Position numbers and translations under genes: made by a program
Shown here: positions 1-64,000 of the stretch, piece after piece
Layout of the letters: every line of letters starts with the position of its first letter
Position numbering within the stretch: the stretch's first letter is position 1
Notes under the pieces: generated by a model
What the model was told of the DNA's origin: nothing
The model's database searches: none
The model's input: the letters and a program-made list of their open reading frames with translations, nothing else
Source: Actinacidiphila rubida
GTDB lineage: Bacteria > Actinomycetota > Actinomycetes > Streptomycetales > Streptomycetaceae
Reading direction: 5' to 3'
NCBI RefSeq assembly: GCF_900110255.1
Contig: NZ_FODD01000016.1
Location: 62,001 to 126,000 of the forward strand
Length of the DNA: 64,000 bases

Positions 1-1092
1 ATGGCGATGATCGGTAAGAGCGGACCGCAATGGCAGGACAGGGTGCGCAGGGATCCCTCGCTGCTGGCGCCGCTCCTGGTGACCGTGCTGCTCGGCGGCC
101 TCTCGCTGCTCACGCCGCACAACGTCCCGTTCACCCGGCTGCTGCCGACCGCACCGGCGCTGGCCGCCGCCCTGTGGACCGTCGGGCCCACGCTGCTCCT
201 GGGCCTGGCCTGCCTGGCGGGTGTGTCGGTCTACGCCGTGGTGACCTCGGACCACTCCATCCTGTTCACCGCGGGCGCGATCGGCGCGGTCACCGTCGCC
301 GCGACGTACGCCAGTTACCTGCGGCTGCAGCGCGAGACGGCGCTCACCGGGGTGCGGGCGGTGGCCGACACCATGCAGAAGGTCCTGCTGCGGCCGATCC
401 CCGCCCGGGTCGGGGTGCTGGAGACCGGGAGCCTCTACCTGGCCGCCACGCCGCACGCCCGGGTCGGCGGGGACTTCTACGCGCTGGCGGACACCCGCCA
501 CGGCATCCGGGTGGTCATCGGCGACGTCCGCGGCAAGGGCCTGCCCGCGCTCGCCGCCGCGGCGGCCGTCCTCGGCTCGTTCCGGGAGGCCGCGTACGAG
601 GCCGAGACCCTCACCGAACTCGCCCAGTGCCTGGAGACCACGCTGGTGCGCGACGACGCGTCGCTCGCCCACGGGGACCCGGCCGAGCTCTTCGCCACCG
701 CCGTCCTCGTCCAGATCCCGCGCGACGGCAGTCAGGCCGCGCTGCTGACCTGCGGCCACCCGCCGCCCCTGCTCGGGCGGCGCGGCTCCGTCGAACTCCT
801 CGACACCGACGACCCCGCCCCGCCGCTCAACCTCGGGGGCATGCTCACCGCCGCCGCGACCCCGCGGCCGTTCGTCTTCGGCGCGGGCGACCAGCTGCTG
901 CTCTACACCGACGGCGTCACCGAGACCCGCAACGCCGCCGGAACATTCTTCCCCCTCGCCGCCTGGGCCCGCGACCACCTCGACGGATCGCCCCGCCAGG
1001 TCCTGACCGGCCTGCACCACGCCCTGGTCAAGCACAGCGGCAACAACCTCAACGACGACATCGCCGCCATCGCCATCCTGAAGACGGCGTGA
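1..1092 (+). CDS. Membrane-anchored SpoIIE-type PP2C serine/threonine phosphatase
   Basis: Predicted to dephosphorylate phosphoproteins, typically anti-sigma-factor antagonists in actinobacterial partner-switching pathways. The first ~115 of 363 residues hold three or so hydrophobic helices (about 20-40, 50-75 and 85-105), so the enzyme should sit in the membrane with its catalytic domain inside. The C-terminal ~220 residues carry PP2C motifs: a GGDFY metal-binding segment, IGDVRGKG, CGHPPPLL and LLLYTDGVTETRN, whose aspartates bind the metals. No PAS, GAF or HATPase domain is fused. The ATG is the first base of the window, so a longer N-terminus or a ribosome site cannot be judged. It converges on the deaminase gene with a 22-base gap. 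No kinase or antagonist partner lies next to it, so its substrate is unknown. Confidence 0.85.
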   Translation: MAMIGKSGPQWQDRVRRDPSLLAPLLVTVLLGGLSLLTPHNVPFTRLLPTAPALAAALWTVGPTLLLGLACLAGVSVYAVVTSDHSILFTAGAIGAVTVAATYASYLRLQRETALTGVRAVADTMQKVLLRPIPARVGVLETGSLYLAATPHARVGGDFYALADTRHGIRVVIGDVRGKGLPALAAAAAVLGSFREAAYEAETLTELAQCLETTLVRDDASLAHGDPAELFATAVLVQIPRDGSQAALLTCGHPPPLLGRRGSVELLDTDDPAPPLNLGGMLTAAATPRPFVFGAGDQLLLYTDGVTETRNAAGTFFPLAAWARDHLDGSPRQVLTGLHHALVKHSGNNLNDDIAAIAILKTA

Positions 1093-1114
1093 CGGCGTGA
1101 CGGTGCGACAGACC

Positions 1115-1549
1115 CTAGGACCGGTAGTAGTCCTCGATCGGGACGCGGGCCTCGGAGAGCAGGGCCGGACCGTCCTGCACGACGTCCGGCCACGCGCCGG
1201 ACGCCGGGTTCAGCTCGACCAGTTGCTCGGTCGAGAGCGCGTAGACGACGCGGCCGAGGCCGGAGCGCACGATGCCGCCGGCGCACATCCCGCACGGCTG
1301 GCAGCTGGTGTACATCGTGGTGCGCGCCGCCGTCGCCTCGTCCAGTTCCCGGGCCGCCCACCGGGCGAGTTTGAGCTCGGGGTGGGCGCTGATGTCGTTG
1401 TCGCGCCGCACGGTGTTGTGGGCCTCGGCCAGCACCTCTCCACCGGGCCCGGCGAGCAGCGACCCGTACGGCGCGTCGCCCTGGGCGACCGCCCGTGCCG
1501 CCAGACCGACGGCCCGCCGCAGCAGCGCCTCGTCCTCAGGGGTGATCAT
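1115..1549 (-). CDS. Nucleoside deaminase (cytidine/guanine deaminase fold)
   Basis: A zinc-dependent deaminase of 144 residues, the normal size for the guanine/cytosine/tRNA-adenosine deaminase group. The zinc site is visible as HPE near residue 55, supplying the histidine ligand and catalytic glutamate, and PCGMC near residue 85, supplying two cysteine ligands. The start at 1549 is preferred over the longer ORF because GGAGGAG lies just upstream of this ATG, whereas the upstream extension is Arg/Pro-rich and looks non-coding. The substrate could be guanine, cytosine or another base; the sequence alone does not decide. It converges on the SpoIIE-type phosphatase gene and lies downstream of the DUF6215-like gene on the same strand. 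Confidence 0.82.
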   Translation of the reverse strand: MITPEDEALLRRAVGLAARAVAQGDAPYGSLLAGPGGEVLAEAHNTVRRDNDISAHPELKLARWAARELDEATAARTTMYTSCQPCGMCAGGIVRSGLGRVVYALSTEQLVELNPASGAWPDVVQDGPALLSEARVPIEDYYRS

Positions 1550-1632
1550 GCGGTCTCCTCCAGCGTCGGGTCGGCCGCGCGTCGGCGGGGCCGGGCGGTT
1601 CGGGCGGGCGGTTCTGGCGGGTGGCGGCCGGG

Positions 1633-2418
1633 TCACGCCGGGGCGCCGCCGGACCACCCCGGGATCGTCGGCAGCACCGCCTCGGCGACGCGGAACAGCA
1701 CGTCGTCGTCCGGAACCGCCCCGTCGGCGCGCCAGAGGGTCACCTCGAACGAGCCGCCGCTGTCCTTTGTATCGCGGGCCACGACGAGACTGTGCTCGGG
1801 GACGCCCGGGCTGCTCTCGCTGTCACCCCCGCCGAGGCTGATCCGCATGCTGATGGTGCGGTCCGCGTACACGACCGCCGGGCGGCCCAGCAGGGTGTGC
1901 CGACGTGCCGACTGCCCCAGCAGTGTCGCGGCCTCGGCCACCGGGAGGCGGTCGTAACTGGCCTGGAGCGTCACCGTGTAGGTGTCCAGCTCGACCCGGG
2001 CCGAGGGTGTGGCGATCTTCGAGCCCGAGGCGAACGTGAAGGACCCGCCGCTGGAACTGGCGGACTTGGCCGTCTCCGCCGGCGTGCCCAGCAGTTCGGG
2101 GAGGTCGGCGCGGTTGAGCGCCGCGCACAACTGCCCCCCGGAGGCGTGGCCCGGCGCGATCTTCTCCTTCTCGTCCCACTCCCGGCACTTGGCGGGCCGG
2201 GCGGAAGCACCAGAGGTGTTCGACGCGTCCGAGGAGGAGGCCTGCAGCTTCCACAATCCGACGCCGAGTGCCGGCACCAGCACCAGGGCCGCCACCACCT
2301 GCTTCCACGCACTCGTTGCCGTTGCCGTTGCCGGCACGGTGGTCCCATGGGTCCCGGAAGTCCCGTCGGTCTCTCCGGTTCTCGCGGTTCCCGCGGGCGC
2401 GCCGTCGTCGTCCGTCAT
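1633..2418 (-). CDS. DUF6215-like single-pass membrane protein
   Basis: A 261-residue protein of unknown function that resembles the Streptomyces DUF6215 family from memory. The N-terminal ~30 residues are Gly/Thr/Ala-rich and hydrophilic, followed by one membrane helix (about 38-55, beginning WKQVVAALVLVPALG). The rest is an extracytoplasmic-type domain with two cysteines (CREW and QLCAAL) that could form a disulfide. The C-terminal half is a mixed sequence with alternating polar and hydrophobic strands. Start: ATG at 2418 follows GGTGGGGGAC; an in-frame ATG at 2445 would add nine residues and cannot be excluded. It is divergent from the Y-family polymerase gene. No function is assigned. Confidence 0.7.
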   Translation of the reverse strand: MTDDDGAPAGTARTGETDGTSGTHGTTVPATATATSAWKQVVAALVLVPALGVGLWKLQASSSDASNTSGASARPAKCREWDEKEKIAPGHASGGQLCAALNRADLPELLGTPAETAKSASSSGGSFTFASGSKIATPSARVELDTYTVTLQASYDRLPVAEAATLLGQSARRHTLLGRPAVVYADRTISMRISLGGGDSESSPGVPEHSLVVARDTKDSGGSFEVTLWRADGAVPDDDVLFRVAEAVLPTIPGWSGGAPA

Positions 2419-2572
2419 GTCCCCCACCTGTGGCGATTCCCCCATATGCGGAGGCGACCCTAGCCCTTGGCCTACGGGCCGACAACCTGTGACCACCGGG
2501 CGGACGGGCCGGACCGGCCGCTTCCCGCGACCGGCGGGCGGCCCGTGGGACACGCCGCTCCACCCCTCGCGT

Positions 2573-2589
2573 GTTCGATTTATGTTCGA
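2573..2589 (+). promoter_or_regulatory. Two GTTCGA repeats, possible SOS-like operator
   Basis: GTTCGA occurs at 2573-2578 and again at 2584-2589, 11 bases apart, about one helical turn. The second copy overlaps TATGTT (2581-2586), a possible -10 hexamer for the polymerase gene starting at 2621. GTTCGA is the half-site of the actinobacterial LexA box, but here the halves are direct repeats rather than the canonical inverted pair, so LexA binding is only a suggestion. Confidence 0.4.
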
Positions 2590-2620
2590 GTAGGGTGGGC
2601 GGAGACGCGGGAGGTGGCCG

Positions 2621-3625
2621 GTGGGGACAGTGCGGCAGGCGGGAGCAGTGGGCGCGCACGTGCTGCACGTGCGGTGCCGGCCCGGCACGGGCGAGGCGGA
2701 GTACCGGGCGCTGCTGTCGCTGATCTGCGACATCTCGCCGGTGCTGCAGGTGCTGCCGCCGTCCGCGGCGCTGGTCGACGTCGCCGGTGCCCTGCGGTAC
2801 TGGGACGCCTCGCCGTACGACCTCGCGCAGCGGATCCGGGTCCGCGCGCTGGCGCATCTGAACGTGGACGTGCGGATCGGCGCGGGGCCGAACTGGACGG
2901 TCGCGGCGATCGCCTCCAAGGGGCCGCTGCCGGTCACCGTCGTCACTCCGGAGCAGGTGCGCGGCTTCCTCGACCCGCTGCCGGTCGGGATGATGCACGG
3001 CATCGGCCCGGTGCAGGAACGCGAGCTCACCTCGTTCGGGCTGCGCACCATCGGCGCGCTGGCCGCCGTCCCGGAGTCCACGGTCCAGCGGATCCTCGGC
3101 GGCCGGGCCGGACGCCTGCTGCGCGACCGGGCGCACGGCGTCGACCCCCGCCCGGTGACCCCGACCGGCCTGCCCGGCACGACGAGCGAGCGCCGCCTGT
3201 TCGACGCCGACACCCTCGACCCGGCCCTCATCCGCGCGAGCCTGCTGGAGACCGCCGTCGTCCTGGGCGACCGGCTGCGCCGGCGCGGCCAGATCGCGGC
3301 CGGGCTGGCCGTGGAGGTCGCCTTCGCCGGCGGCTCGACCGTCAACCGCACCAGGCAGCTGCCGGAGCCCTCCCACCACACCGACGACCTGCGCTCCGCC
3401 CTGTACCGGATGGTCGACGGGCTGCACCTGCAGCGTGCCCGGGTCCGCGGGATCACGGTCACCGCGGAACGCCTGCGTCCGGCCGGCACCGCCGGCGGCC
3501 AGATCAGCCTGGAGCGGGTGCGGGAGAACCGGCTGCGCGCCGAGCCCGTCATGGACAAGGTCAACGCCAAGTTCGGCCCCGGCGCGGTGCGGCCCGCCAC
3601 GCTGGCCTGGCGCAAGGCCGGCTGA
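2621..3625 (+). CDS. Y-family DNA polymerase-like protein lacking catalytic acids (ImuB-like)
   Basis: Related to the DinB/ImuB group of translesion polymerases: 334 residues with the helix-hairpin-helix region (MMHGIGPVQERELTSFGLRTIGAL) and a little-finger-like C-terminal domain. However the usual first metal site (an aspartate in a DxDxFxxxVE-type motif) reads HVLHVRCRPG here, and the SxDE pair of the second motif is replaced by SAALVDV. The protein is therefore probably not an active polymerase and is more like ImuB, which acts as a clamp-binding scaffold for DnaE2. It is shorter than typical ImuB and shows no obvious clamp-binding peptide at its end. The GTG start follows GGGAGGT. Neither imuA nor dnaE2 is adjacent. 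An upstream GTTCGA repeat pair suggests damage regulation. Confidence 0.72.
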   Translation: MGTVRQAGAVGAHVLHVRCRPGTGEAEYRALLSLICDISPVLQVLPPSAALVDVAGALRYWDASPYDLAQRIRVRALAHLNVDVRIGAGPNWTVAAIASKGPLPVTVVTPEQVRGFLDPLPVGMMHGIGPVQERELTSFGLRTIGALAAVPESTVQRILGGRAGRLLRDRAHGVDPRPVTPTGLPGTTSERRLFDADTLDPALIRASLLETAVVLGDRLRRRGQIAAGLAVEVAFAGGSTVNRTRQLPEPSHHTDDLRSALYRMVDGLHLQRARVRGITVTAERLRPAGTAGGQISLERVRENRLRAEPVMDKVNAKFGPGAVRPATLAWRKAG

Positions 3626-3966
3626 CCGGGGGCGGCCGCCGCCCCGCGCCGCGGCGCCCTGCCGCCACCCGCACCGGCCGCCTCACCCGAACCGGCAGGA
3701 CCCGCGGGATCCTCCGGACCCGCCCGGATCGGCTGAACCTGCCGGATCACCCGGACCTGCCGGATCACCCGAACCGCCCGAAACGGTCGTGGAGCGTCCC
3801 GCACCCGGCTGTGAACGCGTCGGACATCAGCACCCAGACAGGCGCATGTCGTCAATTTCCTTCAGTGCACGAGAATGTGGTGACTCATCAGGTCCTCGTC
3901 CCTACGGTGAACCGCGGCGGACTCCGTGCCGCCGACCGTGTGACCCGTGACGACAAGGAGAGCTCC
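3626..3966 (+). other. 341-base intergenic region with an 18-bp tandem duplication
   Basis: No gene is supported here. The left half is proline-codon-like GC-rich sequence with short imperfect repeats, including two adjacent copies of ACCTGCCGGATCACCCGR at 3737-3754 and 3755-3772. The right half (about 3800-3960) has lower GC, as expected for a promoter region, and leads into an AAGGAG ribosome site before the GTG at 3967. I cannot assign a clear -10/-35 pair. Confidence 0.5.
3737..3772 (+). repeat. 18-bp direct tandem repeat, two copies
   Basis: Two abutting copies of an 18-base unit beginning ACCTGCCGGATC differ only in the last base. Shorter related pieces flank it on both sides. It lies between genes; no function is evident. 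Confidence 0.8.
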
Positions 3967-6531
3967 GTGGCCATACGCCTGATGCCCGCAGAAAGATCCC
4001 GGCCGCCCCGCAGAAGGGCGGCCGTCGCCGTGAGTACCGTCCTTCTGGCCGTCGGCGCCGGCTCGTTACAGCCGCTGTCCGCGCTCGCCGCCACCCCCGC
4101 GTCCGCGCCGCACTCCGCCGCCGCGGACGCCCCCGGCACCTCCACGCTGGTCAAGACCGCCCAGAACGTCACCCACCCCGGCCAGTCGACGGCCGGCCAC
4201 GGCGACACCGTCAACTGGACCGTCGGCTACCACAGTTCGGCCTCCGCCGACCCGGCGTCCGCCACCATCACCGACGCGATCCAGGGCGCCGGCGAGAGCC
4301 AGAGCTTCGTGCCCGGCTCGCTGAGCGTGCCGCCCGGGTGGACGCCCTCGTGGTCCACCGACGGGACCACGTTCACCTCCGCCGATCCCGGCGCCGCCAC
4401 GACCGCCGTCCGCGCGACCGACCCGGCCGCGACCTCCGACGGCACCGGCGTGCGCGCCTCCCTGCTGCCGCCGGTGCAGGCGGCCGCCCGCTCCACCGGC
4501 GGCGACGGCTTCACCCCGATCCTGTACCGCACCCCGTCGGGCGACGTCGAGGCGTGGAACATCTACCACCACACCGGCCCGGCCGTACCGCTCGTGGTCT
4601 GCAACGACCTGTCCAGCGGCCAGGCGTGTGCCGGCGGACCCTGGCCGCGCCCGCTCAACACGACGCCCGGCCCGCTGGGCAGCGGCAGTACCGGCAACGT
4701 GTACACGCCGCTGACTCCGCAGTACGTCCTCGACCCCGGCAGGCCCGGCGTCGTCTACTACCCGGCGGTCGCCGCGGGTGCCGTGGGCGTGGGATGCCTC
4801 GACATGGGCGCGCGCGCCAACTGCGGGTTCGTGCCGCTGCTCGCCTCGAACGGCACACCCTCCAGCGCCAACGGCCTGGCGGGGATCGTCGCCACCGGCG
4901 GCAAGGCCTACGGCGTGGCCAGCACCGGGCAGGTGCTGTGCATGGACATCGCCGCCAGGGCCGCCTGCTCCGGGCAGCCGTTCGCGCGGATCGTGCCCCC
5001 GAACCACGATGTTCCCGGCAACACCAACGCCCTGTACCAGGGCTCCACCGTGGTGATCGACGGGAAGGTGTTCGCCTCGTCGGCTCCGCAGAACGGGTCG
5101 ACGGCCGGTGGCCCGCCCGCCCTCGGTTGCTTCGACCCAGCCACGGGCGACGTGTGCGCCGGCTGGACCACACCGCACCCGGCCGGGCCGTCCGCGTCCG
5201 CCTACACGTACAACGCCTTCGGGACCTGGGACGCCGCGGGCCACGCCACCGGGGTCTGCACGACCGACACCACCGCTGGCACCCCGGCCACGTCCTGTTA
5301 CGCGCTGGACGGCAGCCCGGCCGCCGCCCCCGCCACCGGCCTCGACGCCCTGAGCGCGGGGACCCTCGTCTTCAACCCCGAAGTGGTGAGCACCGACGGC
5401 GACCTGCGCAGCTACTTCGCCGTCTGGGGCGGCCCGAACCCGGGCGACACCCTCTGCTACAGCTGGACGCACGCGGCGCCGTGCGCCGGCTTCCCCGCGT
5501 TGGCCGGGCACCCCGGCGTCAACGGGGGAGCGACCCGCGACTACGGCTACTCCTACGACGCCACGACCGGATGCCTCATCGGGCTCGGCGACGCGGGCGT
5601 GCTGTTCTCCATGGACCCCGCGTCCGGCCGCTCCCCGTGCGTGCACAGCGGCGCCACCGTGGAGTTGCGCCCCAGCGCCTTCTACTGCGACGGAGCCGGC
5701 GGCCACGTCCAGGGCTACACGCAGGCGCGGCTCGAGGACATCGACCTCGCGCACGCCGACCTGACCGCCTCGACGGTGACCGTGTCCGACACCGGCGGTG
5801 ACGTCGTCGCCCGGCCCGCGCTGCCCGCGAACGGCATCATCGACCTGTCCGGGATCTCCGCGGCCGACCATCCGTCCCTCACCGTCACGGTCCAGCTGGT
5901 GCTGACCGACACCAGCGACTTCACGACGGACAACCACCCGGCGCTCACCGCGTCGTTCCAGGGCGACGACCCGCAGGTGTGCCTGCGCACGATGGTCGCC
6001 GCCGACTGCGCCACCACGCAGGTGACCGACACCGCGACCGGCGCCGACAGCACGGGCGCGCTGACGTCCAACGCCGTGTCCGTGGACGTCGAGCCGGGCG
6101 CCTCGTGCCGGCCGCACGTCACGGTCGACAAGCAGATCTGCACCGTGGCCTCGCCGCACGCCTGCGGACCCGGCGGCGCCGGGCCCTGGGCCAAGACGAG
6201 CCCGGTCGGGCTCCTGGGCCTGCTGGGCACGGCCTACTGGCGGATCACCGTCACCAACGACGGCCCGGTGGACGCCGTCGGCGTGACCGTCAACGACCAC
6301 ACGACACCGCAGTGCCACATCGCCGCGGGAACGTTCACCCTGGCGGCGGGGGCCAGCGCGCAGGTCTGGTGCAGCTCGTTCCTGCTCGCACTGCCCCTGA
6401 CGAACACCGCGAGCGCGACCTACGGCGCGGCGCTCGACCCGCCGGGCACCCCGCCGGTCACGTCGGCCCCGTCGTCGGCCATCGCCTGCTCCCTGCTCTG
6501 CATCCTCGCGAAGGGGGACCGGGCCGCCTGA
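3967..6531 (+). CDS. Large secreted protein with DUF11-type domains and a Cys-paired propeller-like middle
   Basis: An 854-residue exported protein of unknown function. Residues 1-~42 form a signal peptide: an Arg-rich start (RSRPPRRR), a hydrophobic core and an ALAATPASA cleavage region. Two DUF11-like immunoglobulin-type regions frame the protein: one near residues 60-140 (HPGQSTAGHGDTVNWTV) and one near 730-830 (ITVTNDGPVDAVGVTVNDHT). Between them lie about six repeats in which a cysteine beginning a GCLDMG- or GCFDPAT-type strand is followed 8-10 residues later by CAG, CGF or CSG, suggesting disulfide-stapled beta-propeller blades. There is no LPXTG or C-terminal membrane anchor, so it is probably released. 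The GTG start follows AAGGAG. Codon 34 is TTA (4066-4068), suggesting bldA control. A strong hairpin follows the stop. Confidence 0.8.
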   Translation: MAIRLMPAERSRPPRRRAAVAVSTVLLAVGAGSLQPLSALAATPASAPHSAAADAPGTSTLVKTAQNVTHPGQSTAGHGDTVNWTVGYHSSASADPASATITDAIQGAGESQSFVPGSLSVPPGWTPSWSTDGTTFTSADPGAATTAVRATDPAATSDGTGVRASLLPPVQAAARSTGGDGFTPILYRTPSGDVEAWNIYHHTGPAVPLVVCNDLSSGQACAGGPWPRPLNTTPGPLGSGSTGNVYTPLTPQYVLDPGRPGVVYYPAVAAGAVGVGCLDMGARANCGFVPLLASNGTPSSANGLAGIVATGGKAYGVASTGQVLCMDIAARAACSGQPFARIVPPNHDVPGNTNALYQGSTVVIDGKVFASSAPQNGSTAGGPPALGCFDPATGDVCAGWTTPHPAGPSASAYTYNAFGTWDAAGHATGVCTTDTTAGTPATSCYALDGSPAAAPATGLDALSAGTLVFNPEVVSTDGDLRSYFAVWGGPNPGDTLCYSWTHAAPCAGFPALAGHPGVNGGATRDYGYSYDATTGCLIGLGDAGVLFSMDPASGRSPCVHSGATVELRPSAFYCDGAGGHVQGYTQARLEDIDLAHADLTASTVTVSDTGGDVVARPALPANGIIDLSGISAADHPSLTVTVQLVLTDTSDFTTDNHPALTASFQGDDPQVCLRTMVAADCATTQVTDTATGADSTGALTSNAVSVDVEPGASCRPHVTVDKQICTVASPHACGPGGAGPWAKTSPVGLLGLLGTAYWRITVTNDGPVDAVGVTVNDHTTPQCHIAAGTFTLAAGASAQVWCSSFLLALPLTNTASATYGAALDPPGTPPVTSAPSSAIACSLLCILAKGDRAA

Positions 6532-6535
6532 AACC

Positions 6536-6573
6536 GCCGGCCCGTCGCGCGCACCACGGTGCGGCGGGCCGGC
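6536..6573 (+). terminator. Terminator hairpin after the secreted DUF11-type gene
   Basis: A 13-bp stem with one G-T pair (6536-6548 with 6561-6573) encloses a 12-base loop, five bases after the TGA of the upstream gene. There is no T-run, which is usual for this GC content. Confidence 0.65.
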
Positions 6574-6608
6574 ACCCACCCCCTGGCAGCGGACTCACAG
6601 CCATCACC

Positions 6609-6627
6609 TAAGGTAAGGCTCACCTAA
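6609..6627 (+). promoter_or_regulatory. Iron box (DmdR/DtxR/IdeR-type operator)
   Basis: TAAGGTAAGGCTCACCTAA matches the 19-bp consensus TTAGGTTAGGCTCACCTAA of actinobacterial iron repressors at 17 of 19 positions. It lies 36 bases before the start of the iron-siderophore binding-protein gene, so the operon should be repressed when Fe(II) is plentiful. Confidence 0.9.
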
Positions 6628-6663
6628 TTCTTCAACGGTGAACCACATTCAGGGAGTCCTGCC

Positions 6664-7716
6664 ATGCCATCTGGGCGCCGCGCCTCTGCCGCCCTCGCTG
6701 TCGCCATCGCCGCCGCGCTGGGCCTCGCCGCCTGCGGCGGATCCGGCAGCGGGGCCAAGGACAGCTCCGCCGGCTCCGGCACTTCCGCCGCGAAGGACTC
6801 CAAGTCGGTCGCGCAGGGCGGCAAGGACTTCGGCGACGCGGCCGACAGGACCGCCGCGCTCGGCACCGACGCCCGGCCCGGCCAGTGGCCGCGCACCGTC
6901 AAGCACGCCATGGGCAGCACCGAGATCAAGGCCCAGCCCAAGCGCGTGGTGGTCCTCGACGTCGGCGAACTGGACAACGTCGTGTCGCTCGGGATCAAGC
7001 CGGTCGGCCTCGCCGTCACCGAGGGCTCGCCGAAGCTGCCGTCCTACCTCAAGGGCGAGGCCGGCGACCCCGCGAGCGTCGGCACCATCAACAGCCTGAA
7101 CCTGGAGGCGATCAACAACCTCCACCCCGACCTGATCCTGGGCAGCCAGCTGCGCGCCGCCGACTCCTACGACGAGCTGTCGAAGATCGCCCCGACGGTC
7201 TTCTCGATCCGCCCCGGCTTCACCTGGAAGCAGAACTACCTGCTGAACGCCGCCGCGCTCGACCGGACCGCGCAGGCGAAGGCGAACCTGGCCGCCTACG
7301 AGGCGCGGGCCACGGCACTGGGCGCCAAGCTCGGCGCGAAGAAGCCGACCGTGTCGATGGTCCGCTACATGCCCGAGGGCAAGATCCGGCTCTACGCCAA
7401 CGACTCCTTCATCGGCACCATCCTCAAGGACGTCGGCATCCCGCGGCCCAAGAACCAGGACATCAGCGACCTGGCCGCCGAGATCAGCGCCGAGAACATC
7501 GACAAGGCCGACGCCGACTACATCTTCACCGGCGTCTACGGCGACCCCAAGGCCACCGACAAGTCCAAGGCCCAGGGCAACCCGCTGTGGAAGAACCTCC
7601 GGGCGGTCAAGGACGGCCACGCCCACGACGTCCCCGACGAGACCTGGTACCTCGGCCTCGGCGTCACCGCCGCCAACGCGGTGCTCGACGACCTGACGAC
7701 CTCTCTCACGGCCTGA
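6664..7716 (+). CDS. Iron-siderophore ABC transporter substrate-binding lipoprotein
   Basis: The extracellular binding protein of a ferric-siderophore importer (FecB/FhuD-type, Peripla_BP_2 fold), 350 residues. Residues 1-~25 are a lipoprotein signal ending in a LAAC lipobox, so the mature protein is tethered to the outer face of the membrane by a diacylglyceryl cysteine. A Ser/Gly/Lys-rich linker follows, then motifs of the family: PKRVVVLDVGELDNVVSLG near residue 95 and NLHPDLILGS near residue 155. The ATG follows AGGGAG. It is the first gene of a four-gene operon with two permeases and an ATPase, preceded by an iron box. The siderophore is not identifiable; a xenosiderophore is possible, since no siderophore biosynthesis gene is in the window. 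Confidence 0.92.
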   Translation: MPSGRRASAALAVAIAAALGLAACGGSGSGAKDSSAGSGTSAAKDSKSVAQGGKDFGDAADRTAALGTDARPGQWPRTVKHAMGSTEIKAQPKRVVVLDVGELDNVVSLGIKPVGLAVTEGSPKLPSYLKGEAGDPASVGTINSLNLEAINNLHPDLILGSQLRAADSYDELSKIAPTVFSIRPGFTWKQNYLLNAAALDRTAQAKANLAAYEARATALGAKLGAKKPTVSMVRYMPEGKIRLYANDSFIGTILKDVGIPRPKNQDISDLAAEISAENIDKADADYIFTGVYGDPKATDKSKAQGNPLWKNLRAVKDGHAHDVPDETWYLGLGVTAANAVLDDLTTSLTA

Positions 7717-7739
7717 CGGAACCCGACCCCACGGAACTC

Positions 7740-7773
7740 CCGGCGCGGGGGAGCGAGGGCTCCCTCGCGCCGG
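7740..7773 (+). other. Intergenic stem-loop between binding-protein and permease genes
   Basis: A 13-bp stem with one G-T pair (7740-7752 with 7761-7773) and an 8-base loop sits in the 81-base gap. In such operons a hairpin here often stabilises the binding-protein mRNA or partially terminates transcription, so that more binding protein than permease is made. That role is inferred. Confidence 0.6.
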
Positions 7774-7797
7774 CACGAAGGAGAGTGAACGCGGCGG

Positions 7798-8802
7798 ATG
7801 GCGCGACCCACCCGTAGCCGTATCGCCTGGCTGATCGGATGCGCGGCGCTGCTGCTGCTCGCCGTCCTGCTCAGCCTCGCCGTCGGCAGCCGGCAGATCG
7901 CCCCCAGCGAGGTGGTGCAGGCCCTGCTGCACGGCGGGACGAGCAACGACGCCGAGGTGGTGCGGTCGTTGCGGGTGCCCAGGACCGTCGTCGGCGTCCT
8001 CGCCGGCGCCGCGCTCGCGGTCGCCGGCGCCGTCATGCAGGGGCTCACCCGCAACCCGATCGCCGAGCCCGGCATCCTCGGCGTCAGCCAGGGCGCGTCC
8101 GCCGGAGTGGTGTGCGCCATCGCGTTCTTCGGCGTGCACACCCTCGGCGGCTACGTCTGGTTCGCCTTCGCCGGCGCCGCGCTGGCGGCCGTCGCCGTGT
8201 ACGCGGTCGCGGCCGGCGGCCACCGCGGCGCGTCCCCGGTCAAACTCGCGCTCGCCGGCGCCGCGATGAACGCCTTCCTCGCCTCGGTCGTCTCCGGCAT
8301 CGCCACGACCGACGCCCGCGCGCTGGACGAGTTCCGGTTCTGGCAGGTGGGCTCGATCAGCGGCCGCGGCACCGACGTCATCGAGCGGATCTGGCCGTTC
8401 GTCGCCGCCGGCCTGCTGCTGGCCGCGCTGATGGCCCGGGGTCTGGACGCGCTGGCCCTCGGCGACGACGCCGCGCGCGCCCTCGGCCACGACGTGGCCC
8501 GGCTCCGCGTCCTCGGGGCCGTCGGCGCGACCGTCCTCACCGGCGCCGCCGTCGCCGCGGTGGGGCCGATCGCCTTCACCGGCCTGGCGGTTCCGCACAT
8601 CGCCCGCGCCCTGGTCGGGTCCGCGCACCGCTGGGTGCTGCCGGTCGCCGCGCTGCTGGGCCCGGTGATGATCCTGTTCTCCGACGTGCTCGGCCGGATC
8701 GTCTTCCCGCCCTCCGAGGTGCCGGTGGCCGTGACGACCGCGCTGCTCGGCGTCCCGTTCCTGATCGCGCTCGTACGGCGCAGGACGGTGGCCGCCGCGT
8801 GA
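7798..8802 (+). CDS. FecCD-family iron-siderophore permease, first subunit
   Basis: A membrane subunit of the importer, 334 residues with about 9-10 hydrophobic helices. FecCD/BtuC motifs are clear: [38 protein letters not shown] near residues 60-100, the conserved gate and coupling region, and the late [19 protein letters not shown] motif near residue 260, which contacts the ATPase. The ATG at 7798 has AAGGAG about 15 bases upstream, a long spacing; no better in-frame start is apparent. The gene overlaps the second permease gene by 4 bases (GTGA), consistent with translational coupling. Confidence 0.92.
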
Positions 8803-9923
8803 ACCGCACCACCGCCGGCGGTACTTCCGCCGCCGCTCCCACCGTGCCCGCCGCTCCCACCGCCGTCCGGTCCGCGGTCCGCCCGGCCGGCCACGCCGTG
8901 CTGCGGGCCGGTCGCGCCAGCTTCCTGGTGCACCGCAGGGCCGCGGTCGTCGCGACCCTCCTGGCCGTGCTGCTGACGGTCGCCGTCGTGGCCTACCTGT
9001 GCGTGGGGGAGTCCTTCGTCTCGCCCGTGCAGGCGGTGGACGTGCTGCTGGGCCGGCCCAGTCCCGACACGTTCGTGGTCGGGACGCTGCGGCTGCCCCG
9101 GCTGGTCGTCGGCCTGCTCGCCGGCGCCGCGTTCGGGGTCGCGGGCGCGCTCGTGCAGACCGTGGCCCGCAACCCGCTGGCCAGCCCCGACGTGATCGGC
9201 GTGACCCACGGCGCGGGCGCGGCCACCGTCGCCGCCATGAGTTTCGGCCTGGTCTCGCACACCTCGCTGCCGTACGTGTCCGTGGGCGGCGGCCTCGGTG
9301 CGGCCCTGCTGGTCTACGCGTTCGCCTGGCGCCGCGGCCTGAACGCCTCCCGGTTCGTGCTGGTCGGCATCGGCGTCTCGATCGCGCTCGGCTCGCTGAC
9401 CCAACTGTTCCTCACCAAGGGCGACTTCCTCGTCGCCCAGCAGGCCAAGGTCTGGCTGACGGGCTCGCTCAACAGCCGCGGCTACGACCAGGCGGCGCCG
9501 CTCGGACTCGTGCTGCTGGTGGCGGTCCCGGCCGCGTTGTGGGCGGCCCGCGCCCAGCGTGGCGCGTCGTTCGACGACGACACGGCCGTCGCGCTCGGCA
9601 TCCGGCTGGACCGGCTGCGGCTCGGACTCACCGTCCTCGGGGTGGTGCTGGCGTCCGTCGCCACCGGCGCCACCGGGCCCGTCGACTTCGTCGCGCTGCT
9701 GGCCCCGCAGATCGCCCGCCGGCTCACCCGCACCGCGCAGATCCCGCTGCTGTCCTCGGCGCTGACCGGCGCGCTGGTCGTCGTCGTGGCGGACCTGCTC
9801 GCACGCCGGCTGTTCTCGCCCGTCGAACTCCCTGTCGGCGTGCTCACCGCCGCGGTGGGCGCCCCCTATCTGATGTGGCTGATCGCCCGCACCCGAGGCC
9901 GTTCCGGAGGAAGCACCTCATGA
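8799..9923 (+). CDS. FecCD-family iron-siderophore permease, second subunit
   Basis: The partner permease, 374 residues. The first ~45 residues are an Ala/Pro/Thr-rich cytoplasmic extension not seen in the first subunit, followed by about 9-10 helices. Family motifs are [39 protein letters not shown] and the late [17 protein letters not shown] segment. The two permeases should form a heterodimer. Its GTG start lies within the stop region of the preceding gene, and its own stop overlaps the ATG of the ATPase gene by 4 bases, so all three are translated as a coupled unit. Confidence 0.92.
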
Positions 9924-10729
9924 GCCGTACCAGCCGACTCACCGCGCGGGCGCTCACGCTGGCGTACGAGGACCGGACCGTCGTCGACGGCCTGGACCTG
10001 GAGATCCCCGACGGCCAGGTCACCGTGATCGTCGGCCCCAACGCCTGCGGCAAGTCCACGCTGCTGCGGGCGCTGGGCCGGCTGCTGAAGCCGCGCGGCG
10101 GCGCCGTGCTGCTCGACGGCGCGGAACTCGCCCGCATCCCCGGCCGGCAGCTCGCCCGGACCGTCGGCGTGCTGCCGCAGAGCCCGACCGCGCCGGACGG
10201 CATCACCGTCGCCGACCTCGTCGCGCGCGGCCGCCAGCCGCACCAGAAGTGGTGGCAGCAGTGGTCGGAGGCCGACGAGCGCGCGGTCGCCGAGGCACTG
10301 GAGCACACCGGCACCGCCGAACTCGCGGACCGTCCGGTGGACGAACTGTCGGGCGGCCAGCGGCAGCGCGTGTGGATCGCGATGGCCCTGGCCCAGGACA
10401 CCGACATCCTGCTGCTGGACGAGCCGACGACCTACCTCGACATCGCGCACCAGGTGGAGGTGCTCGACCTGGTCAGGCGCCTCAACCACGGCCGCGGGCG
10501 CACCGTCGTGGCCGTGCTCCACGACCTCAACCAGGCTGCCCGCTACGCCGACCACCTCATCGCCATGAAGTCCGGCCGGATCGTCGCCGAGGGCTCTCCC
10601 GCGGACGTGGTCACCACCGACCTGGTCCGCGACGTGTTCGGGCTGACCTCGGTGATCGTCTCCGACCCCGTCACCGGAAGCCCCCTCGTCGTCCCCGGCG
10701 TCCCCTGGCAGCCGCCCGCCCCGGAGTGA
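9920..10729 (+). CDS. Iron-siderophore ABC transporter ATP-binding protein
   Basis: A 269-residue ATPase of the FecE/FepC/FhuC class that powers siderophore import. All nucleotide-binding elements are present: Walker [10 protein letters not shown] near residue 40, a Q-loop in GVLPQSP, the ABC signature LSGGQRQR, Walker B ILLLDEPT with its catalytic glutamate, the D-loop and the switch histidine in VLHDLNQAA. The ATG overlaps the stop of the second permease gene and has GGAGG 8 bases upstream. It is the last gene of the iron-box operon; no convincing terminator is seen in the 70 bases that follow. Confidence 0.93.
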
Positions 10730-10799
10730 GGCGCCCGCGCCGCGCCGGCGCATGGGGCGGCGGACCGGACGGCCCGGTCGGGCTCCCCGAGGAGGCGGG

Positions 10800-10901
10800 T
10801 CAGTGCTTGCGGTAGTGGGGGCCGCCCATCAGGAAGAGCAGCAGGGCGACGGTGAAGGCGATCACGCCCAGTGAGAAGCCGATGGTCTCCAGCGCGCGCA
10901 T
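10800..10901 (-). CDS. 33-residue single-pass membrane peptide
   Basis: A very short gene, absent from most ORF size cut-offs. The predicted product has an N-terminal acidic turn, one hydrophobic helix (about residues 6-26, SLGVIAFTVALLLFLMGG) and a basic tail ending YRKH. Support for translation is a near-ideal ribosome site, AGGAGGT, 7 bases before the ATG at 10901. It lies convergent to the iron ABC operon and divergent from the arginase-like gene. The function is unknown; small membrane proteins of this kind often modulate a transporter or other membrane complex. Confidence 0.6.
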   Translation of the reverse strand: MRALETIGFSLGVIAFTVALLLFLMGGPHYRKH

Positions 10902-11117
10902 CCCGGGACCTCCTCGCGAGTGCGGGCGGTGGCCTGCGGCACCGTGCCGCGGAGCCCGTGGCCCGTGGACGAAGCGGCCGAAGGCGCAGGTCACGCCGAC
11001 CCCGGCCGCTCCCACCGTCGCACGGGCGCCGGCACCGCGCAGGGCGGCGTCTCGCCGGTCGGACTGCGCGTCCCGGCCTTCGGACCGGGGCCTGTGCGAC
11101 CGGATTTTCGATTTCGT

Positions 11118-11123
11118 CATAAT
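11118..11123 (+). promoter_or_regulatory. -10 element CATAAT for a leaderless transcript
   Basis: CATAAT lies 6 bases before the ATG at 11130, which would put the transcription start on or next to the start codon. No ribosome site precedes the gene, consistent with a leaderless mRNA. The -35 region is not convincing. Confidence 0.5.
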
Positions 11124-11129
11124 GGGCCG

Positions 11130-12026
11130 ATGCGCCGACTCGTCCTGCTCGATGCCCCGTCCAATCTCGGCCTGCGGCCGCCCGCGGAAGGAGTGGTGCC
11201 CGGGTGCTACAAGCTGGCGGGAGCGCTGCGCGAGCAGCGGCTGCTGGCCCGGCTGGGAGCCGCCGAGGGAGGGGTGGTGGTGCCGCCGCGCTACGACCGG
11301 GGCAACTGGAAGCCCGGCGACGGGGTGTTCAACGCCGCCGCGATCGCCGCCTACACCCCCAGGCTCGCCGACCGCGTCGAAGGGCACGTGCGGGCGGGGG
11401 AGTTCCCGGTGGTCCTCGGCGGAGACTGCTCCATCCAGCTCGGCGCCTCGCTCGCGCTGCGCCGCATGGGCCGGTACGGCATCGCGGTGATCGACGGTTC
11501 CGCGGACTTCCGTCACCTGGGCAACGCCCCCCACGTCGGCGCGGCTGGCGGTGAGGAACTGGCCCTGGGGACCGGCCGCGGGCAGGCGGACCTCACCGAC
11601 CTGGAAGGGCTGCGGCCCTACCTGCGCGAGAGCGACGTGCGCGTGTTCGGCATCCGTGACTACGACCCGGAGCGGGCCGAACTCGCCGCGGCCGGGATCG
11701 CGAGCAGCACCGTCGGGGAGATCCGCGAGCGCGGCCCCGAGGAGGCGGCCGCGGACGCCCTGCACGTCCTGGAGACCCCCGAGCTCGACGGATTCTGGGT
11801 GCACCTGGACGCCGACGTCCTCGACCCTGTGGTCATGCCGGCCGTCGACAGTCCCGATGACGGAGGCCTGCTGCCCGGCGAACTGGAACCGCTGCTGCGG
11901 ACCCTCGTCGCGTCCGACCGGTGCGTCGGACTCAACCTCACCATCTACGACCCCGACCTCGACCCGGACGGCACCTGCGCCGCGCTTCTGGCCGACCTGC
12001 TCGTCTCCGCGCTCACCAGAGCCTGA
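11130..12026 (+). CDS. Arginase/agmatinase-family protein with altered metal-site residues
   Basis: A ureohydrolase-fold protein of 298 residues, normal length for the family. Three metal motifs can be aligned: GGDCS (97-101) where arginases have GGDHS, DGSAD (122-126) where they have DAHxD, and DADVLDP (227-233), which is intact. Both histidines that normally bind manganese are thus replaced, by Cys and Ser. The remaining aspartates D99, D122, D126, D227 and D229 are kept. It may bind a different metal, hydrolyse a different C-N bond, or be inactive. The ATG is chosen because it begins the conserved sequence and follows a -10 element at leaderless spacing. A divergent 33-residue peptide gene is the nearest upstream neighbour. 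Confidence 0.75.
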   Translation: MRRLVLLDAPSNLGLRPPAEGVVPGCYKLAGALREQRLLARLGAAEGGVVVPPRYDRGNWKPGDGVFNAAAIAAYTPRLADRVEGHVRAGEFPVVLGGDCSIQLGASLALRRMGRYGIAVIDGSADFRHLGNAPHVGAAGGEELALGTGRGQADLTDLEGLRPYLRESDVRVFGIRDYDPERAELAAAGIASSTVGEIRERGPEEAAADALHVLETPELDGFWVHLDADVLDPVVMPAVDSPDDGGLLPGELEPLLRTLVASDRCVGLNLTIYDPDLDPDGTCAALLADLLVSALTRA

Positions 12027-12039
12027 CCGCGACCGCGGC

Positions 12040-12063
12040 GCATCTGTCAAGGAATCCTTGACG
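12040..12063 (+). promoter_or_regulatory. Palindromic operator 1 upstream of the HTH gene
   Basis: Contains GTCAAGGAATCCTTGAC (12046-12062), a 17-bp dyad. It includes TTGACG (12058-12063), a good -35 hexamer. The same 24-base block, with one change, recurs 28 bases later, so this is one half of a tandem operator. Confidence 0.7.
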
Positions 12064-12067
12064 GTCC

Positions 12068-12091
12068 GCATCTGTCAAGGCATCCTTGACG
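12068..12091 (+). promoter_or_regulatory. Palindromic operator 2 upstream of the HTH gene
   Basis: Contains GTCAAGGCATCCTTGAC (12074-12090). The dyad ends two bases before the GTG start at 12093 and covers the position expected for the -10 box (CATCCT, 12081-12086, 17 bases from the TTGACG of operator 1). A repressor bound here would block promoter and start together; autoregulation by the adjacent HTH protein is the simplest reading. Confidence 0.7.
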
Positions 12092-12092
12092 T

Positions 12093-12722
12093 GTGGCCGA
12101 ACCATCGCCGTCGCTGACGGAACTGAGCACGTCGCTGGCCGAGCGGGCCGCGGCCCTGTCCGCGTCGCTGGGGCACCCGACCGCGCCGCCCGCCTACCTG
12201 GACCTCGTCCGCCAGGCGACGGACACCGACGGGCTGGCGGCACAGGTGCTCAAGCTGTGCGTGCAACAGGCCCGCGACGCCGGCCACACCTGGCAGGAGA
12301 TCGGCGACCTCCTCGGGGTCACCCGGCAGGCCGCCTTCCAGCGCTTCGGCAAACCCATCGACCCCCGCACGGGAGAACCCATGGACAAGACCGTGCACAT
12401 GACGGACGCCGCGGAACGCGCGCTGGCGATCGTCACCGACGTGCTCGAGGACCGCATGGACGACGCCCGGCCGTCCTTCAACGCCGAGGTGCTCGCCGCG
12501 TTCACCGACCAGGTGCGCGGCGACGCCCTCGCCTCGGTGGCCGGCCTCGTCGGCGCCTTCGAGGGCTACGGCGACGGCGAGCCGTTCGTGCGCCGCATCG
12601 GCGACCACACCGTCGTCGACATCCCGCTGCGCTACGAGGCCGGCGACATGAAGGCGCGGGTCGCGTTCGACGCGGACGAGAAGGTCGCCGGCCTCTTCAT
12701 CGTGCCGCCCTCCACCCCCTGA
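12093..12722 (+). CDS. Helix-turn-helix protein with C-terminal DUF3887-like domain
   Basis: A 209-residue predicted DNA-binding protein. Residues ~45-85 form a HTH (ARDAGHTWQEIGDLLGVTRQ followed by AAFQRFG, the type found in small actinobacterial Clp/sigma-like regulators). After a linker, residues ~105-205 resemble the DUF3887 fold, a small alpha/beta domain that may sense a ligand or dimerise. GTG at 12093 has no ribosome site; its upstream bases are a palindromic operator overlapping a likely promoter, so the mRNA may be leaderless. The twin dyads suggest autorepression. The target genes beyond its own operon, which includes the next small membrane protein gene, are unknown. Confidence 0.72.
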   Translation: MAEPSPSLTELSTSLAERAAALSASLGHPTAPPAYLDLVRQATDTDGLAAQVLKLCVQQARDAGHTWQEIGDLLGVTRQAAFQRFGKPIDPRTGEPMDKTVHMTDAAERALAIVTDVLEDRMDDARPSFNAEVLAAFTDQVRGDALASVAGLVGAFEGYGDGEPFVRRIGDHTVVDIPLRYEAGDMKARVAFDADEKVAGLFIVPPSTP

Positions 12723-12728
12723 CCCGCC

Positions 12729-12986
12729 GTGACCGACATCGCCGGGTGGGCCGGACGCGCCGGGTGGGCCGGCCTGGCCGGCATCGCCGGCGGCTCCCCG
12801 CCGTCCCCGTGGGCCGCGCTCGTGCCACTGGTGGCGCTCGTCCCCGCCGTCGTGTGCATGATCGACATCACCCGGCACCCACACACCCGCGCCCTGACCC
12901 CGCGGGCGTGGCTCGCGATCTGCGCCTTCGGGAACGTGGCCGGGCTCGTCGCCTATCTGAAGTACGGCCGCGACGAGGACAGATGA
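12729..12986 (+). CDS. Small membrane protein with PLDc_N-like two-helix region
   Basis: An 85-residue protein. An N-terminal Gly/Ala/Trp-rich stretch with repeated GWAG units is followed by two membrane helices (about 28-45 and 60-78) separated by DITRHPHTRALTPRAW. The pattern, including the final YLKYGR, fits the PLDc_N domain found at the N-terminus of cardiolipin synthases and in free-standing small proteins of unknown role. GTG lies 6 bases after the stop of the HTH gene, suggesting co-transcription and translational coupling; no ribosome site is visible. Confidence 0.6.
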   Translation: MTDIAGWAGRAGWAGLAGIAGGSPPSPWAALVPLVALVPAVVCMIDITRHPHTRALTPRAWLAICAFGNVAGLVAYLKYGRDEDR

Positions 12987-13071
12987 CCGCCGAAGTGCCG
13001 GCAGGGTGAGTCTCACCGTCCCCCGCCGTCGGCCGGGCCCATGCGGGCCGCGGCACGCACCCCGGGCTCCG

Positions 13072-13947
13072 TCACTCCTTGACCGAGCCGGCGTTGGAGC
13101 CGCGGACGAAGTAGCGCTGGAAGCAGAAGAACAGCGCGGCGACGGGCAGCGTCGACAGCAGCGCCGCGGCCAGCTTCAGCGGGTACTGCGTGCCGCCGCC
13201 GAGCCCGCCCGACACGAAGTGCGCGAGCCCCGTGGTGAGCGTGTCGTAGCGGCTGGACTGGGTGGACACCAGGAAATGGGTGAACTCGTTCCACGAACCC
13301 TGGAACGACAGCACCGTCAGCGTGATCAGCGGCGCCTTCGACATCGGCAGCACCACCGACCAGAAGATCCGCGGCACGCCCGCCCCGTCGATGCGCGCCG
13401 CCTCCTCGATCTCCCGCGGCAGCGACTCGAAGAACTGCTTCATGATGAACACGCCGCCCGCGTCGACCAGCAGTGGCGTGATCATGCCGCTGTAGCTGTC
13501 GAACATCCCGAAGCTCTTGAGGACCAGGAACTTCGGGATGAGCAGCACCACCGGCGGCACCGACATCGCCGACAGCAGGAACACGAAGAGCGTCCTGCGG
13601 CCCGCGAACGGCAGCCGGGCCAGCGCGTAGCCGGCCATGGAGTCGAACAGCACCCGGCCCGAGGTGACCGCCACCGTGACGAAGGCGGAGTTGCCCAGCC
13701 ATCGCAGGAACGGCACGCTCTCGACGCCGCCGCCCGCCCCGAACAGCCGCCGGTACGCCGCGACCGTCGGGTTGCCCGGGAACAGCGTCATCGGGTGGGC
13801 GGCCGCGTCCGGGTCCGTCTTGAGGCTGGTGGCCAGCTGGATGAGGAACGGCAGCACGTAGAGCAGCGCGAAGGCGCACAGCGCGAGCCGGCCGGCGATC
13901 CGCGCCGGCCGCGGGAAGCGGCCCAGGACCGGTCGTTCGTCAGCCAC
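13072..13947 (-). CDS. Carbohydrate ABC transporter permease, MalG type
   Basis: An inner-membrane subunit of a sugar importer, 291 residues with six predicted helices. The EAA loop that docks on the ATPase is clear (EEAARIDGAGVPRIFWSVVLP, about residues 185-205). The start at GTG 13947 is chosen because GGAGG lies 8 bases upstream and the longer ORF adds an unlikely Gly/Arg-rich stretch. It overlaps the partner permease gene by 8 bases. The operon order is LacI regulator, binding protein, MalF-type permease, this gene. No ATPase gene is present; in Streptomyces a shared MsiK-type ATPase encoded elsewhere usually serves such importers. Confidence 0.9.
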   Translation of the reverse strand: MADERPVLGRFPRPARIAGRLALCAFALLYVLPFLIQLATSLKTDPDAAAHPMTLFPGNPTVAAYRRLFGAGGGVESVPFLRWLGNSAFVTVAVTSGRVLFDSMAGYALARLPFAGRRTLFVFLLSAMSVPPVVLLIPKFLVLKSFGMFDSYSGMITPLLVDAGGVFIMKQFFESLPREIEEAARIDGAGVPRIFWSVVLPMSKAPLITLTVLSFQGSWNEFTHFLVSTQSSRYDTLTTGLAHFVSGGLGGGTQYPLKLAAALLSTLPVAALFFCFQRYFVRGSNAGSVKE

Positions 13948-15109
13948 GCGCCCCCACCTCCTCGCGCGGTGCCCGGAGCGGCCCGCGCCCACCGCGCCGC
14001 AGACGCCGCCCGCGCCCACCGCGCTCGCGCAGCACCCACCGCTGCAGCCCGGCCAGCGGCAGGATGATCGCCAGCAGCACGAATGCGATCGCGGCGCCGT
14101 GGCCGTAGTCGGCGTTGTCGAAGCCCGACGAGTACGACAGGTACGCGGGGGTGAGCGTGGTGTTGCCCGGCGCCCCCTTGCCCATGACGTACACCTGGTC
14201 GAAGACCTGCCACGTGGCGATCAGACCGAGTGTCAGCACCAGGAAGACGACCGGTCGCAGCGCGGGCAGCGTGACGTGCCGCAGCAGCTGGCGCCGGTTG
14301 ACCCCGTCGAGGGCCGCCGCCTCCTCCAGCGAGCGGGGGATGCCCTGCAGCGCCGCGAGGAAGATCAGCATGAACGTGCCGGACGTCGTCCACACCGACA
14401 GCAGGATCAGGGTGCACATGGCGACCGACGGCCCGGAGAACCAGTCCGCCCACGACAGCCCCAGCACGCCGTGCCGGGCCAGCGGACCGCCCGGGTGGTC
14501 GGGGTCGGTGAAGCCCAGATCACCCAGCACCAGCCACACCACCCCGCGCGGATCGGCGAACCAGTTGGGGCCCTTCACCCCGATCCACGACAGCATCCGG
14601 TTGACCGAGCCACTGCCCTGGAAGAGGAACAGGAACACCGTGGACACCGCGATGGAGCTCGTCACGGACGGGAAGTAGAAGACCGTGCGCGCGACGCCGC
14701 GCCCCCGCATCATCCGCTGGTTCACCACGATCGCCAGGCCCAGCGCCAGCACCGTCTGCGCCGGGACGGTGAGCAGCACGTAGTACGCCGTGTTGCGCAG
14801 CGAGGTGGCGAACAGCGTGCGGCTCAGGCCGTCGCTGCTGATCAGGTCGCGGTAGTTGCCCAGACCCACGAAGTCCGCGTGCCCGGTGAACGGGTTCGAC
14901 TGGCCGTCCCAGTGCAGCAGGCTCACCCACAGCGCCATGAGGATCGGCAGTGCCATGAACAGTCCCAGGACCAGGACCATGGGCGTGACGAACAGCCAGC
15001 CCCATGCTCCCTGGCGTATCCGGTCCCGCACCGGCCGGCGGCGGGTGACCGCCGCCGACCGGCGCGGTCCGGCCGCCGCCGGCGTGCCCAGCAGGCCGCT
15101 ACCGGCCAT
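13940..15109 (-). CDS. Carbohydrate ABC transporter permease, MalF type
   Basis: A 389-residue permease with about 7-8 helices. A long extracytoplasmic loop with a WFADPRG segment lies between the middle helices, and the EAA loop reads EEAAALDGVNRRQLLRHVTLP near residue 285. The C-terminal tail is Arg/Gly-rich. ATG at 15109 begins 11 bases inside the end of the binding-protein gene, so translation is coupled. It pairs with the MalG-type subunit downstream to form the channel. Confidence 0.9.
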   Translation of the reverse strand: MAGSGLLGTPAAAGPRRSAAVTRRRPVRDRIRQGAWGWLFVTPMVLVLGLFMALPILMALWVSLLHWDGQSNPFTGHADFVGLGNYRDLISSDGLSRTLFATSLRNTAYYVLLTVPAQTVLALGLAIVVNQRMMRGRGVARTVFYFPSVTSSIAVSTVFLFLFQGSGSVNRMLSWIGVKGPNWFADPRGVVWLVLGDLGFTDPDHPGGPLARHGVLGLSWADWFSGPSVAMCTLILLSVWTTSGTFMLIFLAALQGIPRSLEEAAALDGVNRRQLLRHVTLPALRPVVFLVLTLGLIATWQVFDQVYVMGKGAPGNTTLTPAYLSYSSGFDNADYGHGAAIAFVLLAIILPLAGLQRWVLRERGGRGRRLRRGGRGPLRAPREEVGARG

Positions 15110-16358
15110 TCTTCAGCACCTGTCCGCCGTTGCGCTGCAGTCCTTCGAGGATCTGCGCGGACGAACTCGTGCGCAGCGACTGCAGATCGGTGTTGAACTG
15201 GGTGAGCACCTGGTTGAACCCGGCGATGGTGACCGGCCGTTGGGCGTAGGCGATGCCGTCGACCCAGGCCTTGGCCGCCGGGTACTTCCGCGCGTACGTG
15301 GCCAACGCGTCGGTACGGGACGGCATGACGCCGAACGCGTCGGCGAACGCGAGCTGCTGGCCGGCCGACGTCAGGTGGCGCACCAGGTCGACGGCGGCCT
15401 TCTGGTGGCCGCTCCTGGCCGCCACGCCCCAGCAGTTGCTGAACACCAGAGTGCCCTTTCCGGCCGGGCCCGCGGGCAGCGGCACCACCGTGTAGCCGAC
15501 GCTGGGGAAGTCCGCCTTCATCGCGCCGGCCAGCCAGTTGCCCTCGATCGTCATCGCGGCCTTCTTCTTGCCGAGGGCCTCGCCGCCCCACCCCGCGTCG
15601 ACGTCGGACGCGTACTTCAGGGAACCGGCGGACATCATCGACTTCACGAAGTCCAGTGCCTGCCTGTCGGCAGCGCTGTCCGCGGTCATCGCCGTCTGGC
15701 CCGGGTCGGTGATCCAGCCGCCGGCCTCCTTCATCAGGGCGCCGAGCCGCTGGTAGTCGGGCGTGGTCACCAGCCCGGTCACGCCGCCCTTCGTCAGCTT
15801 GGCGGCGACCTTCGCCAACTGCTGCCACGTCGTGGGGTAGTCGGCCGCCGTCAGCCCCGCCTGCTTCCACAGGTCGGTGTTGATCGCCAGGCCCAGCGTC
15901 GAGCTGTCCTTGGGCAGGCACACGAGCTTGCCGCCGTAGGAGAAGGAGTCGCGCAGCGGGCCGGAGAACGCCGAGGCGTTCGGGATCTGGTCGCCGTAGG
16001 CGTACAGCGAGCCGCCCTTGGCGTAGTTGGCGAACTGGTCGGAGTTGACGTAGAAGACGTCCGGGGGCTTGTTGCCGGCGAACGCCTGCCCGAGCTGCTG
16101 GTTGATGTCGCTCGCCAGCTGCACCGTGACCTTGTTCCCGGTCTGCCGTGCCCAGGCGGCGGTGGCCTGCTTGACGGCGGCGGTCTCCGCGTCGCCCGAG
16201 GTGGCGATCATGACGGACAGGCTCTGCGGCGAGCCGCTCGACGACTGCTTGGGGGCCGAGGAGTCGAACCCGCCGCCGGACGAGCAGCCGGTCACGGTGA
16301 GCAGCACGGCGGCCGCGCAGGCCGCGGCCGCGCCGCCGAGCGATCGTGAAATGGGCAT
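15099..16358 (-). CDS. Extracellular sugar-binding lipoprotein of ABC importer
   Basis: A 419-residue solute-binding protein of the maltose/oligosaccharide class. The N-terminus is a lipoprotein signal with lipobox VTGC at about residues 22-25, followed by a Ser/Gly-rich linker. Family features include the early AAVKQATAAWARQTG helix, KPPDVFYVNSDQFANYA and the Trp-rich ligand region (VFSNCWGVAARS). ATG at 16358 has AGGAG 8 bases upstream. Its position behind a LacI gene whose operators also face a debranching-type glycosidase suggests an alpha-glucan or maltodextrin-like ligand, but this is inference from context. Confidence 0.9.
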   Translation of the reverse strand: MPISRSLGGAAAACAAAVLLTVTGCSSGGGFDSSAPKQSSSGSPQSLSVMIATSGDAETAAVKQATAAWARQTGNKVTVQLASDINQQLGQAFAGNKPPDVFYVNSDQFANYAKGGSLYAYGDQIPNASAFSGPLRDSFSYGGKLVCLPKDSSTLGLAINTDLWKQAGLTAADYPTTWQQLAKVAAKLTKGGVTGLVTTPDYQRLGALMKEAGGWITDPGQTAMTADSAADRQALDFVKSMMSAGSLKYASDVDAGWGGEALGKKKAAMTIEGNWLAGAMKADFPSVGYTVVPLPAGPAGKGTLVFSNCWGVAARSGHQKAAVDLVRHLTSAGQQLAFADAFGVMPSRTDALATYARKYPAAKAWVDGIAYAQRPVTIAGFNQVLTQFNTDLQSLRTSSSAQILEGLQRNGGQVLKNGR

Positions 16359-16532
16359 GCGTGATCTCCTGACGTAGGCGGTGTGCGCGGGCAGATGAGG
16401 TGCGGGGGAGTGCCGGAGGAGCCGGGGACGGGGGACGACGGGAGGAGCCGGCGCGGCGCGGACGGCCGGACGCGGTCCCTGAACGGCGGCGGGGAGGAAG
16501 GTCGGAGGGGGGAGGCGCGCCGGAGCCGGCGC

Positions 16533-17570
16533 TCAGATGCTGTCGCGGACGACGAGTTCGGGCGCGAGCAGCACGTGCTCGGCCGGGCGCTCGACACCGT
16601 TCAGCCGGTCGAGCAGCAGCCGCACGCACTCCCGGCCGACGGCCTCGATGGGCTGGGCGAGGCTGGACAGCGGCGGCCAGAGCATGGTGGCCGTCGGCGA
16701 GTCGTCGAAGCCGACCACCGCGACGTCCCTGCCGGGCGTGCGGCCGCGCCGGTGGAGCGCCTGATAGCACCCCACCGCCAGGGCGTCGCTCGCCGCGATC
16801 ACCGCCGTCGCGCCGCCGTCCAGCAGGCGATCGGCCGCCTCGGTGGCCGGCCCGAGGTCACCCGGGCTCTCCACCCGCCGGTTGCGCACCGGCAGGCCCA
16901 GCGCCCGCATGGCCTCGTGCCAGCCCCTGGCCCGGTCGTCACCGGCGCCCGAACCCCTGGGCCAGCCGAGGAAGCCGATGCCGCGATGGCCCAGTGACGC
17001 GAGGTGGCGCACGGCGGCCGCGGTGCCGGCGGCGCCGTCGATGTCCACCCAGTCGCCCACGTCCCGGCCCGTCCAGGTCCGGCCGAACGCGACGAAGGGG
17101 ACGCCCTTCTTGTGCAGCCACGCCTGGCGCGGGTCGCCCCGGTCGGTGCCGCTCAGCACGAAGGCGTCCGCGCCCTGCTCGTCCAGCAGTTGCTGGTAGC
17201 GGTCCAACTCCTCGTCCTGCGGCGCCGAGAACAGCACCACCCGGTACCCGGCCCGGTCGGCCGCGTCCGAGATGGCGTGCAGGAACTCGTCCAGCACCGG
17301 GCTGGCCACCCGTCCGGCACCGGGCCGGATCCCGTAGCCGATCAGCCGGCTCGCCCGGGTGCGCAGCGCCTGAGCGGCCCGGTGCGGGCGGTAGTTGAGC
17401 TCGTCGATCGCCCGGCGCACCCGCTCCAGGGTCTGCGGGCGCAGCAGTTCCGGGGCGTTGATCGCGTTGGAGACGGTCTGCCGGGCCACACCGGCACGCG
17501 CGGCGACCATCTCCAGCGTCACCGTGGGACCCGCCTTCGGCGGCACGGAAGGGCTTGCAGGCACAGGCAC
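16533..17570 (-). CDS. LacI-family transcriptional repressor
   Basis: A 345-residue regulator. Residues ~15-65 are the LacI HTH and hinge helix (VTLEMVAARAGVARQTVSNA, then RASRLIGYG), followed by a periplasmic-binding-protein-like sugar-sensing domain. GTG at 17570 is the ORF-long start; a second in-frame GTG at 17564 is equally plausible because the ribosome site is weak. Two LacI-type palindromes lie in the divergent region at 17629-17642 and 17681-17694. They would control both the glycosidase gene to the right and this gene with the ABC genes behind it, since no other operator is visible before the binding-protein gene. Confidence 0.9.
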   Translation of the reverse strand: MPVPASPSVPPKAGPTVTLEMVAARAGVARQTVSNAINAPELLRPQTLERVRRAIDELNYRPHRAAQALRTRASRLIGYGIRPGAGRVASPVLDEFLHAISDAADRAGYRVVLFSAPQDEELDRYQQLLDEQGADAFVLSGTDRGDPRQAWLHKKGVPFVAFGRTWTGRDVGDWVDIDGAAGTAAAVRHLASLGHRGIGFLGWPRGSGAGDDRARGWHEAMRALGLPVRNRRVESPGDLGPATEAADRLLDGGATAVIAASDALAVGCYQALHRRGRTPGRDVAVVGFDDSPTATMLWPPLSSLAQPIEAVGRECVRLLLDRLNGVERPAEHVLLAPELVVRDSI

Positions 17571-17628
17571 GTCCCGGATTCTGGGGCTCTTGCGGGTTTC
17601 CGTCCATCGTCAGGCCGGTCGCTCCTCC

Positions 17629-17642
17629 TTGGAGCGTTCCAA
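17629..17642 (+). promoter_or_regulatory. LacI-type operator O1
   Basis: TTGGAGCGTTCCAA is a 14-bp dyad of the LacI/GalR kind with a central CG. It lies 59 bases before the lacI-like start and is followed by AAAACTG, as the second operator is followed by AAAACAG. Confidence 0.85.
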
Positions 17643-17680
17643 AAACTGCTGTCGCCGGTCTTGCCAGCGGGCATGATTTC

Positions 17681-17694
17681 TTGGAACGCTCCAA
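17681..17694 (+). promoter_or_regulatory. LacI-type operator O2
   Basis: TTGGAACGCTCCAA is the exact reverse complement of O1. The centres are 52 bp apart, close to five helical turns, so one tetramer or two dimers could bind on the same DNA face and shut both divergent promoters. Confidence 0.85.
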
Positions 17695-17726
17695 AAACAG
17701 CATCGATGGCAGAGAGGATCGGCCTC

Positions 17727-19814
17727 GTGGACGCACCTGTCAAGGCTCACGACGGCTTCGCCGAAGGTGAACCGCCGCCGCCACTGCAGCCGTTCCTCCA
17801 CGACGCGTGCGTCTCGCTCGCCGCGCCGAGCCTGTGCGTCTCCGGTCCGGACGGGGCGATACGCGGCGGCGCCGACGGCTTCTACCACGGTGACCGCCGC
17901 CTGCTCTCACACCTCGACGCGACCGTGGACGCCGTCCCCATGGCGCCCCTCGGCGCCGCGACGCTGCCCGACGGCGAGACGGTGTTCCGCACGGTGCTGC
18001 GCGGCCTTGCCGAGCAGACCCCGGACCCCGCCGTCGTCCTCGAACGCCGGCGGACGCTGGCACCCGGGCGGCTCACCGAGCGGTACACGGTGCGCAACGC
18101 CGGCGGGCTCAGCGCGCGGCTGCGGCTCACCCTGACCGCGGCCGCCGACCTGTCGACGATGGAGCAGGTCAAGTCGGGCCGCCCGGCGGCTGCTTGGCCT
18201 GCGCGGCCGCTGCCCGACGGCGCACGGTGGAGCGACGGCGCGGTCACCGGCACGCTGACGCTGTCCGCCCCGCCCGACGAGCGGACCGTCGAGGCCGGCG
18301 GCGCCGTGACCCTGGCCTACGACCTCCACCTGCGGCCCGGCACGGCGTGGACCGTCGTCCTGCGCTGCGACGCGGAGCACCGCGACGGCGACCTGTTCCC
18401 CGCCCCGGCGACCGGCACCCGCTGGTGGAGCGTGCCCGCCGTCTCGGGTCCGGACCACCGGCTGGCGCACTGGGCCGCCCGGACCGACCGCGACCTGCGC
18501 GGCCTGGTGCTGAGCGATCCCCTGCGGGCACAGGACGTGTTCCTCGCCGCCGGAGCCCCCTGGTACCTCACCCTGTTCGGCCGCGACGCCCTGTGGTCGG
18601 CCCGCATGCTGCTCCCGCTCGGCACCGACGTCGCGGCGGGCACGCTGCGCACCCTCGCGCGGCGGCAGGGGCGGGCCGACGTGCCCCGGACGGAGGAGCA
18701 GCCGGGCAAGATCCTGCACGAGGTCCGCCGCGACGAGCCCGGGGGGCCCCGTGCCGGCGGTCTGCCACCGTCGTACTACGGCACGGCCGACGCCACGCCC
18801 CTGTGGCTGATCCTGCTGCACGACGCGTGGCGCTGGGGCATGCCCGACGCCGAGGTCGAGGCCCTGCTGCCGCACGCGGAAGCGGCCTGGAACTGGCTCG
18901 AACGGTACGCCGACGCGGACGGCGACGGCTTCCTGGAGTACGCGGACAGCACCGGGCGCGGGCTGTCCAACCAGGGGTGGAAGGACTCCTCCGACGGCAT
19001 CCGGTTCCGCGACGGCCGGCCGGCCGTCCCGCCGATCGCGCTCAGCGAGGTGCAGGCGTACGCGTACGAGGCCGCGGTGAAGTCCGCGGCGCTCCTCGAC
19101 GCGTTCGGCAGGCCGGGCGGCGAACGCCGCCGCGGATGGGCGGCCGAGCTGCGGGAGCGCTTCCGCGCCCGCTTCTGGGTCGAGGACGCGGCGGGCCGCT
19201 ATCCCGCGGTCGCGCTCGACGGCGGCAAGCGGGCGGTGGATTCCCTCGCCAGCAACATGGGGCACCTGCTGGGCACGGGACTGCTCGACCCGGAAGAGGC
19301 CGCCCTGGTGGCGCGGCGGCTCGTGGGACCGGCGTCCGGCATGGACTCCGGGTTCGGGCTGCGCACCCTCGACGCGGCCGCGGCAGGCTTCAACGCCCTC
19401 GGTTACCACACCGGTTCGGTGTGGCCGCACGACACGGCGATCGCGGTGCACGGCCTGGTGCGGCAGGGGTTCACCGAGGAGGCGGGCCGGCTCGCCGCCG
19501 GACTGCTGGGCGCCGCCGAGCAGTTCGGGTACCGGCTCCCCGAACTGTTCGCGGGGTATCCGCGCGAGGAGCAGCCGCGGCCCGCGCCGTACCCCGCGGC
19601 CTGCCGGCCGCAGGCCTGGGCCGCGGCCTCGTGCGTGCTGCTCCTGCAGGCCCTCTTCGGCCTGGAGGCGGACGCCCGCGCCGGCAGCCTGCGGCACGCG
19701 GTCCGGGTTCCGCCCGGGTTCGAGGGCGTGACCCTGCGCGGCGTCCGCGTCGCGGGCCGGACCTTCGCCCTCTCCGCCGCCGCGGACGGCACGATCAGCC
19801 TCCACGAGGGGTAG
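17727..19814 (+). CDS. Glycogen-debranching-type glycosidase (amylo-alpha-1,6-glucosidase family)
   Basis: A 695-residue glycosidase. Residues ~20-215 match the N-terminal beta-domain of bacterial debranching-type enzymes (GGADGFYHGDRRLLS), and ~270-640 form an (alpha/alpha)6 barrel with YLTLFGRDALWSARMLLP, NQGWKDSSDGI and HTGSVWPHDTA, the last two supplying likely acidic catalytic and substrate-binding residues. No signal peptide is seen, so it acts in the cytoplasm on imported oligosaccharides. GTG at 17727 is preferred because GAGAGG lies about 10 bases upstream; an ATG at 17706 would add seven residues with no ribosome site. Its divergence from the LacI/ABC operon with shared operators implies joint induction. 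The real substrate could be an alpha-glucan or another glycoside. Confidence 0.82.
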   Translation: MDAPVKAHDGFAEGEPPPPLQPFLHDACVSLAAPSLCVSGPDGAIRGGADGFYHGDRRLLSHLDATVDAVPMAPLGAATLPDGETVFRTVLRGLAEQTPDPAVVLERRRTLAPGRLTERYTVRNAGGLSARLRLTLTAAADLSTMEQVKSGRPAAAWPARPLPDGARWSDGAVTGTLTLSAPPDERTVEAGGAVTLAYDLHLRPGTAWTVVLRCDAEHRDGDLFPAPATGTRWWSVPAVSGPDHRLAHWAARTDRDLRGLVLSDPLRAQDVFLAAGAPWYLTLFGRDALWSARMLLPLGTDVAAGTLRTLARRQGRADVPRTEEQPGKILHEVRRDEPGGPRAGGLPPSYYGTADATPLWLILLHDAWRWGMPDAEVEALLPHAEAAWNWLERYADADGDGFLEYADSTGRGLSNQGWKDSSDGIRFRDGRPAVPPIALSEVQAYAYEAAVKSAALLDAFGRPGGERRRGWAAELRERFRARFWVEDAAGRYPAVALDGGKRAVDSLASNMGHLLGTGLLDPEEAALVARRLVGPASGMDSGFGLRTLDAAAAGFNALGYHTGSVWPHDTAIAVHGLVRQGFTEEAGRLAAGLLGAAEQFGYRLPELFAGYPREEQPRPAPYPAACRPQAWAAASCVLLLQALFGLEADARAGSLRHAVRVPPGFEGVTLRGVRVAGRTFALSAAADGTISLHEG

Positions 19815-19872
19815 CCGCGGTGGCGGCCCCGAGCACGGCACACCGCTCTCACCGTCTCACCCGCCCTAGCCG

Positions 19873-20763
19873 TTACCGCGGGGGCTGCTTGTAGGGAGTG
19901 ACGGCCTCGGTGGTGGCGGCCATCGCCTCGGTGGTCTGGTCGAAGGTGCGCTGGGCGACGGCGATGTAGAGCAGGTCGAGCACGGCCATCTGCGCGTGGC
20001 GGCTCAGGATGGAGCTGTGGCCGGGCGCGTCGTGGCGGACGCACGTCGCCAGCAGCAGGTCGACGCGCCGCGCGAGGGGAGCCTCGGGATCGTTGGTGAG
20101 CGCCACGGTCGTGGCGCCGCGGGACGCGGCCTCGGCGGCGAGGTCGATGACCTCGCGCGTCCGGCCGCTGTGCGAGATCGCCAGCATCACGTCGTTCGGC
20201 CCGAGCAGCGCCGCACCCGTCAGGGCGACCTGCGTGTCGCTCCAGCACCAGGCGGGAACCCCGATGCGGAAGATCCGGTGCTGGAACTCCGAACCCATGC
20301 CGGCGCTGCCGCCCATGCCGCACACCTCGACCCGGCGGGCCCGGGCGATCGCGGTGGCCGCCTCCTCGACCGCGGACAGGTCCAGCCGGGACAGCGTCTC
20401 GCCGACGGAGTGCCGCACCGCGGCCGAGATCGCCTCGGCGACCTGCCCGAGCTCGTCGTTCTCCGAGATCTGGCGGCCCATGTTCGCCTGCCACGTCTCG
20501 CGTTCGGTGCGTCCGGTGTCCGCGGCCAGGGCGATCCGCAGCGCCGAGTACCCGGGCAGGCCGAGCGCGCGGCAGAAGCGGGTGATGCTGCCGGTGGAGA
20601 CCCGGCAGGCGTCCGCCAGGTCGAGGATGGTCATCCGCGCGACGGCGGCGGGGTCGTCGAGGATCAGCGCGGCGGTCGCCCGCTGCGCCTCCGGCAGGCC
20701 GGGCAGCAGTGCCCGGATCCGTTCGACGACCCCGTCGTCGGAGAGCTCGGCGGCAGTGCGCAT
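19873..20763 (-). CDS. RpiR/MurR-family transcriptional regulator with SIS domain
   Basis: A 296-residue regulator. Residues ~1-85 contain the RpiR HTH (TILDLADACRVSTGSITRFCRALG), and residues ~130-260 form a SIS phosphosugar-binding domain (EVCGMGGSAGMGSEFQHRIFRIG). Such proteins respond to amino-sugar phosphates such as GlcNAc-6-P, MurNAc-6-P or GlcN-6-P. ATG at 20763 follows GAGAGGG. It is divergent from the GH20-GH29 operon, with two AT-rich dyads in between that are likely its operators. It converges on the debranching-type glycosidase gene with 58 bases between stops. Confidence 0.9.
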   Translation of the reverse strand: MRTAAELSDDGVVERIRALLPGLPEAQRATAALILDDPAAVARMTILDLADACRVSTGSITRFCRALGLPGYSALRIALAADTGRTERETWQANMGRQISENDELGQVAEAISAAVRHSVGETLSRLDLSAVEEAATAIARARRVEVCGMGGSAGMGSEFQHRIFRIGVPAWCWSDTQVALTGAALLGPNDVMLAISHSGRTREVIDLAAEAASRGATTVALTNDPEAPLARRVDLLLATCVRHDAPGHSSILSRHAQMAVLDLLYIAVAQRTFDQTTEAMAATTEAVTPYKQPPR

Positions 20764-20787
20764 GGGGGGACCCTCTCGCAGACGGAA

Positions 20788-20807
20788 GCAAACAATTATT
20801 CTTCACA
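20788..20807 (-). promoter_or_regulatory. Likely RpiR operator 1 (AT-rich half-match)
   Basis: On the minus strand this reads TGTGAAGAATAATTGTTTGC. It shares GAATAATTnTT with the perfect dyad at 20881-20900 and lies 24 bases before the regulator start, a position suited to autorepression. Confidence 0.65.
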
Positions 20808-20880
20808 GTCCGCGAGTTGGGTGTCAACGTTGCGCGCACACCATTGACGGACCGGGTCGAGTGGGGGCACAGTCCAGCCG

Positions 20881-20900
20881 CGGAGAATAATTTTTCTCCG
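20881..20900 (+). promoter_or_regulatory. Likely RpiR operator 2
   Basis: CGGAGAATAATTTTTCTCCG is a 7-bp inverted repeat around an AT-rich core, 49 bases before the hexosaminidase start. The W-rich centre flanked by GAA/TTC is typical of RpiR/MurR sites. Confidence 0.7.
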
Positions 20901-20949
20901 ACCGTGACCGTGCAGCACCACCCACCTTCCGAACCTGGAGTGCGCACCC

Positions 20950-22944
20950 ATGACATCCCTTGCCGAGCCCAGGCGCCGCCGGACCGCCGGACGAGCCCGG
21001 GGCAGAGCCACCACCGCCCTGGCCGCACTGCTGACATCCGCGGGGATGGCCGCGACCGCGCTGGCCGGACCGGCCGCCGCGGCCCCCGCCCCCGCGACCG
21101 GCACCGCCGCCGACGCGGCGCCCGCGCTGATCCCCGCCCTGCAGGACTGGACCCCGGGCAGCGGGGCCCTGCACCTCGGGCCGGACACCCGGATCGACAC
21201 CGACGCCGCGGGCGAGGCCACCGCCCGCACCCTGGCGGGGAGCCTGCACGACGCCCGCGGCTGGGTGGTCCCGGTGGTCCGCGGTCCCGCGAAGCCCGGT
21301 GACATCGTGCTGCGCACGGACCCGGGCCGAAGCGAACTCGGCTCCGAGGGCTACCAGTTGAGCATCGGCGACGAGGCCGTCATCACCGGTGCCGGGGCCG
21401 CCGGCCTGTTCTACGGCACCCAGAGCGTGCTGCAGATGCTCACCTCCGGCACGGACCTGCCCGCGGGCAGCACCACGGACGTGCCGTCGTCGCGCGAGCG
21501 GGCGGTCGGCGTGTGCGCCTGCTACACGTACAACACCGACGCCTGGTTCACCCGCCTGATCAAGGACATGGGGTACCTCAAGCTCAACACCCTGCACCTG
21601 GAACTGAAGGTCAAGAACGACCAGTACCCGGCGGTCAACACCTTCTCGTACTACACCAAGCCGGAGATCCGGCGGCTCGTCGCGCTCGCCGCGCGGTACC
21701 ACATCACGGTGATCCCGGAGATCAACTCCCCGGGCCACGTGGACCCGTACCTCACCCCGTACCCCGACCTGCAGCTGAAGAACGCCGCGGGCACGCCCGA
21801 CCCCACGCGGCTGGACGTCACCAACCCCGCCTCGTTCGCGTTCTACACGCAGCTGATCGACAACGACCTCAGCGTCTTCCCCGGCCCGTACTTCCACATG
21901 GGCGCCGACGAGTACATGATCAACTCGGCGTACTCCAACTACCCGCAGCTGCTGGCCTACGCGCGGCAGAAGTACGGCGCGAACGCCACCCCGCAGGACG
22001 CGTACATCGACTTCATCAACCGCGTCGACGCGTACGTGCGCTCCAAGGGCCGGACGCTGCGGATCTGGAACGACGGCCTGACCGGGGCGAACACGATCCC
22101 GCTCAACAAGGACATCGTCATCGAGCACTGGCTGCCGGAGAAGGAGACCACCCAGCAACTGCTGGACTCCGGCTACCAGGTGATGAACGCCACCGACGCC
22201 TGGTACTACGTGCGCGGCGGCTACCAGCCCGACGCGCAGCGGCTCTACAACGCGAACTGGTCGCCGCTGGACTTCGCCGACGGCACGGTCACCGACCCGG
22301 ACTCCCGGGTCACCGGCGCCGAGTACATGGTCTGGCCCGACAACTACGGCAAGGAGAACGAGAACACCGTCCAGCAGCGGATGTTCACCTCGCTGCGGGC
22401 CTTCGCCCAGGGCACGTGGGGCAGCCCGAGGCCGGCCGCCGACTACACCGCCTTCACCACCCTCGCGGCCTCCCTCGGCCACGCCCCCGGATGGGGTCCC
22501 CAGTGGGTGCAGCCCCTGCCCGCCGGCACCTTCCGGATCCACGGCACCGCCGGCGCGCTGACCGCCCCCGCGACGGCCGGCTCCCCGCTCGGCATCGACC
22601 CGAACGCCCCGGCTGGCAGCGGCAACTGGCAGCTCCAGCCGACCAGTGACGGCTACTACCACCTCGTCGCCGCGGACAGCGGCCTGTGCGCCGACGTCAG
22701 CCGCGGCCAGACGAACAACATGCACGTCGTGGAGCAGGCCGGCGCGGCCGCCACGGCCGAGACCTGCGGCACGTCCGAGAGCCAGAAGTGGCAGCTCGAG
22801 CCGGCGCCCGGCGGCTACCGGATCGTCGACGCGATCACCCAGCAGGCCCTGGACGCGCCCGGTTCCGGCGCCGTCGTCCAGCAGCCCCGGGACGCCGCCG
22901 CACACGACGTGTGGCACTTCGAGACCGCCGGGGGTGCCGCATGA
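20950..22944 (+). CDS. Secreted beta-N-acetylhexosaminidase (GH20) with ricin-type domain
   Basis: Releases terminal beta-GlcNAc or GalNAc from glycans or chitin-derived chains. The 664-residue protein has a signal peptide (~1-43) with a run of arginines and an APAP cleavage region, a GH20b N-terminal domain (~60-165), and the GH20 barrel (~175-500). The catalytic Asp-Glu pair is D320-E321 in HMGADEYM, the aspartate orienting the substrate acetamido group. Residues ~525-660 form a beta-trefoil ricin-like domain, with repeated W-Q-L strands and two cysteines, probably for carbohydrate binding. It overlaps the fucosidase gene by 4 bases, so the two are co-translated, and lies behind an RpiR operator. 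Confidence 0.9.
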   Translation: MTSLAEPRRRRTAGRARGRATTALAALLTSAGMAATALAGPAAAAPAPATGTAADAAPALIPALQDWTPGSGALHLGPDTRIDTDAAGEATARTLAGSLHDARGWVVPVVRGPAKPGDIVLRTDPGRSELGSEGYQLSIGDEAVITGAGAAGLFYGTQSVLQMLTSGTDLPAGSTTDVPSSRERAVGVCACYTYNTDAWFTRLIKDMGYLKLNTLHLELKVKNDQYPAVNTFSYYTKPEIRRLVALAARYHITVIPEINSPGHVDPYLTPYPDLQLKNAAGTPDPTRLDVTNPASFAFYTQLIDNDLSVFPGPYFHMGADEYMINSAYSNYPQLLAYARQKYGANATPQDAYIDFINRVDAYVRSKGRTLRIWNDGLTGANTIPLNKDIVIEHWLPEKETTQQLLDSGYQVMNATDAWYYVRGGYQPDAQRLYNANWSPLDFADGTVTDPDSRVTGAEYMVWPDNYGKENENTVQQRMFTSLRAFAQGTWGSPRPAADYTAFTTLAASLGHAPGWGPQWVQPLPAGTFRIHGTAGALTAPATAGSPLGIDPNAPAGSGNWQLQPTSDGYYHLVAADSGLCADVSRGQTNNMHVVEQAGAAATAETCGTSESQKWQLEPAPGGYRIVDAITQQALDAPGSGAVVQQPRDAAAHDVWHFETAGGAA

Positions 22945-24863
22945 TCAGCCGCAGGGACCTGATCGCCACCGGTACCGCGGCCGCAGCGGCCCTGGCGACC
23001 TCCGGACTGGCCGCCACCGCGGCCCGGGCGGCGGACGGCGGCACGCCGGCGACGGGCACCGGCGCGGGCACCGCGGGAAGCGGCGGCGCCGAGCGGATCA
23101 AGCCCGCCTCGATCCTGCCCGTCGACCCCGCCGACACCCCCGAGCGCATCATCGCCAAGGCCGCGGCGATCGTGCCCCGGCCACCCCAGGTCGCCTGGCA
23201 GGAGCGGAAGGTCACCGGCTTCACCCACTTCGGGATGAACACCTTCACCGACCGCGAGTGGGGTTCGGGCTGCGAGGACGAGGCGACGTTCGCGCCCACC
23301 GCCGTCGACATCGACCAGTGGATGCGCGCGTACGCGGCGGCGGGCATGCGCCAGGTGATGCTCACCGCCAAGCACCACGACGGGTTCGTGGTGTACCCCA
23401 CGCGGTACACCAACCACTCGGTGGTGGCCAGCCCCTGGTGGTACCGCGGGGCGCCCGACGCGACCGCCGCCGCGGCCCGCGCACGGGCCGCCGACGCCCG
23501 CGGCGACGACTACGCCGCCTTCTGGAAGATCCGCGGCGAGGGCAACGTCAACCCCGACGGCGACATCCTCGGCACGTACCTGGCGGCCGCCCGCAGGGCC
23601 GGGCTCAAGGTGGGCGTCTACCTGTCCCCGGCCGACGGCGCCGAGCTCCCGCACGCCTGGCACGAGACGTTCGTGGCACAGATCGTCGCCAAGCACGACG
23701 CGGGCAAGCCGCTGAGCACCGAGGAGCAGTCGACGTACGACGACCGCGACCGGACGCCCTCCGGCATGGGCCGCTACGGCAGCGGCAGCACGGTCACCGC
23801 GCGCACCATCCCGACGCTCGTGGAGGGCGACGACCGCGCCGGCGCGGTGGCCGCCGGACGGCTGCCGGTCTTCCGGGTCACGGCCGACGACTACAACGCG
23901 TACTACCTCAACCAGCTCTACGAGCTGTTCACCCAGTACGGCCCGATCGACGAGCTCTGGCTGGACGGCGCCAACCCGTGGACGTCCAGCGGCATCAGTG
24001 AGGCGTACGACTTCACCACATGGTTCAGGCTCATCCACGAACTGTCGCCGGACACCGTGACGTTCGCCGGGCCGCAGGGCACCCGCTGGGTCGGCAACGA
24101 GGGCGGCACCGCGCGGCTCACCGAGTGGAGCGTCACCCCCGCGACCGCCGACCCCGCCACCGCCCACGGCGAAGGGCTGCTGCCGCGCGGCGCCCAGGTC
24201 ACCGACATCGGCTCGGACGCCGCGATCACCGCGCCCGGCGTGAAGTACCTGCAGTGGTTCCCCGCCGAGGCGGACGTGTCGATCCGGCCCGGCTGGTTCT
24301 GGCACGCCGACGAACAACCCAAGACGGCCGAGCAGTTGGTGAGCCTCTACGGGACCTCGGTCGGCCGCAACGCGGTCCTGCTGCTCAACGTCCCGCCGAA
24401 CACCTCCGGCCGGGTCGACGACGCGGACGTCTCCGAACTCACCAGGTTCGGCACGGCGATCGCCGCCACCTACCGGCGGAACCTGCTCGAAGGAGCCAGG
24501 CCCGCGGCGCTGGCCGGCACCCTCACCGACGGGCGCCTCGACTCCTCCTGGCAGCCGCCCGCCCGGGCGACCACGGGCAGCTTCGTGCTCCAGCTCCCCG
24601 ACGGCGTCGAGTTCGACCAGGTCCTGCTCGGCGAGGACATCACCCGCGGCCAGCACGTCCAGGGGTTCACCGTCGAGGCCGGCGACGGCACGACGTGGAC
24701 CCCGCTGGCCTCCGGCACGACGATCGGCTACTCCCGCATCCTCACCGTCCCCCTCCAGACGGGCCCGCACGCCCTCCGCGTCACCATCACCGAGGCCCGC
24801 GCCACTCCCCACCTCTCCACCCTCGCCCTCCACCGCACCGCCCCGCCGCCCCCCGCCTCCTGA
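22941..24863 (+). CDS. Secreted alpha-L-fucosidase (GH29) with C-terminal beta-sandwich
   Basis: Cleaves alpha-linked L-fucose by a retaining mechanism. The 640-residue protein starts with a twin-arginine signal (SRRDLIATG followed by a hydrophobic Ala-rich core), suggesting export in folded form. The GH29 barrel spans ~75-500: FTHFGMNTFTDREWGSG, the AKHHDGF motif near residue 145 and the nucleophile region ELWLDGANPW with D342. Residues ~515-640 look like an F5/8-type-C (CBM32-like) sandwich. The start ATG overlaps the GH20 stop. The hexosaminidase and fucosidase pair points to fucosylated GlcNAc-containing glycans, perhaps N-glycan cores or host or fungal oligosaccharides. Confidence 0.9.
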   Translation: MISRRDLIATGTAAAAALATSGLAATAARAADGGTPATGTGAGTAGSGGAERIKPASILPVDPADTPERIIAKAAAIVPRPPQVAWQERKVTGFTHFGMNTFTDREWGSGCEDEATFAPTAVDIDQWMRAYAAAGMRQVMLTAKHHDGFVVYPTRYTNHSVVASPWWYRGAPDATAAAARARAADARGDDYAAFWKIRGEGNVNPDGDILGTYLAAARRAGLKVGVYLSPADGAELPHAWHETFVAQIVAKHDAGKPLSTEEQSTYDDRDRTPSGMGRYGSGSTVTARTIPTLVEGDDRAGAVAAGRLPVFRVTADDYNAYYLNQLYELFTQYGPIDELWLDGANPWTSSGISEAYDFTTWFRLIHELSPDTVTFAGPQGTRWVGNEGGTARLTEWSVTPATADPATAHGEGLLPRGAQVTDIGSDAAITAPGVKYLQWFPAEADVSIRPGWFWHADEQPKTAEQLVSLYGTSVGRNAVLLLNVPPNTSGRVDDADVSELTRFGTAIAATYRRNLLEGARPAALAGTLTDGRLDSSWQPPARATTGSFVLQLPDGVEFDQVLLGEDITRGQHVQGFTVEAGDGTTWTPLASGTTIGYSRILTVPLQTGPHALRVTITEARATPHLSTLALHRTAPPPPAS

Positions 24864-24876
24864 CCCACCCCTGCCA

Positions 24877-24905
24877 CGGGGCCCGGACCACCGGTCCGGG
24901 CCCCG
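24877..24905 (+). terminator. Strong terminator hairpin after the fucosidase gene
   Basis: A 13-bp perfect stem (24877-24889 with 24893-24905) with a 3-base loop, 13 bases after the stop codon. Confidence 0.8.
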
Positions 24906-25052
24906 CGGCGTGGCACGGCGGGACCACCTTCCGGAGAGCCGTCTCTCTGGCCGAACTCGGCGACTGGGAGGCGGTGTTGACAGGGCGGGCGTGGTCCGTC
25001 GCAGGGCCCGCTGTAGTGTCCTGAGCTCCGTGCGAGCTCCTGTGGAGGAACG

Positions 25053-25997
25053 ATGTCCCGTCCCCTGCTTCCCCGTCCTGCGGCGGGCGAGGTTCTGATG
25101 GTCAGCACCTGCTACGAGGAGGGCGGGAGCCTGTGGGGGGCCGTGCTGGAGGGTGTCGGAGGGCGGCGGGAGGGGGATGTGGTCGTGCTCGGGGAAGGCG
25201 CCGTGCGGCTGCGGCTGGTGGGCGACGACGCGCTGGACGAGGTGTACGCGGGCGGGGTGCCCGCACTGTTGCCCGGGGAGCACGGCGGGGCGGGGCCCAA
25301 GGTCGTGGTCCTGGTGGACATACCGGCGGTGTACGGCGGGGGAGAGCCGCTGCTGGTGGACGTCGCTCAGGTGCCGGGGCGCGGGGTGCGGGTGACGGCG
25401 CCGCGACTGGCGGAGGTGCTGACGGAGCTGGAGGAAGGCGCGCTCGGCTTCGACGACCTGGTGCGGCGCATGGACCTGTACGGCCTGTACGAGGGTGACG
25501 GCGGCCGGCCGGCCGTCGCCGCGCCCACCGGCCTTCCGCACCGGGCCTTCCCCCAACTGCCGCCCACCGCAACGTCCTTGCTGGTCCGCACCTCCTTCGA
25601 CGACGAGGCGGGCTGGCAGGCGCTGCTGTCCGAACTCGGCGGCGTGGACGCGGACGGCATGGTGGGCGCCGGGCTGGACCCGGACGAGATCGACGTGGAC
25701 CACTACCCGCTGGAGGCACGGGTCGTCGACGACCGGGCCTACGAGGGACTGTGGCCCGGACAGGTGCCCGCCCTGGTACCGCCGGGGGAGGAGACCGTCC
25801 TCGTCGCCCTCGCCGACGCCCGGACGTTCAGCGATCCCGACCACCCGCTGACCGCGGTCGACCTGTACGACACACCCGGGCAGATCGCCGTGCTGCCCTG
25901 GTCCATGGCCGGCTCGCTGGCCTGCAACCTCGAACTGGCCAACATGGACTTCCACGAGTTCGTCCTCGCGGAGGGCGCCGAACCCTGGTGGGAGTGA
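25053..25997 (+). CDS. Protein with duplicated DUF6924-like domains
   Basis: Function unknown. The 314-residue protein consists of two related halves. The second (~168-312) matches the DUF6924 pattern I know from Streptomyces: LLVRTSFDDEAGWQALL, VVDDRAYEGLWPGQVPALVP, PLTAVDLYD and LELANMDFHEFV. The first (~10-140) repeats the same order in a more divergent form: LMVSTCYEEGGSLWGAVL, LVGDDALDEVYAGGVPALLP, PLLVDVAQ and LEEGALGFDDLV. No signal peptide or membrane helix is seen, so it is probably cytoplasmic. ATG at 25053 follows GGAGGAACG, an excellent ribosome site. It stands alone between a terminator and a convergent gene. Confidence 0.72.
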   Translation: MSRPLLPRPAAGEVLMVSTCYEEGGSLWGAVLEGVGGRREGDVVVLGEGAVRLRLVGDDALDEVYAGGVPALLPGEHGGAGPKVVVLVDIPAVYGGGEPLLVDVAQVPGRGVRVTAPRLAEVLTELEEGALGFDDLVRRMDLYGLYEGDGGRPAVAAPTGLPHRAFPQLPPTATSLLVRTSFDDEAGWQALLSELGGVDADGMVGAGLDPDEIDVDHYPLEARVVDDRAYEGLWPGQVPALVPPGEETVLVALADARTFSDPDHPLTAVDLYDTPGQIAVLPWSMAGSLACNLELANMDFHEFVLAEGAEPWWE

Positions 25998-26002
25998 GAC
26001 GC

Positions 26003-26028
26003 CCCGCGAGCGGCGAACCGCCCGCGGG
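26003..26028 (+). terminator. Bidirectional terminator between convergent genes
   Basis: An 11-bp stem with one mismatch (26003-26013 with 26018-26028) and a CGAA tetraloop, in the 52-base gap between the DUF6924-like gene and the YceI gene. Confidence 0.65.
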
Positions 26029-26049
26029 ACACCCGGCGCACGCGGCAGG

Positions 26050-26634
26050 TCAGGTGGCCGCCTGGCCGTCCTGGGGCGCCAGGAACTGCATGTCCAGCTC
26101 GATCCTGACGGTGTTGCCCACGGACAGCCGGTTGAAGTCGAAGCCGAAGTCGGGGAGGTGGATCTCGCCCGTCGCCTCGAAACCGGCTCGCGGGATGCCG
26201 TCGAGGGGCCCGTCGACGAGCCCGCCGAACTCGACCGCGAGCGACACCGGCCGGGTCACGTCACCGATCGTCAACTCCCCGTCCATGGAGTAGTCCTCGC
26301 CCGCGCCCGTGATGCCGGTCGACGAGAAGGCCATCGTGGGGCGCTTCTCGACGTCGAGCAGGTCCGCCGAGCGCACGTGCGCGTCGCGGTCGGCGTGACC
26401 GGTGTCGAGGGAGGCCGTCGCGATCGTCGCCGAGACGCGCACGTCGTTCAGGGACTCGCCCACGTGTAAAGCGGCCTCCAGCTCGGAGAAACGGCCGCGC
26501 ACCTTCGCGATGCCCAGGATGCGCACCGTGAAGTGCACGCCCGAGTGCGCGGGGTCCATCGTCCAGTCGCCCGCCCGCAGAGGCAGTTCCGTTGCTGAAG
26601 TGGTCTGTGTGGAAGCAGAGTGGGAATCAGTCAT
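26050..26634 (-). CDS. YceI-family lipid-binding-fold protein
   Basis: A 194-residue YceI-like protein. The family has a lipocalin-like barrel that binds polyisoprenoids or other amphiphiles; many homologues are of unknown role. Hallmarks are WTMDPAHSGVHFTVRILGIAKVRGRF near the N-terminus, the middle TASLDTGHADRDAHVRSADLLDVEKRP and the end DFGFDFNRLSVGNTVRIELD. No signal peptide is seen, so this copy is probably cytoplasmic. There is no ribosome site at ATG 26634; instead TATAGT lies 7 bases upstream, indicating a leaderless mRNA. Codon 56 is TTA (26467-26469), which would make translation depend on the bldA tRNA. Confidence 0.87.
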   Translation of the reverse strand: MTDSHSASTQTTSATELPLRAGDWTMDPAHSGVHFTVRILGIAKVRGRFSELEAALHVGESLNDVRVSATIATASLDTGHADRDAHVRSADLLDVEKRPTMAFSSTGITGAGEDYSMDGELTIGDVTRPVSLAVEFGGLVDGPLDGIPRAGFEATGEIHLPDFGFDFNRLSVGNTVRIELDMQFLAPQDGQAAT

Positions 26635-26641
26635 GCGGCCG

Positions 26642-26647
26642 ACTATA
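26642..26647 (-). promoter_or_regulatory. -10 element TATAGT, leaderless promoter of yceI-like gene
   Basis: On the minus strand TATAGT ends 7 bases before the ATG at 26634, which places the expected transcription start at the start codon. No Shine-Dalgarno sequence is present. Confidence 0.6.
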
Positions 26648-26756
26648 GGCAACTCGGCCACCGTGCAGAGGCGGTTCAGGCCAGCGACGACCGGCTCGCG
26701 AGCACCCGTCGCGGGGCCGCCGTCACCGGGCGGCGGCCGCGCGGGAGGCGCCGGCG

Positions 26757-27941
26757 TCAGCCGATCCTCACGACCTCGCCGCCGGTCGCCGAGACCGTCG
26801 AGGACGTGGTGCACGCCGGTGCGTCGGTGCAGGCCGGCCACATGATCGCCTTGTTGGCCACGTACACCGAGCCGTCGCGGCCGGCCAGGAACCCGGTGGG
26901 CGCGAACAGCTTGCCCTGCCCCAGGACGGTCCGGGTGCCGTCCCGGCCGATCTGCACGACCGCGCCGATCGGGTCCCCGGGCGGCAGGAAGCCCGTGGTG
27001 TCCAGCTCCGTCACGTAGAAGTCGCCGTTGGCGCCGAAGCCGCAGCCGCTGATGGCGCTGAACCCGCTCTGCCAGACCGAGAGCCGCCCGGTGTGCGGTG
27101 CGTACCGGTACACCTTGGCGGCGGTGTTGTCGTTGCCGTACCCCGTGATCTCGCCGACGTACACCGAGCCGTCCGGGCCGACGTCCAGGCAGGACGGCAC
27201 GGCGTCGGTGCCGGCCGGGGTGTCCGGGATGAACGACAGGACGCGGACGTTGCCGTGCGCGTCGACGGAGTCCAGCGTGTTCGCCGACGCGTCCACGACG
27301 TAGAAGCCGCCGCCCGGCCGCGGCTTGAACGCGTACGGGTTGGCACTCGGATAGTCGTTCGGCTCCAGGTCCTTGTGCTCGACGGTCCACGCCCAGTCGT
27401 ACGTGCCGGGGTCGGCGACCACCGAGACGTGCCCGCCGGTGACGTCGAGCAGGGCGCCGAACCGCTGCTTGAGCCGGGCGGTCAGGTCCGCCGGCAGGCC
27501 GTCCGGCACCTGCTCGGGGGAGGCCGTCTCGAGTGTGTACAGGTGCCCGCCGGTGTACGCCATCGCGTCGGGGCCGACGACCTCCTCCTCGTCGAACACC
27601 GAGGCCAGGTGGTCCACGACGTGCACCGGCGTACCGGAGGAGAGGTCGGTGATGGACCCGGTCTCGCCGTAGCAGACCGTGGAGAACCCGCTGCCCTGGC
27701 ACAGCGCCGGCGGCGTGCCCGCCTCGGCCACCAGCAGGTGGCCGCCCGGGCCCCAGATCATGTCCTTCGGCTCGCTCAGCCCGCTCGCGATGACGGTGAC
27801 CGGCGCGTCGGCGGTGAGTTCGCCCGGACGCCCGGCCGCCGAGGCGGCCGCCGCACCCGACGGACCGACTCCCAGGCCCACCAGTGCGGTCGCCGTCGCG
27901 ACCGCGGATAACAGTACGCGGCTCGTTGTCAGACGTCGCAT
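26757..27941 (-). CDS. Secreted ScyD/ScyE-family beta-propeller protein
   Basis: A 394-residue exported protein resembling the ScyD/ScyE family, NHL-like propellers that were first named in cyanobacterial scytonemin clusters but are common in actinobacteria, where their role is unknown. Residues 1-~36 form a signal peptide with an AAAAS cleavage zone. Propeller blades are visible as repeated L-x-V/Y-x-A/G strands: GPGGHLLVAEAG, DVGPDGSVYVGEITG, FGANGDFYVTEL and AGRDGSVYVANK. Cysteine pairs near LCQGSGFSTVC and ACTDAPAC suggest disulfides. ATG at 27941 follows AAGGAGG with a long (11-base) spacing. Codon 11 is TTA (27909-27911). Confidence 0.8.
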   Translation of the reverse strand: MRRLTTSRVLLSAVATATALVGLGVGPSGAAAASAAGRPGELTADAPVTVIASGLSEPKDMIWGPGGHLLVAEAGTPPALCQGSGFSTVCYGETGSITDLSSGTPVHVVDHLASVFDEEEVVGPDAMAYTGGHLYTLETASPEQVPDGLPADLTARLKQRFGALLDVTGGHVSVVADPGTYDWAWTVEHKDLEPNDYPSANPYAFKPRPGGGFYVVDASANTLDSVDAHGNVRVLSFIPDTPAGTDAVPSCLDVGPDGSVYVGEITGYGNDNTAAKVYRYAPHTGRLSVWQSGFSAISGCGFGANGDFYVTELDTTGFLPPGDPIGAVVQIGRDGTRTVLGQGKLFAPTGFLAGRDGSVYVANKAIMWPACTDAPACTTSSTVSATGGEVVRIG

Positions 27942-28332
27942 CGTCCCGTTCCCTCCTTGTGGCCGGCAACAAGAAAGGCGCCCTGGCCTGCGGGGATCTG
28001 AGGAACGGCGCCGGTGCTCGTGACGCCGGAACGGGTGCAGGACCGGGAACGCCTTCTGGTGGGCGAGTGTAGCGAGGGGTCAATGGTCCGGCTGTGACGA
28101 AGGCTCCGACCGTGAAGGCCATAAAGAGCCGTTTGAATAGAAGGCACCGCGCCGGCGGCGGGAATTCACGCGGGTTCGAGCATTTCGGGCGGCTGGAAAG
28201 CGACGCACGCTGTGGCCGTATTCTGGCGGAACTCCACCGGACCTGCGACGGAACGCGGTCCGGAATCCAGGAGTTTGCCGCGCCGGATGGAGGCAAGGCG
28301 AGGGCCAAGAGCGGAAGTTGGGGAGGCAGGCA
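27942..28332 (+). other. 391-base divergent intergenic region without a supported gene
   Basis: Separates the divergent ScyD-like gene and the membrane-protein gene at 28333. Part of it (about 28080-28260) has clearly lower GC than its surroundings and should hold the promoters of both. I could not place a convincing -10/-35 pair or a clear dyad, and short ORFs here lack ribosome sites. Confidence 0.5.
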
Positions 28333-29169
28333 ATGTCCGCAGCAGCGATTGTGGGTCTGGTTGTCGCCGTCGTGGTCCTGGCCGCCGTCGTCGCGGCCGT
28401 CACCCTGATGCGCGGCGGCACGGGGCTCGGTGGCGTCGGGCTCAAGCACCGGTTCGGACCGGAGTACGAGCGCGCGCTCGCGCACCATGACGGCGACCCG
28501 AAGGCGACACGCCACGAACTGGCGCAACGCGTCAAGCGATACGGCACTCTGGACCTGCGGCCGCTGGCGGCGCAGGACGTCGAACAGGCCGAGGCGGACT
28601 GGTCCGAACTCAAGGCGGAGTTCGTCGACAGCCCGGCCGGGGCCGTGACCGGCGCGGACCGGCTGATCGGCCGGCTCGCCGAGAAGCGGGGCTTTCCCGA
28701 GTCCGAGTCGCCCGAGCACAACGACGCGCTCTCGGTGCACCACCCGCACCAGTTGCAGGGCTACCGGCGGGCGCACGAACTCGCCGGGCAGGCCACACCG
28801 CTCGGGCCGAAGGCCACCGAAGAGCTGAGGCAGGCGATGGTCGCCTCCCGCGAGATGGTCGACGCGCTGCTCGGCACGGCGCCTGCGCCTGCGTCCAGGG
28901 CCGCGGTCGCGGTCCCGGCGGTCTCGACCCCGGCGGCCGTTCCGCCGCCTCCGCCCGCGCCGGCCCCTCACGGGACCGACGCCCGCGCGGAGACCGGCGA
29001 CCGTGGTGGGGAAGAGACGGCGGCACGCGACGACGAGAGCGGTGACGTGCCCGACGAGCAGTCCGGTCCGCACGGCGGCGACTCCCGCCGTCGCTCGCCG
29101 CTCGGAACCCGCCTCGCCGCCCTGACGGCGACCGGCAGCCGCAAGACCGACACGGACGCGAGGAGTTGA
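28333..29169 (+). CDS. Single-pass membrane protein of unknown function, first of a related pair
   Basis: A 278-residue protein. Residues ~3-28 form one membrane helix (AAAIVGLVVAVVVLAAVVAAV); the rest should be cytoplasmic, since no cleavage site follows. Residues ~40-165 are helical and contain W-x-E-L-x-A-x-FVDSP followed by AVTGADRLIGRLAEKRGF. The last ~110 residues are low-complexity Pro/Ala, then acidic, then basic. The same FVD(D/S)P...AV..AD module appears in the next gene, so the two may be paralogues that work together. ATG at 28333 has GGGAGG 7 bases upstream. No function is assigned. Confidence 0.7.
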   Translation: MSAAAIVGLVVAVVVLAAVVAAVTLMRGGTGLGGVGLKHRFGPEYERALAHHDGDPKATRHELAQRVKRYGTLDLRPLAAQDVEQAEADWSELKAEFVDSPAGAVTGADRLIGRLAEKRGFPESESPEHNDALSVHHPHQLQGYRRAHELAGQATPLGPKATEELRQAMVASREMVDALLGTAPAPASRAAVAVPAVSTPAAVPPPPPAPAPHGTDARAETGDRGGEETAARDDESGDVPDEQSGPHGGDSRRRSPLGTRLAALTATGSRKTDTDARS

Positions 29170-29174
29170 GCACG

Positions 29175-29957
29175 GTGAAGCTGACCCGCGGATCGGGCGC
29201 GCCCGCGCCCGCGATGACGAAGGAACAGGACGGCGCTGCCGAGAGCGTGGAGCCGGCCGACGCAGACCGGGCCGACCGGGACGACGCGCCCGCGCAGGCG
29301 CAGGCCGACGAGGCGGAGGGGGCCGCGCGGCGGTCCACCGAGTCCGCCGCGGCCACCGAGTCCGAGCGGTCCACCGCGTCCGCACGGTCCACCGAGACTG
29401 ACCGGCCCGTGGCGGCGCGCCCCGCCGAACGCGCCGGGGAGAGCGTCCCGGAAGCCGCCGGCCACGAGGGCGGAAGCCCCGGACGGACCGACGGCCCGGA
29501 CACGGACGTGGACGCGGACCGGGGCCGCTCCGGACCCGCCGCCTCCGGCGCGAGGCCCGCGACGGGCAGCACCGTCAGCACCGGCGGCAAGGACAGCGCT
29601 GCTGGCGCCGGCAGCACGGGGACGACCGGTACGACCTCGTCCGGTACGAGCAGGACGCTCTCCGGCACGACGACGTCCGGCATCGCGACCTCCGGCACCG
29701 CGAGCAGCGCCGCCGCCGACATCGACCGGCTCAGCCGGCGCATGGACCGCGCCGTGCACGGCTTCGTGGACGACCCGAAGCGCGCCGTGCGCGAGGCGGA
29801 CGAGGTGCTCGACGCGGCCGCCGGCCTGTTCGAGCAGCGCCGCGAGGAGATGCGCCAGGGCCTGGGCGACGGCGGCGACACCGAGGCGCTGCGCCTGGCG
29901 CTGACCCGCTACCGGGACCTCACCAGGCAGCTGATCTCCCTGACTGTCGCTCCCTGA
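29175..29957 (+). CDS. Low-complexity protein with C-terminal helical module, second of a related pair
   Basis: A 260-residue protein. The first ~170 residues are disordered Ala/Glu/Ser/Thr-rich sequence with many STES and STGTTGT-like repeats. The last ~85 residues form a helical domain, IDRLSRRMDRAVHGFVDDP followed by AVREADEVLDAAAGLFEQRREEM, that shares its core motif with the upstream gene product. GTG at 29175 is chosen because AGGAG lies 9 bases upstream, inside the end of the previous gene; the TTG at 29166 is closer but badly spaced. The stop codon lies inside a 19-bp perfect hairpin. Function unknown. Confidence 0.65.
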   Translation: MKLTRGSGAPAPAMTKEQDGAAESVEPADADRADRDDAPAQAQADEAEGAARRSTESAAATESERSTASARSTETDRPVAARPAERAGESVPEAAGHEGGSPGRTDGPDTDVDADRGRSGPAASGARPATGSTVSTGGKDSAAGAGSTGTTGTTSSGTSRTLSGTTTSGIATSGTASSAAADIDRLSRRMDRAVHGFVDDPKRAVREADEVLDAAAGLFEQRREEMRQGLGDGGDTEALRLALTRYRDLTRQLISLTVAP

Positions 29958-29989
29958 CCGCGGGCGGCGGCAGGGAGCGACAGTCAGGG
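29938..29989 (+). terminator. 19-bp perfect inverted repeat overlapping the stop codon
   Basis: CCCTGACTGTCGCTCCCTG at 29938-29956 is repeated as its exact reverse complement at 29971-29989, with a 14-base loop. The left arm encodes the last residues of the gene and runs into its stop codon. It probably terminates transcription. Confidence 0.75.
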
Positions 29990-30070
29990 GCTCCGCCACA
30001 GGAGCGCGACAGAGCGTGCCCCGCGGCACGAGGGCGCCGCGGGGCCCGAGCCCCCGGGCAGGGGAGCAGA

Positions 30071-30143
30071 AGGGGCCGGGTTCAGGAGGTCGCGACGTCG
30101 CCATCACGGTCGACGAAGCGGCCCGATCCTGAACCCGGCCCCT
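30071..30143. repeat. 17-bp perfect inverted repeat with 39-base spacer at the SDR gene 3' end
   Basis: AGGGGCCGGGTTCAGGA (30071-30087) and its exact reverse complement (30127-30143) flank 39 bases. The left arm spans the stop codon of the SDR gene and the right arm lies within its last codons. It could act as a long-loop terminator, or record a duplication and inversion that rebuilt the C-terminus. Confidence 0.75.
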
Positions 30144-30780
30144 CCGTCGCGAGCCGGACGATCGCGTCGGTGCCCTCGGTCACGGTCTGCGGCCCGCGGT
30201 GCCCGTTGAGGTCGGTGGCCGTGTAGCCCGGGTCGGCGGCGTTGACCCGGACATCGGTCAGCGCCTTCGCGTACTGGCTGGTGAGCATGGTGAGGGCGGC
30301 CTTGGACGCGGTGTACAGCGGGGCGACCACGGACGACTCGGGACGGTCCGGGTTCTGCGTCAGGGCGATCGAGCCCATGCCGCTGCTCACGTTGACGATC
30401 ACGGGGTCCTCGGACGCGCGCAACAGCGGCAGGAACGCGGACGTCGTGCGGACCACGCCGATGACGTTGACGTCGAGGACGCCGAGCGCGTCCGCGCCGG
30501 TGAGAGCGGCCGGGTCGCCGGTCGGGCCGTGCACGCCCGCGTTGTTCACGAGGACGTCGACCACGCCCTCGTGCGCGGCGACGTCGGCCGCCGCGGCGGC
30601 CACGGACGCGTCGTCCGTGACGTCGATGCGCACGAAGCGTGCCCCGAGCGCGGCCGCTGCCGCGGCGCCCCGCTCCGGGTCCCGGGCGCCGAGGATCACG
30701 GTGTGCCCGAGGGCGATCAGGCGGCGGGCGGTCTCGTGGCCCAGCCCCTTGTTGGCTCCGGTGATGAAGGTGGTGGTCAT
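30082..30780 (-). CDS. Short-chain dehydrogenase/reductase
   Basis: A classical NAD(P)(H)-dependent SDR of 232 residues. It has the TGxxxGxG cofactor motif as TGANKGLG at the N-terminus, an acidic-to-basic second strand ending ARDPERG that favours NADP(H), NNAG near residue 80, the catalytic serine in VNVSSGMG, and YTASK with the catalytic Tyr and Lys. The substrate is unknown. The start at 30780 has no strong ribosome site. It is divergent from an XRE/MmyB-type regulator, a pairing very common in Streptomyces in which the regulator represses the SDR gene. The 3' end is part of a 17-bp inverted repeat. Confidence 0.87.
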   Translation of the reverse strand: MTTTFITGANKGLGHETARRLIALGHTVILGARDPERGAAAAAALGARFVRIDVTDDASVAAAAADVAAHEGVVDVLVNNAGVHGPTGDPAALTGADALGVLDVNVIGVVRTTSAFLPLLRASEDPVIVNVSSGMGSIALTQNPDRPESSVVAPLYTASKAALTMLTSQYAKALTDVRVNAADPGYTATDLNGHRGPQTVTEGTDAIVRLATEGPGSGSGRFVDRDGDVATS

Positions 30781-30921
30781 GCTTCGATCGTGCGCCGGAC
30801 GCCGCCCCCGTTCCAGGGACGCCCCGACCCCAGGAACGCGATTACCAGGCTCGTCCGCGTTCCGCGCCTGCCGCCGCCGCCGGCGCCGCGCCGTTACCGG
30901 GTTCACGGCGGGTGGGGGACG

Positions 30922-31806
30922 ATGGACGGTATGGCAGGACGAGAGGACCCGCGGCTGGGCGCCACGATCCGGGCATGGCGGGAGCGGCTGTCCCCGCAGG
31001 ACGTGGGCCGGACGCCGGGGACGGCCCGCCGCCGCGCCACCGGGCTGCGCCGCGAGGAGCTGGCGGATCTCGCGGGCGTGTCGGTGGACTACGTGGTGCG
31101 GCTGGAGCAGGGCCGTTCGGCCGCCCCGTCCGCGCAGGTCGTCGCCGCGCTCGGGCAGGCGCTGCGGCTGTCGGCCGCCGAGCGCGACCACCTGTACCGT
31201 CTGGCCGGCCTGGCGCCGCCGGACGACGGACCGGTCCCGGACGACCTGCCGGCCGGCGTGCGCCGCGTGCTGTCCCGGCTGGGCGACGTCGCGGTCGCCG
31301 TGTTCGCCGCGGACTGGCACATGATCTGGTGGAACCCCGGCTGGGCCGCGTTGCTCGGCGACCCGGAAGCCGTGCCCGCGGAACAGCGCAACTTCGCCCG
31401 CGAACGCTTCCCGGTGGGACCCGACCCGGTACGGATCGCCCGCTGGCCGGTCCTGGTGCGCGACGGCGAGGCGTCGGACCTGGCGATCGTCTCCGACCTT
31501 CGCCGGGCCACCGGCCGCTTCCCGCGCGACGCGCGCCTGTCCGCGCTGGTTCGCGAACTCACCGCGGGCAGCGACGCGTTCGCCCGGCTGTGGGCGGGCG
31601 GCACGGTGGCCGCGCACCGCGAGGACCACAAGACCGTCGACCACCCGGCCGCGGGCGCCGTCGAGGTGGACTGCGACGTGCTGACCGACGGCGACTCGGA
31701 GTTCAAGATCGTGCTGCTGACCGCCGTCGCCGGTGCGGGCAACGAGGACGCCTTCCACCGCGCCCTGGGCGCGGCACCGCCCGCCGCGCCCGTGCCCGCG
31801 CGCTGA
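30922..31806 (+). CDS. XRE-family regulator with MmyB-like ligand-binding domain
   Basis: A 294-residue regulator. The N-terminal HTH contains RRATGLRREELADLAGVSVDYVVRLEQGR (about residues 35-64), the hallmark of the large MmyB-like class. The C-terminal ~180 residues match the PAS-like MmyB domain: DWHMIWWNPGWAALLGDP, the NFARERF segment and the late HPAAGAVEVDCDVL, which in relatives binds a fatty acid-like ligand. ATG at 30922 follows GGGTGGGGGACG; an ATG three codons later is also possible. It is divergent from the SDR gene, its most likely target. Confidence 0.88.
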   Translation: MDGMAGREDPRLGATIRAWRERLSPQDVGRTPGTARRRATGLRREELADLAGVSVDYVVRLEQGRSAAPSAQVVAALGQALRLSAAERDHLYRLAGLAPPDDGPVPDDLPAGVRRVLSRLGDVAVAVFAADWHMIWWNPGWAALLGDPEAVPAEQRNFARERFPVGPDPVRIARWPVLVRDGEASDLAIVSDLRRATGRFPRDARLSALVRELTAGSDAFARLWAGGTVAAHREDHKTVDHPAAGAVEVDCDVLTDGDSEFKIVLLTAVAGAGNEDAFHRALGAAPPAAPVPAR

Positions 31807-31941
31807 CCCGCCCCCCGGCTCGCCCCGGTGCCGGGCCTCGGCCCGCTGCTGACGCCTCGTCGGGGCGCGGCCGGCCGCCGCTCCGGGATGAGGAGCGGTG
31901 GCCGGTTCGTGCCGTCACCCACCCGGCGGCGCCGAGACGGA

Positions 31942-31977
31942 ACGGGGGTGCCTCCCGGAACCGGGAGGCACCCCCGT
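31942..31977. terminator. Bidirectional terminator, 17-bp perfect stem
   Basis: 31942-31958 pairs perfectly with 31961-31977 across a tight loop, between the convergent MmyB-like regulator and GH8 genes. Confidence 0.85.
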
Positions 31978-32003
31978 CGCGGTGCCCGGTGGTGCGGGCG
32001 GGG

Positions 32004-34073
32004 TCAGGAGACGTTGAGGGCCGTGTCGTCGAAGACGAAGTCGGTCGTCCCGCCGTTGGCGTCCGTCTCGGTGCCGGTGAACTTCAGGGTGACGGTCTGG
32101 CCGGCGTAGGCGCTCAGATCGTGGCTGTGCTGCGCGTAGCCGGTGAGGTGGTCGAGGTTGGAGTAGGTGTGCAGGGTGGCCAGCACGCTGCCGGTGCTGC
32201 TGAGGACCTGGACCTTGAGCGTGTCCGGGGTCGCGGTCGTGGTGCTCTCGGTGGTGTCGACGTGCAGCCAGTAGCTGAACGACGCGGTGCATCCGGCCGG
32301 GATGGTGACGGACTGCGCCACCGTGTCCGTGTCGGCCGCGCTGTCGCCGTTCAGCCACGCCAGCCAGCCGCCCGCGTGCGCGGCCTCGTCGGTGCTGGAC
32401 GCGGTCACCGGGGCGAAGCCCAGCGAGGAGGACTGCGTCCAGGGCGCGGGGTTGCTGCCGTTCTCGAAGCCCGGGTCGCCGAGGAGCTGCCCCGCGGTGC
32501 AGCCGCTCCCGCCGGAGGTGACGGTGAGGGTGTACGTGGCGGTGTGGCTGCCGGAGGCGGCGGTGCCGGTCACCGTGACCGGGTAGCTGCCCGCGGGTGT
32601 GCCCGTGCCGGTGGTGACGGTGAGCGTCGAGGTCCCGCCCGCGGTGACGGACGCCGGGCTGAACGAGGCGGTCGCGCCCGACGGCAGACCACTGGCGGAC
32701 AGGGCGACGCTCTGCGCGCTGCCCGAGGTGACGGCGGTGCTGACGGTGGCCGTCGCGGACGAGCCGGCCGCGACCGACCCGGCCGAGGGGGACACCGCCA
32801 CCGAGAAGTCGTTGGCGGGGGCCGTCGCGCTCGCCGGGTTCCAGTAGTCGCCGGCCATCACGATGGCGACGAGCGTCTTGATGCTCTCGCCGTAGTAGCC
32901 GTCACCGAACGGGTTGGTGCCCAGCTGCTTCCAGATCGCGTCGGTCCACGCCTGGTCGCCGGCCGCCATCGCCGCCGGTCCCACCGAGTCCCCGGCCTCC
33001 TCGGCCTGGTCACTCGTCGAGTACGGCGTGCAGTTGAGCTTGGTGTGCGGGTAGACGTTCTGCGGGTTGCCGCCCGCCTCGGCCTTGAGGCAGGCGGACT
33101 CCTTGGTCGCCAGACCGTAGGCCGTGGCGGCGGTGGTGGTCCCGTTCAGCAGGGCGTCGGTGCCCATGTGCCAGGGCACCCGGATGGAGTTGTAGCCGAC
33201 GATGTTGTCGGGCTGGCTCTCCTGGTAGTCGGCCGGGGCGGGCTTGGGGCTGCTGGTGTTGGCGCCCACGACGAAGTCCGAGAGCAGGCCGGTGCTCGCC
33301 GAGTACGCCGCGCTGAACGCGCTGTCGACGGCCTCGGTGCGCTGGACGACCTTGTTCCAGTCGTGCGCGGTGTCGTAGGCGGCGAACGCCCGCAGGTGGT
33401 CGAGCATGTGGTCGGACGGGCGGGTGTCGGTGGACGGCCCGTCGTCCTCGCACTTCAGGTGGCCGTCGGAGGCGACGTCGTGGGCGTAGATGTTCGCCAG
33501 CCACGCCTTGGCGTCGGTCGTGTACCCGCCCCACTGCTTGTCGGCGAGTATGAGGCCGTAGCCGATGTCGAGGTCGCCGTCGGTGGCCGAGTCGGGCGTG
33601 CCGGTGTCGGTGTAGGCGCAGGTCTTGCCGTCGAGCTGCCACTGCATCAGCCCGTCGGCGTCCTTGTGGTCCTTCACCAGCTGCCACAGGCCGTTGAACT
33701 CCGTCTGCGCGGCGGCGTCGTAGCCGGCCATCAGCGGCACGATGTTCATGCCGTAGCCCTGGCCCTCGGAGACCGGGCCGTTGTTGGGGGCGTCCCCGTC
33801 ACCCTTGGTGGAGACGTAGTACTCGTTGGACGCGCAGCCGTGGACGAGGTAGGTCGCCTTCCACGAGTCGTACTGCTTCTCGACCGCGGCGTCCCGGGTG
33901 GACTGGGACGCCGAGGGGGTGACGCCGACCTTGTAGGCGGTGTGGGTCGGGAAGGGGTGGCTCGCCGTCGCGGCCTGGGCGGGGGACACGGCCAGTGCGG
34001 TCAACGGCAGGGCGAGGAGGGCGGAGACGGCTGCGGAGGCGAGCAGCCGTGAGCGTAAGGCGCGAGGACGCAT
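32004..34073 (-). CDS. Secreted GH8 glycoside hydrolase (chitosanase/endoglucanase type)
   Basis: A 689-residue exported hydrolase. Residues 1-~35 are a signal peptide ending AQAA. The GH8 barrel spans ~40-425, with SEGQGYGMN supplying the likely acid E103, [10 protein letters not shown] with the D165/D167 region, and QWQLDGK. A bacterial Ig-like domain follows (~430-525) and then a C-terminal beta-sandwich (~535-689), probably carbohydrate-binding. GH8 enzymes cut chitosan, cellulose, xylan or lichenan; which applies here cannot be read. Codon 6 is TTA (34056-34058), suggesting bldA dependence. A palindrome upstream resembles operators found before actinobacterial chitosanase genes, which slightly favours chitosan. 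It lies convergent to the MmyB-like regulator. Confidence 0.87.
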
Positions 34074-34088
34074 GCGGGACTCCCAGCA

Positions 34089-34107
34089 GTTAGTAAAGCT
34101 TCCTAAC
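34089..34107 (-). promoter_or_regulatory. Operator-like palindrome upstream of the GH8 gene
   Basis: GTTAGTAAAGCTTCCTAAC (plus strand) has perfect GTTAG/CTAAC arms and an imperfect centre, 15 bases before the start codon. It resembles the GTTAGGAAAGTTTCCTAAC-like sites I recall upstream of actinobacterial chitosanases, bound by ROK-family repressors; the link is from memory. Confidence 0.55.
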
Positions 34108-34203
34108 TTCGGGCACAGGGTTGTCCGTCGGCGGGTGTCAGGTCAAGAGGCCCGGCAGGAACCGTTGTGACGCCGTGCCGGAAAGCGTTCGTGCCAGGGC
34201 TTG

Positions 34204-35229
34204 TCAAGACTGTTTCCACCCGCCTTGCACCGCCGTGTCCCTGGGCGGCCGGGCGCGACCGGCGAGCGTGAGGGCGGCGGCCGTGGCCGTGGCGGCCGCC
34301 AGTCCCGCGCCGACCGTGACGGCGGCCACGACGGGAACCGAGCTCAGCGACCGGCTGCCGACCGCCGGCAACAGGCCCGCGCGGAACGTGATCGCGGCCT
34401 GGAGGGCGACACACCCCGTGACCACCGAGGCCTCGGCCACCCGCCGCGCGCGGGAGCGCGGCGGCCGGGTCACGAAACCGGCCAGCGTGTTGCTGACGAC
34501 GCAGAAGGCCAGGTGGGACGCGGTGAGTGCGACCAGCATCCAGGCGATGAGCAGCGGGTCGGTCCAGCGCTCGCCGACGGCCTGAGCCGCCGTCAGCGCC
34601 GCCGCCGCGCACACGCTCAGCGTGACAAACACCGTCCACGCATGGGCGCGCACCCACGCCGCCGCCCCGGGCGCGGCCCAGCGCCGCAGCACCGGGACAC
34701 GCCCGGTGACGAGGAGCGCGTCGCCGAGCCAGTCGTGCCGCCACCCCGCGGACGAGCCGAGGGGGCTGCGGCCCCGCACCAGCAGCCGCGCCGTGCCGAG
34801 GACGAGGAGCGACACCGCGGCCAGCCCGCCGGTCAGCAGCCACGTCCAGCCGTCGCGGTCCGCGCGGTGCCGCCCGCCGAGCAGCGCGGCCCACTCGAAC
34901 CCGGCGGCGAGTGCCGCGAACGCCGTCGCAGCCCCCGCCGCCCGCACCGTCTGCTGGGCCCGGTCGGGGCCGCCCGGAGCCCACCACACCGTCAGCCGCA
35001 GCGCGATCACCAGGGCGAGCACCGGCACCGCGAACTCGGCCAGGCCCACCACGGCGTCGTAGGGGTCGTCCTGCCAGGGGCTCGCCGCCCGCACCGACTT
35101 GTCCTGGGTCGCCAGCAGCGACAGCGGCTCGAACAGCACCGCCGTCCCCAGGCCCGCGCCCACCGCCGCCAGTGCCGCCTGTCCGCCGCGGGGCTCGCGG
35201 CCGTTCCCGTTTCCCATGTTGGCTCGCAT
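34204..35229 (-). CDS. Polytopic membrane protein divergent from PadR gene
   Basis: A 341-residue integral membrane protein with about 8-9 hydrophobic helices and short loops; no domain is recognised. A small motif, RSPLGSSAGWRHDWLGDALL, lies in the longest cytoplasmic-looking loop near residue 175. The start at 35229 is chosen because a near-consensus promoter (TTGACG, 16 bases, TACTAT) places the transcription start on this ATG; a later ATG at 35217 is possible. PadR-type half-sites overlap the promoter, so the PadR protein is the likely repressor. A drug or lipid transport role is possible but not shown. Confidence 0.7.
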   Translation of the reverse strand: MRANMGNGNGREPRGGQAALAAVGAGLGTAVLFEPLSLLATQDKSVRAASPWQDDPYDAVVGLAEFAVPVLALVIALRLTVWWAPGGPDRAQQTVRAAGAATAFAALAAGFEWAALLGGRHRADRDGWTWLLTGGLAAVSLLVLGTARLLVRGRSPLGSSAGWRHDWLGDALLVTGRVPVLRRWAAPGAAAWVRAHAWTVFVTLSVCAAAALTAAQAVGERWTDPLLIAWMLVALTASHLAFCVVSNTLAGFVTRPPRSRARRVAEASVVTGCVALQAAITFRAGLLPAVGSRSLSSVPVVAAVTVGAGLAAATATAAALTLAGRARPPRDTAVQGGWKQS

Positions 35230-35236
35230 GAGACGC

Positions 35237-35286
35237 ATAGTACGCGCCACGTAGTACGCGTCAAGGAGCATCGTGTGGCGTACTAT
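35237..35286. promoter_or_regulatory. Divergent promoter region with three TAGTACGC half-sites
   Basis: ATAGTACGCG (35237-35246), GTAGTACGCG (35251-35260) and, inverted, GCGTACTAT (35278-35286) are repeats of one half-site. Leftward, TTGACG (35259-35264) and TACTAT (35237-35242) are -35 and -10 at 16-base spacing, with the ATG 7 bases on. Rightward, TACTAT (35281-35286) is a -10 for the PadR gene. Bound PadR would block both. Confidence 0.75.
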
Positions 35287-35312
35287 CGACTCGGGAGGCA
35301 AGGAGGCCAGGG

Positions 35313-35624
35313 ATGCACAGCAACGACGCGCAGATGCTCGTGCTCACCGTCCTCGCGGACGGGCCGCTGCACGGCTATGCCATCAACACGGCGATCGAGG
35401 ACCTCACCGGCCGCAGACTCGGCCCGGGCAGCCTCTACGGCGCGCTCGCCCGGCTGGAGGCCCGCGAACTGATCGAGGCCGCCGACGCGGGCGGCGAGGC
35501 GGCGGAGCGGCACCGCACCATGCGGATCACCACCACCGGACGCGACCAACTCCGCGCGGAACTCCAGCAGATGGCGCGCATCTCGGCGGCCGGGCTGCGC
35601 GCGCTCGGACCGGGGCCGGCATGA
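35313..35624 (+). CDS. PadR-family transcriptional regulator
   Basis: A 103-residue winged-helix repressor of the short PadR class. The hallmark LVLTVLADGPLHGYAINTAIED opens the HTH, followed by GPGSLYGALARLEARELIEA and a C-terminal dimerisation helix. ATG at 35313 has AAGGAGG 9 bases upstream. It overlaps the next membrane-protein gene by 4 bases (ATGA). PadR proteins commonly repress adjacent membrane-protein or efflux genes and are released by a small ligand. Repeated TAGTACGC half-sites in the divergent region are its probable operators. Confidence 0.9.
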   Translation: MHSNDAQMLVLTVLADGPLHGYAINTAIEDLTGRRLGPGSLYGALARLEARELIEAADAGGEAAERHRTMRITTTGRDQLRAELQQMARISAAGLRALGPGPA

Positions 35625-36385
35625 GCGCCGCGTCGTTCCTGACCGGCCTCTACCCGCCGCCGGTGCGGGAGCGCTGGGGCGGCGAGATCAGCCGCGAGGT
35701 CGCCGCGTCCGGCATCCGGTGCTGGCCCGACACCGTCGCCGGTGCCGCCCGGCTGTGGCTGCACCCCACCCACTGGCCCGAGGCGCGGGCCGGCCAGACC
35801 CGGCGGGTCGTGGTGGTCGCCCTCTCGGCGGTCACCGCTGCGACCGTGCTGCTGCTGCGCTCCCTCATCCCCACCACCACGCTGACCGCCGACGTCCGGC
35901 ACCCCGCCACGAGCCTGTGGCTCGTCCCGCTGCTACTCGGCGTGCTGCTCGCGGTACCCCTGCCGCCGCTCGACCGCACGCTGTTCGCCCGTCTGGTGGC
36001 CGCCGCGGCCCGCACCCTCGCCGCCCCGGCCGTCGCGGTCGCGGCTCTGCTCGCCCTCGCGTGGAGCGGCGCGGTCCGGCAGGCCACCGGGCCCGCCGAG
36101 GCCGCCCTCGTCGCGTACTACTGGCTCACCCTCGGCTTCGTCGCGGTCCGGCTGTGCGCGTGCGTCGCCCGCGCCGCCGCGCTCACCACCCCGCCCGGCA
36201 CGCGCCGCCTGTCCGCCGCCGTGCTCTCCGTCGGAGCGGGGCTGGCCGCGGCCGCCGTGCAGACGCTCGCGGCGCTCGCCGCGTCCGGCGGCCACCCGGC
36301 CGCCGCCGCCGAGGGGTCGGCGCTCGCCCTGGCCGCCGTCGTCACGCTCGCCGCGGGCCGTGATCTCGGGAGCCTGACGGCGTGA
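35621..36385 (+). CDS. Membrane protein co-transcribed with PadR
   Basis: A 254-residue protein. The first ~50 residues are soluble and contain LYPPPVRERWGGEISREV, a motif I associate with small actinobacterial membrane proteins downstream of PadR genes. Then come about 6-7 membrane helices. There is no transporter signature or ATPase. Its ATG overlaps the padR-like stop by 4 bases, so the two should be translated together and repressed by PadR. It may work with the divergent polytopic protein, also under the same operator region. It converges on the HAD phosphatase gene with 28 bases between. Confidence 0.68.
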   Translation: MSAASFLTGLYPPPVRERWGGEISREVAASGIRCWPDTVAGAARLWLHPTHWPEARAGQTRRVVVVALSAVTAATVLLLRSLIPTTTLTADVRHPATSLWLVPLLLGVLLAVPLPPLDRTLFARLVAAAARTLAAPAVAVAALLALAWSGAVRQATGPAEAALVAYYWLTLGFVAVRLCACVARAAALTTPPGTRRLSAAVLSVGAGLAAAAVQTLAALAASGGHPAAAAEGSALALAAVVTLAAGRDLGSLTA

Positions 36386-36413
36386 CCCGTGGTCAGGCCG
36401 GCTCGGGAACCGC

Positions 36414-37112
36414 TCAGCCGAGGCTGCGGCCTGGCCCGTCGGCGTGGCCGCGCCCGTCGGCATCCACGGCCACGCACCCGGGTCCGTGGACCGTGAGCGG
36501 CGGCGTGACCCGGACGGCCGCCAGGTCGGCGGCGGAGGCGAGGACGCCGGGGCCTGCCAGGCCGATGCCGACGCAGCGCATACCGGCCGAGCGGGCCGCG
36601 TCGAGGCCGATCGGCGCGTCCTCGAAGACCAGGCACCGCTCCGGTGCGGCGCCGAGCTTCTCCGCGGCCAGCAGGTAGCCGTCGGGCGCGGGCTTGCCCC
36701 GGTCGACGTCGTCGGCGGTGATCAGCAGCGCCGGTTCGGGCAGGCCCGCGGCGGCCAGCCGCCCCCGGGCGATCGGGGGAGTGGACGACGTGACCACCGC
36801 CCAGCGGTCAGGTGGCAGCGCGGCCAGCAGGGCGGCGGCGCCGGGCATCGCCGTGACCCCGTCCATGAACCCGAGTTCGAGCGCGGTGATCCGGGCGACC
36901 TCGGCCGCGACGTCCAGCGCGGGCGCCACCTCGCGGACCAACTCGGCGTCACGCCTGCCGTGCGCGAGCGCGAGGACGGCGTCCCCGTCGAGCCCGTGCA
37001 GCGCGGCCCAGGCGCGCATGCTGCCGTCGATCGCCGCGCGCGAGTCCACCAGGACCCCGTCGAGGTCGAACAGCAGCGCCTCCACCGCGCCCGCCGTCCA
37101 TCCGTGGTCCAC
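36414..37112 (-). CDS. HAD-superfamily phosphatase (beta-phosphoglucomutase/phosphoglycolate type)
   Basis: A 232-residue HAD subfamily IA hydrolase. Motif I is FDLDGVLVDS with the nucleophile and acid aspartates, motif II the serine of VVTSST, motif III the lysine in RGKPAPDGYLLA, and motif IV LVFEDAPIGLDAARSAGM. A helical cap lies between motifs I and II. Relatives dephosphorylate small sugar phosphates, such as hexitol, glycerol or glucose phosphates. GTG at 37112 is preferred because GGGGAGG lies 6 bases upstream; the longer ORF is unlikely. It is divergent from the biosynthetic cluster that begins at about 37.2 kb and probably independent of it. Confidence 0.87.
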   Translation of the reverse strand: MDHGWTAGAVEALLFDLDGVLVDSRAAIDGSMRAWAALHGLDGDAVLALAHGRRDAELVREVAPALDVAAEVARITALELGFMDGVTAMPGAAALLAALPPDRWAVVTSSTPPIARGRLAAAGLPEPALLITADDVDRGKPAPDGYLLAAEKLGAAPERCLVFEDAPIGLDAARSAGMRCVGIGLAGPGVLASAADLAAVRVTPPLTVHGPGCVAVDADGRGHADGPGRSLG

Positions 37113-37226
37113 CGCTCGCCTCCCCGCTCGGGCACGCCGTCCCCGGCGGTGCCGCCGCCGCTCCGGGGACGGCCGCGAAACGGCCGCCGCGGAATCCGGA
37201 AGAATTCTCACGTGAGGGAGTACGCG

Positions 37227-37271
37227 ATGACCACCTACCTGAACGGGTGGCACGCCCACCCGTTGAGGTAG
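37227..37271 (+). CDS. 14-residue peptide ORF within a hairpin (candidate leader peptide)
   Basis: MTTYLNGWHAHPLR is encoded by 14 codons plus TAG. Support for translation is a strong ribosome site, GAGGGAG, 6 bases before the ATG. Nearly the whole ORF forms a 17-bp stem-loop (37234-37272), so translation and mRNA folding would compete. It lies 90 bases before the ketosynthase gene on the same strand. It could be an attenuation leader, a very small bioactive peptide precursor, or chance. The peptide has two His, one Trp and one Tyr but no run of a single amino acid, and no peptide-modifying enzyme such as a P450 or YcaO is nearby. Confidence 0.45.
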   Translation: MTTYLNGWHAHPLR

Positions 37272-37272
37272 G
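37234..37272 (+). other. Hairpin, 17-bp stem with one mismatch, spanning the small ORF
   Basis: 37234-37250 pairs with 37256-37272 except for one G-G mismatch, with loop CACGC. It could terminate transcription, act as an RNA switch tied to translation of the small ORF, or serve as a DNA dyad for a regulator. Confidence 0.75.
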
Positions 37273-37348
37273 GGCGGAAGACGTATGCCGCCGATTCCGC
37301 TCCCGGGCGCCGGTCATTCGAGTGGTAATGATCCCCGGCCGCCTCCAC

Positions 37349-37354
37349 TACAGT
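37349..37354 (+). promoter_or_regulatory. -10 element TACAGT, possible leaderless promoter of the ketosynthase gene
   Basis: TACAGT ends 7 bases before the ATG at 37362, and the gene has no ribosome site, so a leaderless mRNA is likely. No clear -35 is visible, as expected if an activator such as the cluster LuxR protein is needed. Confidence 0.5.
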
Positions 37355-37361
37355 CGCCGCC

Positions 37362-38495
37362 ATGACGTGGGATATCGCCGGTATGGGTGCCGTCGCGAGT
37401 GTGGGCGCGGATCCCGGCCGGATATTCGAGGCCCTGTGCGCGGGGCGGGACGGGCGGGCCCCGCTGCGGGTCTTCGACCCCTCCGCGTATCGCATGCGGT
37501 ACGCCTACGAGATCGACGACCGGCCTGAGCCGGGACGCGACGAGCCCGGACGCGCGTCCAGGTGGCTGGGTGACGCGGTGGCCCAGGCGCTGCGCGACGC
37601 GGACGTCGACCCGGGGTCCGCCGAGGTGCCCGTGCTGGTCGGCACCACTCTGCGCGAACAGCGCAGTGCCGAACTCTGGTGGCGTGACGGAACGCCTTTC
37701 GCACCGCGCGACCTGCATTTCGACGCGGCCCTGCGCAGCCGGATTCCGGGCGCCTCGAGTTTCACCTTCGCCAATGCCTGCTGCGCCGCGCTCTACTCCC
37801 TCGCACTCGCCGGTGACCTCATCGAACTCGGCCTCGCGGACACCGTGGTGGCCGCCGGTACCGATTCCCTCTCGGAAAGCACCTACGGAATGCTGGACCG
37901 GGTGCAGAACGAGACGCCCACCGCGGCACGCCCCTTCGACGTCGGCCGCAAGGGAATGGTGATGGGGGAGGGCGCCGTCGCCGTCGTGCTCCGCCGCACC
38001 GGCACCGGCTCGGGCCGCGTCCACGCCCGCCTGCGGGGTGTCGGCGTCAACTGCGACGCCTTCCACGCCACCGCGCCCGACCCGGCCGGCATCGCCCGCG
38101 TCATCGCGGACGCCCACCGGCGCGCCGGGGTCGGCGCCGACGACATCGACCTCGTCATGCTGCACGGCACCGGCACCCAGCTCAACGACCAGACCGAGGC
38201 GGAGGTGCTCGGCGCGCTGTTCGCCGGGGGCGCGAACCGGCCCCTGATGACGGCCGTGAAGTCCATGACCGGCCACACGCTCGGCGGCTCCGGCCTGCTG
38301 AGCCTGGTCGTCGCCGTCCTGGCCATGCGCCACGGGAGGGTCCCGCCGGTCCACGGCCTCGACCGGCCGGTCCCCGCCGCGGACGGCCTGCACCTCGTGC
38401 GGCACCGCGCCGCCACCGCCGACATCACCACCGCGCAGGTCAACGCGTTCGGCTTCGGCGGGATCAACGCGGTGGCCGTCGTGGAGGCGGCGTGA
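37362..38495 (+). CDS. Type II-like beta-ketoacyl synthase (active, Cys-His-His)
   Basis: A condensing enzyme of 377 residues, short for a KAS II/type II KS-alpha (usually ~410-420). The catalytic set is complete: C140 in NACCAAL, H268 in HGTGTQLND, and K300/H305 in KSMTGHTLGGSG. It should catalyse decarboxylative extension of an acyl chain on a carrier protein. The next gene encodes an inactive KS-like partner, overlapping by 4 bases, so the two probably form a heterodimer like KS-alpha/KS-beta. No ketoreductase, dehydratase, cyclase or acyltransferase gene accompanies them, so few extension rounds are expected, with malonyl loaded by the fatty-acid MCAT. It opens the plus-strand operon of the cluster. 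Confidence 0.87.
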   Translation: MTWDIAGMGAVASVGADPGRIFEALCAGRDGRAPLRVFDPSAYRMRYAYEIDDRPEPGRDEPGRASRWLGDAVAQALRDADVDPGSAEVPVLVGTTLREQRSAELWWRDGTPFAPRDLHFDAALRSRIPGASSFTFANACCAALYSLALAGDLIELGLADTVVAAGTDSLSESTYGMLDRVQNETPTAARPFDVGRKGMVMGEGAVAVVLRRTGTGSGRVHARLRGVGVNCDAFHATAPDPAGIARVIADAHRRAGVGADDIDLVMLHGTGTQLNDQTEAEVLGALFAGGANRPLMTAVKSMTGHTLGGSGLLSLVVAVLAMRHGRVPPVHGLDRPVPAADGLHLVRHRAATADITTAQVNAFGFGGINAVAVVEAA

Positions 38496-39601
38496 TACCC
38501 GGGACGGCGCACCCCGCCGTCACCGGGACCGGCACCGCGGTGCACGGACTCGCGGGACCCGCGGACCTGGTCGGACGCGGAGACGGCGGACCGGCGTTCG
38601 ACACGGCGACGGCCCTCACCGGCCGGGACATGCGCAACAAGGACCGCGGATCGCGGCTGGCCATCCGGGCCGCGGGCGCCGCGCTCGCCGCCGCCGGGCT
38701 CCTGGACGCCTCGGGCCGCGTGGCCGACCCCGAGGGAACGGCGGTGGTCGTCAGCTCCAACTTCGGGAACCTGGGCAGCGTCGTGGAACTCGCCGACACC
38801 ATCGCCGCGGAGACCGTCACGGGCCTCAATCCGCTCAGGCTCCCGGAGACCGCGTGCAGCGTCATCGCCGCCTGGGTCGCCATCCGGTTCGGCCTGCGCG
38901 GCCCCAGCCTGACCGTCTGCAACGGCACCAGCGGGGGCCTCGACGCGCTGTTCTGGGCGAGCAGCCTCCTCGCGACGCGCCGGGCCCGCGCCGTCACCGT
39001 GATCGGCGTGGAGCCCACCAACGACGCGGTCCGCAGGCTCCTGGGGGCCGACAGCGTCGACGGCGCCGTGGCCGTGGTGCTGGAAACGGCCGAGGCGGCG
39101 GACGAGCGCGGCGGCCCCGCCCCCGCCGCTTTCCTCACCGGCTACGGCCGCGGCCCCGACGCGGCCGGTGCGATCGCCGCGACGGGTCTGCCCGGAGCCG
39201 GTGGCCGCCACGACCTCGGCCTGTGGCTCACCGAAGTCGATCGGCCGGACGGCGCGTTGAGCATGGTCCGGACGTCCGGCGGTGTGCTCGGCCTCGAACG
39301 GCGGCTCGGCCGCTGCTCGGGGGCCCTCGGCGTGCTGCAGTGCGCCGCCGCGGCGGCCCACCTGAGCGGCGGCGGCACCGGCCCGGTGCTGGCCACCGCG
39401 GGCGGCGCGGGGGAGCCGGTCGCCGCCGTGCTGCTCACCGGCGCCGACGCCACGCCCGCACCGCTCGCGAGCACCGAAGTCCCGCACAGCACACCGCACG
39501 TCACTCGTGCGGTCCCCACCACGGCCTTCACCGACGCGGAGAACACCGACCCGGAGGTCTCCGTCCGACACCGAAAGGGTTCCCGCCATGCCGAGCGATG
39601 A
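38492..39601 (+). CDS. Inactive ketosynthase-like partner (chain-length-factor type)
   Basis: A 369-residue KS-fold protein. The nucleophile region reads VCNGTSGGLDALFW, with glycine where the active cysteine should be (not the glutamine usual in classical KS-beta), and neither HGTGT nor KSxxGH motifs are present; the latter region reads RTSGGVLGLERRLGRCSGALG. It is therefore catalytically dead and probably shapes the binding pocket of the active KS. The last ~50 residues are a poorly conserved Thr/His/Pro-rich tail that overlaps the carrier-protein gene by 14 bases. GTG at 38492 overlaps the KS stop (GTGA). Confidence 0.8.
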   Translation: MIPGTAHPAVTGTGTAVHGLAGPADLVGRGDGGPAFDTATALTGRDMRNKDRGSRLAIRAAGAALAAAGLLDASGRVADPEGTAVVVSSNFGNLGSVVELADTIAAETVTGLNPLRLPETACSVIAAWVAIRFGLRGPSLTVCNGTSGGLDALFWASSLLATRRARAVTVIGVEPTNDAVRRLLGADSVDGAVAVVLETAEAADERGGPAPAAFLTGYGRGPDAAGAIAATGLPGAGGRHDLGLWLTEVDRPDGALSMVRTSGGVLGLERRLGRCSGALGVLQCAAAAAHLSGGGTGPVLATAGGAGEPVAAVLLTGADATPAPLASTEVPHSTPHVTRAVPTTAFTDAENTDPEVSVRHRKGSRHAER

Positions 39602-39860
39602 GCAGCCGAGCACCGCCCACACCGCCGAACTGCACAGCCTGATCGCGGACGTTCTCGAACTTCCCGTGGAGGAGATCACCGCCGAGAGCCGGTTCATCGA
39701 CGACCTGGAGGTGGACTCGCTGGCCTCCCTGCAGATCGCCGTCCAGGTCGAGAAGCGGTTCGGCGTCAGCATCGGCGAGACCCACCTGGCGTCCATCGGC
39801 TCCGTCGGCGAGATGACCGAACTCGTGGAATCCCGGATGGCCGGGAAGTCGGGCGGCTGA
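39588..39860 (+). CDS. Acyl carrier protein 1
   Basis: A 90-residue carrier protein. The phosphopantetheine site is S44 in LEVDSLASLQI, within a four-helix ACP pattern (LIADVLELPVEEITAESRFIDDL before it). The first ~12 residues are a disordered extension. ATG at 39588 has GAAAGGG about 8 bases upstream and begins inside the KS-beta-like gene. As the third gene of the operon it most likely carries the chain built by the KS pair. Confidence 0.88.
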   Translation: MPSDEQPSTAHTAELHSLIADVLELPVEEITAESRFIDDLEVDSLASLQIAVQVEKRFGVSIGETHLASIGSVGEMTELVESRMAGKSGG

Positions 39861-39862
39861 CG

Positions 39863-41011
39863 GTGGGTGCCACCGTCCTGTTCCTCCCCTCGCCCTCCGC
39901 GTCGGGCAGTTGGGGCTCCACCGTGCGCCTCGCGGCCATCGCCGAGGAGTGCCGCAGGCGCGGTGACCGGGTGGTGTTCCACGCGTGCGAGCCCACCGAC
40001 GCGCTGCTGCGGGAACGCGGCCTGGAGGTGGCCCCCTTCCGCGGCATCGCGCCCGCGAGCCTGGCGCGCGGGCCGATCGACACCTTCCACGACATCTGCG
40101 AGGTGCTCGGCTTCAGTGAACCGGCCTCCTGGGAAAGGCTGTTGCGGGACGAGGACGACATGATCGCCGAAGTGGCGCCGGACGTCGTCGTCGCGGACAT
40201 GCGCCCGACCGCGCCGCTGTCCGCCGCGCGGCACGGCGTCCCGCTGGTGGCCTGCGCCTGGGCGGGTGCGGACCCACGCCTGCACGCCTCGGGCGACCAC
40301 CCGTACGACGACCTGGCCCGCGCGGTCGCCGCGAAGTGGTGCGACCTGGTGCCGGACTCCATGGCGGAGCTGATGTTCTGGCGGTCCGACCGCCAACTGG
40401 CGCTGTCCTTCCCCGCGTTCGAACCCGAGCTGGCGGACGCGCCCGCCGTCGCCTACACCGGCTACCTGCGCGACACCTGGCGCCCGGCGGGGGGCGAGGC
40501 ACGGCCGCCGGTGCCCGAGCGCCTCGTCGTGGTCTACGCGAGCTCGTCGCCGTGGGGCGTGCCGCGGATCGCCGACGCGCTCGACGAGGCGGCGCGCCGC
40601 GCGGCTGTCACGGTCTGGTGCGTGCTGCGCTCGGACACCCCGGCCCGGCGCCTGTCGGACCGCTGCGAGGTGTTCCGCTACCTGCCCATGGACGACGTGC
40701 TGCCGGAGAGCGCGGCCCTGGTCTTCCACGGCGGGCTGAGCACCGCGCTCGCCTCGGTCCACTACGGCGCGCCCGCGCTCGCCGTGCCCGGGCGGCACTA
40801 CGAGCGGCGGCGCAACGCCGACCGGCTCGGTGCCATGGGACTGGGCATCACGGGGGAGCTGGGCGACCTGCTGCCCAGCAGGCTCAGCGCCCTCTTCGAA
40901 CGCCTCGTGGACGACACCGGGTTGACCGCCGCCGCGGAGACCGCCCGCGCGGAGGCCGCCCGCTACGGCGGGGCGGCGGCCGCCGCCGACGCCGTCCACG
41001 GGCTCCTGTGA
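39863..41011 (+). CDS. GT1/UGT-type glycosyltransferase
   Basis: A 382-residue GT-B fold glycosyltransferase of the macrolide/UGT type. The N-terminal acceptor domain starts GATVLFLPSPSASGSWGSTVRLAAIAEE; the C-terminal nucleotide-sugar domain has the VFHGGLSTALASVHYGAPALAVPG motif that binds the sugar nucleotide phosphates. It should transfer a sugar from an NDP-sugar to the cluster product or a carrier-bound intermediate. No sugar-biosynthesis genes are nearby, so a common donor such as UDP-Glc or UDP-GlcNAc is likely. GTG starts 2 bases after the ACP stop. Confidence 0.82.
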   Translation: MGATVLFLPSPSASGSWGSTVRLAAIAEECRRRGDRVVFHACEPTDALLRERGLEVAPFRGIAPASLARGPIDTFHDICEVLGFSEPASWERLLRDEDDMIAEVAPDVVVADMRPTAPLSAARHGVPLVACAWAGADPRLHASGDHPYDDLARAVAAKWCDLVPDSMAELMFWRSDRQLALSFPAFEPELADAPAVAYTGYLRDTWRPAGGEARPPVPERLVVVYASSSPWGVPRIADALDEAARRAAVTVWCVLRSDTPARRLSDRCEVFRYLPMDDVLPESAALVFHGGLSTALASVHYGAPALAVPGRHYERRRNADRLGAMGLGITGELGDLLPSRLSALFERLVDDTGLTAAAETARAEAARYGGAAAAADAVHGLL

Positions 41012-41045
41012 CCACCCCGCCCGGCCGGAACCCGGGGTAGGCCGG

Positions 41046-41073
41046 CCCGCACCCCGCACCCCGCACCCCGCAC
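41046..41073 (+). repeat. Four tandem copies of the 7-mer CCCGCAC
   Basis: Exact heptamer repeats at 41046, 41053, 41060 and 41067 in the 145-base gap between the glycosyltransferase and condensation-like genes. A slippage-prone simple repeat; no function is apparent. Confidence 0.85.
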
Positions 41074-41156
41074 CCACCCCAGCGCCGGCGACCGGCACGG
41101 CACATCCCGCCCGCGGCCCTCACGCACCGCCCTCAGGACGCACGGAGGCAGAGCCC

Positions 41157-42479
41157 ATGAAGACGATCCCCGCGCCCGCGACGCAGGCGGTGTACCACGA
41201 CTTCCTCGCCGCACCCGACACCTACCTCCCCATCAAGCGGATGTTCGCGGCCGTCGCCCTGGACTCCGTGCTCGACCGCCGCCGTCTGGAGGCGGCGATC
41301 CGCGCCGTCGCCGGCGCCCACGAGATCCTCCGCACCTGCCCGGTGACGGTCGACGGCCAGGTGCTGCAGGAGATCCGCGAACTCCCCGAGATCGACGAGC
41401 CGTTGCTCGTCACCACCGACTGGGACGGCAGCGCCGAGGCCGTCACGGACCTCAAGACCGGTCTGGAGAACTGGTGGGCCGCACCACGGCAGCTGGCCGT
41501 CCGGCCGATCCTGGCGACGTCGGGGACCGGCCGGTCCTACCTGCTGTGCGCCTACAACGGCTGCAGCATGGACGGGATCTCCGCGCACTTCCTGCTGGAC
41601 CAGATCAGGGCCCACTACAGCGGCCGCCCCTTCGTGACGGCACCGGTCCAGTTCAGCGACTACTCGGCCGCCATGACGGAGGAGGGACACGCGCTGGCCT
41701 ACGACGACTGGATGCGCCTCATCGACCGCTCCGCGTCCGTCCTGCCCGACGCGCTCGCCAAGGACCGGGAGAGCATCCCCAAGGCGTGGATCAGAGTCCT
41801 CCCGTTCGAGCTGTCCCCGGACGTGACCGCCGCCGTGGGCACGCTGTGCCGGACCTTCGCGTGCACCCGGTTCGAGGCGCTCGCGGTCGCCACCGAGCTG
41901 TACTTCCGGCGGGACGACGACCGGCCCGCGAGCGTCGGCGTCCTGCACGGCGGACGGCGCGGCCCGCGGTCCCTCGAGGTCGCCGGACTGCTGCGCACCC
42001 AGGTCATGGACGTGGTGCAGATGGACGGCAGCCCCACCGCGGGCGCCGCGTTCACCGCCCAACTCGGCAGCCTCCGCGCCGCGCTGCGCCACCTCGCGCG
42101 CCTCCCCGTCGAGGAGGTGTGCCGCAGGGCCGGCCTGCCGGGCGGATTCCGGTTCGGCGAGCGGCGGTTGTGGGAGGTGTCCATCATCAGCCGCTTCTCG
42201 CGGTTCCTGACCGGCCCGTTCGGTGAGGCCGCCATCGAGCCGCTCGACGCGCCGATGCGGGACGACTGGTTCTGCGAGAACGGCGGGCCGGTCTTCAGCG
42301 TCAACTTCACCCTCGGCAAAGGCGCGTTGACCGGCGGCCTGCAGTACGTCGACCCGCCCGTCGACCCCGGGACGGCCGCCGCCGTCGTCGCGGGCATCCA
42401 GCAGACGGTCCTGCGCGTCGCCGGCGACCCCGCCGCATCCGTCGCCTCCGCCCCGGCGTTCCTGCGCCTCGTCTCCTGA
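41157..42479 (+). CDS. Free-standing condensation-domain-like protein with altered active site
   Basis: A 440-residue member of the condensation/acyltransferase superfamily (NRPS C domains, PapA-type acyltransferases). Two-lobed chloramphenicol-acetyltransferase-like sequence is evident, but the HHxxxDG catalytic motif reads NGCSMDG (134-140): both histidines are replaced, including the catalytic second one, while the structural Asp-Gly remains. The C-terminal lobe has FSVNFTLGKGALTGGLQY, where C domains have their DFGWG-like latch region. It may be a non-catalytic partner, an enzyme with another mechanism, or a cyclase-like scaffold. ATG at 41157 has GGAGG 9 bases upstream. Confidence 0.75.
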   Translation: MKTIPAPATQAVYHDFLAAPDTYLPIKRMFAAVALDSVLDRRRLEAAIRAVAGAHEILRTCPVTVDGQVLQEIRELPEIDEPLLVTTDWDGSAEAVTDLKTGLENWWAAPRQLAVRPILATSGTGRSYLLCAYNGCSMDGISAHFLLDQIRAHYSGRPFVTAPVQFSDYSAAMTEEGHALAYDDWMRLIDRSASVLPDALAKDRESIPKAWIRVLPFELSPDVTAAVGTLCRTFACTRFEALAVATELYFRRDDDRPASVGVLHGGRRGPRSLEVAGLLRTQVMDVVQMDGSPTAGAAFTAQLGSLRAALRHLARLPVEEVCRRAGLPGGFRFGERRLWEVSIISRFSRFLTGPFGEAAIEPLDAPMRDDWFCENGGPVFSVNFTLGKGALTGGLQYVDPPVDPGTAAAVVAGIQQTVLRVAGDPAASVASAPAFLRLVS

Positions 42480-42496
42480 AGGCGGTGCCGACGGCC

Positions 42497-43789
42497 ATGA
42501 GCAGGAAGCCGCGGTCCACGCCGGGCCTGCGCCCCGCGCTCGCCTCCCTGCGGGAGCCCGTGTTCCGGCAGTGGTTCCTCAGCCAGATCCTGTCCTCGTC
42601 CGGATCGATGACCCAGGGCGTCGCGCTGTCCTGGCTCGTCCTGAGACTGACCGGCAGCGGCGTCGCCCTCGGGCTCATGACGTCGTGCACGTTCCTGCCG
42701 CTGTTCCTCGTGGGCCCGTTCGCCGGGCGCCTGGTCGACCGGGTGGGCCCCCGGCGCGTGCTGGTGTGGACGCAGATCCTGCTCGCCGCGCTCTCCCTGC
42801 TCGTCGCGCTGCTCGCGGCGACCGGCACCGCGAGGATCTGGATGCTCTACGCGACCGCCGCGGTCACCGGCCTGGTCAGCTCGCCCGACGCCACGGCCCG
42901 CCAGGTCTACGTCGTCGAGCTCGTCGGGACCGAGCGGGTGACCAGCGCGGTCGCGCTCAACGAGGTCGTGCTGAACGCCTCCCGCGTGCTGGGTCCCGCG
43001 CTGGGCGGTGCCGTCCTCGGCACGGCCGGGGTCGCGTGGTGCTGCGTGCTCAACGCGCTGTCGTTCCTGCCGCCCCTCGCGGTCGTGCTGCGGCACCGTC
43101 CCGCCACCGCGCGCGAGCAGGCGGCGCCGGGACCGGGCGAGTCCAAGGCCGGCGGGCTCCGCTACGCCTGGCGTGACCCGGCGATCCGCGCCTGCCTGAT
43201 GCTGGCCGCCGCCTCGGGCATGCTGTTCAACCTCAACGTGCCGGTCCCGCTGCTGGCCACCGGCGTCCTCCACCTCGGCGGCGCGGGGTTCGGCCTGATG
43301 ATGGCCACGTTCGGACTCGGCTCGATCCCCGGCGCGGTGCTGGCCGCCGCGGGACCCGCCACGCCCCAGGGCCGCACGGTCGCCCTGCTCGCCGCCGCCA
43401 CGGGTCTCGCCGTGCTGGGCACCGCCTACGCGCCCGACGTCGCACTGGCCTTCACCGGCATGGCCGTCACGGGCTGCCTCTCCATCTGGTTCATCTCGCT
43501 GGCGAACACCCTCGTGCAGCTGTCGGCCGAACCCGGCATGCGCGGCCGGGTCAACGCCGCCTGGACCATGGCGCTGCCCGGCTGCGAGCCGGCGACCAGC
43601 CCCTTCGTCGGCTGGGTCGCGGGCGCGGCGGGCCCGCGCGAGGGCTTCGGTGTCGCGGGGCTCGCGCTGCTGCTGGCCGCCGCGGCGGGCCGGCCGGGGC
43701 TGACGCGCCCTCCGCGAGCGGACCGGCACCATCCCGTGCCGGTCCCCGCCGCCGCGCACCACGCCCTCGACGAGACCGTCGGTGACTGA
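42497..43789 (+). CDS. MFS exporter (EntS/MFS_3 type)
   Basis: A 430-residue major facilitator with about 11-12 helices. The loop 2-3 signature is GRLVDRVGPRRVL and a second copy of the region appears in VYVVELVGTERVTSAVALNEVVLNASRVLGPALGG, typical of the enterobactin-exporter-like MFS_3 branch. It probably exports the cluster product and gives self-protection. ATG at 42497 is chosen because GGCGG lies 11 bases upstream; a GTG at 42485 has the ribosome site too close. It ends the plus-strand operon and converges on the PhzE gene. Confidence 0.85.
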   Translation: MSRKPRSTPGLRPALASLREPVFRQWFLSQILSSSGSMTQGVALSWLVLRLTGSGVALGLMTSCTFLPLFLVGPFAGRLVDRVGPRRVLVWTQILLAALSLLVALLAATGTARIWMLYATAAVTGLVSSPDATARQVYVVELVGTERVTSAVALNEVVLNASRVLGPALGGAVLGTAGVAWCCVLNALSFLPPLAVVLRHRPATAREQAAPGPGESKAGGLRYAWRDPAIRACLMLAAASGMLFNLNVPVPLLATGVLHLGGAGFGLMMATFGLGSIPGAVLAAAGPATPQGRTVALLAAATGLAVLGTAYAPDVALAFTGMAVTGCLSIWFISLANTLVQLSAEPGMRGRVNAAWTMALPGCEPATSPFVGWVAGAAGPREGFGVAGLALLLAAAAGRPGLTRPPRADRHHPVPVPAAAHHALDETVGD

Positions 43790-43938
43790 CCGGGCCAGGC
43801 CGCCGGCGCTCCCGCCGTGGAGTGGGACAGGCCAACCCGCGGCAGCGCTGGACGAGTTGAGCGAGATGCGGCGCGGGGGCCGAGGGGGCCAGGGGGAGCG
43901 GGGCCGCCCGGACCCCGGCGCGGGAACCGCAGCGCGCG

Positions 43939-45996
43939 TCAGCGGTCCTGCCCGCACAGGTCGGTGAGCAGCGTGGCGGCGATCCCCCGCCCGTTCTGCG
44001 TCAGCACCGACTCCAGGTGGAACTGCACCGAGCTGAACCGCTTGCTGCGCAGGGCGTGCACCTCGCCCGTGCGGTCGTCCCGGCTCACCTCGACCGACAC
44101 CCCGAGCTCAGGGCTGGTCAGCACGTCCCGGTCGCACTCCGCGACGTAGGAGTTGTACGAGCCGACGCGCTGCGGTTCGCCGAACAGGCTGATCCGCCGC
44201 TGCACGCCCTGGTGGGCCTCGCGGCGCCGCCGGATCGGCAGGCCCAGCTGCGAGCTGAGCACCTGGTGGCTCAGGCACACCGCGAGGAACGGCACGCTGC
44301 CGGCGAGCAGCGTCCGGACGACGGCGTGCAGCCGCGCGATCCGCGGGTCGTCGAGCGCCAGTGGGCTGCCCGGGCCGGGGCCCAGCAGCACGCAGTCCAC
44401 GCCGTCCAGCGTGAACTCCTCGGCCACCGAACGGATCCCGACCGGGCAGCCCAGGGCGCGCACGTGGTGCGCGAGCATCGAGGTGAAGGTGTCCTCGGCG
44501 TCGAGCACCAGCACCCGGGGGCTGCCCGGCACGGTGGCCTCGTCCTGCGACGCTTCCCCGACGCCGCCTGCGTGCGGGGCCACGGGCCCGTCCACGGACC
44601 CGTCCGCACGGGCCGGGCCGAGCCAGAACCCGTTGAGCCGGGTGTTCCTGGCCAGCAGCGCCTGCCGCACCCGCGGATCGTCCTGCGGGGCGGCGGCCGT
44701 ACCCGGCTGCCCTCCGGCGTTCGGCCGGTGCGCGGCGGGCGGCCCGCCGACGCCCATCGCGCCCAGCAGGCCGCGGACCTTCGCCCGGGTCTCGTCCGCC
44801 TCGGCGGCCGGCCGCGAGTGCCGTACGACGGTCGATCCGGCGCCGACCCGCAGCCGCCCGTCGGGACGGATCTCCGCGGTGCGGATGAGGATCGCGGAGT
44901 CCAGCCGGTCGCCGCCGTGCGCGTCCCTGCTGATCAGCGCGGCGACACCGCTGTAGTAGCCGCGCCCGCCGCGCTCGTGGCGGGCGATCACGCGGAAGGC
45001 GTTCACCAGCGGGCTGCCCACGACGGTCGGCGCGAACATCGTGCCGCGCAGGATCCGCGCGGGCGGCAGCGCGGTCGGGCCGGAGATGACGTACTCGGTG
45101 TGCGCGAGGTGCGCCATCATGCGCAGCCGGGGGCCGTCGACCCGCACCCCGGTGCCGCAGACGGCGGCCATCATCTTCAGTTCCTCGTCGAGCACCATGA
45201 ACAGCTCGTCGGACTCCTTGCCGTCGCCGAGGAACCCGACGAGCCCGTCGGCCGTCGGCCCGCCCTCGGGGTACCGGTAGGTGCCGCTGATCGGGTTCAT
45301 CGTCGCGACGCCGCCGGCCAGCGTGACGTGCCGTTCGGGGGTGGCGCCGACGAGCGTGCGGCCGCGGGTGCGGACCAGGAACGTCCAGTAGGCACCGCGC
45401 TCGTGCCGCAGCAGGTGGTGGAACACCGCGAGCGCCTTGGCCACCGAGAAGTCCGGTATGTCGGCGAGGAACGAGCGGCTGATGACGAAGTTCGCGCCCT
45501 CGCCGCCGCCGATCTCGTCGGCCGTCACCCGCCGGACCGTCTCCTCGTACGCCGAGTCGTCGACGTCGAACGCGCCGGTGGCGACGGCCCGCGACGTCGC
45601 GGGGTCCACCGGTCCGGGGTCCTGGAGCGTGACGCGGAGGTGGTCGTGCACCCGCATCGCCAGCAGCGCGGCGTCGTCCTCCCGGCAGCGCATCCCGCGT
45701 TCGGCGGCCGTGCGGTAGGGGACGAGCAGGAAGACCGGCGAGCCGTCGTGGTCGTCGGGCGCCGGCACGTCGTCCAGGCCGGCCAACTCCCGCACCGGTC
45801 CGGCGAGCAGTTCGACGACAGGGCGGCCGTCGACGTCGGCGGGGAGCACGCCGTCCGCACCAGGGCGGCGCAGCAGCACGAACTCGGAGGGCAGCTCGGC
45901 TGGTTGCAGCAGTCCCGCGTACGCAGGCGTGCCCGTGGCCCGGCCCGGCGAGCGGCTTCCCGCGTCCCCGCCCGCCTCCGCCGGACCGGCGCTCAC
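43939..45996 (-). CDS. phzE: PhzE-like 2-amino-2-desoxyisochorismate synthase
   Basis: A 685-residue fusion of a chorismate-utilising (TrpE-like) domain (~100-420) and a class I glutamine amidotransferase domain (~495-680). The amidotransferase triad is visible as the Cys in [13 protein letters not shown] and His-Glu in VQFHLESV. The synthase half carries [13 protein letters not shown], the [12 protein letters not shown] segment and [12 protein letters not shown]. PhzE-type enzymes turn chorismate plus glutamine into ADIC and, unlike TrpE, do not eliminate pyruvate. The neighbouring PhzD-like gene supports PhzE over anthranilate synthase. The GTG start overlaps the PhzD-like stop by 4 bases. 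It is the last gene of the minus-strand operon. Confidence 0.88.
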
Positions 45997-46646
45997 CGTC
46001 CGGCCCCCGCCAGTGCCAGCGCGCCGAGCACCTCGTCGGTCGTGGTCGGGACCGCGCAGCGCCCGGCCGCGTACTCCAGTGCCATCTTGTGGTCGGCCGC
46101 GGAGAAGTCGGCGAGCGCGTCGGCGGCCAGAAAGGGCTCGATGTCGTGGGAGTAGGCGTCGACGGCCGTGACCAGGCAGCCGATGTGGGCGTAGACGCCG
46201 CAGACGACGAGCTGGTCCCGCCCCTGCTCACGCAGGAAGGCGAGCAGACCGGTGCGGTGGAAGGCGCTGTAGCGCCACTTGGTGAAGACCTGGTCGCCGG
46301 GTGCGGGCGCCAGCGGTTCCACGATCGCCCGTGCCGCCGGGTCCCTGCTCATCCCCGGGCCCCAGAACTCGCTGAGCAGCCCGCGCTCCCGCGCAGTCAT
46401 GCCGCCGGGCTGGGCGGTGTACGCGACCGGCACCCCGGCCGCGCGGCACCCCTCCCGCAGACGCGCCGCGTTGGCGACCAGGGTGGTCACCGGCTCGCGA
46501 CCGGCGGGGAACATGTCGAGGAAATAGTGCTGCATGTCGTGGACGAGCAGCACGCACCGCTGCGCGTCGAGCCGCCAGCGCGCGGTGCCGGCCGGAAGAT
46601 CCTCACGCGTCGGCATCGGGTACGCCTCGATCGGCGGTATCTGCAT
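45993..46646 (-). CDS. phzD: PhzD-like isochorismatase
   Basis: A 217-residue isochorismatase-fold hydrolase that should cleave the enolpyruvyl ether of ADIC to give trans-2,3-dihydro-3-hydroxyanthranilate (DHHA). The N-terminal [10 protein letters not shown] and [12 protein letters not shown] match PhzD, with the catalytic Asp in VHDMQ and Lys in FTKWRYSAF. In [10 protein letters not shown] the residue equivalent to the nucleophilic Cys of cysteine hydrolases is glycine, as in PhzD and EntB, so the enzyme uses acid-base chemistry. ATG at 46646 has GGGAGG 5 bases upstream. It lies between the SDR and PhzE genes. Confidence 0.9.
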
Positions 46647-46693
46647 GGTGCCCTCCCAGGCTGGGGGTCCGAGCGGCCTCTGCGCGGCGGGTG

Positions 46694-47497
46694 TCATGCG
46701 CCGAGCACGGCGCCGCCGTCGACGCACAGGTCCTGCATGGTGATGTGGCCGGAGCGCGCGGACAGCAGGAACAGCACCGCGTCCGTGATGTCCGCGGGCC
46801 GCGCCAGCTTGCGCAGCGGGATGCCGAGCCGGTACGCGGCGGGGTCGCCGTCGACGGTGTGCACGGGGCCCGAGTCGTCGGTCCACATCGACCGCAGCAT
46901 GGGCGTGTCCGTCGACCCCGGGCTGACGACGTTGCAGCGGATGCCGAACGCCGCCGCCTCCAGCGCCAGCGACTTCGCGAAGTGCGCGGTCGCCGCCTTC
47001 GACGCCCCGTACGCGGCCATCTGGGCGCGCGGCACCCGCCCGGCGTTGGAGGCGACGGTGACGATCGTGCCGCGGCGCCGCGGCATCATGCGCCGCAGCA
47101 CCGCCCGCGACAGGTGGAACACCCCGTCGACGTTGACCGAGAAGATGTGCCGCCAGTCCTCGTCGGTGGTCGTGGCGACGTCGCCAAGCCGCAGCACCCC
47201 GGCCGCGCTGACCAGGTGGTCGATGGGGCCGCAGGCGTCCTCCACCTCGGCGACCGCACGGTCCACGGCGCCCGAGTCGGCGACGTCCACCGCGACCGGC
47301 AGCACGGAGAATCCGGCTGCGGCACACTCCTCCGCGGCCGCACGCACGGCCTTCGCGTCGCGGTCCAGCAGCGCCACCGTGCTGCCGCACGCGGCCAGCG
47401 TCTGCGCGACGTGGCGCCCGATGCCGCTGCCCGCGCCGCTGACCACCGCCGTGGTGCCCGCGAACTCCCCGTCCGTCACCGGGTCGTGGCCGTTCAT
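46694..47497 (-). CDS. DhbA/EntA-like dehydrogenase, likely forming 3-hydroxyanthranilate
   Basis: A 267-residue short-chain dehydrogenase close to 2,3-dihydro-2,3-dihydroxybenzoate dehydrogenases. It has SGAGSGIG for cofactor binding, LLDRD suggesting NAD+, SAAG near residue 100, the catalytic Ser in VASNAG and YGASK with Tyr and Lys. Because it sits between an AMP ligase and PhzD/PhzE, its substrate is most likely DHHA, which it would aromatise to 3-hydroxyanthranilate, as known for benzoxazole- and pyrrolobenzodiazepine-type pathways. ATG at 47497 overlaps the ligase stop by 4 bases. Confidence 0.85.
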
Positions 47498-49194
47498 GCC
47501 AGTACCTCCCCGTCCACCGTCGCGTGCGTTCCGCCGGCCGCCGCGAACGCGGAGAGGTCGGCGTACCGGTCTCGCAGCAGGCGCTTGAGCGTCTTGCCGG
47601 TCGGCCCGGTCGGCACCGCCTCGCCCGCGCCGGTGAGGTCGAGCAGCCCCAGCGCCGGCTGGCCGGCAGCGGTGAGCGCGCGGTTGGCGCGCGCCAGCAG
47701 ATCCCGGGGATCGGGCGTGCCAGGTCCGGCGTGCGGGCGCACCAGCGCGACCGCGACCTCGGCACCGTCCCGCCGCCCCGCGACCACCGCGCAGTCCGCG
47801 ACGTCCGGCAGCCCCGCCAGCAGGATCTCCTCCATCAGCAGCGAGTAGCCGACCCCCTGCCCAGCCGGCCTGATGACGTCCACGACGCGGTCCATGTGGA
47901 AGAACTGGCCGTGGGCGTCGCGGTACACCAGATCCCCGGACAGCCAGTAACCGCCCAGCATGCTGCGGTAGTAGCGGTCGCTGTCGTCCCAGTAGCCGGG
48001 CGTCACCGAGTCGCTGCGCACCCCCAGCCGGCCCACCTCGCCCGCCTCGGCCTCGGTGCCGTCGTCGCGGAACACCCGCACGTCCGCGAGCTCGGTGGTG
48101 GTGCCGATGTAACCCGGCCTGGACGGCATGTCGTCGATGACCACGCGGTGCAACGCGGCCCAGCCCAGCTCCGAGGAGCCGAGGCCGTCGCCGAACACCG
48201 AGCCCGGACGCCGCCTCTTGCGCACCACGTGGTGTCCGAGAGCGGTGAGGCGCCTGATGTGCTCGTGGTGCGCGGAGTCGCCGATGTTGATCCAGCTCGC
48301 CACCGAGTCGAACGCCTCCGTGTCGATCTCGGAGGTCGCCAGCGCCGAGAAGGCCTCGTTGAACGCCAGGACGATGGTGGGGCGGTGGCGGCGGGCCGCC
48401 TCGGTCAGCCGCCCCGGACCGGATCCGGCCACGGCCACCAGCGGGAGACCGGCGAGCAGCGCGTAGAAGGTGAAGCCGATCGCGCCCGAGTGGGACTGCG
48501 GGAGCGCCGACAGCAGCACCGAGTCCTCACGTTCGATCTGGGTGCGAAGCCGGAACCGCGGTCCCGCGGCGCTCTGCCCGTGCGACCAGACGACGAGCTT
48601 CGGCAGGCCCGTCGTGCCCGAGGTGTGGCAGATGCCGATCGGGTCGTCCGCGCTGTGCCGGTACCTGGCCGCGTCGGGCAGCCCCGTCGCCCCCGCCGGT
48701 TCGCCGCCGGTGCCGCACCGCGTCCAGCGCAGGGACGGCGCCAGGTCACCGGGCGACGGCAGCCGCGCCAGGCGGGACCGGTCGGTGTAGAGCCCGACGG
48801 GGTCGGCGCGCGCGATGAGCCGGGCCGCGACCCCGGGGTCCATCCGCCCGTTGAGCAGCACCGGGATCGCGCCGAGCTGCGCCAGCGCGGCCAGGTGCAG
48901 CTGGTCCTCGAAGGAGTCGTCGACGTAGACCACGACCCGGTCACGCGGACGCACCCCCAGATCGAGGTACCAGGCGGACAACGCGTCGGCGCAGACGTTG
49001 AGTTCGGCGATGCTGAACACCGTCCGCGCGGACCCGTCGGGAGCCGGCAGCGGTGTGTCGGTGGTGAGCAGCGGCGCGTCCGGTGCCGCGCTGTGCTCCA
49101 GGGCGGTCCGCCACACGTTGCCGCCGCCGAACGTCTCGGCCCCGCCGAGGCGGGTGCGGGCGGGGCCGTCCAGCAGCGTGCGGGAATTCGGCAT
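47494..49194 (-). CDS. AMP-forming acyl/aryl ligase
   Basis: A 566-residue class I adenylate-forming enzyme. Core motifs are A3 [18 protein letters not shown]7 GDLVYRD and the A10 lysine in PTGKTLKRL. It would activate a carboxylic acid as an acyl-AMP and pass it to CoA or a carrier protein. It is the first gene of the phz-type operon and could activate 3-hydroxyanthranilate or the acid joined to it. ATG at 49194 has GAAGGTGA 7 bases upstream. It is divergent from the ACP2/ligase pair, with repeated TACCCG motifs in between. Confidence 0.82.
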
Positions 49195-49220
49195 GTGTCA
49201 CCTTCGCTACCTGGCACGTG

Positions 49221-49333
49221 GATTCACGCTGAATCTAGGTCGGCGGCCGGAGGGCGATAACCCGCGCGAACGGGTAGGCGGCAGGACAGAGCAGGTGGTG
49301 GCGGCCCGGCTACCCGACCGCGGGGGTTACCCG
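49221..49333. promoter_or_regulatory. Divergent control region with a dyad and four TACCCG-type motifs
   Basis: GATTCACGCTGAATC (49221-49235) is a 6-bp dyad. TAACCCG (49258-49264), CTACCCG inverted (49271-49277), CTACCCG (49310-49316) and TTACCCG (49327-49333) recur between the two divergent operons, the first two as an inverted pair. They are candidate sites for the cluster LuxR regulator; this is inference. Confidence 0.5.
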
Positions 49334-49462
49334 GCCCCGCGTGCGAACGGAGGATGTGACGAGCAGCTGCGACCGGAACCGGGACCGGCGGACGCGGCCG
49401 GCGGCAGGACGGCCGGCCCGCGCGCCGGGTGCCGGCCCGGCGCCCCGACACGAGGAGACCTG

Positions 49463-49717
49463 GTGCCCGCCACCCCGGAAGCCGCCACGCGGGAGCGCCT
49501 GCGGGCGATCCTCGCGGACATCCTCGAAATGGACGTGACGGACGGCGACGTGGACGCGTCGTTCTACGACGACCTGGGTGTCAGCTCGCTGGAGAAGGTC
49601 GCGATCGTCACCCGGGTGGAGAACGAGTTCGCGGTGACCCTCACCGACGGCGAGGCCGCCGCCATGACGAGCCTGCGCAGCGCGGTGACGGTGCTCGCGG
49701 ACAAGGGCGTGCGGTGA
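49463..49717 (+). CDS. Acyl carrier protein 2
   Basis: An 84-residue carrier protein with the phosphopantetheine serine at S42 in LGVSSLEKVAI, where the usual Asp before the Ser is itself Ser. It follows the ACP helix pattern (RLRAILADILEMDVTDGDV). GTG at 49463 has GAGGAG 7 bases upstream. It overlaps the benzoate-CoA-ligase-like gene by 4 bases (GTGA), which strongly suggests that this ligase loads it with the aromatic acid. Confidence 0.85.
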   Translation: MPATPEAATRERLRAILADILEMDVTDGDVDASFYDDLGVSSLEKVAIVTRVENEFAVTLTDGEAAAMTSLRSAVTVLADKGVR

Positions 49718-51333
49718 GCGGCACCGATCTGGTCGGACGGCTGACGGGTACGCAGCTGGCCGCCGGCCGCGGCGGGCACACCGCCTACGCGGACCCGGAC
49801 GCCGGAGAGGTCTCCTACGCGCGGCTGCACGCCGCCGCCCGGCGGTACGCGCGGGCACTCGACGCGTCCGGTGTCCGCGCCGGGTCCCGCGGGCTGATCG
49901 TCGCCGAGGACTCGGTCGCCACCGTCGTCGCGGTCCTCGGCTCGTGGTGGCACGGCAGCGTGCCCGTCCCGGTCAGCCCGTTGCTGCCCGACGCCGACAT
50001 GGACCACGTCGTCCGGGACTGCGCGCCGCGGTTCGTGTACCTCGACGTGCGGGCCAGGCGCGCCGGCCGGCTGCTGCGGTTCGCCGGCGGCGCGCCGGCC
50101 GTCGACGCCGCGGCGGTGCTCGCGGCGGTGCGCGCGGACGCCGGACCGCACGAGACCCTGGGGGAGGAGTTCGTGGACGACGTGCCGGGTCCGGCCCGCT
50201 GGCCGGACGGCACCGACGCCCTCGTCCAGTACACCTCCGGCAGCACCGGCGCACCCAAGGGCGTGCGGCACTCCGCCGACGCGATCACGGCCATGCTCGC
50301 CGGGTTCGGCAGCACGGTTCCGCTGCGGCCCGAGGACCGCGTGCTGGCCACCGCGCGGATGAGCTTCGGCTACGGCTTCGGCAGCTCGGTGCTGTGCCCG
50401 CTGGCCGCGGGCGCGACCGTGGTGCTCATCCGCGGCGCGGTCGACGTCCACTCCGTGACGGCCGCGGTGCGACGGCACCGTCCGACGGTGCTGTGCTCGG
50501 TGCCGCGGATGTACGCCGCGCTCCTGGACCACGTCGAACGCCGGGACTCTCCGGACCTGGACCGCGGCGACCACCGGGAAGGCCAGGGCACGCGGGAGCC
50601 GTCGGAACGCCGCTCGGACGACGCGTTCGGCACGCTGCGGCTGTGCCTGTCGGCGGGCGAGAACTGCCCGCCCGAGCTGGCCGGGCGCATCCGCGCCTCC
50701 TTCGCACCGGACCTCGTCAACTGCCTCGGCGCCACTGAGGCGTTGCACGTGGTACTGGCGGGCCACGCCGGAGGCGGGGCCGTCGGAGCGCTCGGTCACG
50801 CGGTGGCGGGGACGACCGCGACGGTGCGCGACGAGGAGGGGCGCGAGGTCTCCGCGGGGACCCGGGGGCGCCTGCACGTCGCCGGCCCCACCGTCTCCCT
50901 CGGCTACACCGGGCAGCCCGGCACGACCGCGTTCGCCGACGGCGGCCTGTACACCGGGGACGTCGTGCTCCGGCACCCGGACGGCAGCTTCGACTACGTG
51001 TGCCGCAGCGACGACCTGCTGATGCTCGGCGGCCACAAGGTCGCGCCGGGGGAGATCGAGTCGGTCGTGCGCGCCGCCGACGGGGTCGGGGACTGCGCTG
51101 TGGTGGGCAGCGACGACGAGCACGGCCTGACGGTCGCCGTCGTGTACGTGGTTCCGGCGTCCGGCGCGGAACCGGACGCGGTCCGGCGGTCGGTCGCCGC
51201 GGCGCTCCGTGCCGGACTGCCCGCCTACAAGCGGCCCTCGGGCATCCGGCTGCTGGCGGAGCTGCCGGTGACGGTCACCGGCAAGGTCGCCGCGCACCGC
51301 CTGCGCGCACAGAGCGCCACCCGCACCCGCTGA
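49714..51333 (+). CDS. Benzoate-CoA-ligase-like aryl-acid AMP ligase
   Basis: A 539-residue adenylate-forming enzyme of the benzoate-CoA ligase branch. Motifs are QYTSGSTGAPKGVRHS, SFGYGFGSSVLCPLAAGATVVL (typical of that branch), GATEALHV, YTGDV and the A10 lysine in VTGKVAAHRL. It should activate an aromatic acid, most likely 3-hydroxyanthranilate, for transfer to ACP2 whose gene it overlaps. An unusual hydrophilic Arg/Asp/Glu-rich stretch encoded at about 50538-50625 interrupts the region before LRLCLSAGENCP and looks like an inserted loop. The gene converges on the LuxR gene. Confidence 0.85.
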   Translation: MSGTDLVGRLTGTQLAAGRGGHTAYADPDAGEVSYARLHAAARRYARALDASGVRAGSRGLIVAEDSVATVVAVLGSWWHGSVPVPVSPLLPDADMDHVVRDCAPRFVYLDVRARRAGRLLRFAGGAPAVDAAAVLAAVRADAGPHETLGEEFVDDVPGPARWPDGTDALVQYTSGSTGAPKGVRHSADAITAMLAGFGSTVPLRPEDRVLATARMSFGYGFGSSVLCPLAAGATVVLIRGAVDVHSVTAAVRRHRPTVLCSVPRMYAALLDHVERRDSPDLDRGDHREGQGTREPSERRSDDAFGTLRLCLSAGENCPPELAGRIRASFAPDLVNCLGATEALHVVLAGHAGGGAVGALGHAVAGTTATVRDEEGREVSAGTRGRLHVAGPTVSLGYTGQPGTTAFADGGLYTGDVVLRHPDGSFDYVCRSDDLLMLGGHKVAPGEIESVVRAADGVGDCAVVGSDDEHGLTVAVVYVVPASGAEPDAVRRSVAAALRAGLPAYKRPSGIRLLAELPVTVTGKVAAHRLRAQSATRTR

Positions 51334-51357
51334 ACCGCCCCCCGGCAGTCGCCGACC

Positions 51358-51392
51358 GGCCACCGGCCGTCGGTACGTGACGGCCGGTGGCC
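51358..51392. terminator. Bidirectional terminator, 14-bp perfect stem
   Basis: 51358-51371 pairs perfectly with 51379-51392 around a 7-base loop, between the convergent ligase and LuxR genes. Confidence 0.85.
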
Positions 51393-51459
51393 TCCGGACG
51401 CTCCATCGGCCGCCGGGCAGCACCCGGAGGCCGGAGGACCACTCGCGCGCGGGGCCGGT

Positions 51460-52863
51460 TCAGGCGCCTTCCCGCAGGCAGTACGTGGCAAGCTCCACCC
51501 GGGAGCGGATCTCCAGCTTCTCGAAGATCCGCCGCAGGTGGTAGTTCACGGTGTGCGGCGAACGCCGCAGCGAGTGCGCGATCTGCTGGTTGGTCATGCC
51601 GGACGACACCAGGTGCGCGATGCGCAGCTCCGTCGTGGTGAGCAGGCTCGCCGCGCGCTCCGGGACCTCCGAACGGGCCTGCCGGTGCGGCGTCGCCACG
51701 GCGACGAGCTCCGCCTCGACGGTCCTGGCCGGCTCGCGGCGCCGGTCGAGCGACCGCAGGTGCTCGCCCGCCAGCCGGGCCGCCCACAGGTCACGGTGCG
51801 CCGAGGCGGCCTCGCGCAGTGCCTCCGTGTCGTGTCCCAGCAGCGCCCGTGCGTGCAGCGCGGTGGCCCGCACCGTCGGATACCCCGGGTTGCCGGCCGC
51901 CAGGCGCTCCACGGCGGCGACGACGCTCGTGGCCAGGAGCACGTCCCCCGCGGTCTGGGCCAGCCGCACCAGCCAGGGTGCCGCGGCCGCGTCCATGACG
52001 AACAGCGCGGGGCAGTCCAGCAGGTCGGCGTACTCCTCGGTGAACGTCTCCACCGCCCGCTCGGCGTTGAGGCCGATGGTCGACACCAGGTACTCGCACC
52101 ACCGGTACGCGAACGACGGGCGCACCAGCGGGTCGCCGGTGAACTCGGCCCGGCACTTCCACATCGAGTCGCAGGCCGCACGCAGGTCGGGGCGGCGCAG
52201 GTCGGTGAGCGCCAGCAGCAGCAGCCCGTACCGCGTGGTCCAGTCCGCTCCGGCGCCCGCGGCCCGCCCGACCGTCCCGGAGATCTTCCGCCGCGCCGCG
52301 CGGAACATGCTCGACGCGTACAGCAGGCGGCCCTTGCCGATCTCCACGTCCACCGCGGCCGGATGGTCCTCGCGGTGCGCGGCCGCCGCGTCCGCGGCCT
52401 TGATCAGGACCTCGGCCTCGTCCAGTTCGCCGATGTCCAGCAGCTTCTCCGCGAGCGCCAGGCACGGGTAGGGGCGCCAGGGGTCAGGGACGCCCTCGCC
52501 GTTCAGCGCCACCGCGTGGCGGCCCCAGCGCATGCCCTCGTCGAGGTCGCCCGCCTCCCAGGCCAGGTTCGACAGGACCGTCGCCGCGACCACCGTCTCG
52601 GCCGTCCCGGCGTCCGCGGACAGGATCTCCCGGGCGCGTTCCGCGGTTCCGCCGTCCGGCGAGAGGAGGCCGGCGATGCGCTGCGCCTGGCGGCCGAAGT
52701 CGCCCAGCCCGTAAACGATTCCGGCATGCACGTCCTCCACCACCCCCGGGGGCAGCTCGCCCAGGGCGCCGTTCCGGGCGAGCAGCAGTACCGGGAAAAG
52801 GCGATTCGCCGTCCCGTACCGGTGGTTGACCGTGCTCGTCGACATGCCGAATGCAACTGCCAT
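51460..52863 (-). CDS. LuxR-family regulator with TPR-like N-terminal region
   Basis: A 467-residue regulator, likely specific to the biosynthetic cluster it borders. The C-terminal ~65 residues are a LuxR HTH (TTELRIAHLVSSGMTNQQIA, then SPHTVNYHLRRIFEKLEIRSR). The rest is helical, with Ala/Leu-rich repeats like the C-terminal half of LAL regulators, but without the Walker A/B ATPase domain, so it resembles a truncated LAL. ATG at 52863 has GGGGAG 10 bases upstream; an ATG at 52845 and a longer ORF reaching 53094 are alternatives. The sites it recognises may be the TACCCG repeats at 49258-49333. Confidence 0.82.
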   Translation of the reverse strand: MAVAFGMSTSTVNHRYGTANRLFPVLLLARNGALGELPPGVVEDVHAGIVYGLGDFGRQAQRIAGLLSPDGGTAERAREILSADAGTAETVVAATVLSNLAWEAGDLDEGMRWGRHAVALNGEGVPDPWRPYPCLALAEKLLDIGELDEAEVLIKAADAAAAHREDHPAAVDVEIGKGRLLYASSMFRAARRKISGTVGRAAGAGADWTTRYGLLLLALTDLRRPDLRAACDSMWKCRAEFTGDPLVRPSFAYRWCEYLVSTIGLNAERAVETFTEEYADLLDCPALFVMDAAAAPWLVRLAQTAGDVLLATSVVAAVERLAAGNPGYPTVRATALHARALLGHDTEALREAASAHRDLWAARLAGEHLRSLDRRREPARTVEAELVAVATPHRQARSEVPERAASLLTTTELRIAHLVSSGMTNQQIAHSLRRSPHTVNYHLRRIFEKLEIRSRVELATYCLREGA

Positions 52864-53400
52864 CGTCCGCTGACTCCCCGTGCGGTCTGGTGATTCGGTG
52901 TGCGGGTTCCGCGATGCTGGTGCGACATTTCCCGATGCCGCACCGGAACACCGGACCGTCGCGGGGGATCTCCCCGGCGGTCCCGGGAGAGGAGTCCGGA
53001 ACGTGTCCGGAGCCGGTCCAGCCAGGAACGATGGAGCCAGGACCGCCCGCGCCGCACCGGATCGTGGGACAGCGGGCAGTACGTGGCCGGTCACAGTCAG
53101 TCTAGGGCGGTCCGATGGTCATTCCATAGGCCCCGGGTCGCCGATTTCCGGCGCCCGGTGCGCTTTGGGTCCACAGGAATGGATTTTCCGCGAGTCCGCG
53201 AGCGAAGAGGAAAAAGCACGAAAAACGGGGGAGTGCGGCACGGACAAGACGGGCAGCGCGGTCCGGTTCCCGCCCGTGCGTGGCCCCCGGGCGGCCGGGT
53301 GACAGGGCTCCGCGCGGGCCCGCCATGGGGGATCGGAAGACGTCCGCCGCACGTGGGCTCAAGGCGGACTCGAGACCGTGTCGAGCGGCCGTTCCGTTGC

Positions 53401-53442
53401 CCGCTCCCGCTCCCGCTCCCGCTTCCGCCCCCGCCCCCGTCC
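53401..53442 (+). repeat. Tandem CCGCYC hexamer tract, about seven units
   Basis: Three exact CCGCTC units followed by CCGCTT, two CCGCCC and CCGTCC. A low-complexity, slippage-prone tract in non-coding sequence. Confidence 0.8.
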
Positions 53443-53659
53443 CGCACCCGCGGTCACGCGCCGATCCCGGTGCGGTGCGCGGGCGGAACGCTACGCGACG
53501 GACCGCCGGTGCCGGACCGGGTTCCCCGGCTCGGCACCATGCGGGACGGTGCGGAGCAGTCTGGGGCAAGACATGCGGAACCGCTCCTCCCGGCGGGGGA
53601 CCCTAGCGAACTCTGGCGTGTGCCACGGGAAATTGCCAGAACTCCCCTCGACCGAAGGA

Positions 53660-53673
53660 ACGTTGTGTAACGT
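53660..53673 (+). promoter_or_regulatory. Dyad ACGTTGTGTAACGT upstream of the Roadblock operon
   Basis: Five-base arms around GTGT. The right half contains TAACGT (53668-53673), a possible -10 hexamer, so a bound protein would cover the promoter. It is 60 bases before the start at 53734. Confidence 0.45.
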
Positions 53674-53733
53674 CTCGATCACCCGAGCGGCCCTGCGGTG
53701 CGGCTCAACCGGGCCTATCCGCAAGGGGGTTGC

Positions 53734-54147
53734 GTGTCCGGCATCGACGAGTGCCTGCTCGAGGCCATGCGGCTGCCCGGCGCACGGGGCGCCGCCCTGG
53801 TCGAGTGGGTCAGCGGGCTGGCGCTCGGGGTCGTCGGGGAGGCGCCCGGCGGTGACCACGAGGTGATGGCCGCCGAGGCCGCCGAGTTCGCCCGCGGCGC
53901 CGCGGAGATGCCGGTGTTCACCGGCCCCGGGGGGCCCGCCGCCGAACAGGAACCCGCCGATGCCAAGGCGCTGCCCGTCGAGGACGTCATCGTCGTCGCC
54001 CGCACCGGTTACCACCTGCTGCGCTTCCTCGAAGCCCCGTACGAGGGCGGGGTGTTCCTCCACCTGTGGCTGGACCGCGGCCAGGCGAACCTCGCCCTGT
54101 CACTGATGCGCATGCGCGACCTGGCGGAACGGCTGGTCCTCGAATGA
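53734..54147 (+). CDS. Roadblock/LC7 domain protein 1
   Basis: A 137-residue Roadblock/LC7 (MglB-like) protein. The pattern IDECLLEAMRLPGARGAALVEWVSGLALGVVGE aligns with the third Roadblock gene product at 55583, and the second half has VIVVARTGYHLLRFL and VFLHLWLDRGQANLALSLMRM. Such proteins dimerise and act on small Ras-like GTPases. GTG at 53734 is preferred because AAGGGGG lies 5 bases upstream and the ORF extension to 53698 has no ribosome site. Its stop overlaps the next ATG by 4 bases. No GTPase gene is adjacent. Confidence 0.78.
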   Translation: MSGIDECLLEAMRLPGARGAALVEWVSGLALGVVGEAPGGDHEVMAAEAAEFARGAAEMPVFTGPGGPAAEQEPADAKALPVEDVIVVARTGYHLLRFLEAPYEGGVFLHLWLDRGQANLALSLMRMRDLAERLVLE

Positions 54148-54971
54148 GCCCACACGTGCCCTCGATGCTGGTGCGGCTCGCCGAACGCGGCGCCACCGGA
54201 GCCCTGATACGCGACACCGGGGCGCTATACCTGGCCGACGGCGCCGTCGTCCACGCCGAGTCGCCGGCCGCTCCCGGCATCGACGTGCTGCTCACCGCGG
54301 ACGGGCGGCTGCCGAGCGAGCAGTGGCGCGAGGCGATGGACGCCGCGGGCCCGCACTGCCGCATCGCCCGCTATCTGCTCGACCACGGACGCCTGTCCGG
54401 CGCCGAGCTGGAGATCCGCCACCTGAGCGCCCTGTACGACGCCGCGTACTTCGTCCTGGCGCCGGACGGCGGCCCGTCCCGGTTCCGGCACGGAGCCGTG
54501 CACTGGTTCGGGCGGGTCCGGCCGGTCGGCGTGGCGGACGTGGAGCGGGAGTCCCGGCGGCGCCGCCGCTATCTGACCGACCTGTGGCCGCACGCCCATC
54601 TGGACGCGGTTCCGCCCGTCCGCCGTCGACACGCCGCCCGGCTGCCCCCGGTTCCCCGGCGCCAGCAGGACGTCCTCGACCTCGCCGACGGGCGCCACAC
54701 GCCCGCGCTGATCGCCGCGAAGCTGGGCCGGCCCGCGTTCCACACCCTGGTCGACATCCGCCGCCTGGCCGCCTCGGGGCACCTGGAGACGCGCACGTCG
54801 CCGCCACCGGGCCCGGGCCACGCCGAGGCCGCCGGTCCCGGTGCCGTCGCGGCCGGCGCCCCGCGCGGCGCCGCCGTCCGCCGTCTCCCGTTCCCCTTCC
54901 CGGACACCGCGGAAGACGTCGACGTGGTCGTGCTGCGCCGGCTCCGCGACGCATTGGAGGCCCACCTGTGA
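54144..54971 (+). CDS. DUF4388-like protein with C-terminal winged-helix-like region
   Basis: A 275-residue protein. Residues ~5-115 resemble DUF4388 (RLAERGATGALIRDTGALYLADGAVVHAESPAAPG), a module seen in bacterial two-component and gliding-motility proteins. After a basic linker, residues ~170-215 (DVLDLADGRHTPALIAAKLGRPAFHTLVDIRRLAASGHLE) look like a winged helix of the type that follows DUF4388. A Pro/Ala linker then ends in a short acidic helix (DVDVVVLRRLRDALEAHL). ATG overlaps the first Roadblock stop, so the two are coupled. It may connect Roadblock signalling to DNA or to a partner protein; function unproven. Confidence 0.62.
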   Translation: MSPHVPSMLVRLAERGATGALIRDTGALYLADGAVVHAESPAAPGIDVLLTADGRLPSEQWREAMDAAGPHCRIARYLLDHGRLSGAELEIRHLSALYDAAYFVLAPDGGPSRFRHGAVHWFGRVRPVGVADVERESRRRRRYLTDLWPHAHLDAVPPVRRRHAARLPPVPRRQQDVLDLADGRHTPALIAAKLGRPAFHTLVDIRRLAASGHLETRTSPPPGPGHAEAAGPGAVAAGAPRGAAVRRLPFPFPDTAEDVDVVVLRRLRDALEAHL

Positions 54972-55053
54972 CTCCCCCTGCCGCCGCCACCGCGGCACCC
55001 CCCGCGCCGTGATGCGGCGGGGGCTCCGACAACGCGCCGAGAGGAGGAAACTG

Positions 55054-55446
55054 ATGGCGCACGAAGGTGAAGTGCGCGACGAACTGGCCCGGCTGCGGGC
55101 CCGCACCGCCGACGTGACCGCGGTCGTCGCCGCGAGCGTGGACGGCCTGGTCCTGGCCGCCGACCCGCCGGTGGAGGACGCGGAAGGAATCGCCGCGCTG
55201 ACGGCCGCCGCGCTGGGCGTCGGGCTGCGGCTCGCCGACACCACCGGCCGCGGCGCGTTCCGCGAACTGCTCGTCCACGGCGAGAGCGGATACGTCGCCA
55301 CGTACGCCGCGGGAATCGGCTGCGTCCTGACCGTCCTGGCCGGCCCCCGCGTCAACGTCGGGCGCCTGCACATGGAGGCACGGCGCGCAGGCGCCCGTGT
55401 GGCCGAACTTCTCGACGGCGCCGCCGTACGACTGGAGGACAGCTGA
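55054..55446 (+). CDS. Roadblock/LC7 domain protein 2
   Basis: A 130-residue Roadblock protein closest to the conservon CvnB/MglB pattern: ELARLRARTADVTAVVAASVDGLVLAADPP, a middle GYVATYAAGIGCVLTVLAG strand pair and the C-terminal RLHMEARRAGARVAELLD helix. ATG at 55054 has a near-perfect GGAGG 6 bases upstream. In conservons this protein is encoded between a sensor kinase and a DUF742/GTPase pair, none of which is present here. Confidence 0.82.
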   Translation: MAHEGEVRDELARLRARTADVTAVVAASVDGLVLAADPPVEDAEGIAALTAAALGVGLRLADTTGRGAFRELLVHGESGYVATYAAGIGCVLTVLAGPRVNVGRLHMEARRAGARVAELLDGAAVRLEDS

Positions 55447-55582
55447 CGCCATGACCACCCCCCGCTCGCCGAGGGCGCGCGGCACCGCCGCGCACGCGCG
55501 GGCCCCCCACCCCGCGCAACCGACCGACCGATCCGACCCGCCGGGCACTCCGGCACCAGCCCAGCAAGGGAGCAAGCGCACC

Positions 55583-55957
55583 ATGGCCAACACCGAAACC
55601 GCCCTGAAGGACGCGATGACCTCGATCGAAGGAGTCATCGGCGTCGCACTCGTCGACTACACCAGCGGCATGGCCCTGGGCACCATCGGCGGAGGCAAGG
55701 ACCTCGACCTCAACGTCGCGGCGGCCGGCAACACCGACGTCGTCCGCGCCAAGGTCCGCACCATGGAGATGCTCGGCCTCAAGGACGAGATCGAGGACAT
55801 CCTCATCACCCTGGGCACCCAGTACCACCTGATCCGGCTGCTCAGCGGCCGCGGCAAGTCCGGCCTGTTCCTCTACCTCGCCCTCGACAAGAACCGGGCG
55901 AACCTGGCGATGGCCCGCCACCAGCTCCGCAGCATCGAGGCCGACCTGGAGGTCTGA
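55583..55957 (+). CDS. Roadblock/LC7 domain protein 3
   Basis: A 124-residue protein, clearly related to the first gene of the locus: ALKDAMTSIEGVIGVALVDYTSGMALGTIGGG, ILITLGTQYHLIRLL and LFLYLALDKNRANLAMARHQL. It has fewer charged loops and looks better conserved. ATG at 55583 is chosen because the conserved domain begins there and AGGGAG lies about 10 bases upstream; an in-frame ATG at 55451 would add a 44-residue Pro/Arg-rich tail. A strong terminator follows, closing the four-gene locus. Confidence 0.8.
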   Translation: MANTETALKDAMTSIEGVIGVALVDYTSGMALGTIGGGKDLDLNVAAAGNTDVVRAKVRTMEMLGLKDEIEDILITLGTQYHLIRLLSGRGKSGLFLYLALDKNRANLAMARHQLRSIEADLEV

Positions 55958-55960
55958 CCG

Positions 55961-55995
55961 GCCGGCCGGCGCGCGCCCCCAGCGCGCCGGCCGGC
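55961..55995 (+). terminator. Terminator of the Roadblock operon
   Basis: A 14-bp perfect stem (55961-55974 with 55982-55995) and 7-base loop, directly after the stop codon at 55957. Confidence 0.85.
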
Positions 55996-56081
55996 ATTCG
56001 CGGCGCGGTGCGTCACCACCGCGGGTGACGGGGGATGATCGGCGGGGCGGGCCAGGTGCGCCCGCCAGGACGGAGGCCCTC

Positions 56082-57242
56082 GTGGTCAGCAGCGGCACCA
56101 GCGACGGCAGCGGCGCCACCGGCACCCACCAGGGCGACGGCCCGCCCGGGCCGGGGGCCCGCAACGCGCTGACCGACGTCGCCGGCCTGCGGGTCGGCCA
56201 TGCCCAGCGCACGGGCGACGGGTGGCTGACCGGCGTCACCGTCGTGCTGGCTCCCGAGGGCGGCGCGGTGACCGCCGTGGACGTGCGCGGCGGCGGCCCT
56301 GGCACCCGGGAGACCGACGCCCTCGACCCGCGCAACCTCGTCCAGGAGGTCGAGGCCGTCGTGCTGACCGGTGGCAGCGCCTTCGGACTGGACGCCGCCT
56401 CCGGAGTGATGGGCTGGCTGGAGGAGCAGGGCCGCGGGTTCCGGGTCGGTCCGCCGGGACGGGTCGTGCCCGTCGTTCCCGCCGCGGCGCTCTTCGACCT
56501 CGGGCGGGGCGGGAGTTGGGGCGCGCGGCCCGACGCCGCGATGGGACGGGCCGCCGTGGCGGCCGCCGCACGCACCGCCGAGGGTGCGGACGTCCCCCAG
56601 GGGTGTGTCGGCGCGGGCACCGGAGCGGTCGCGGGTGGCCTCAAGGGTGGTGTGGGTACGGCCAGTTGGGTGCTGACGTCGGGCACGGTGGTGGCCGCCC
56701 TGGCCGCGGTGAACGCCGCCGGCTCGGTCGCCGATCCGGAGACGGGCGCGCTGTGGGGCGCCCGCCCCGCGTGGGCCCGGGAGTTCGGCACCGGCGGCGC
56801 CGGCCGGCCGCCCGCCGTGCTCGCGCGGGCCCGCGAACGCCTCGCCGCCGTGGCGGCCCGGCCGCTCAACACCACACTCGCGGTGGTCGCCACCGACGCC
56901 GCGCTGACCAGGGCCCAGGCGCAGAAGCTCGCCGGCACCGCCCACGACGGCCTGGCCCGCGCCGTGCGGCCCGTGCACCTGATGTCCGACGGCGACACCG
57001 TGTTCGCGATGGCCACCGGGACCCGCCCGCTGCTCCCGGCGGACGGGCCCGCTCCCGCCGACCCGGCGTTCGGCACGCACCTGGCCGCGGGCGCGCTCAA
57101 CGAGATCCTCGCCGCCGGTGCCGACGTCCTCACCCGGGCGGTGCTGCACGCGGTGCTGGCTGCCGACGGCGTCGTGGGCCCGGGCGGCACGTTCCCCTCG
57201 TACCGGGAGGTGTACGAGCTCAACCGGCCGGGAAACGGCTGA
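56082..57242 (+). CDS. P1-family (S58, DmpA-like) Ntn-hydrolase
   Basis: A 386-residue self-processing aminopeptidase/amidase of the DmpA/NylC group, active on small peptides, beta-peptides or amides. The N-terminal subunit has NALTDVAGLRVGHAQRTGDGWLTGVTVVLAPEG and LTGGSAFGLDAASGVMGWLEEQG. The autocleavage site and nucleophile are in LNTTLAVVATDA, cut before a Thr. Unprocessed length is normal. GTG at 56082 is chosen because GGAGG lies 5 bases upstream; a longer frame from 56025 lacks one. No signal peptide, so cytoplasmic. Stands alone between terminator and the SRPBCC operon. Confidence 0.88.
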   Translation: MVSSGTSDGSGATGTHQGDGPPGPGARNALTDVAGLRVGHAQRTGDGWLTGVTVVLAPEGGAVTAVDVRGGGPGTRETDALDPRNLVQEVEAVVLTGGSAFGLDAASGVMGWLEEQGRGFRVGPPGRVVPVVPAAALFDLGRGGSWGARPDAAMGRAAVAAAARTAEGADVPQGCVGAGTGAVAGGLKGGVGTASWVLTSGTVVAALAAVNAAGSVADPETGALWGARPAWAREFGTGGAGRPPAVLARARERLAAVAARPLNTTLAVVATDAALTRAQAQKLAGTAHDGLARAVRPVHLMSDGDTVFAMATGTRPLLPADGPAPADPAFGTHLAAGALNEILAAGADVLTRAVLHAVLAADGVVGPGGTFPSYREVYELNRPGNG

Positions 57243-57410
57243 CGCCGGGGAGCGGCACGTCGGACCGCCGCACGACGGCCATGTGCGTGGTGCCCGGCAG
57301 CACCGCCGACCCGGCCCGCGGCATGAGCCCGTGGTGGACCGGCAGGCACGGAACTCACCGGCACCCCGCGAGCTCGGTCACGCGCCGGGCGTTCGCGGTG
57401 CCCCGCCCCC

Positions 57411-57436
57411 CATGTGCAAGCCTCTGCTTGCACATG
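57411..57436 (+). promoter_or_regulatory. Dyad operator 1 upstream of the SRPBCC-ArsR operon
   Basis: CATGTGCAAG and CTTGCACATG form a perfect 10-bp inverted repeat around CCTCTG. Its centre is 33 bp (three turns) from the second dyad. Confidence 0.8.
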
Positions 57437-57446
57437 CGCGGATGAC

Positions 57447-57466
57447 GTGCAAGCCTGGACTTGCGC
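57447..57466 (+). promoter_or_regulatory. Dyad operator 2 upstream of the SRPBCC-ArsR operon
   Basis: GTGCAAGCCTGGACTTGCGC, a 7-bp inverted repeat with one mismatch around a 6-base spacer, shares its arms with operator 1. It lies 57 bases before the first gene and is a probable ArsR autoregulation site. Confidence 0.75.
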
Positions 57467-57523
57467 ATGGAGGACGTCCACGCGCGCAGGGACGAGAGCA
57501 GGACCGCCGAGGAGGCGACCGTC

Positions 57524-57958
57524 ATGGAAGACCGCATCGTTCAGGACATCACCATCGACGCCGGCCTGGAACGCGTCTGGGACCTGGTGACCGAGCCCGG
57601 CTGGTGGGTGCCCACGGACCACGAGGTGGTGCCGGACCGCACGCCGGGCCACCAGACCGTGCGGGAGAGCGCCAAGTACGGCCGCTTCCCCGTGGAGGTC
57701 GTCAAGCTCGACCCGCGCACCTACGCCGCGTTCCGCTGGGCCAGCCAGTTCCCCGGTGAGGAGCTCGCCCCAGGGCGGACCACCCTCGTCGAGTTCGCCG
57801 TCGAGGAGCTGCCCGCGGGAGTGCGCGTCACGGTGACCGAGAGCGGGTTCGCGTCGGTCGAGGCCTCCGACGAGGTCAGGACGCAGGGCTTCAACGCCAA
57901 CACCGAGGGCTGGAAGCTGGAGCTGGGCTCGCTGCGGACCCGGGCGGAGACGGCATGA
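57524..57958 (+). CDS. SRPBCC (AHSA1-like) domain protein
   Basis: A 144-residue helix-grip (START/Bet v1-like) protein of the AHSA1 branch. It opens with the family pattern DRIVQDITIDAGLERVWDLVTEPGWWVP and contains a large predicted hydrophobic cavity; ligand unknown. ATG at 57524 has GGAGG 8 bases upstream. It overlaps the ArsR gene by 4 bases. SRPBCC-ArsR pairs are widespread in actinobacteria and the regulator usually controls the pair; the ligand may be a small organic molecule. Confidence 0.85.
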   Translation: MEDRIVQDITIDAGLERVWDLVTEPGWWVPTDHEVVPDRTPGHQTVRESAKYGRFPVEVVKLDPRTYAAFRWASQFPGEELAPGRTTLVEFAVEELPAGVRVTVTESGFASVEASDEVRTQGFNANTEGWKLELGSLRTRAETA

Positions 57959-58404
57959 GCCCTGCGGGTGCCCCCGCGGCCCCGCCGGAGATCGACGGCG
58001 TCTTCGCCGCGCTCGCCGACCCCACCCGCCGTCTGCTGCTCGATCTGCTCGCCGTCCGCCGCCCGTCGAGCGCGACGACGCTGGCCGCGGAGGTCACCGT
58101 CTCCCGGCAGGCCGTGGTGCAGCACCTCGCGGTGCTGGAGCGCGCCCGACTCGTCGCCGCGCGGCGGGCGGGACGCGAGGTGCTCTTCAGCGTGCGCCCC
58201 GAACCGCTGCTGGCCACCGCCTCCTGGATGACGCACCTCGCCGAGACGTGGGACGAGCGCTTGCGGCTGCTCAAGCAGCGGGCCGAGGCCGCCGAGCGGG
58301 CCGAGAACCCCGGCGCCGGTCGCGGCGGGGACGAAGCCGCGGTGCGAGGCACAGGGCGCCACGCGGACGGCGGCGACGTCCGGCCGGGGCAGGGCCCCGG
58401 CTAG
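57955..58404 (+). CDS. ArsR-family transcriptional regulator
   Basis: A 149-residue winged-helix repressor. The ArsR pattern is FAALADPTRRLLLDLLAVRRPSS, with recognition helix TVSRQAVVQHLAVLERARLV and wing RAGREVLFSV. No CxC metal site is present, so it is not a classical arsenic or metal sensor. The C-terminal ~30 residues are Gly/Arg-rich and disordered. ATG overlaps the SRPBCC stop. Two dyads ahead of the operon fit autoregulation. Confidence 0.88.
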   Translation: MSPAGAPAAPPEIDGVFAALADPTRRLLLDLLAVRRPSSATTLAAEVTVSRQAVVQHLAVLERARLVAARRAGREVLFSVRPEPLLATASWMTHLAETWDERLRLLKQRAEAAERAENPGAGRGGDEAAVRGTGRHADGGDVRPGQGPG

Positions 58405-58448
58405 GGCGTGTCCGCGGAGTCCCGCCCGGCCGGCGTGGCTTGGCACGC

Positions 58449-58488
58449 GGCAGGGCACCCCGCACCGCCGCGTGCGGGGTGCCCTGCC
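58449..58488. terminator. Bidirectional terminator, 17-bp perfect stem
   Basis: 58449-58465 pairs exactly with 58472-58488 across a 6-base loop, between the convergent ArsR and glycosyltransferase genes. Confidence 0.88.
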
Positions 58489-58510
58489 TCCTGCGCTGCG
58501 GCCCGGGGGT

Positions 58511-59725
58511 CTACAGCGGCTCGGGCAGCGCGGCGCGCGGCACGCCGCCGTGCACCTGGTCGAGGAGCGCGCCGTAGGCCGCGACCATCCGCGTCCGGCT
58601 GAACTGCTCGCGGGCGGCCTCGAGCGCCGGTGCGAACAGCGGCGCCCGCACCACCGCCTCGGTCCAGGCCGCGGCGATGGCCTCCGGGTCGAACGGGGTC
58701 AGCAGCCCCCGGCCCGCCACCAGTTGCGCGCAGTCGCCGACGTCGGTGGCCACCGGGATCGCGCCGCACATCATGCCCTCGATCAGGCACAGCGGCGCCG
58801 CCTCGCCGGACGACGACGTCAGCGACACCACGTCGCTCGCCGCGTACAGCGCCTCCATGTCGCCGCGCACCCCGAGCATCCGCATGCGGTCGGCCAGCCA
58901 CGGCTCGCCACCGAGCGCCGACGCGATCTCCTCACGCAGCCCCGGGTTGTCCGCCGTCATCCCGGCTCCGCACATCACCACGTACCCGGCCGGGTCGCGG
59001 CGCAGGAACTCCCGGGCCGAGGCGAGGAACAGCGGCACGTTCTTCATGGCGGCCCAGCGCGCCGCGAACGTCACGACCGGTGCCCGCGCGGGGATGCCCA
59101 GGGCCGCCCGCACGCTCGCGCGGCGGGAGGCGTCCGGCCGGAACCGCAGCAGGTCCACGCCGTTCGGGATGACGTGCAGCAGCTCGGCGGGCACGCCGGC
59201 GGCCGCGTACGCGAGCCGGGTGGACTCCGCGCAGCACACGCAGGCCTGCACTCGGCCGGCGGCGACCGCGGCGAGCAGCGCGTCGAGCGCCGGGCCCTGG
59301 TTCTCGGGGTCCGAGCGGTGCAGGCACACCACGACCGGGCGCAGCGGCAGGCCCGCCTGGTTGAGCAGCGCCAGCGGCTGCTCCTTGAGCGACAGGACGA
59401 CGTCGGCCGCCGCGGTGGCCCGCGCGGTCGCCGCCAGCTCGTCCGCGGTGAAGACCGGCGGCGCGTCCGCCGCGTCCGGGGAGCCGGCGGTGCCCGTCTC
59501 GCGGCGCAGCGCCGCCACCTGGACGCCGCCGGCGGTCAGCGACCGGTAGCAGGCGTCCTCCTCCATGGGCTGCCGCGTGGCCTCCCGGTACATCTCGCCT
59601 TCGATGCTCAGCACCGAATGACGCTGCGCCCCGCCGTGCAGCCCCAGCAGCACATCACTGTGCAGAATGCGGGCTCCGCCGGAAAAGAAACCCTCGTAGA
59701 TCGACAGCACACGCAGTTCGCTCAT
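58511..59725 (-). CDS. GT4-family glycosyltransferase
   Basis: A 404-residue GT-B glycosyltransferase of the GT4 type. The N-terminal half has LSIYEGFFSGGARILHSDVLLGLH and the DVVLSLKEQPLALLN region; the C-terminal nucleotide-sugar domain has VIPNGVDLLRFRPD, FAARWAAMKNVPLFL, and the E-x7-E region SSSGEAAPLCLIEGMMCGAIPVATDVG. No membrane helix or signal is seen. The acceptor is unknown; cell-surface polymers or natural products are both possible. ATG at 59725 is preferred over the GTG at 59734; neither has a good ribosome site. Confidence 0.82.
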   Translation of the reverse strand: MSELRVLSIYEGFFSGGARILHSDVLLGLHGGAQRHSVLSIEGEMYREATRQPMEEDACYRSLTAGGVQVAALRRETGTAGSPDAADAPPVFTADELAATARATAAADVVLSLKEQPLALLNQAGLPLRPVVVCLHRSDPENQGPALDALLAAVAAGRVQACVCCAESTRLAYAAAGVPAELLHVIPNGVDLLRFRPDASRRASVRAALGIPARAPVVTFAARWAAMKNVPLFLASAREFLRRDPAGYVVMCGAGMTADNPGLREEIASALGGEPWLADRMRMLGVRGDMEALYAASDVVSLTSSSGEAAPLCLIEGMMCGAIPVATDVGDCAQLVAGRGLLTPFDPEAIAAAWTEAVVRAPLFAPALEAAREQFSRTRMVAAYGALLDQVHGGVPRAALPEPL

Positions 59726-60179
59726 GACGCGCACCCATCGGGACGTCCCGCGCTGACGGGAAAATGGACCGGATCCCCCTTGACCAGCGGGTTAGCCGCG
59801 ATGGGACCAGGTAAAACTTGACGGCATGTGAATTCCGCATTTCCGGCCGGGGTGGGGCGCGTTTCCGTGCGGCTCTGCCCAGGTGGCGACGCTGCGCGGG
59901 CGTCCCGCGGCCCGTGCCGGAGACCCCGATCCTTTGCCGAACGAGGACGCGGGGCTTGCCCGTGGAAGGGAGGGCCCGGCCCCGGCGCGGCGGCCGGGGT
60001 CCCTCCGGAGGCTGCACCTGACCGGGGGTTTTCGGGTGACCGGCCGCCGGGTCGCGGCGTTGGAGCGGTCGGGCGCGTGTGCAGGGTGGGCGGGGCCGGC
60101 GCGGACCGGCGACCGCCGACCCGGCCGTCCCGCCCCTGTCCCGTCCAGCCCCGAACCCCGCCGACAAGGAGACCCCGCC
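59726..60179 (+). other. 454-base divergent intergenic region without a supported gene
   Basis: Lies between the GT4 gene and the AI-2E family gene. TTGACG at 59818-59823 could be a -35 element for the rightward gene but no good -10 follows. About 59760-59850 has lower GC. Short ORFs here lack ribosome sites; I see no dyad or repeat worth naming. Confidence 0.5.
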
Positions 60180-61319
60180 ATGACCGACGCCCCGGCCGAT
60201 GCGGTCCTCGAGGCCGCCGCGCCCCCCGCCGCGGCCGTGTCCGCCGTGCCGGAGCGGGTGTCCCGCGTGCCCCGGACGCTGCCGACCCGTTCGGAGGCCA
60301 GGGCCTGGTTCGGGGTCGGCTTCGGCGCCGCGCTCGGCGCCACTCTGGCGTGGCTGCTCGTCCACCTGGTGCTGCGGCTGAGCGAACTGCTGACCCTGCT
60401 GCTGCTCGCCGCCTTCATCGCGGTCAGCCTGGAGCCGGTGGTGGCGTGGCTGGGGCGCCGCGGGATGCGCCGAGGCTGGGCCGTGCTGACCGTGGCCCTG
60501 GGGCTCGCCGGGCTGCTGGGCGGCTTCGTCGCGCTGGTCATCCCGCCGGTCAGCCGGGCCGTCACGTCCCTGACGGGCGCGGTGCCCCGCTGGCGCCGGC
60601 AGCTGCACGACCACCAGTCCCTCCTGGGACGGCTGGAGGACCGGTACCACGTCATCGAGCGTGTGCAGACCCAACTCGGCAGCGGCGGCGGCGCGTCCGA
60701 GGTCGCCGGCGGGGTGCTGGGAGCGGGCCGCATGGTCGTCAGCGCCCTGACCTCGCTCGTGGTCGTCGTGACGGTGACCTTGTACGTGATGGCCGCGCTG
60801 CCCGCGATCAAGCGGTTCTGCTACCGGTTCGTGCCCGGCACCCGCCGTGCGCGCGCGGAGGCGCTGAGCGAGGAGATCCTCAGCCGCGTCGGCCGGTTCA
60901 TGCTCGGCAACACCCTCACCTCCGCGGTGGCGGGACTGTCGACGTTCGCCTGGTGCTCGGCGATGGGCGTGCCCTACCCGGCGGCCCTCGGGTTCCTGGT
61001 CGGCCTGGTCGACATGGTCCCGGTGGTCGGCTCGACCGTCGGGGGAGTGGTGGTGAGCCTGGTCGCCCTCGCGGTGTCGCTGCCCGTCGCCCTGGCCACC
61101 ACCGGCTTCTACACCGCGTTCCGGCTCGCCGAGGACTACCTGATCATGCCGCGTGCCATGAAGTTCGCGGTCGACGTGCACCCGGTGGTCACCGTCGTCG
61201 CCGTCCTCATCGGCGGATCGCTGCTGGGCATCGTCGGCGGCCTGGTCGCCATCCCGGTCGCCGTCGCCCTCGGCATCATCCTCGACGAGTGCGTGTTCCC
61301 GCGGACCGACGCGTCCTGA
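60180..61319 (+). CDS. AI-2E family membrane transporter (PerM/YdiK type)
   Basis: A 379-residue polytopic protein of the AI-2E/PerM family, with about 7-8 helices. Family features are the LLAAFIAVSLEPVVAWLGRRGMRRGWAVL segment, the central soluble region ending RFCYRFVPGTRRARAEALSEEILSRVG, and LIGGSLLGIVGGLVAIPVAVALG near the C-terminus. Members have been linked to quorum-signal export and to sodium/proton exchange, but most are uncharacterised. The first ~50 residues are an Ala/Pro-rich cytoplasmic tail. ATG at 60180 has AAGGAG 8 bases upstream. Confidence 0.87.
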   Translation: MTDAPADAVLEAAAPPAAAVSAVPERVSRVPRTLPTRSEARAWFGVGFGAALGATLAWLLVHLVLRLSELLTLLLLAAFIAVSLEPVVAWLGRRGMRRGWAVLTVALGLAGLLGGFVALVIPPVSRAVTSLTGAVPRWRRQLHDHQSLLGRLEDRYHVIERVQTQLGSGGGASEVAGGVLGAGRMVVSALTSLVVVVTVTLYVMAALPAIKRFCYRFVPGTRRARAEALSEEILSRVGRFMLGNTLTSAVAGLSTFAWCSAMGVPYPAALGFLVGLVDMVPVVGSTVGGVVVSLVALAVSLPVALATTGFYTAFRLAEDYLIMPRAMKFAVDVHPVVTVVAVLIGGSLLGIVGGLVAIPVAVALGIILDECVFPRTDAS

Positions 61320-61339
61320 GGCGTGCCGTGACCGCGGCC

Positions 61340-61356
61340 CACAACGTCCGGTTGTG
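61340..61356 (+). other. Small stem-loop after the AI-2E family gene
   Basis: CACAAC and GTTGTG form a 6-bp inverted repeat around GTCCG, 20 bases after the stop. It may be a weak terminator or operator. Confidence 0.4.
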
Positions 61357-61465
61357 CGGCGCGCGGCGCGAGTTGTTTGACCCGTGGTCGCGCTCCTCGG
61401 TTGGATCGTCCCGGTCAACGCGCGGTTGTCCGGGCGCACCGGGCACGACGTCGAGGAGGTGCGGC

Positions 61466-62719
61466 ATGGCGGCCGGGCAGCGGTTGGGGCGGGCGTTCGG
61501 GTGGCTGTGGGCGGCCTACGCGGTCAGCGCCCTCGGCACGTGGCTGGCGTTCGACGCCTTCCCGCTGATCGCCGTCCGGGTCCTCCACTCCGGTCCCGTC
61601 GAGGTGTCGGCGCTGGCCGCCGCGGGCCTCGCCGTCGGTGCGGTGCTGGCCGTACCGCTCGGCCCGTGGATGGAGTTCCGCCGCAAGCGGCCGGTGATGA
61701 TGGCGATGGACCTGCTGCGCTTCGCCGCGCTGCTGACCGTGCCCGCCGCCTACGGGCTGGGCTGCCTCACCTTCGCCCAACTGCTGGCGGTGTCCGTCGT
61801 CGTCGGCGCAGCCGACATCACCTTCAAGGCGGCCAGCGGCGCCTGCCTGAAGGCGCTGGTGCCGCCCGAGCGGCTGCTCGCGGCCAACGGGCGCCTGGAG
61901 TCCACCGCGTGGACCACCACCATGCTGGGCCCGCCACTCGGCGGCGCCGCGATCGGCCTGCTCGGACCGGTCGCCACGGTCGTCGCCAACGCGGTCAGCT
62001 TCGTGCTGTCGGCCGCGGGGCTCGGGGCCGTCGGCGGCGGCGAGGCGCGCCCCGAACGCCCGGCCGACGCGGGAGCCGGCCGTCCGCGCCCCGGCGACCT
62101 GCTCGAAGGCTGGCGGTGCATCCTCGCCTCGCCGGCGCTGCGCCCGCTGTTCTTCAACTCCGTCCTCGTCAACGGCCTGATCATGGCCTCAGGTCCGCTG
62201 CTGGCGGTTCTGATGCTCGGCCGCCTCGGGTTCGCGCCGTGGCAGTACGGCCTCGCGTTCGGGCTGCCGTGTCTCGGCGGGCTGGCCGGCGCGCGGCTGG
62301 CCGGCAGGCTGGTCACCCGATACGGGCAGTACCGGGTGCTGCACGTCTCCGGGGTGCTGCGCGCCTGCTGGTCCGTCGGCCTGGCGTTCGTCGGCCCGGG
62401 TGCCGCGGGGCTGGCCCTGGTCATCGGTGTCGAGTTCGGGCTGATCGCCTGCTGCGGCGTGTTCAACCCGGTGTACGCCACCTACCGGCTGGAGCACGCG
62501 CCCGCCGGGCGGGTCGCCCGCACCCTGTCCGCCTGGTCGGTGTCGACCAGCGCGAGTATCGCCGTGATGACGGCGCTGTGGGGCGTGCTGGCGGGCGTGA
62601 CGGGTCCCAGGACCGCCATCGCGATCGCCGGTCTGCTGCTGCTCGCCACGCCGCTGCTGCTGCCCCGGGAGGTCGCGGCACCGCGACACGAGCCGCAGCC
62701 CGTCGCGGGCCGCGCCTGA
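61466..62719 (+). CDS. MFS transporter
   Basis: A 417-residue major facilitator, MFS_3-like, with about 11-12 helices. The loop after helix 2 reads PWMEFRRKRPVMMAMDLLRF, and the helix 4-5 region ADITFKAASGACLKALVPPERLLAANGRLES followed by GPPLGGAAIGLLGP is typical. The substrate is unknown; drug efflux is common in the group. ATG at 61466 has GAGGAGG about 7 bases upstream. It converges on the GlgX gene with only 12 bases between stops and no visible terminator. Confidence 0.84.
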   Translation: MAAGQRLGRAFGWLWAAYAVSALGTWLAFDAFPLIAVRVLHSGPVEVSALAAAGLAVGAVLAVPLGPWMEFRRKRPVMMAMDLLRFAALLTVPAAYGLGCLTFAQLLAVSVVVGAADITFKAASGACLKALVPPERLLAANGRLESTAWTTTMLGPPLGGAAIGLLGPVATVVANAVSFVLSAAGLGAVGGGEARPERPADAGAGRPRPGDLLEGWRCILASPALRPLFFNSVLVNGLIMASGPLLAVLMLGRLGFAPWQYGLAFGLPCLGGLAGARLAGRLVTRYGQYRVLHVSGVLRACWSVGLAFVGPGAAGLALVIGVEFGLIACCGVFNPVYATYRLEHAPAGRVARTLSAWSVSTSASIAVMTALWGVLAGVTGPRTAIAIAGLLLLATPLLLPREVAAPRHEPQPVAGRA

Positions 62720-62731
62720 GGCGGCGCCCGG

Positions 62732-64000
62732 TCAGCGCCGGCCGCCCTCCCGCGGCAGTCCGGAACCCGCCGTGTCGCCGTCCCGGCCGGGGTCCGCCGC
62801 CGGGCGCCCGGCGACGTCCGGCCGGCCGCCCCCGGGCTCGCGCGTGCCGTCGTCGCGGACGAGCAGCACCATCGAGCGGGCCTCGGCCTTGACCCGCTCG
62901 CCGGGGCCATACGCAGCCGGGCCGGCCGGGCCCGCCGAGAGGTCGGCGGTGTCCGCCTCGACCTTCCAGCAGTCGCCGAACTCGGGCCCAGGCAGCGTGA
63001 ACACCACGTGCTCCCAGTGGGAGTTGAGCAGCACCAGGAACGAGTCGTCGCGCACCGGCCGCCCCTGCATGTCGCGTTCGCCGATCCCGTCCCCGTTCAG
63101 ATGCACCGCGATGGCGTGCGCGTCCGAGCGGCTCCAGTCCTGGCCGCTCATCTCCCGGCCGTCCGGGCGCAGCCAGGTCAGGTCGGCCGGCGCCAGACCG
63201 CCCGAGGGGCGACCGCGGAAGAAGCGGCGCATCCGCAGGACCGGGTGCGCCCGGCGCAGGGCGATCATCCGCCGGGTGAAGTCGAGCAGTTGCCGCTGGT
63301 CCGCCCCGAGGTCCCAGTCGACCCAGGTCAACTCGCTGTCCTGGCAGTACGCGTTGTTGTTGCCCTGCTGCGTGCGGCCGAGCTCGTCGCCGTGGCAGAG
63401 CATCGGCACGCCCTGCGAGATCAGCAGCGTCGCCAGGAAGTTGCGCTGCTGCCGCGCCCGCAGCGCGAGCACGTCCGGGTCGGCCGTCTCGCCCTCGACG
63501 CCGCAGTTCCAGGACCGGTTGTGGCTCTCGCCGTCCCGGTTGCCCTCGCCGTTGGCGTCGTTGTGCTTGTCGTTGTACGACACCAGGTCGCGGAGCGTGA
63601 AGCCGTCGTGGGCGGTGACGAAGTTGATGCCGGCCCGCGGGCGGCGGTGGTCGACCTCGTACAGGTCGGAGGACCCGGTCAGCCGGGACGCGAACTCCGG
63701 CAGGGCGCCCTCCTGGCCGCGCCAGAAGTCCCGCACGCCGTCCCGGTACTTGCCGTTCCACTCGCTCCACAGCTGCGGGAAGTTGCCGACCTGGTAGCCG
63801 CCGTCGCCGACGTCCCAGGGCTCGGCGATCAGCTTGACGCGGCTCACCACCGGGTCCTGCTGGACCAGGTCGAAGAACGCCGAGAGGCGGTCGACCTCGT
63901 GGAACTGCCGGGCCAGCGTGGCCGCCAGGTCGAAGCGGAAGCCGTCGACGTGCATCTCGGTGACCCAGTACCGCAGGCTGTCCATGATCAGCTGCAGCAC
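62732..64000 (-). CDS. glgX: GlgX/TreX glycogen debranching enzyme, 5' end beyond the window
   Basis: The C-terminal 422 residues of a GH13 isoamylase-type debranching enzyme that cleaves alpha-1,6 branches of glycogen or limit dextrin. Visible motifs are HVDGFRFDLA with the nucleophile Asp, KLIAEPWDVG with the acid Glu, and FVTAHDGFTLRDLV with the third Asp, followed by NDANGEGNRDGESHNRSWNCG and the C-terminal beta-sandwich. A Gly/Arg/Asp-rich tail of ~40 residues ends the protein. The gene runs off the window edge at 64000, so its start, roughly 280-300 codons upstream, is not visible. Confidence 0.93.
   Translation of the reverse strand: MLQLIMDSLRYWVTEMHVDGFRFDLAATLARQFHEVDRLSAFFDLVQQDPVVSRVKLIAEPWDVGDGGYQVGNFPQLWSEWNGKYRDGVRDFWRGQEGALPEFASRLTGSSDLYEVDHRRPRAGINFVTAHDGFTLRDLVSYNDKHNDANGEGNRDGESHNRSWNCGVEGETADPDVLALRARQQRNFLATLLISQGVPMLCHGDELGRTQQGNNNAYCQDSELTWVDWDLGADQRQLLDFTRRMIALRRAHPVLRMRRFFRGRPSGGLAPADLTWLRPDGREMSGQDWSRSDAHAIAVHLNGDGIGERDMQGRPVRDDSFLVLLNSHWEHVVFTLPGPEFGDCWKVEADTADLSAGPAGPAAYGPGERVKAEARSMVLLVRDDGTREPGGGRPDVAGRPAADPGRDGDTAGSGLPREGGRR

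Follow-up and report, generated by a model that had tools for sequence, protein, structure and literature searches.

Small-GTPase switches are usually read as a GTPase accompanied by a GTPase-activating protein (GAP) and a guanine nucleotide exchange factor (GEF). The closest described relatives of the locus considered here are the conservons (cvnABCD), which combine a sensor histidine kinase (CvnA), a roadblock protein (CvnB), a DUF742 protein (CvnC) and a GTPase (CvnD). One report and a preprint describe the CvnB homologue MfpD as a GAP and the CvnC homologue MfpC, a mycobacterial protein, as a likely GEF for the GTPase MfpB (PMC13343842; preprint PMC13015309). In Myxococcus, MglC is a second roadblock that binds MglB (PMC7949163; PMC10329633), has an identity under 9% with it (PMC7949163) and forms a complex with RomR and MglB (PMC10329633). 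An orphan roadblock as such is not new, since a survey of MglA and MglB proteins reports 328 orphan MglB homologues and a small actinobacterial MglB clade that is exclusively orphan, with no flanking conservon genes (PMC4316618). Moreover, some roadblock/LC7 orthologue group is present in all 205 Streptomyces strains of a pangenome paper (PMC9640686); the “LC7” genes of two transcriptome papers could not be linked to the locus described below (PMC7317143; PMC3992018).

The window, by which we mean the whole 64,000-nucleotide stretch of Actinacidiphila rubida DNA that was analyzed, carries at 53734-55957 a cassette of four codirectional genes on the + strand, referred to here as A, B, C and D. 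Gene A (53734..54147, GTG start) encodes a 137-residue divergent roadblock, gene B (54144..54971, ATG start) a 275-residue DUF4388 (PATAN-like) and winged-helix protein, gene C (55054..55446) a 130-residue CvnB/MglB-type roadblock, and gene D (55583..55957) a 124-residue divergent roadblock that is the most conserved of the four. The end of A and the start of B share 4 bases, and spacers of 82 and 136 bases separate B from C and C from D, respectively. The original prediction of three roadblock proteins and a DUF4388-like protein with neither kinase nor GTPase between 53734 and 55957 was borne out. HMMs for CvnA, CvnB, CvnC and CvnD claimed no frame of that interval, the CvnA HMM found no sensor histidine kinase in the window or in any of 80 named loci of related genomes, and a tblastn search of the window with nine CvnD-type proteins revealed no GTPase or remnant of one (best E 0.25). 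Like a conservon, the cassette is a compact operon with a CvnB-type roadblock (C) and, in B, a winged helix and a terminal helix that resemble those of CvnC, and it is found in the same genomes; unlike a conservon, it has no CvnA or CvnD in the operon, bears a DUF4388 region in B and adds the divergent roadblocks A and D. It resembles the Myxococcus MglA/MglB/MglC/RomR module in pairing one GAP-type roadblock with a divergent second roadblock, whereas MglA and RomR belong to that module and, by structure, A and D show no specific likeness to MglC. We know of no DUF4388/winged-helix partner of the Myxococcus module. A PATAN-type protein encoded near a roadblock has a counterpart in the proteins noted near MglA/MglB genes (PMC4316618, citing Makarova et al., 2006), although that source describes this for some Group 1 and 5 MglA members and not for a GTPase-free actinobacterial operon. 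In the open-licence literature we found nothing that joins DUF4388 and roadblock proteins, and no description of the cassette or of the two related arrangements introduced below.

All three small proteins belong to the Roadblock/LC7 superfamily, C by its Pfam match, D by its predicted structure and A because it is homologous to D. The matches of C are to Pfam Robl_LC7 (E 2.6e-16), the CvnB profile (hhalign E 1.1e-10) and cvnB5 in the PDB (3leq, E 6.4e-11). A Pfam scan of the A and D proteins of the window returned no match for either, and Robl_LC7 was matched by 21 of 57 A/D relatives at E values up to 1 (best 4.4e-4), these 57 being the 22 D and 35 A rows used as structure input from 81 D and 79 A-like rows, the window's own included. 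The AlphaFold model of D (mean pLDDT 90.6) has the Roadblock/LC7 fold. Among its best rows, Foldseek placed MglC on top (E 6.7e-7), together with a roadblock of Streptomyces avermitilis (1.8e-6), MglB (2.4e-6) and subunits of Ragulator. In the VIA comparison an archaeal roadblock scored Z 17.4 over 116 residues, MglB 17.2 and MglC 12.2. Orthology of A and D to MglC is not claimed, since MglC heads the Foldseek rows yet VIA scores are higher for MglB and others. A is clearly homologous to D (hhalign E 2.8e-40), and neither has a profile match to CvnB (0.18 for A, 0.26 for D) or to C (0.32 and 0.79). A and D therefore form a second, divergent roadblock family apart from the CvnB/MglB-type C, so that what had been proposed as three divergent versions is better described as a single protein of the CvnB/MglB type plus a pair from another family. 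The distinction extends to a loop in which A has Ser-Gly where C has Asp-Gly: the residue before the glycine is Asp in 79 of 80 C rows and Ser in all 81 D rows and 68 of 74 A rows. An S-x-D-G pattern occurs in 22 of 28 CvnB rows, and the Asp-Gly kept in C is the motif discussed for MfpD (PMC13343842). D is 81-94% identical across the 80 named loci.

Protein B was predicted to be a DUF4388-winged-helix-like protein, and several observations agree with this. Its N-terminal region (54168..54503, about residues 9-120 by hhalign columns, with Pfam DUF4388 over 24-120) matches DUF4388 (PF14332), which we take to be the PATAN domain, at E 0.004, below the Pfam cut-off. Assignment to DUF4388 draws in addition on relatives, 50 of 52 of which match it (E up to 1; best 3.2e-5), and on an hhalign match to a family of clear DUF4388 members from the triads described below (E 8.4e-13 over 211 columns); the 52 rows, also the structure input, were taken from 75 that include the window's own. 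The C-terminal half comprises a winged helix (54639..54794, about residues 166-217, with model helices at 172-180, 187-194 and 198-210), a variable linker and a conserved helix with the alignment consensus DPDxALLRRLRDALEA (54909..54965; model helix 261-274) that resembles the C-terminal helix of CvnC. Compared with the CvnC (DUF742) profile, this half scores E 2.5e-6 at a probability of 89%, as against 0.48 for the N-terminal half of B; the C-terminal half scores 0.84 with CvnB, 0.0019 with CvnD and 0.77 with ArsR. The winged helix alone is a generic fold, since CvnC itself aligns with ArsR at 0.0062. DUF742 was matched by 8 of the 52 relatives (E up to 1; best 0.0048), and a Pfam scan of the window's B protein gave no DUF742 match. 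To call the locus “Roadblock-only”, as had been done, is correct as to the absence of GTPase and kinase but undersells B, whose C-terminal half resembles a conservon protein. The B model has a mean pLDDT of 85.7; a Foldseek search of it against the PDB found nothing significant (best E 1.2), and its VIA rows fall mainly on residues 145-220, with Z up to 8.1, a list from which the absence of a fold excludes nothing. One weak VIA row, to MshE (Z 5.7, rmsd 1.9, 59 aligned residues), raised the idea of a c-di-GMP binder, which was rejected because the arginine of that motif is not conserved in the alignment and there is no T2SSE_N match.

Conserved synteny of the four genes, the check proposed with the original prediction, is widespread. 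The D query, which also picks up A, matched 62 of 100 relatives, and the B query matched 97 of 394 genomes drawn across the class and, among the genomes listed, 37 of 40 from the same family, in a listing that omits 277 unmatched genomes. Locus counts are based on HMM matches in six frames, a composition-based gene caller being poor on overlapping genes, with each frame assigned to its best-matching family, as some A matches in cut contigs would otherwise be cross-matches of D; 211 loci were scanned in total, including repeats (e.g., L142/L250, L246/L290 and the window itself/L241). The strict order A-B-C-D holds in 73 of the 80 named loci. At L060 all four genes are present, A being broken into two frames; contig ends truncate L076, L102, L107 and L112; and B is missing from L074 and L099, which read A-C-D. 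In all, 133 loci are collinear, a number that includes repeat fetches and is not one of independent genomes (102 are longer than 8 kb, and 31 have short flanks). The median gaps between HMM matches are 23, 74 and 108 bases, with gaps under 150 bases in 127, 130 and 102 of the 133, respectively, and outliers of up to 2,675 bases. Collinear cassettes without kinase or GTPase are found in families f1, f6 and f19, and the genes on either side vary, the commonest neighbor family occurring in 32 of 77 loci. The firmest pair is B and C, with C nearby for 159 of 163 B genes; in three loci (L278-L280) neither A nor D was detected beside B and C, and in five loci of family f20 D faces B with no A detected. 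Moreover, there is a diverged copy, seen in 14 loci, in which D' is divergent from A'-B'-C', and the D' proteins form a single clade (99/96) in a D tree that took 14 of the 80 named loci and 3 of L226-L255. That none of the four families was lost in the rearrangement is good evidence for A, B, C and D working together. Given the conserved order, the varying neighbors and the diverged copy with the same four families, the cassette is a maintained module and not a broken conservon, which upholds the proposal of a variant signaling unit.

Of the 80 named loci, L116 (Streptomyces sp. RPT161) alone carries a conservon gene that is not a roadblock. This gene, for a CvnD GTPase, lies upstream of A at a distance of about 70 bases, in the order GTPase-A-B-C-D, and L116 is likewise the only one of the 133 collinear loci with a CvnD GTPase in the flanks examined. 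In a GTPase tree, the sister group of this protein consists of the CvnD proteins of a conservon pair whose copies in the window genome are L001 and L003 on contig C48 (99/93 for the joint group). Because it groups with the CvnD of an existing conservon, it looks to have been recruited to the cassette. An adjoining kinase or GTPase in relatives had been named as the mark of a broken conservon; this was encountered only exceptionally, as a GTPase in 1 of 133 collinear loci, and there apparently as an acquisition. At L275, a conservon is found on the same strand some 5.5 kb away from an A-B-C group that has no D. In the window genome, each of the eight CvnD-type GTPases has one of the eight DUF742 genes next to it. 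This leaves no CvnD GTPase free for the cassette, and an orphan GTPase of the CvnD type elsewhere in the genome was accordingly rejected as a partner.

In more distant actinobacteria, DUF4388/winged-helix relatives of B lie between a roadblock and a CvnD-type GTPase, an arrangement we call a triad. These loci were reached through weak matches of B elsewhere in the class, 24 regions having been fetched of the 40 weak matches counted. A roadblock and a CvnD GTPase are both adjacent in 15 of 23 triad-type DUF4388 proteins; in L308 the roadblock is present and the contig ends just behind the DUF4388 gene, and the other seven lie in unrelated contexts or are cut. Neither CvnA nor CvnC occurs in the examined stretch beside any of the 23. 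The protein of L292 matches DUF4388 at E 5.9e-21, and 16 of 17 high-scoring members share a terminal tail that reads …SLLLRLIAGVRGL or nearly so and is reminiscent of that of CvnC; the whole-profile comparison of this family with CvnC is not significant (hhalign E 0.026). The 13 triad GTPases included in the tree form a single clade apart from conservon CvnD (100/100). Like the cassette, triads (e.g., L292, L294 and L298) place a DUF4388 and winged-helix protein beside a roadblock of the CvnB/C type without CvnA or CvnC; unlike it, they keep the GTPase; neither A nor D was detected in them. An adjacent CvnD-type GTPase is absent at the window and present in 1 of 133 collinear loci. On the strength of the 211-column match of B to the triad family and of the triad context, the window cassette is best seen as probable kin to the roadblock–DUF4388–GTPase module, lacking a GTPase and having A and D in addition.

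These comparisons suggest, with about an even chance of being right, that the cassette is a conserved signaling operon representing the regulator half of an actinobacterial G-protein system without sensor kinase or GTPase. We would put at evens, too, that its products are regulators of a small GTPase that have none of their own and act in trans on a conservon GTPase. With MfpD and MfpC and the MglB–MglC–RomR complex as precedents, C, A and D may form mixed dimers or larger roadblock oligomers, as MglB and MglC do in Myxococcus; C would supply a GAP-like surface, B could be an exchange factor or adaptor in the manner of a CvnC-like partner, and A and D might set assembly or location. Such a complex would find its target in trans among the genome's eight conservon-type GTPases; the C48 pair, with which the GTPase beside the L116 cassette groups, is the first candidate. 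A GTPase was present in the examined flanks of just 1 of 133 collinear loci, so a dependence on GTPases is here deduced from relatives. Several observations count against a GTPase-based reading: the missing CvnB match of A and D, the absence of a significant PDB match for the B model, the non-significant CvnC match of the triad family, the solitary or ArsR-adjacent occurrence of D, and similar numbers of CvnD-type GTPases with and without the cassette (6-8 in 8 genomes with it; 7-9 in 5 without a D match). A GTPase-free operon of regulators together with GTPase-keeping relatives makes a natural comparison for learning how roadblock and CvnC-like proteins function when no switch is dedicated to them, and the cassette offers a clear test of cross-talk with conservons in the same genome.

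The main rival is transcription control that dispenses with the GTPase altogether, and it owes this place to the company that solitary D genes keep. Among the D genes fetched, which cover 40 regions taken from the D matches listed outside cassettes, 19 are solitary in that their 1.5-kb neighborhood is free of A, B, C, CvnA and triad proteins. An ArsR-type gene lies within 700 bases of 12 of these 19, against about 0.08 expected from ArsR density over 3.03 Mb, or 12 of 18 without L076, where the contig starts 100 bases before D and has probably cut a cassette; the 12 pairs are not 12 independent events, as L146, L147 and L148 are near-orthologous with nearly identical spacing. In 10 of the 12 the ArsR gene is directly downstream on the same strand, at gaps of 2-203 bases, and Pfam HTH_5 confirms both ArsR proteins scanned. 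On the D tree, the pairing requires 7 changes, at least 4 of them forced by well-supported branches. This recurring pairing, of which we found no description in the open-licence literature, ties roadblocks to transcription factors, and together with the lack of a GTPase in the window it makes it possible, if rather doubtful, that the D-type roadblock serves winged-helix proteins as a partner subunit and that no nucleotide switch is involved. On a similarly tentative footing, D may pair with the winged helix of B in the cassette and with an adjacent ArsR protein elsewhere, tuning DNA binding or location. Both proposals sit poorly with the CvnB-type loop kept in C and with the GTPases that adjoin B relatives; CvnC, which shares the winged helix with B, is moreover reported, through its homologue MfpC, as a likely GEF (PMC13343842; preprint PMC13015309), and DNA binding by B is putative. 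In no collinear cassette does an ArsR gene lie within 700 bases of the cassette's D; that of L134 adjoins a second, solitary D. In four loci of family f3 (L129, L157, L159 and L161), D alone stands divergent from conservon genes, with CvnA, CvnC and CvnD detected in all four and CvnB in three; the label “solo” that the D tree gives three of these four D genes is an artefact of a 1.2-kb rule. A broader version, on which D-family roadblocks would be general partner subunits of winged-helix proteins, with the cassette, the D–ArsR pairs and the D genes beside conservons as variants and the GTPase optional and absent from the Streptomycetaceae cassette, strikes us as unlikely, though not far-fetched.

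Two further explanations were weighed against the reading of the cassette as trans-acting GTPase regulators. It is improbable that the proteins are a structural scaffold, with roadblock hetero-oligomers and B placing proteins in the hypha, an output other than transcription and a loose tie to GTPases. The presence of three roadblock genes in each cassette would suit such a role, as would the Roadblock fold seen for D and the precedent of the RomR/MglC/MglB polarity complex (PMC10329633), but the lower VIA score of D to MglC than to MglB indicates no special MglC kinship. That an ordinary cvnABCD operon was stripped of its kinase and GTPase in this lineage we regard as very improbable indeed. 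C is CvnB-like, the C-terminal half of B is CvnC-like, the A-B-C group of L275 lies near a conservon, and the MglA/MglB survey reports orphan MglB genes that remain where conservons lost the GTPase gene (PMC4316618); against these points, the GTPase-free and kinase-free four-gene set recurs in f1, f6 and f19, A and D have no CvnB profile match, B has an extra DUF4388 region and no GTPase remnant was seen in the window.

A terminator belonging to the locus itself had also been proposed. A scan for terminators did not include the site 3' of D among its calls, and no T run is found there, so that the proposal stands only in part; what is present is a stable GC-rich hairpin (55961..55995, + strand), a possible terminator of 14 pairs at -41.1 kcal/mol (z -2.35) whose stability was equaled in 3 of 200 shuffles.

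In actinobacteria of other families, adjacent genes encoding a roadblock protein, a DUF4388/winged-helix protein and a GTPase form triads at loci L292, L294, L296-L300, L303-L305 and L311-L315. Those of L292 and L294 lie near genes that, by their appearance, we take to be whiA-like and yvcK-like. A DUF4388-like sequence also occurs at the N-terminus of a 1509-aa protein (L293, 695-5224; 63.9 bits to the triad family), which carries a long Glu/Arg/Leu/Ala repeat and what we presume to be a CheA-type kinase with a receiver domain.

Variants of the four-gene A-B-C-D cassette are found among relatives of the window's genome. Two named loci, L074 and L099, retain A, C and D in order and lack B, the DUF4388/winged-helix gene. 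The Streptomyces locus L100 possesses, besides a full cassette, a second and diverged pair of B and C on the opposite strand (10885-12286). Divergent roadblock genes of the D type also occur alone, paired with an ArsR-type regulator gene at 12 loci (L134, L136, L141, L143, L146, L147, L148, L150, L153, L154, L156 and L160), and in 10 of these the regulator gene lies on the same strand directly downstream of D.

The window's own genome encodes further roadblock proteins. Gene C has a solitary paralogue there (L006, 1477-1875; match G000:C9:159007-159267), which shares 54.5% identity with it and adjoins what is presumably a class I lysyl-tRNA synthetase gene. Another CvnB-type roadblock (L002, 1405-1791; match G000:C57:21183-21455) is followed by a gene for a 406-aa protein, and no conservon partners were found within its 3.3-kb stretch. 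At the conservon of L008/L011 (G000:C66:13409-14125), a single roadblock frame encodes two Robl_LC7 domains.

Upstream of the cassette, window positions 43939-53094 hold what we take, from the look of the protein sequences, to be a chorismate-derived biosynthetic cluster; its genes are presumptively labeled as anthranilate/ADIC synthase-like, isochorismatase-like, a short-chain dehydrogenase and two AMP ligases, and the group is followed by an apparent LuxR-type regulator.
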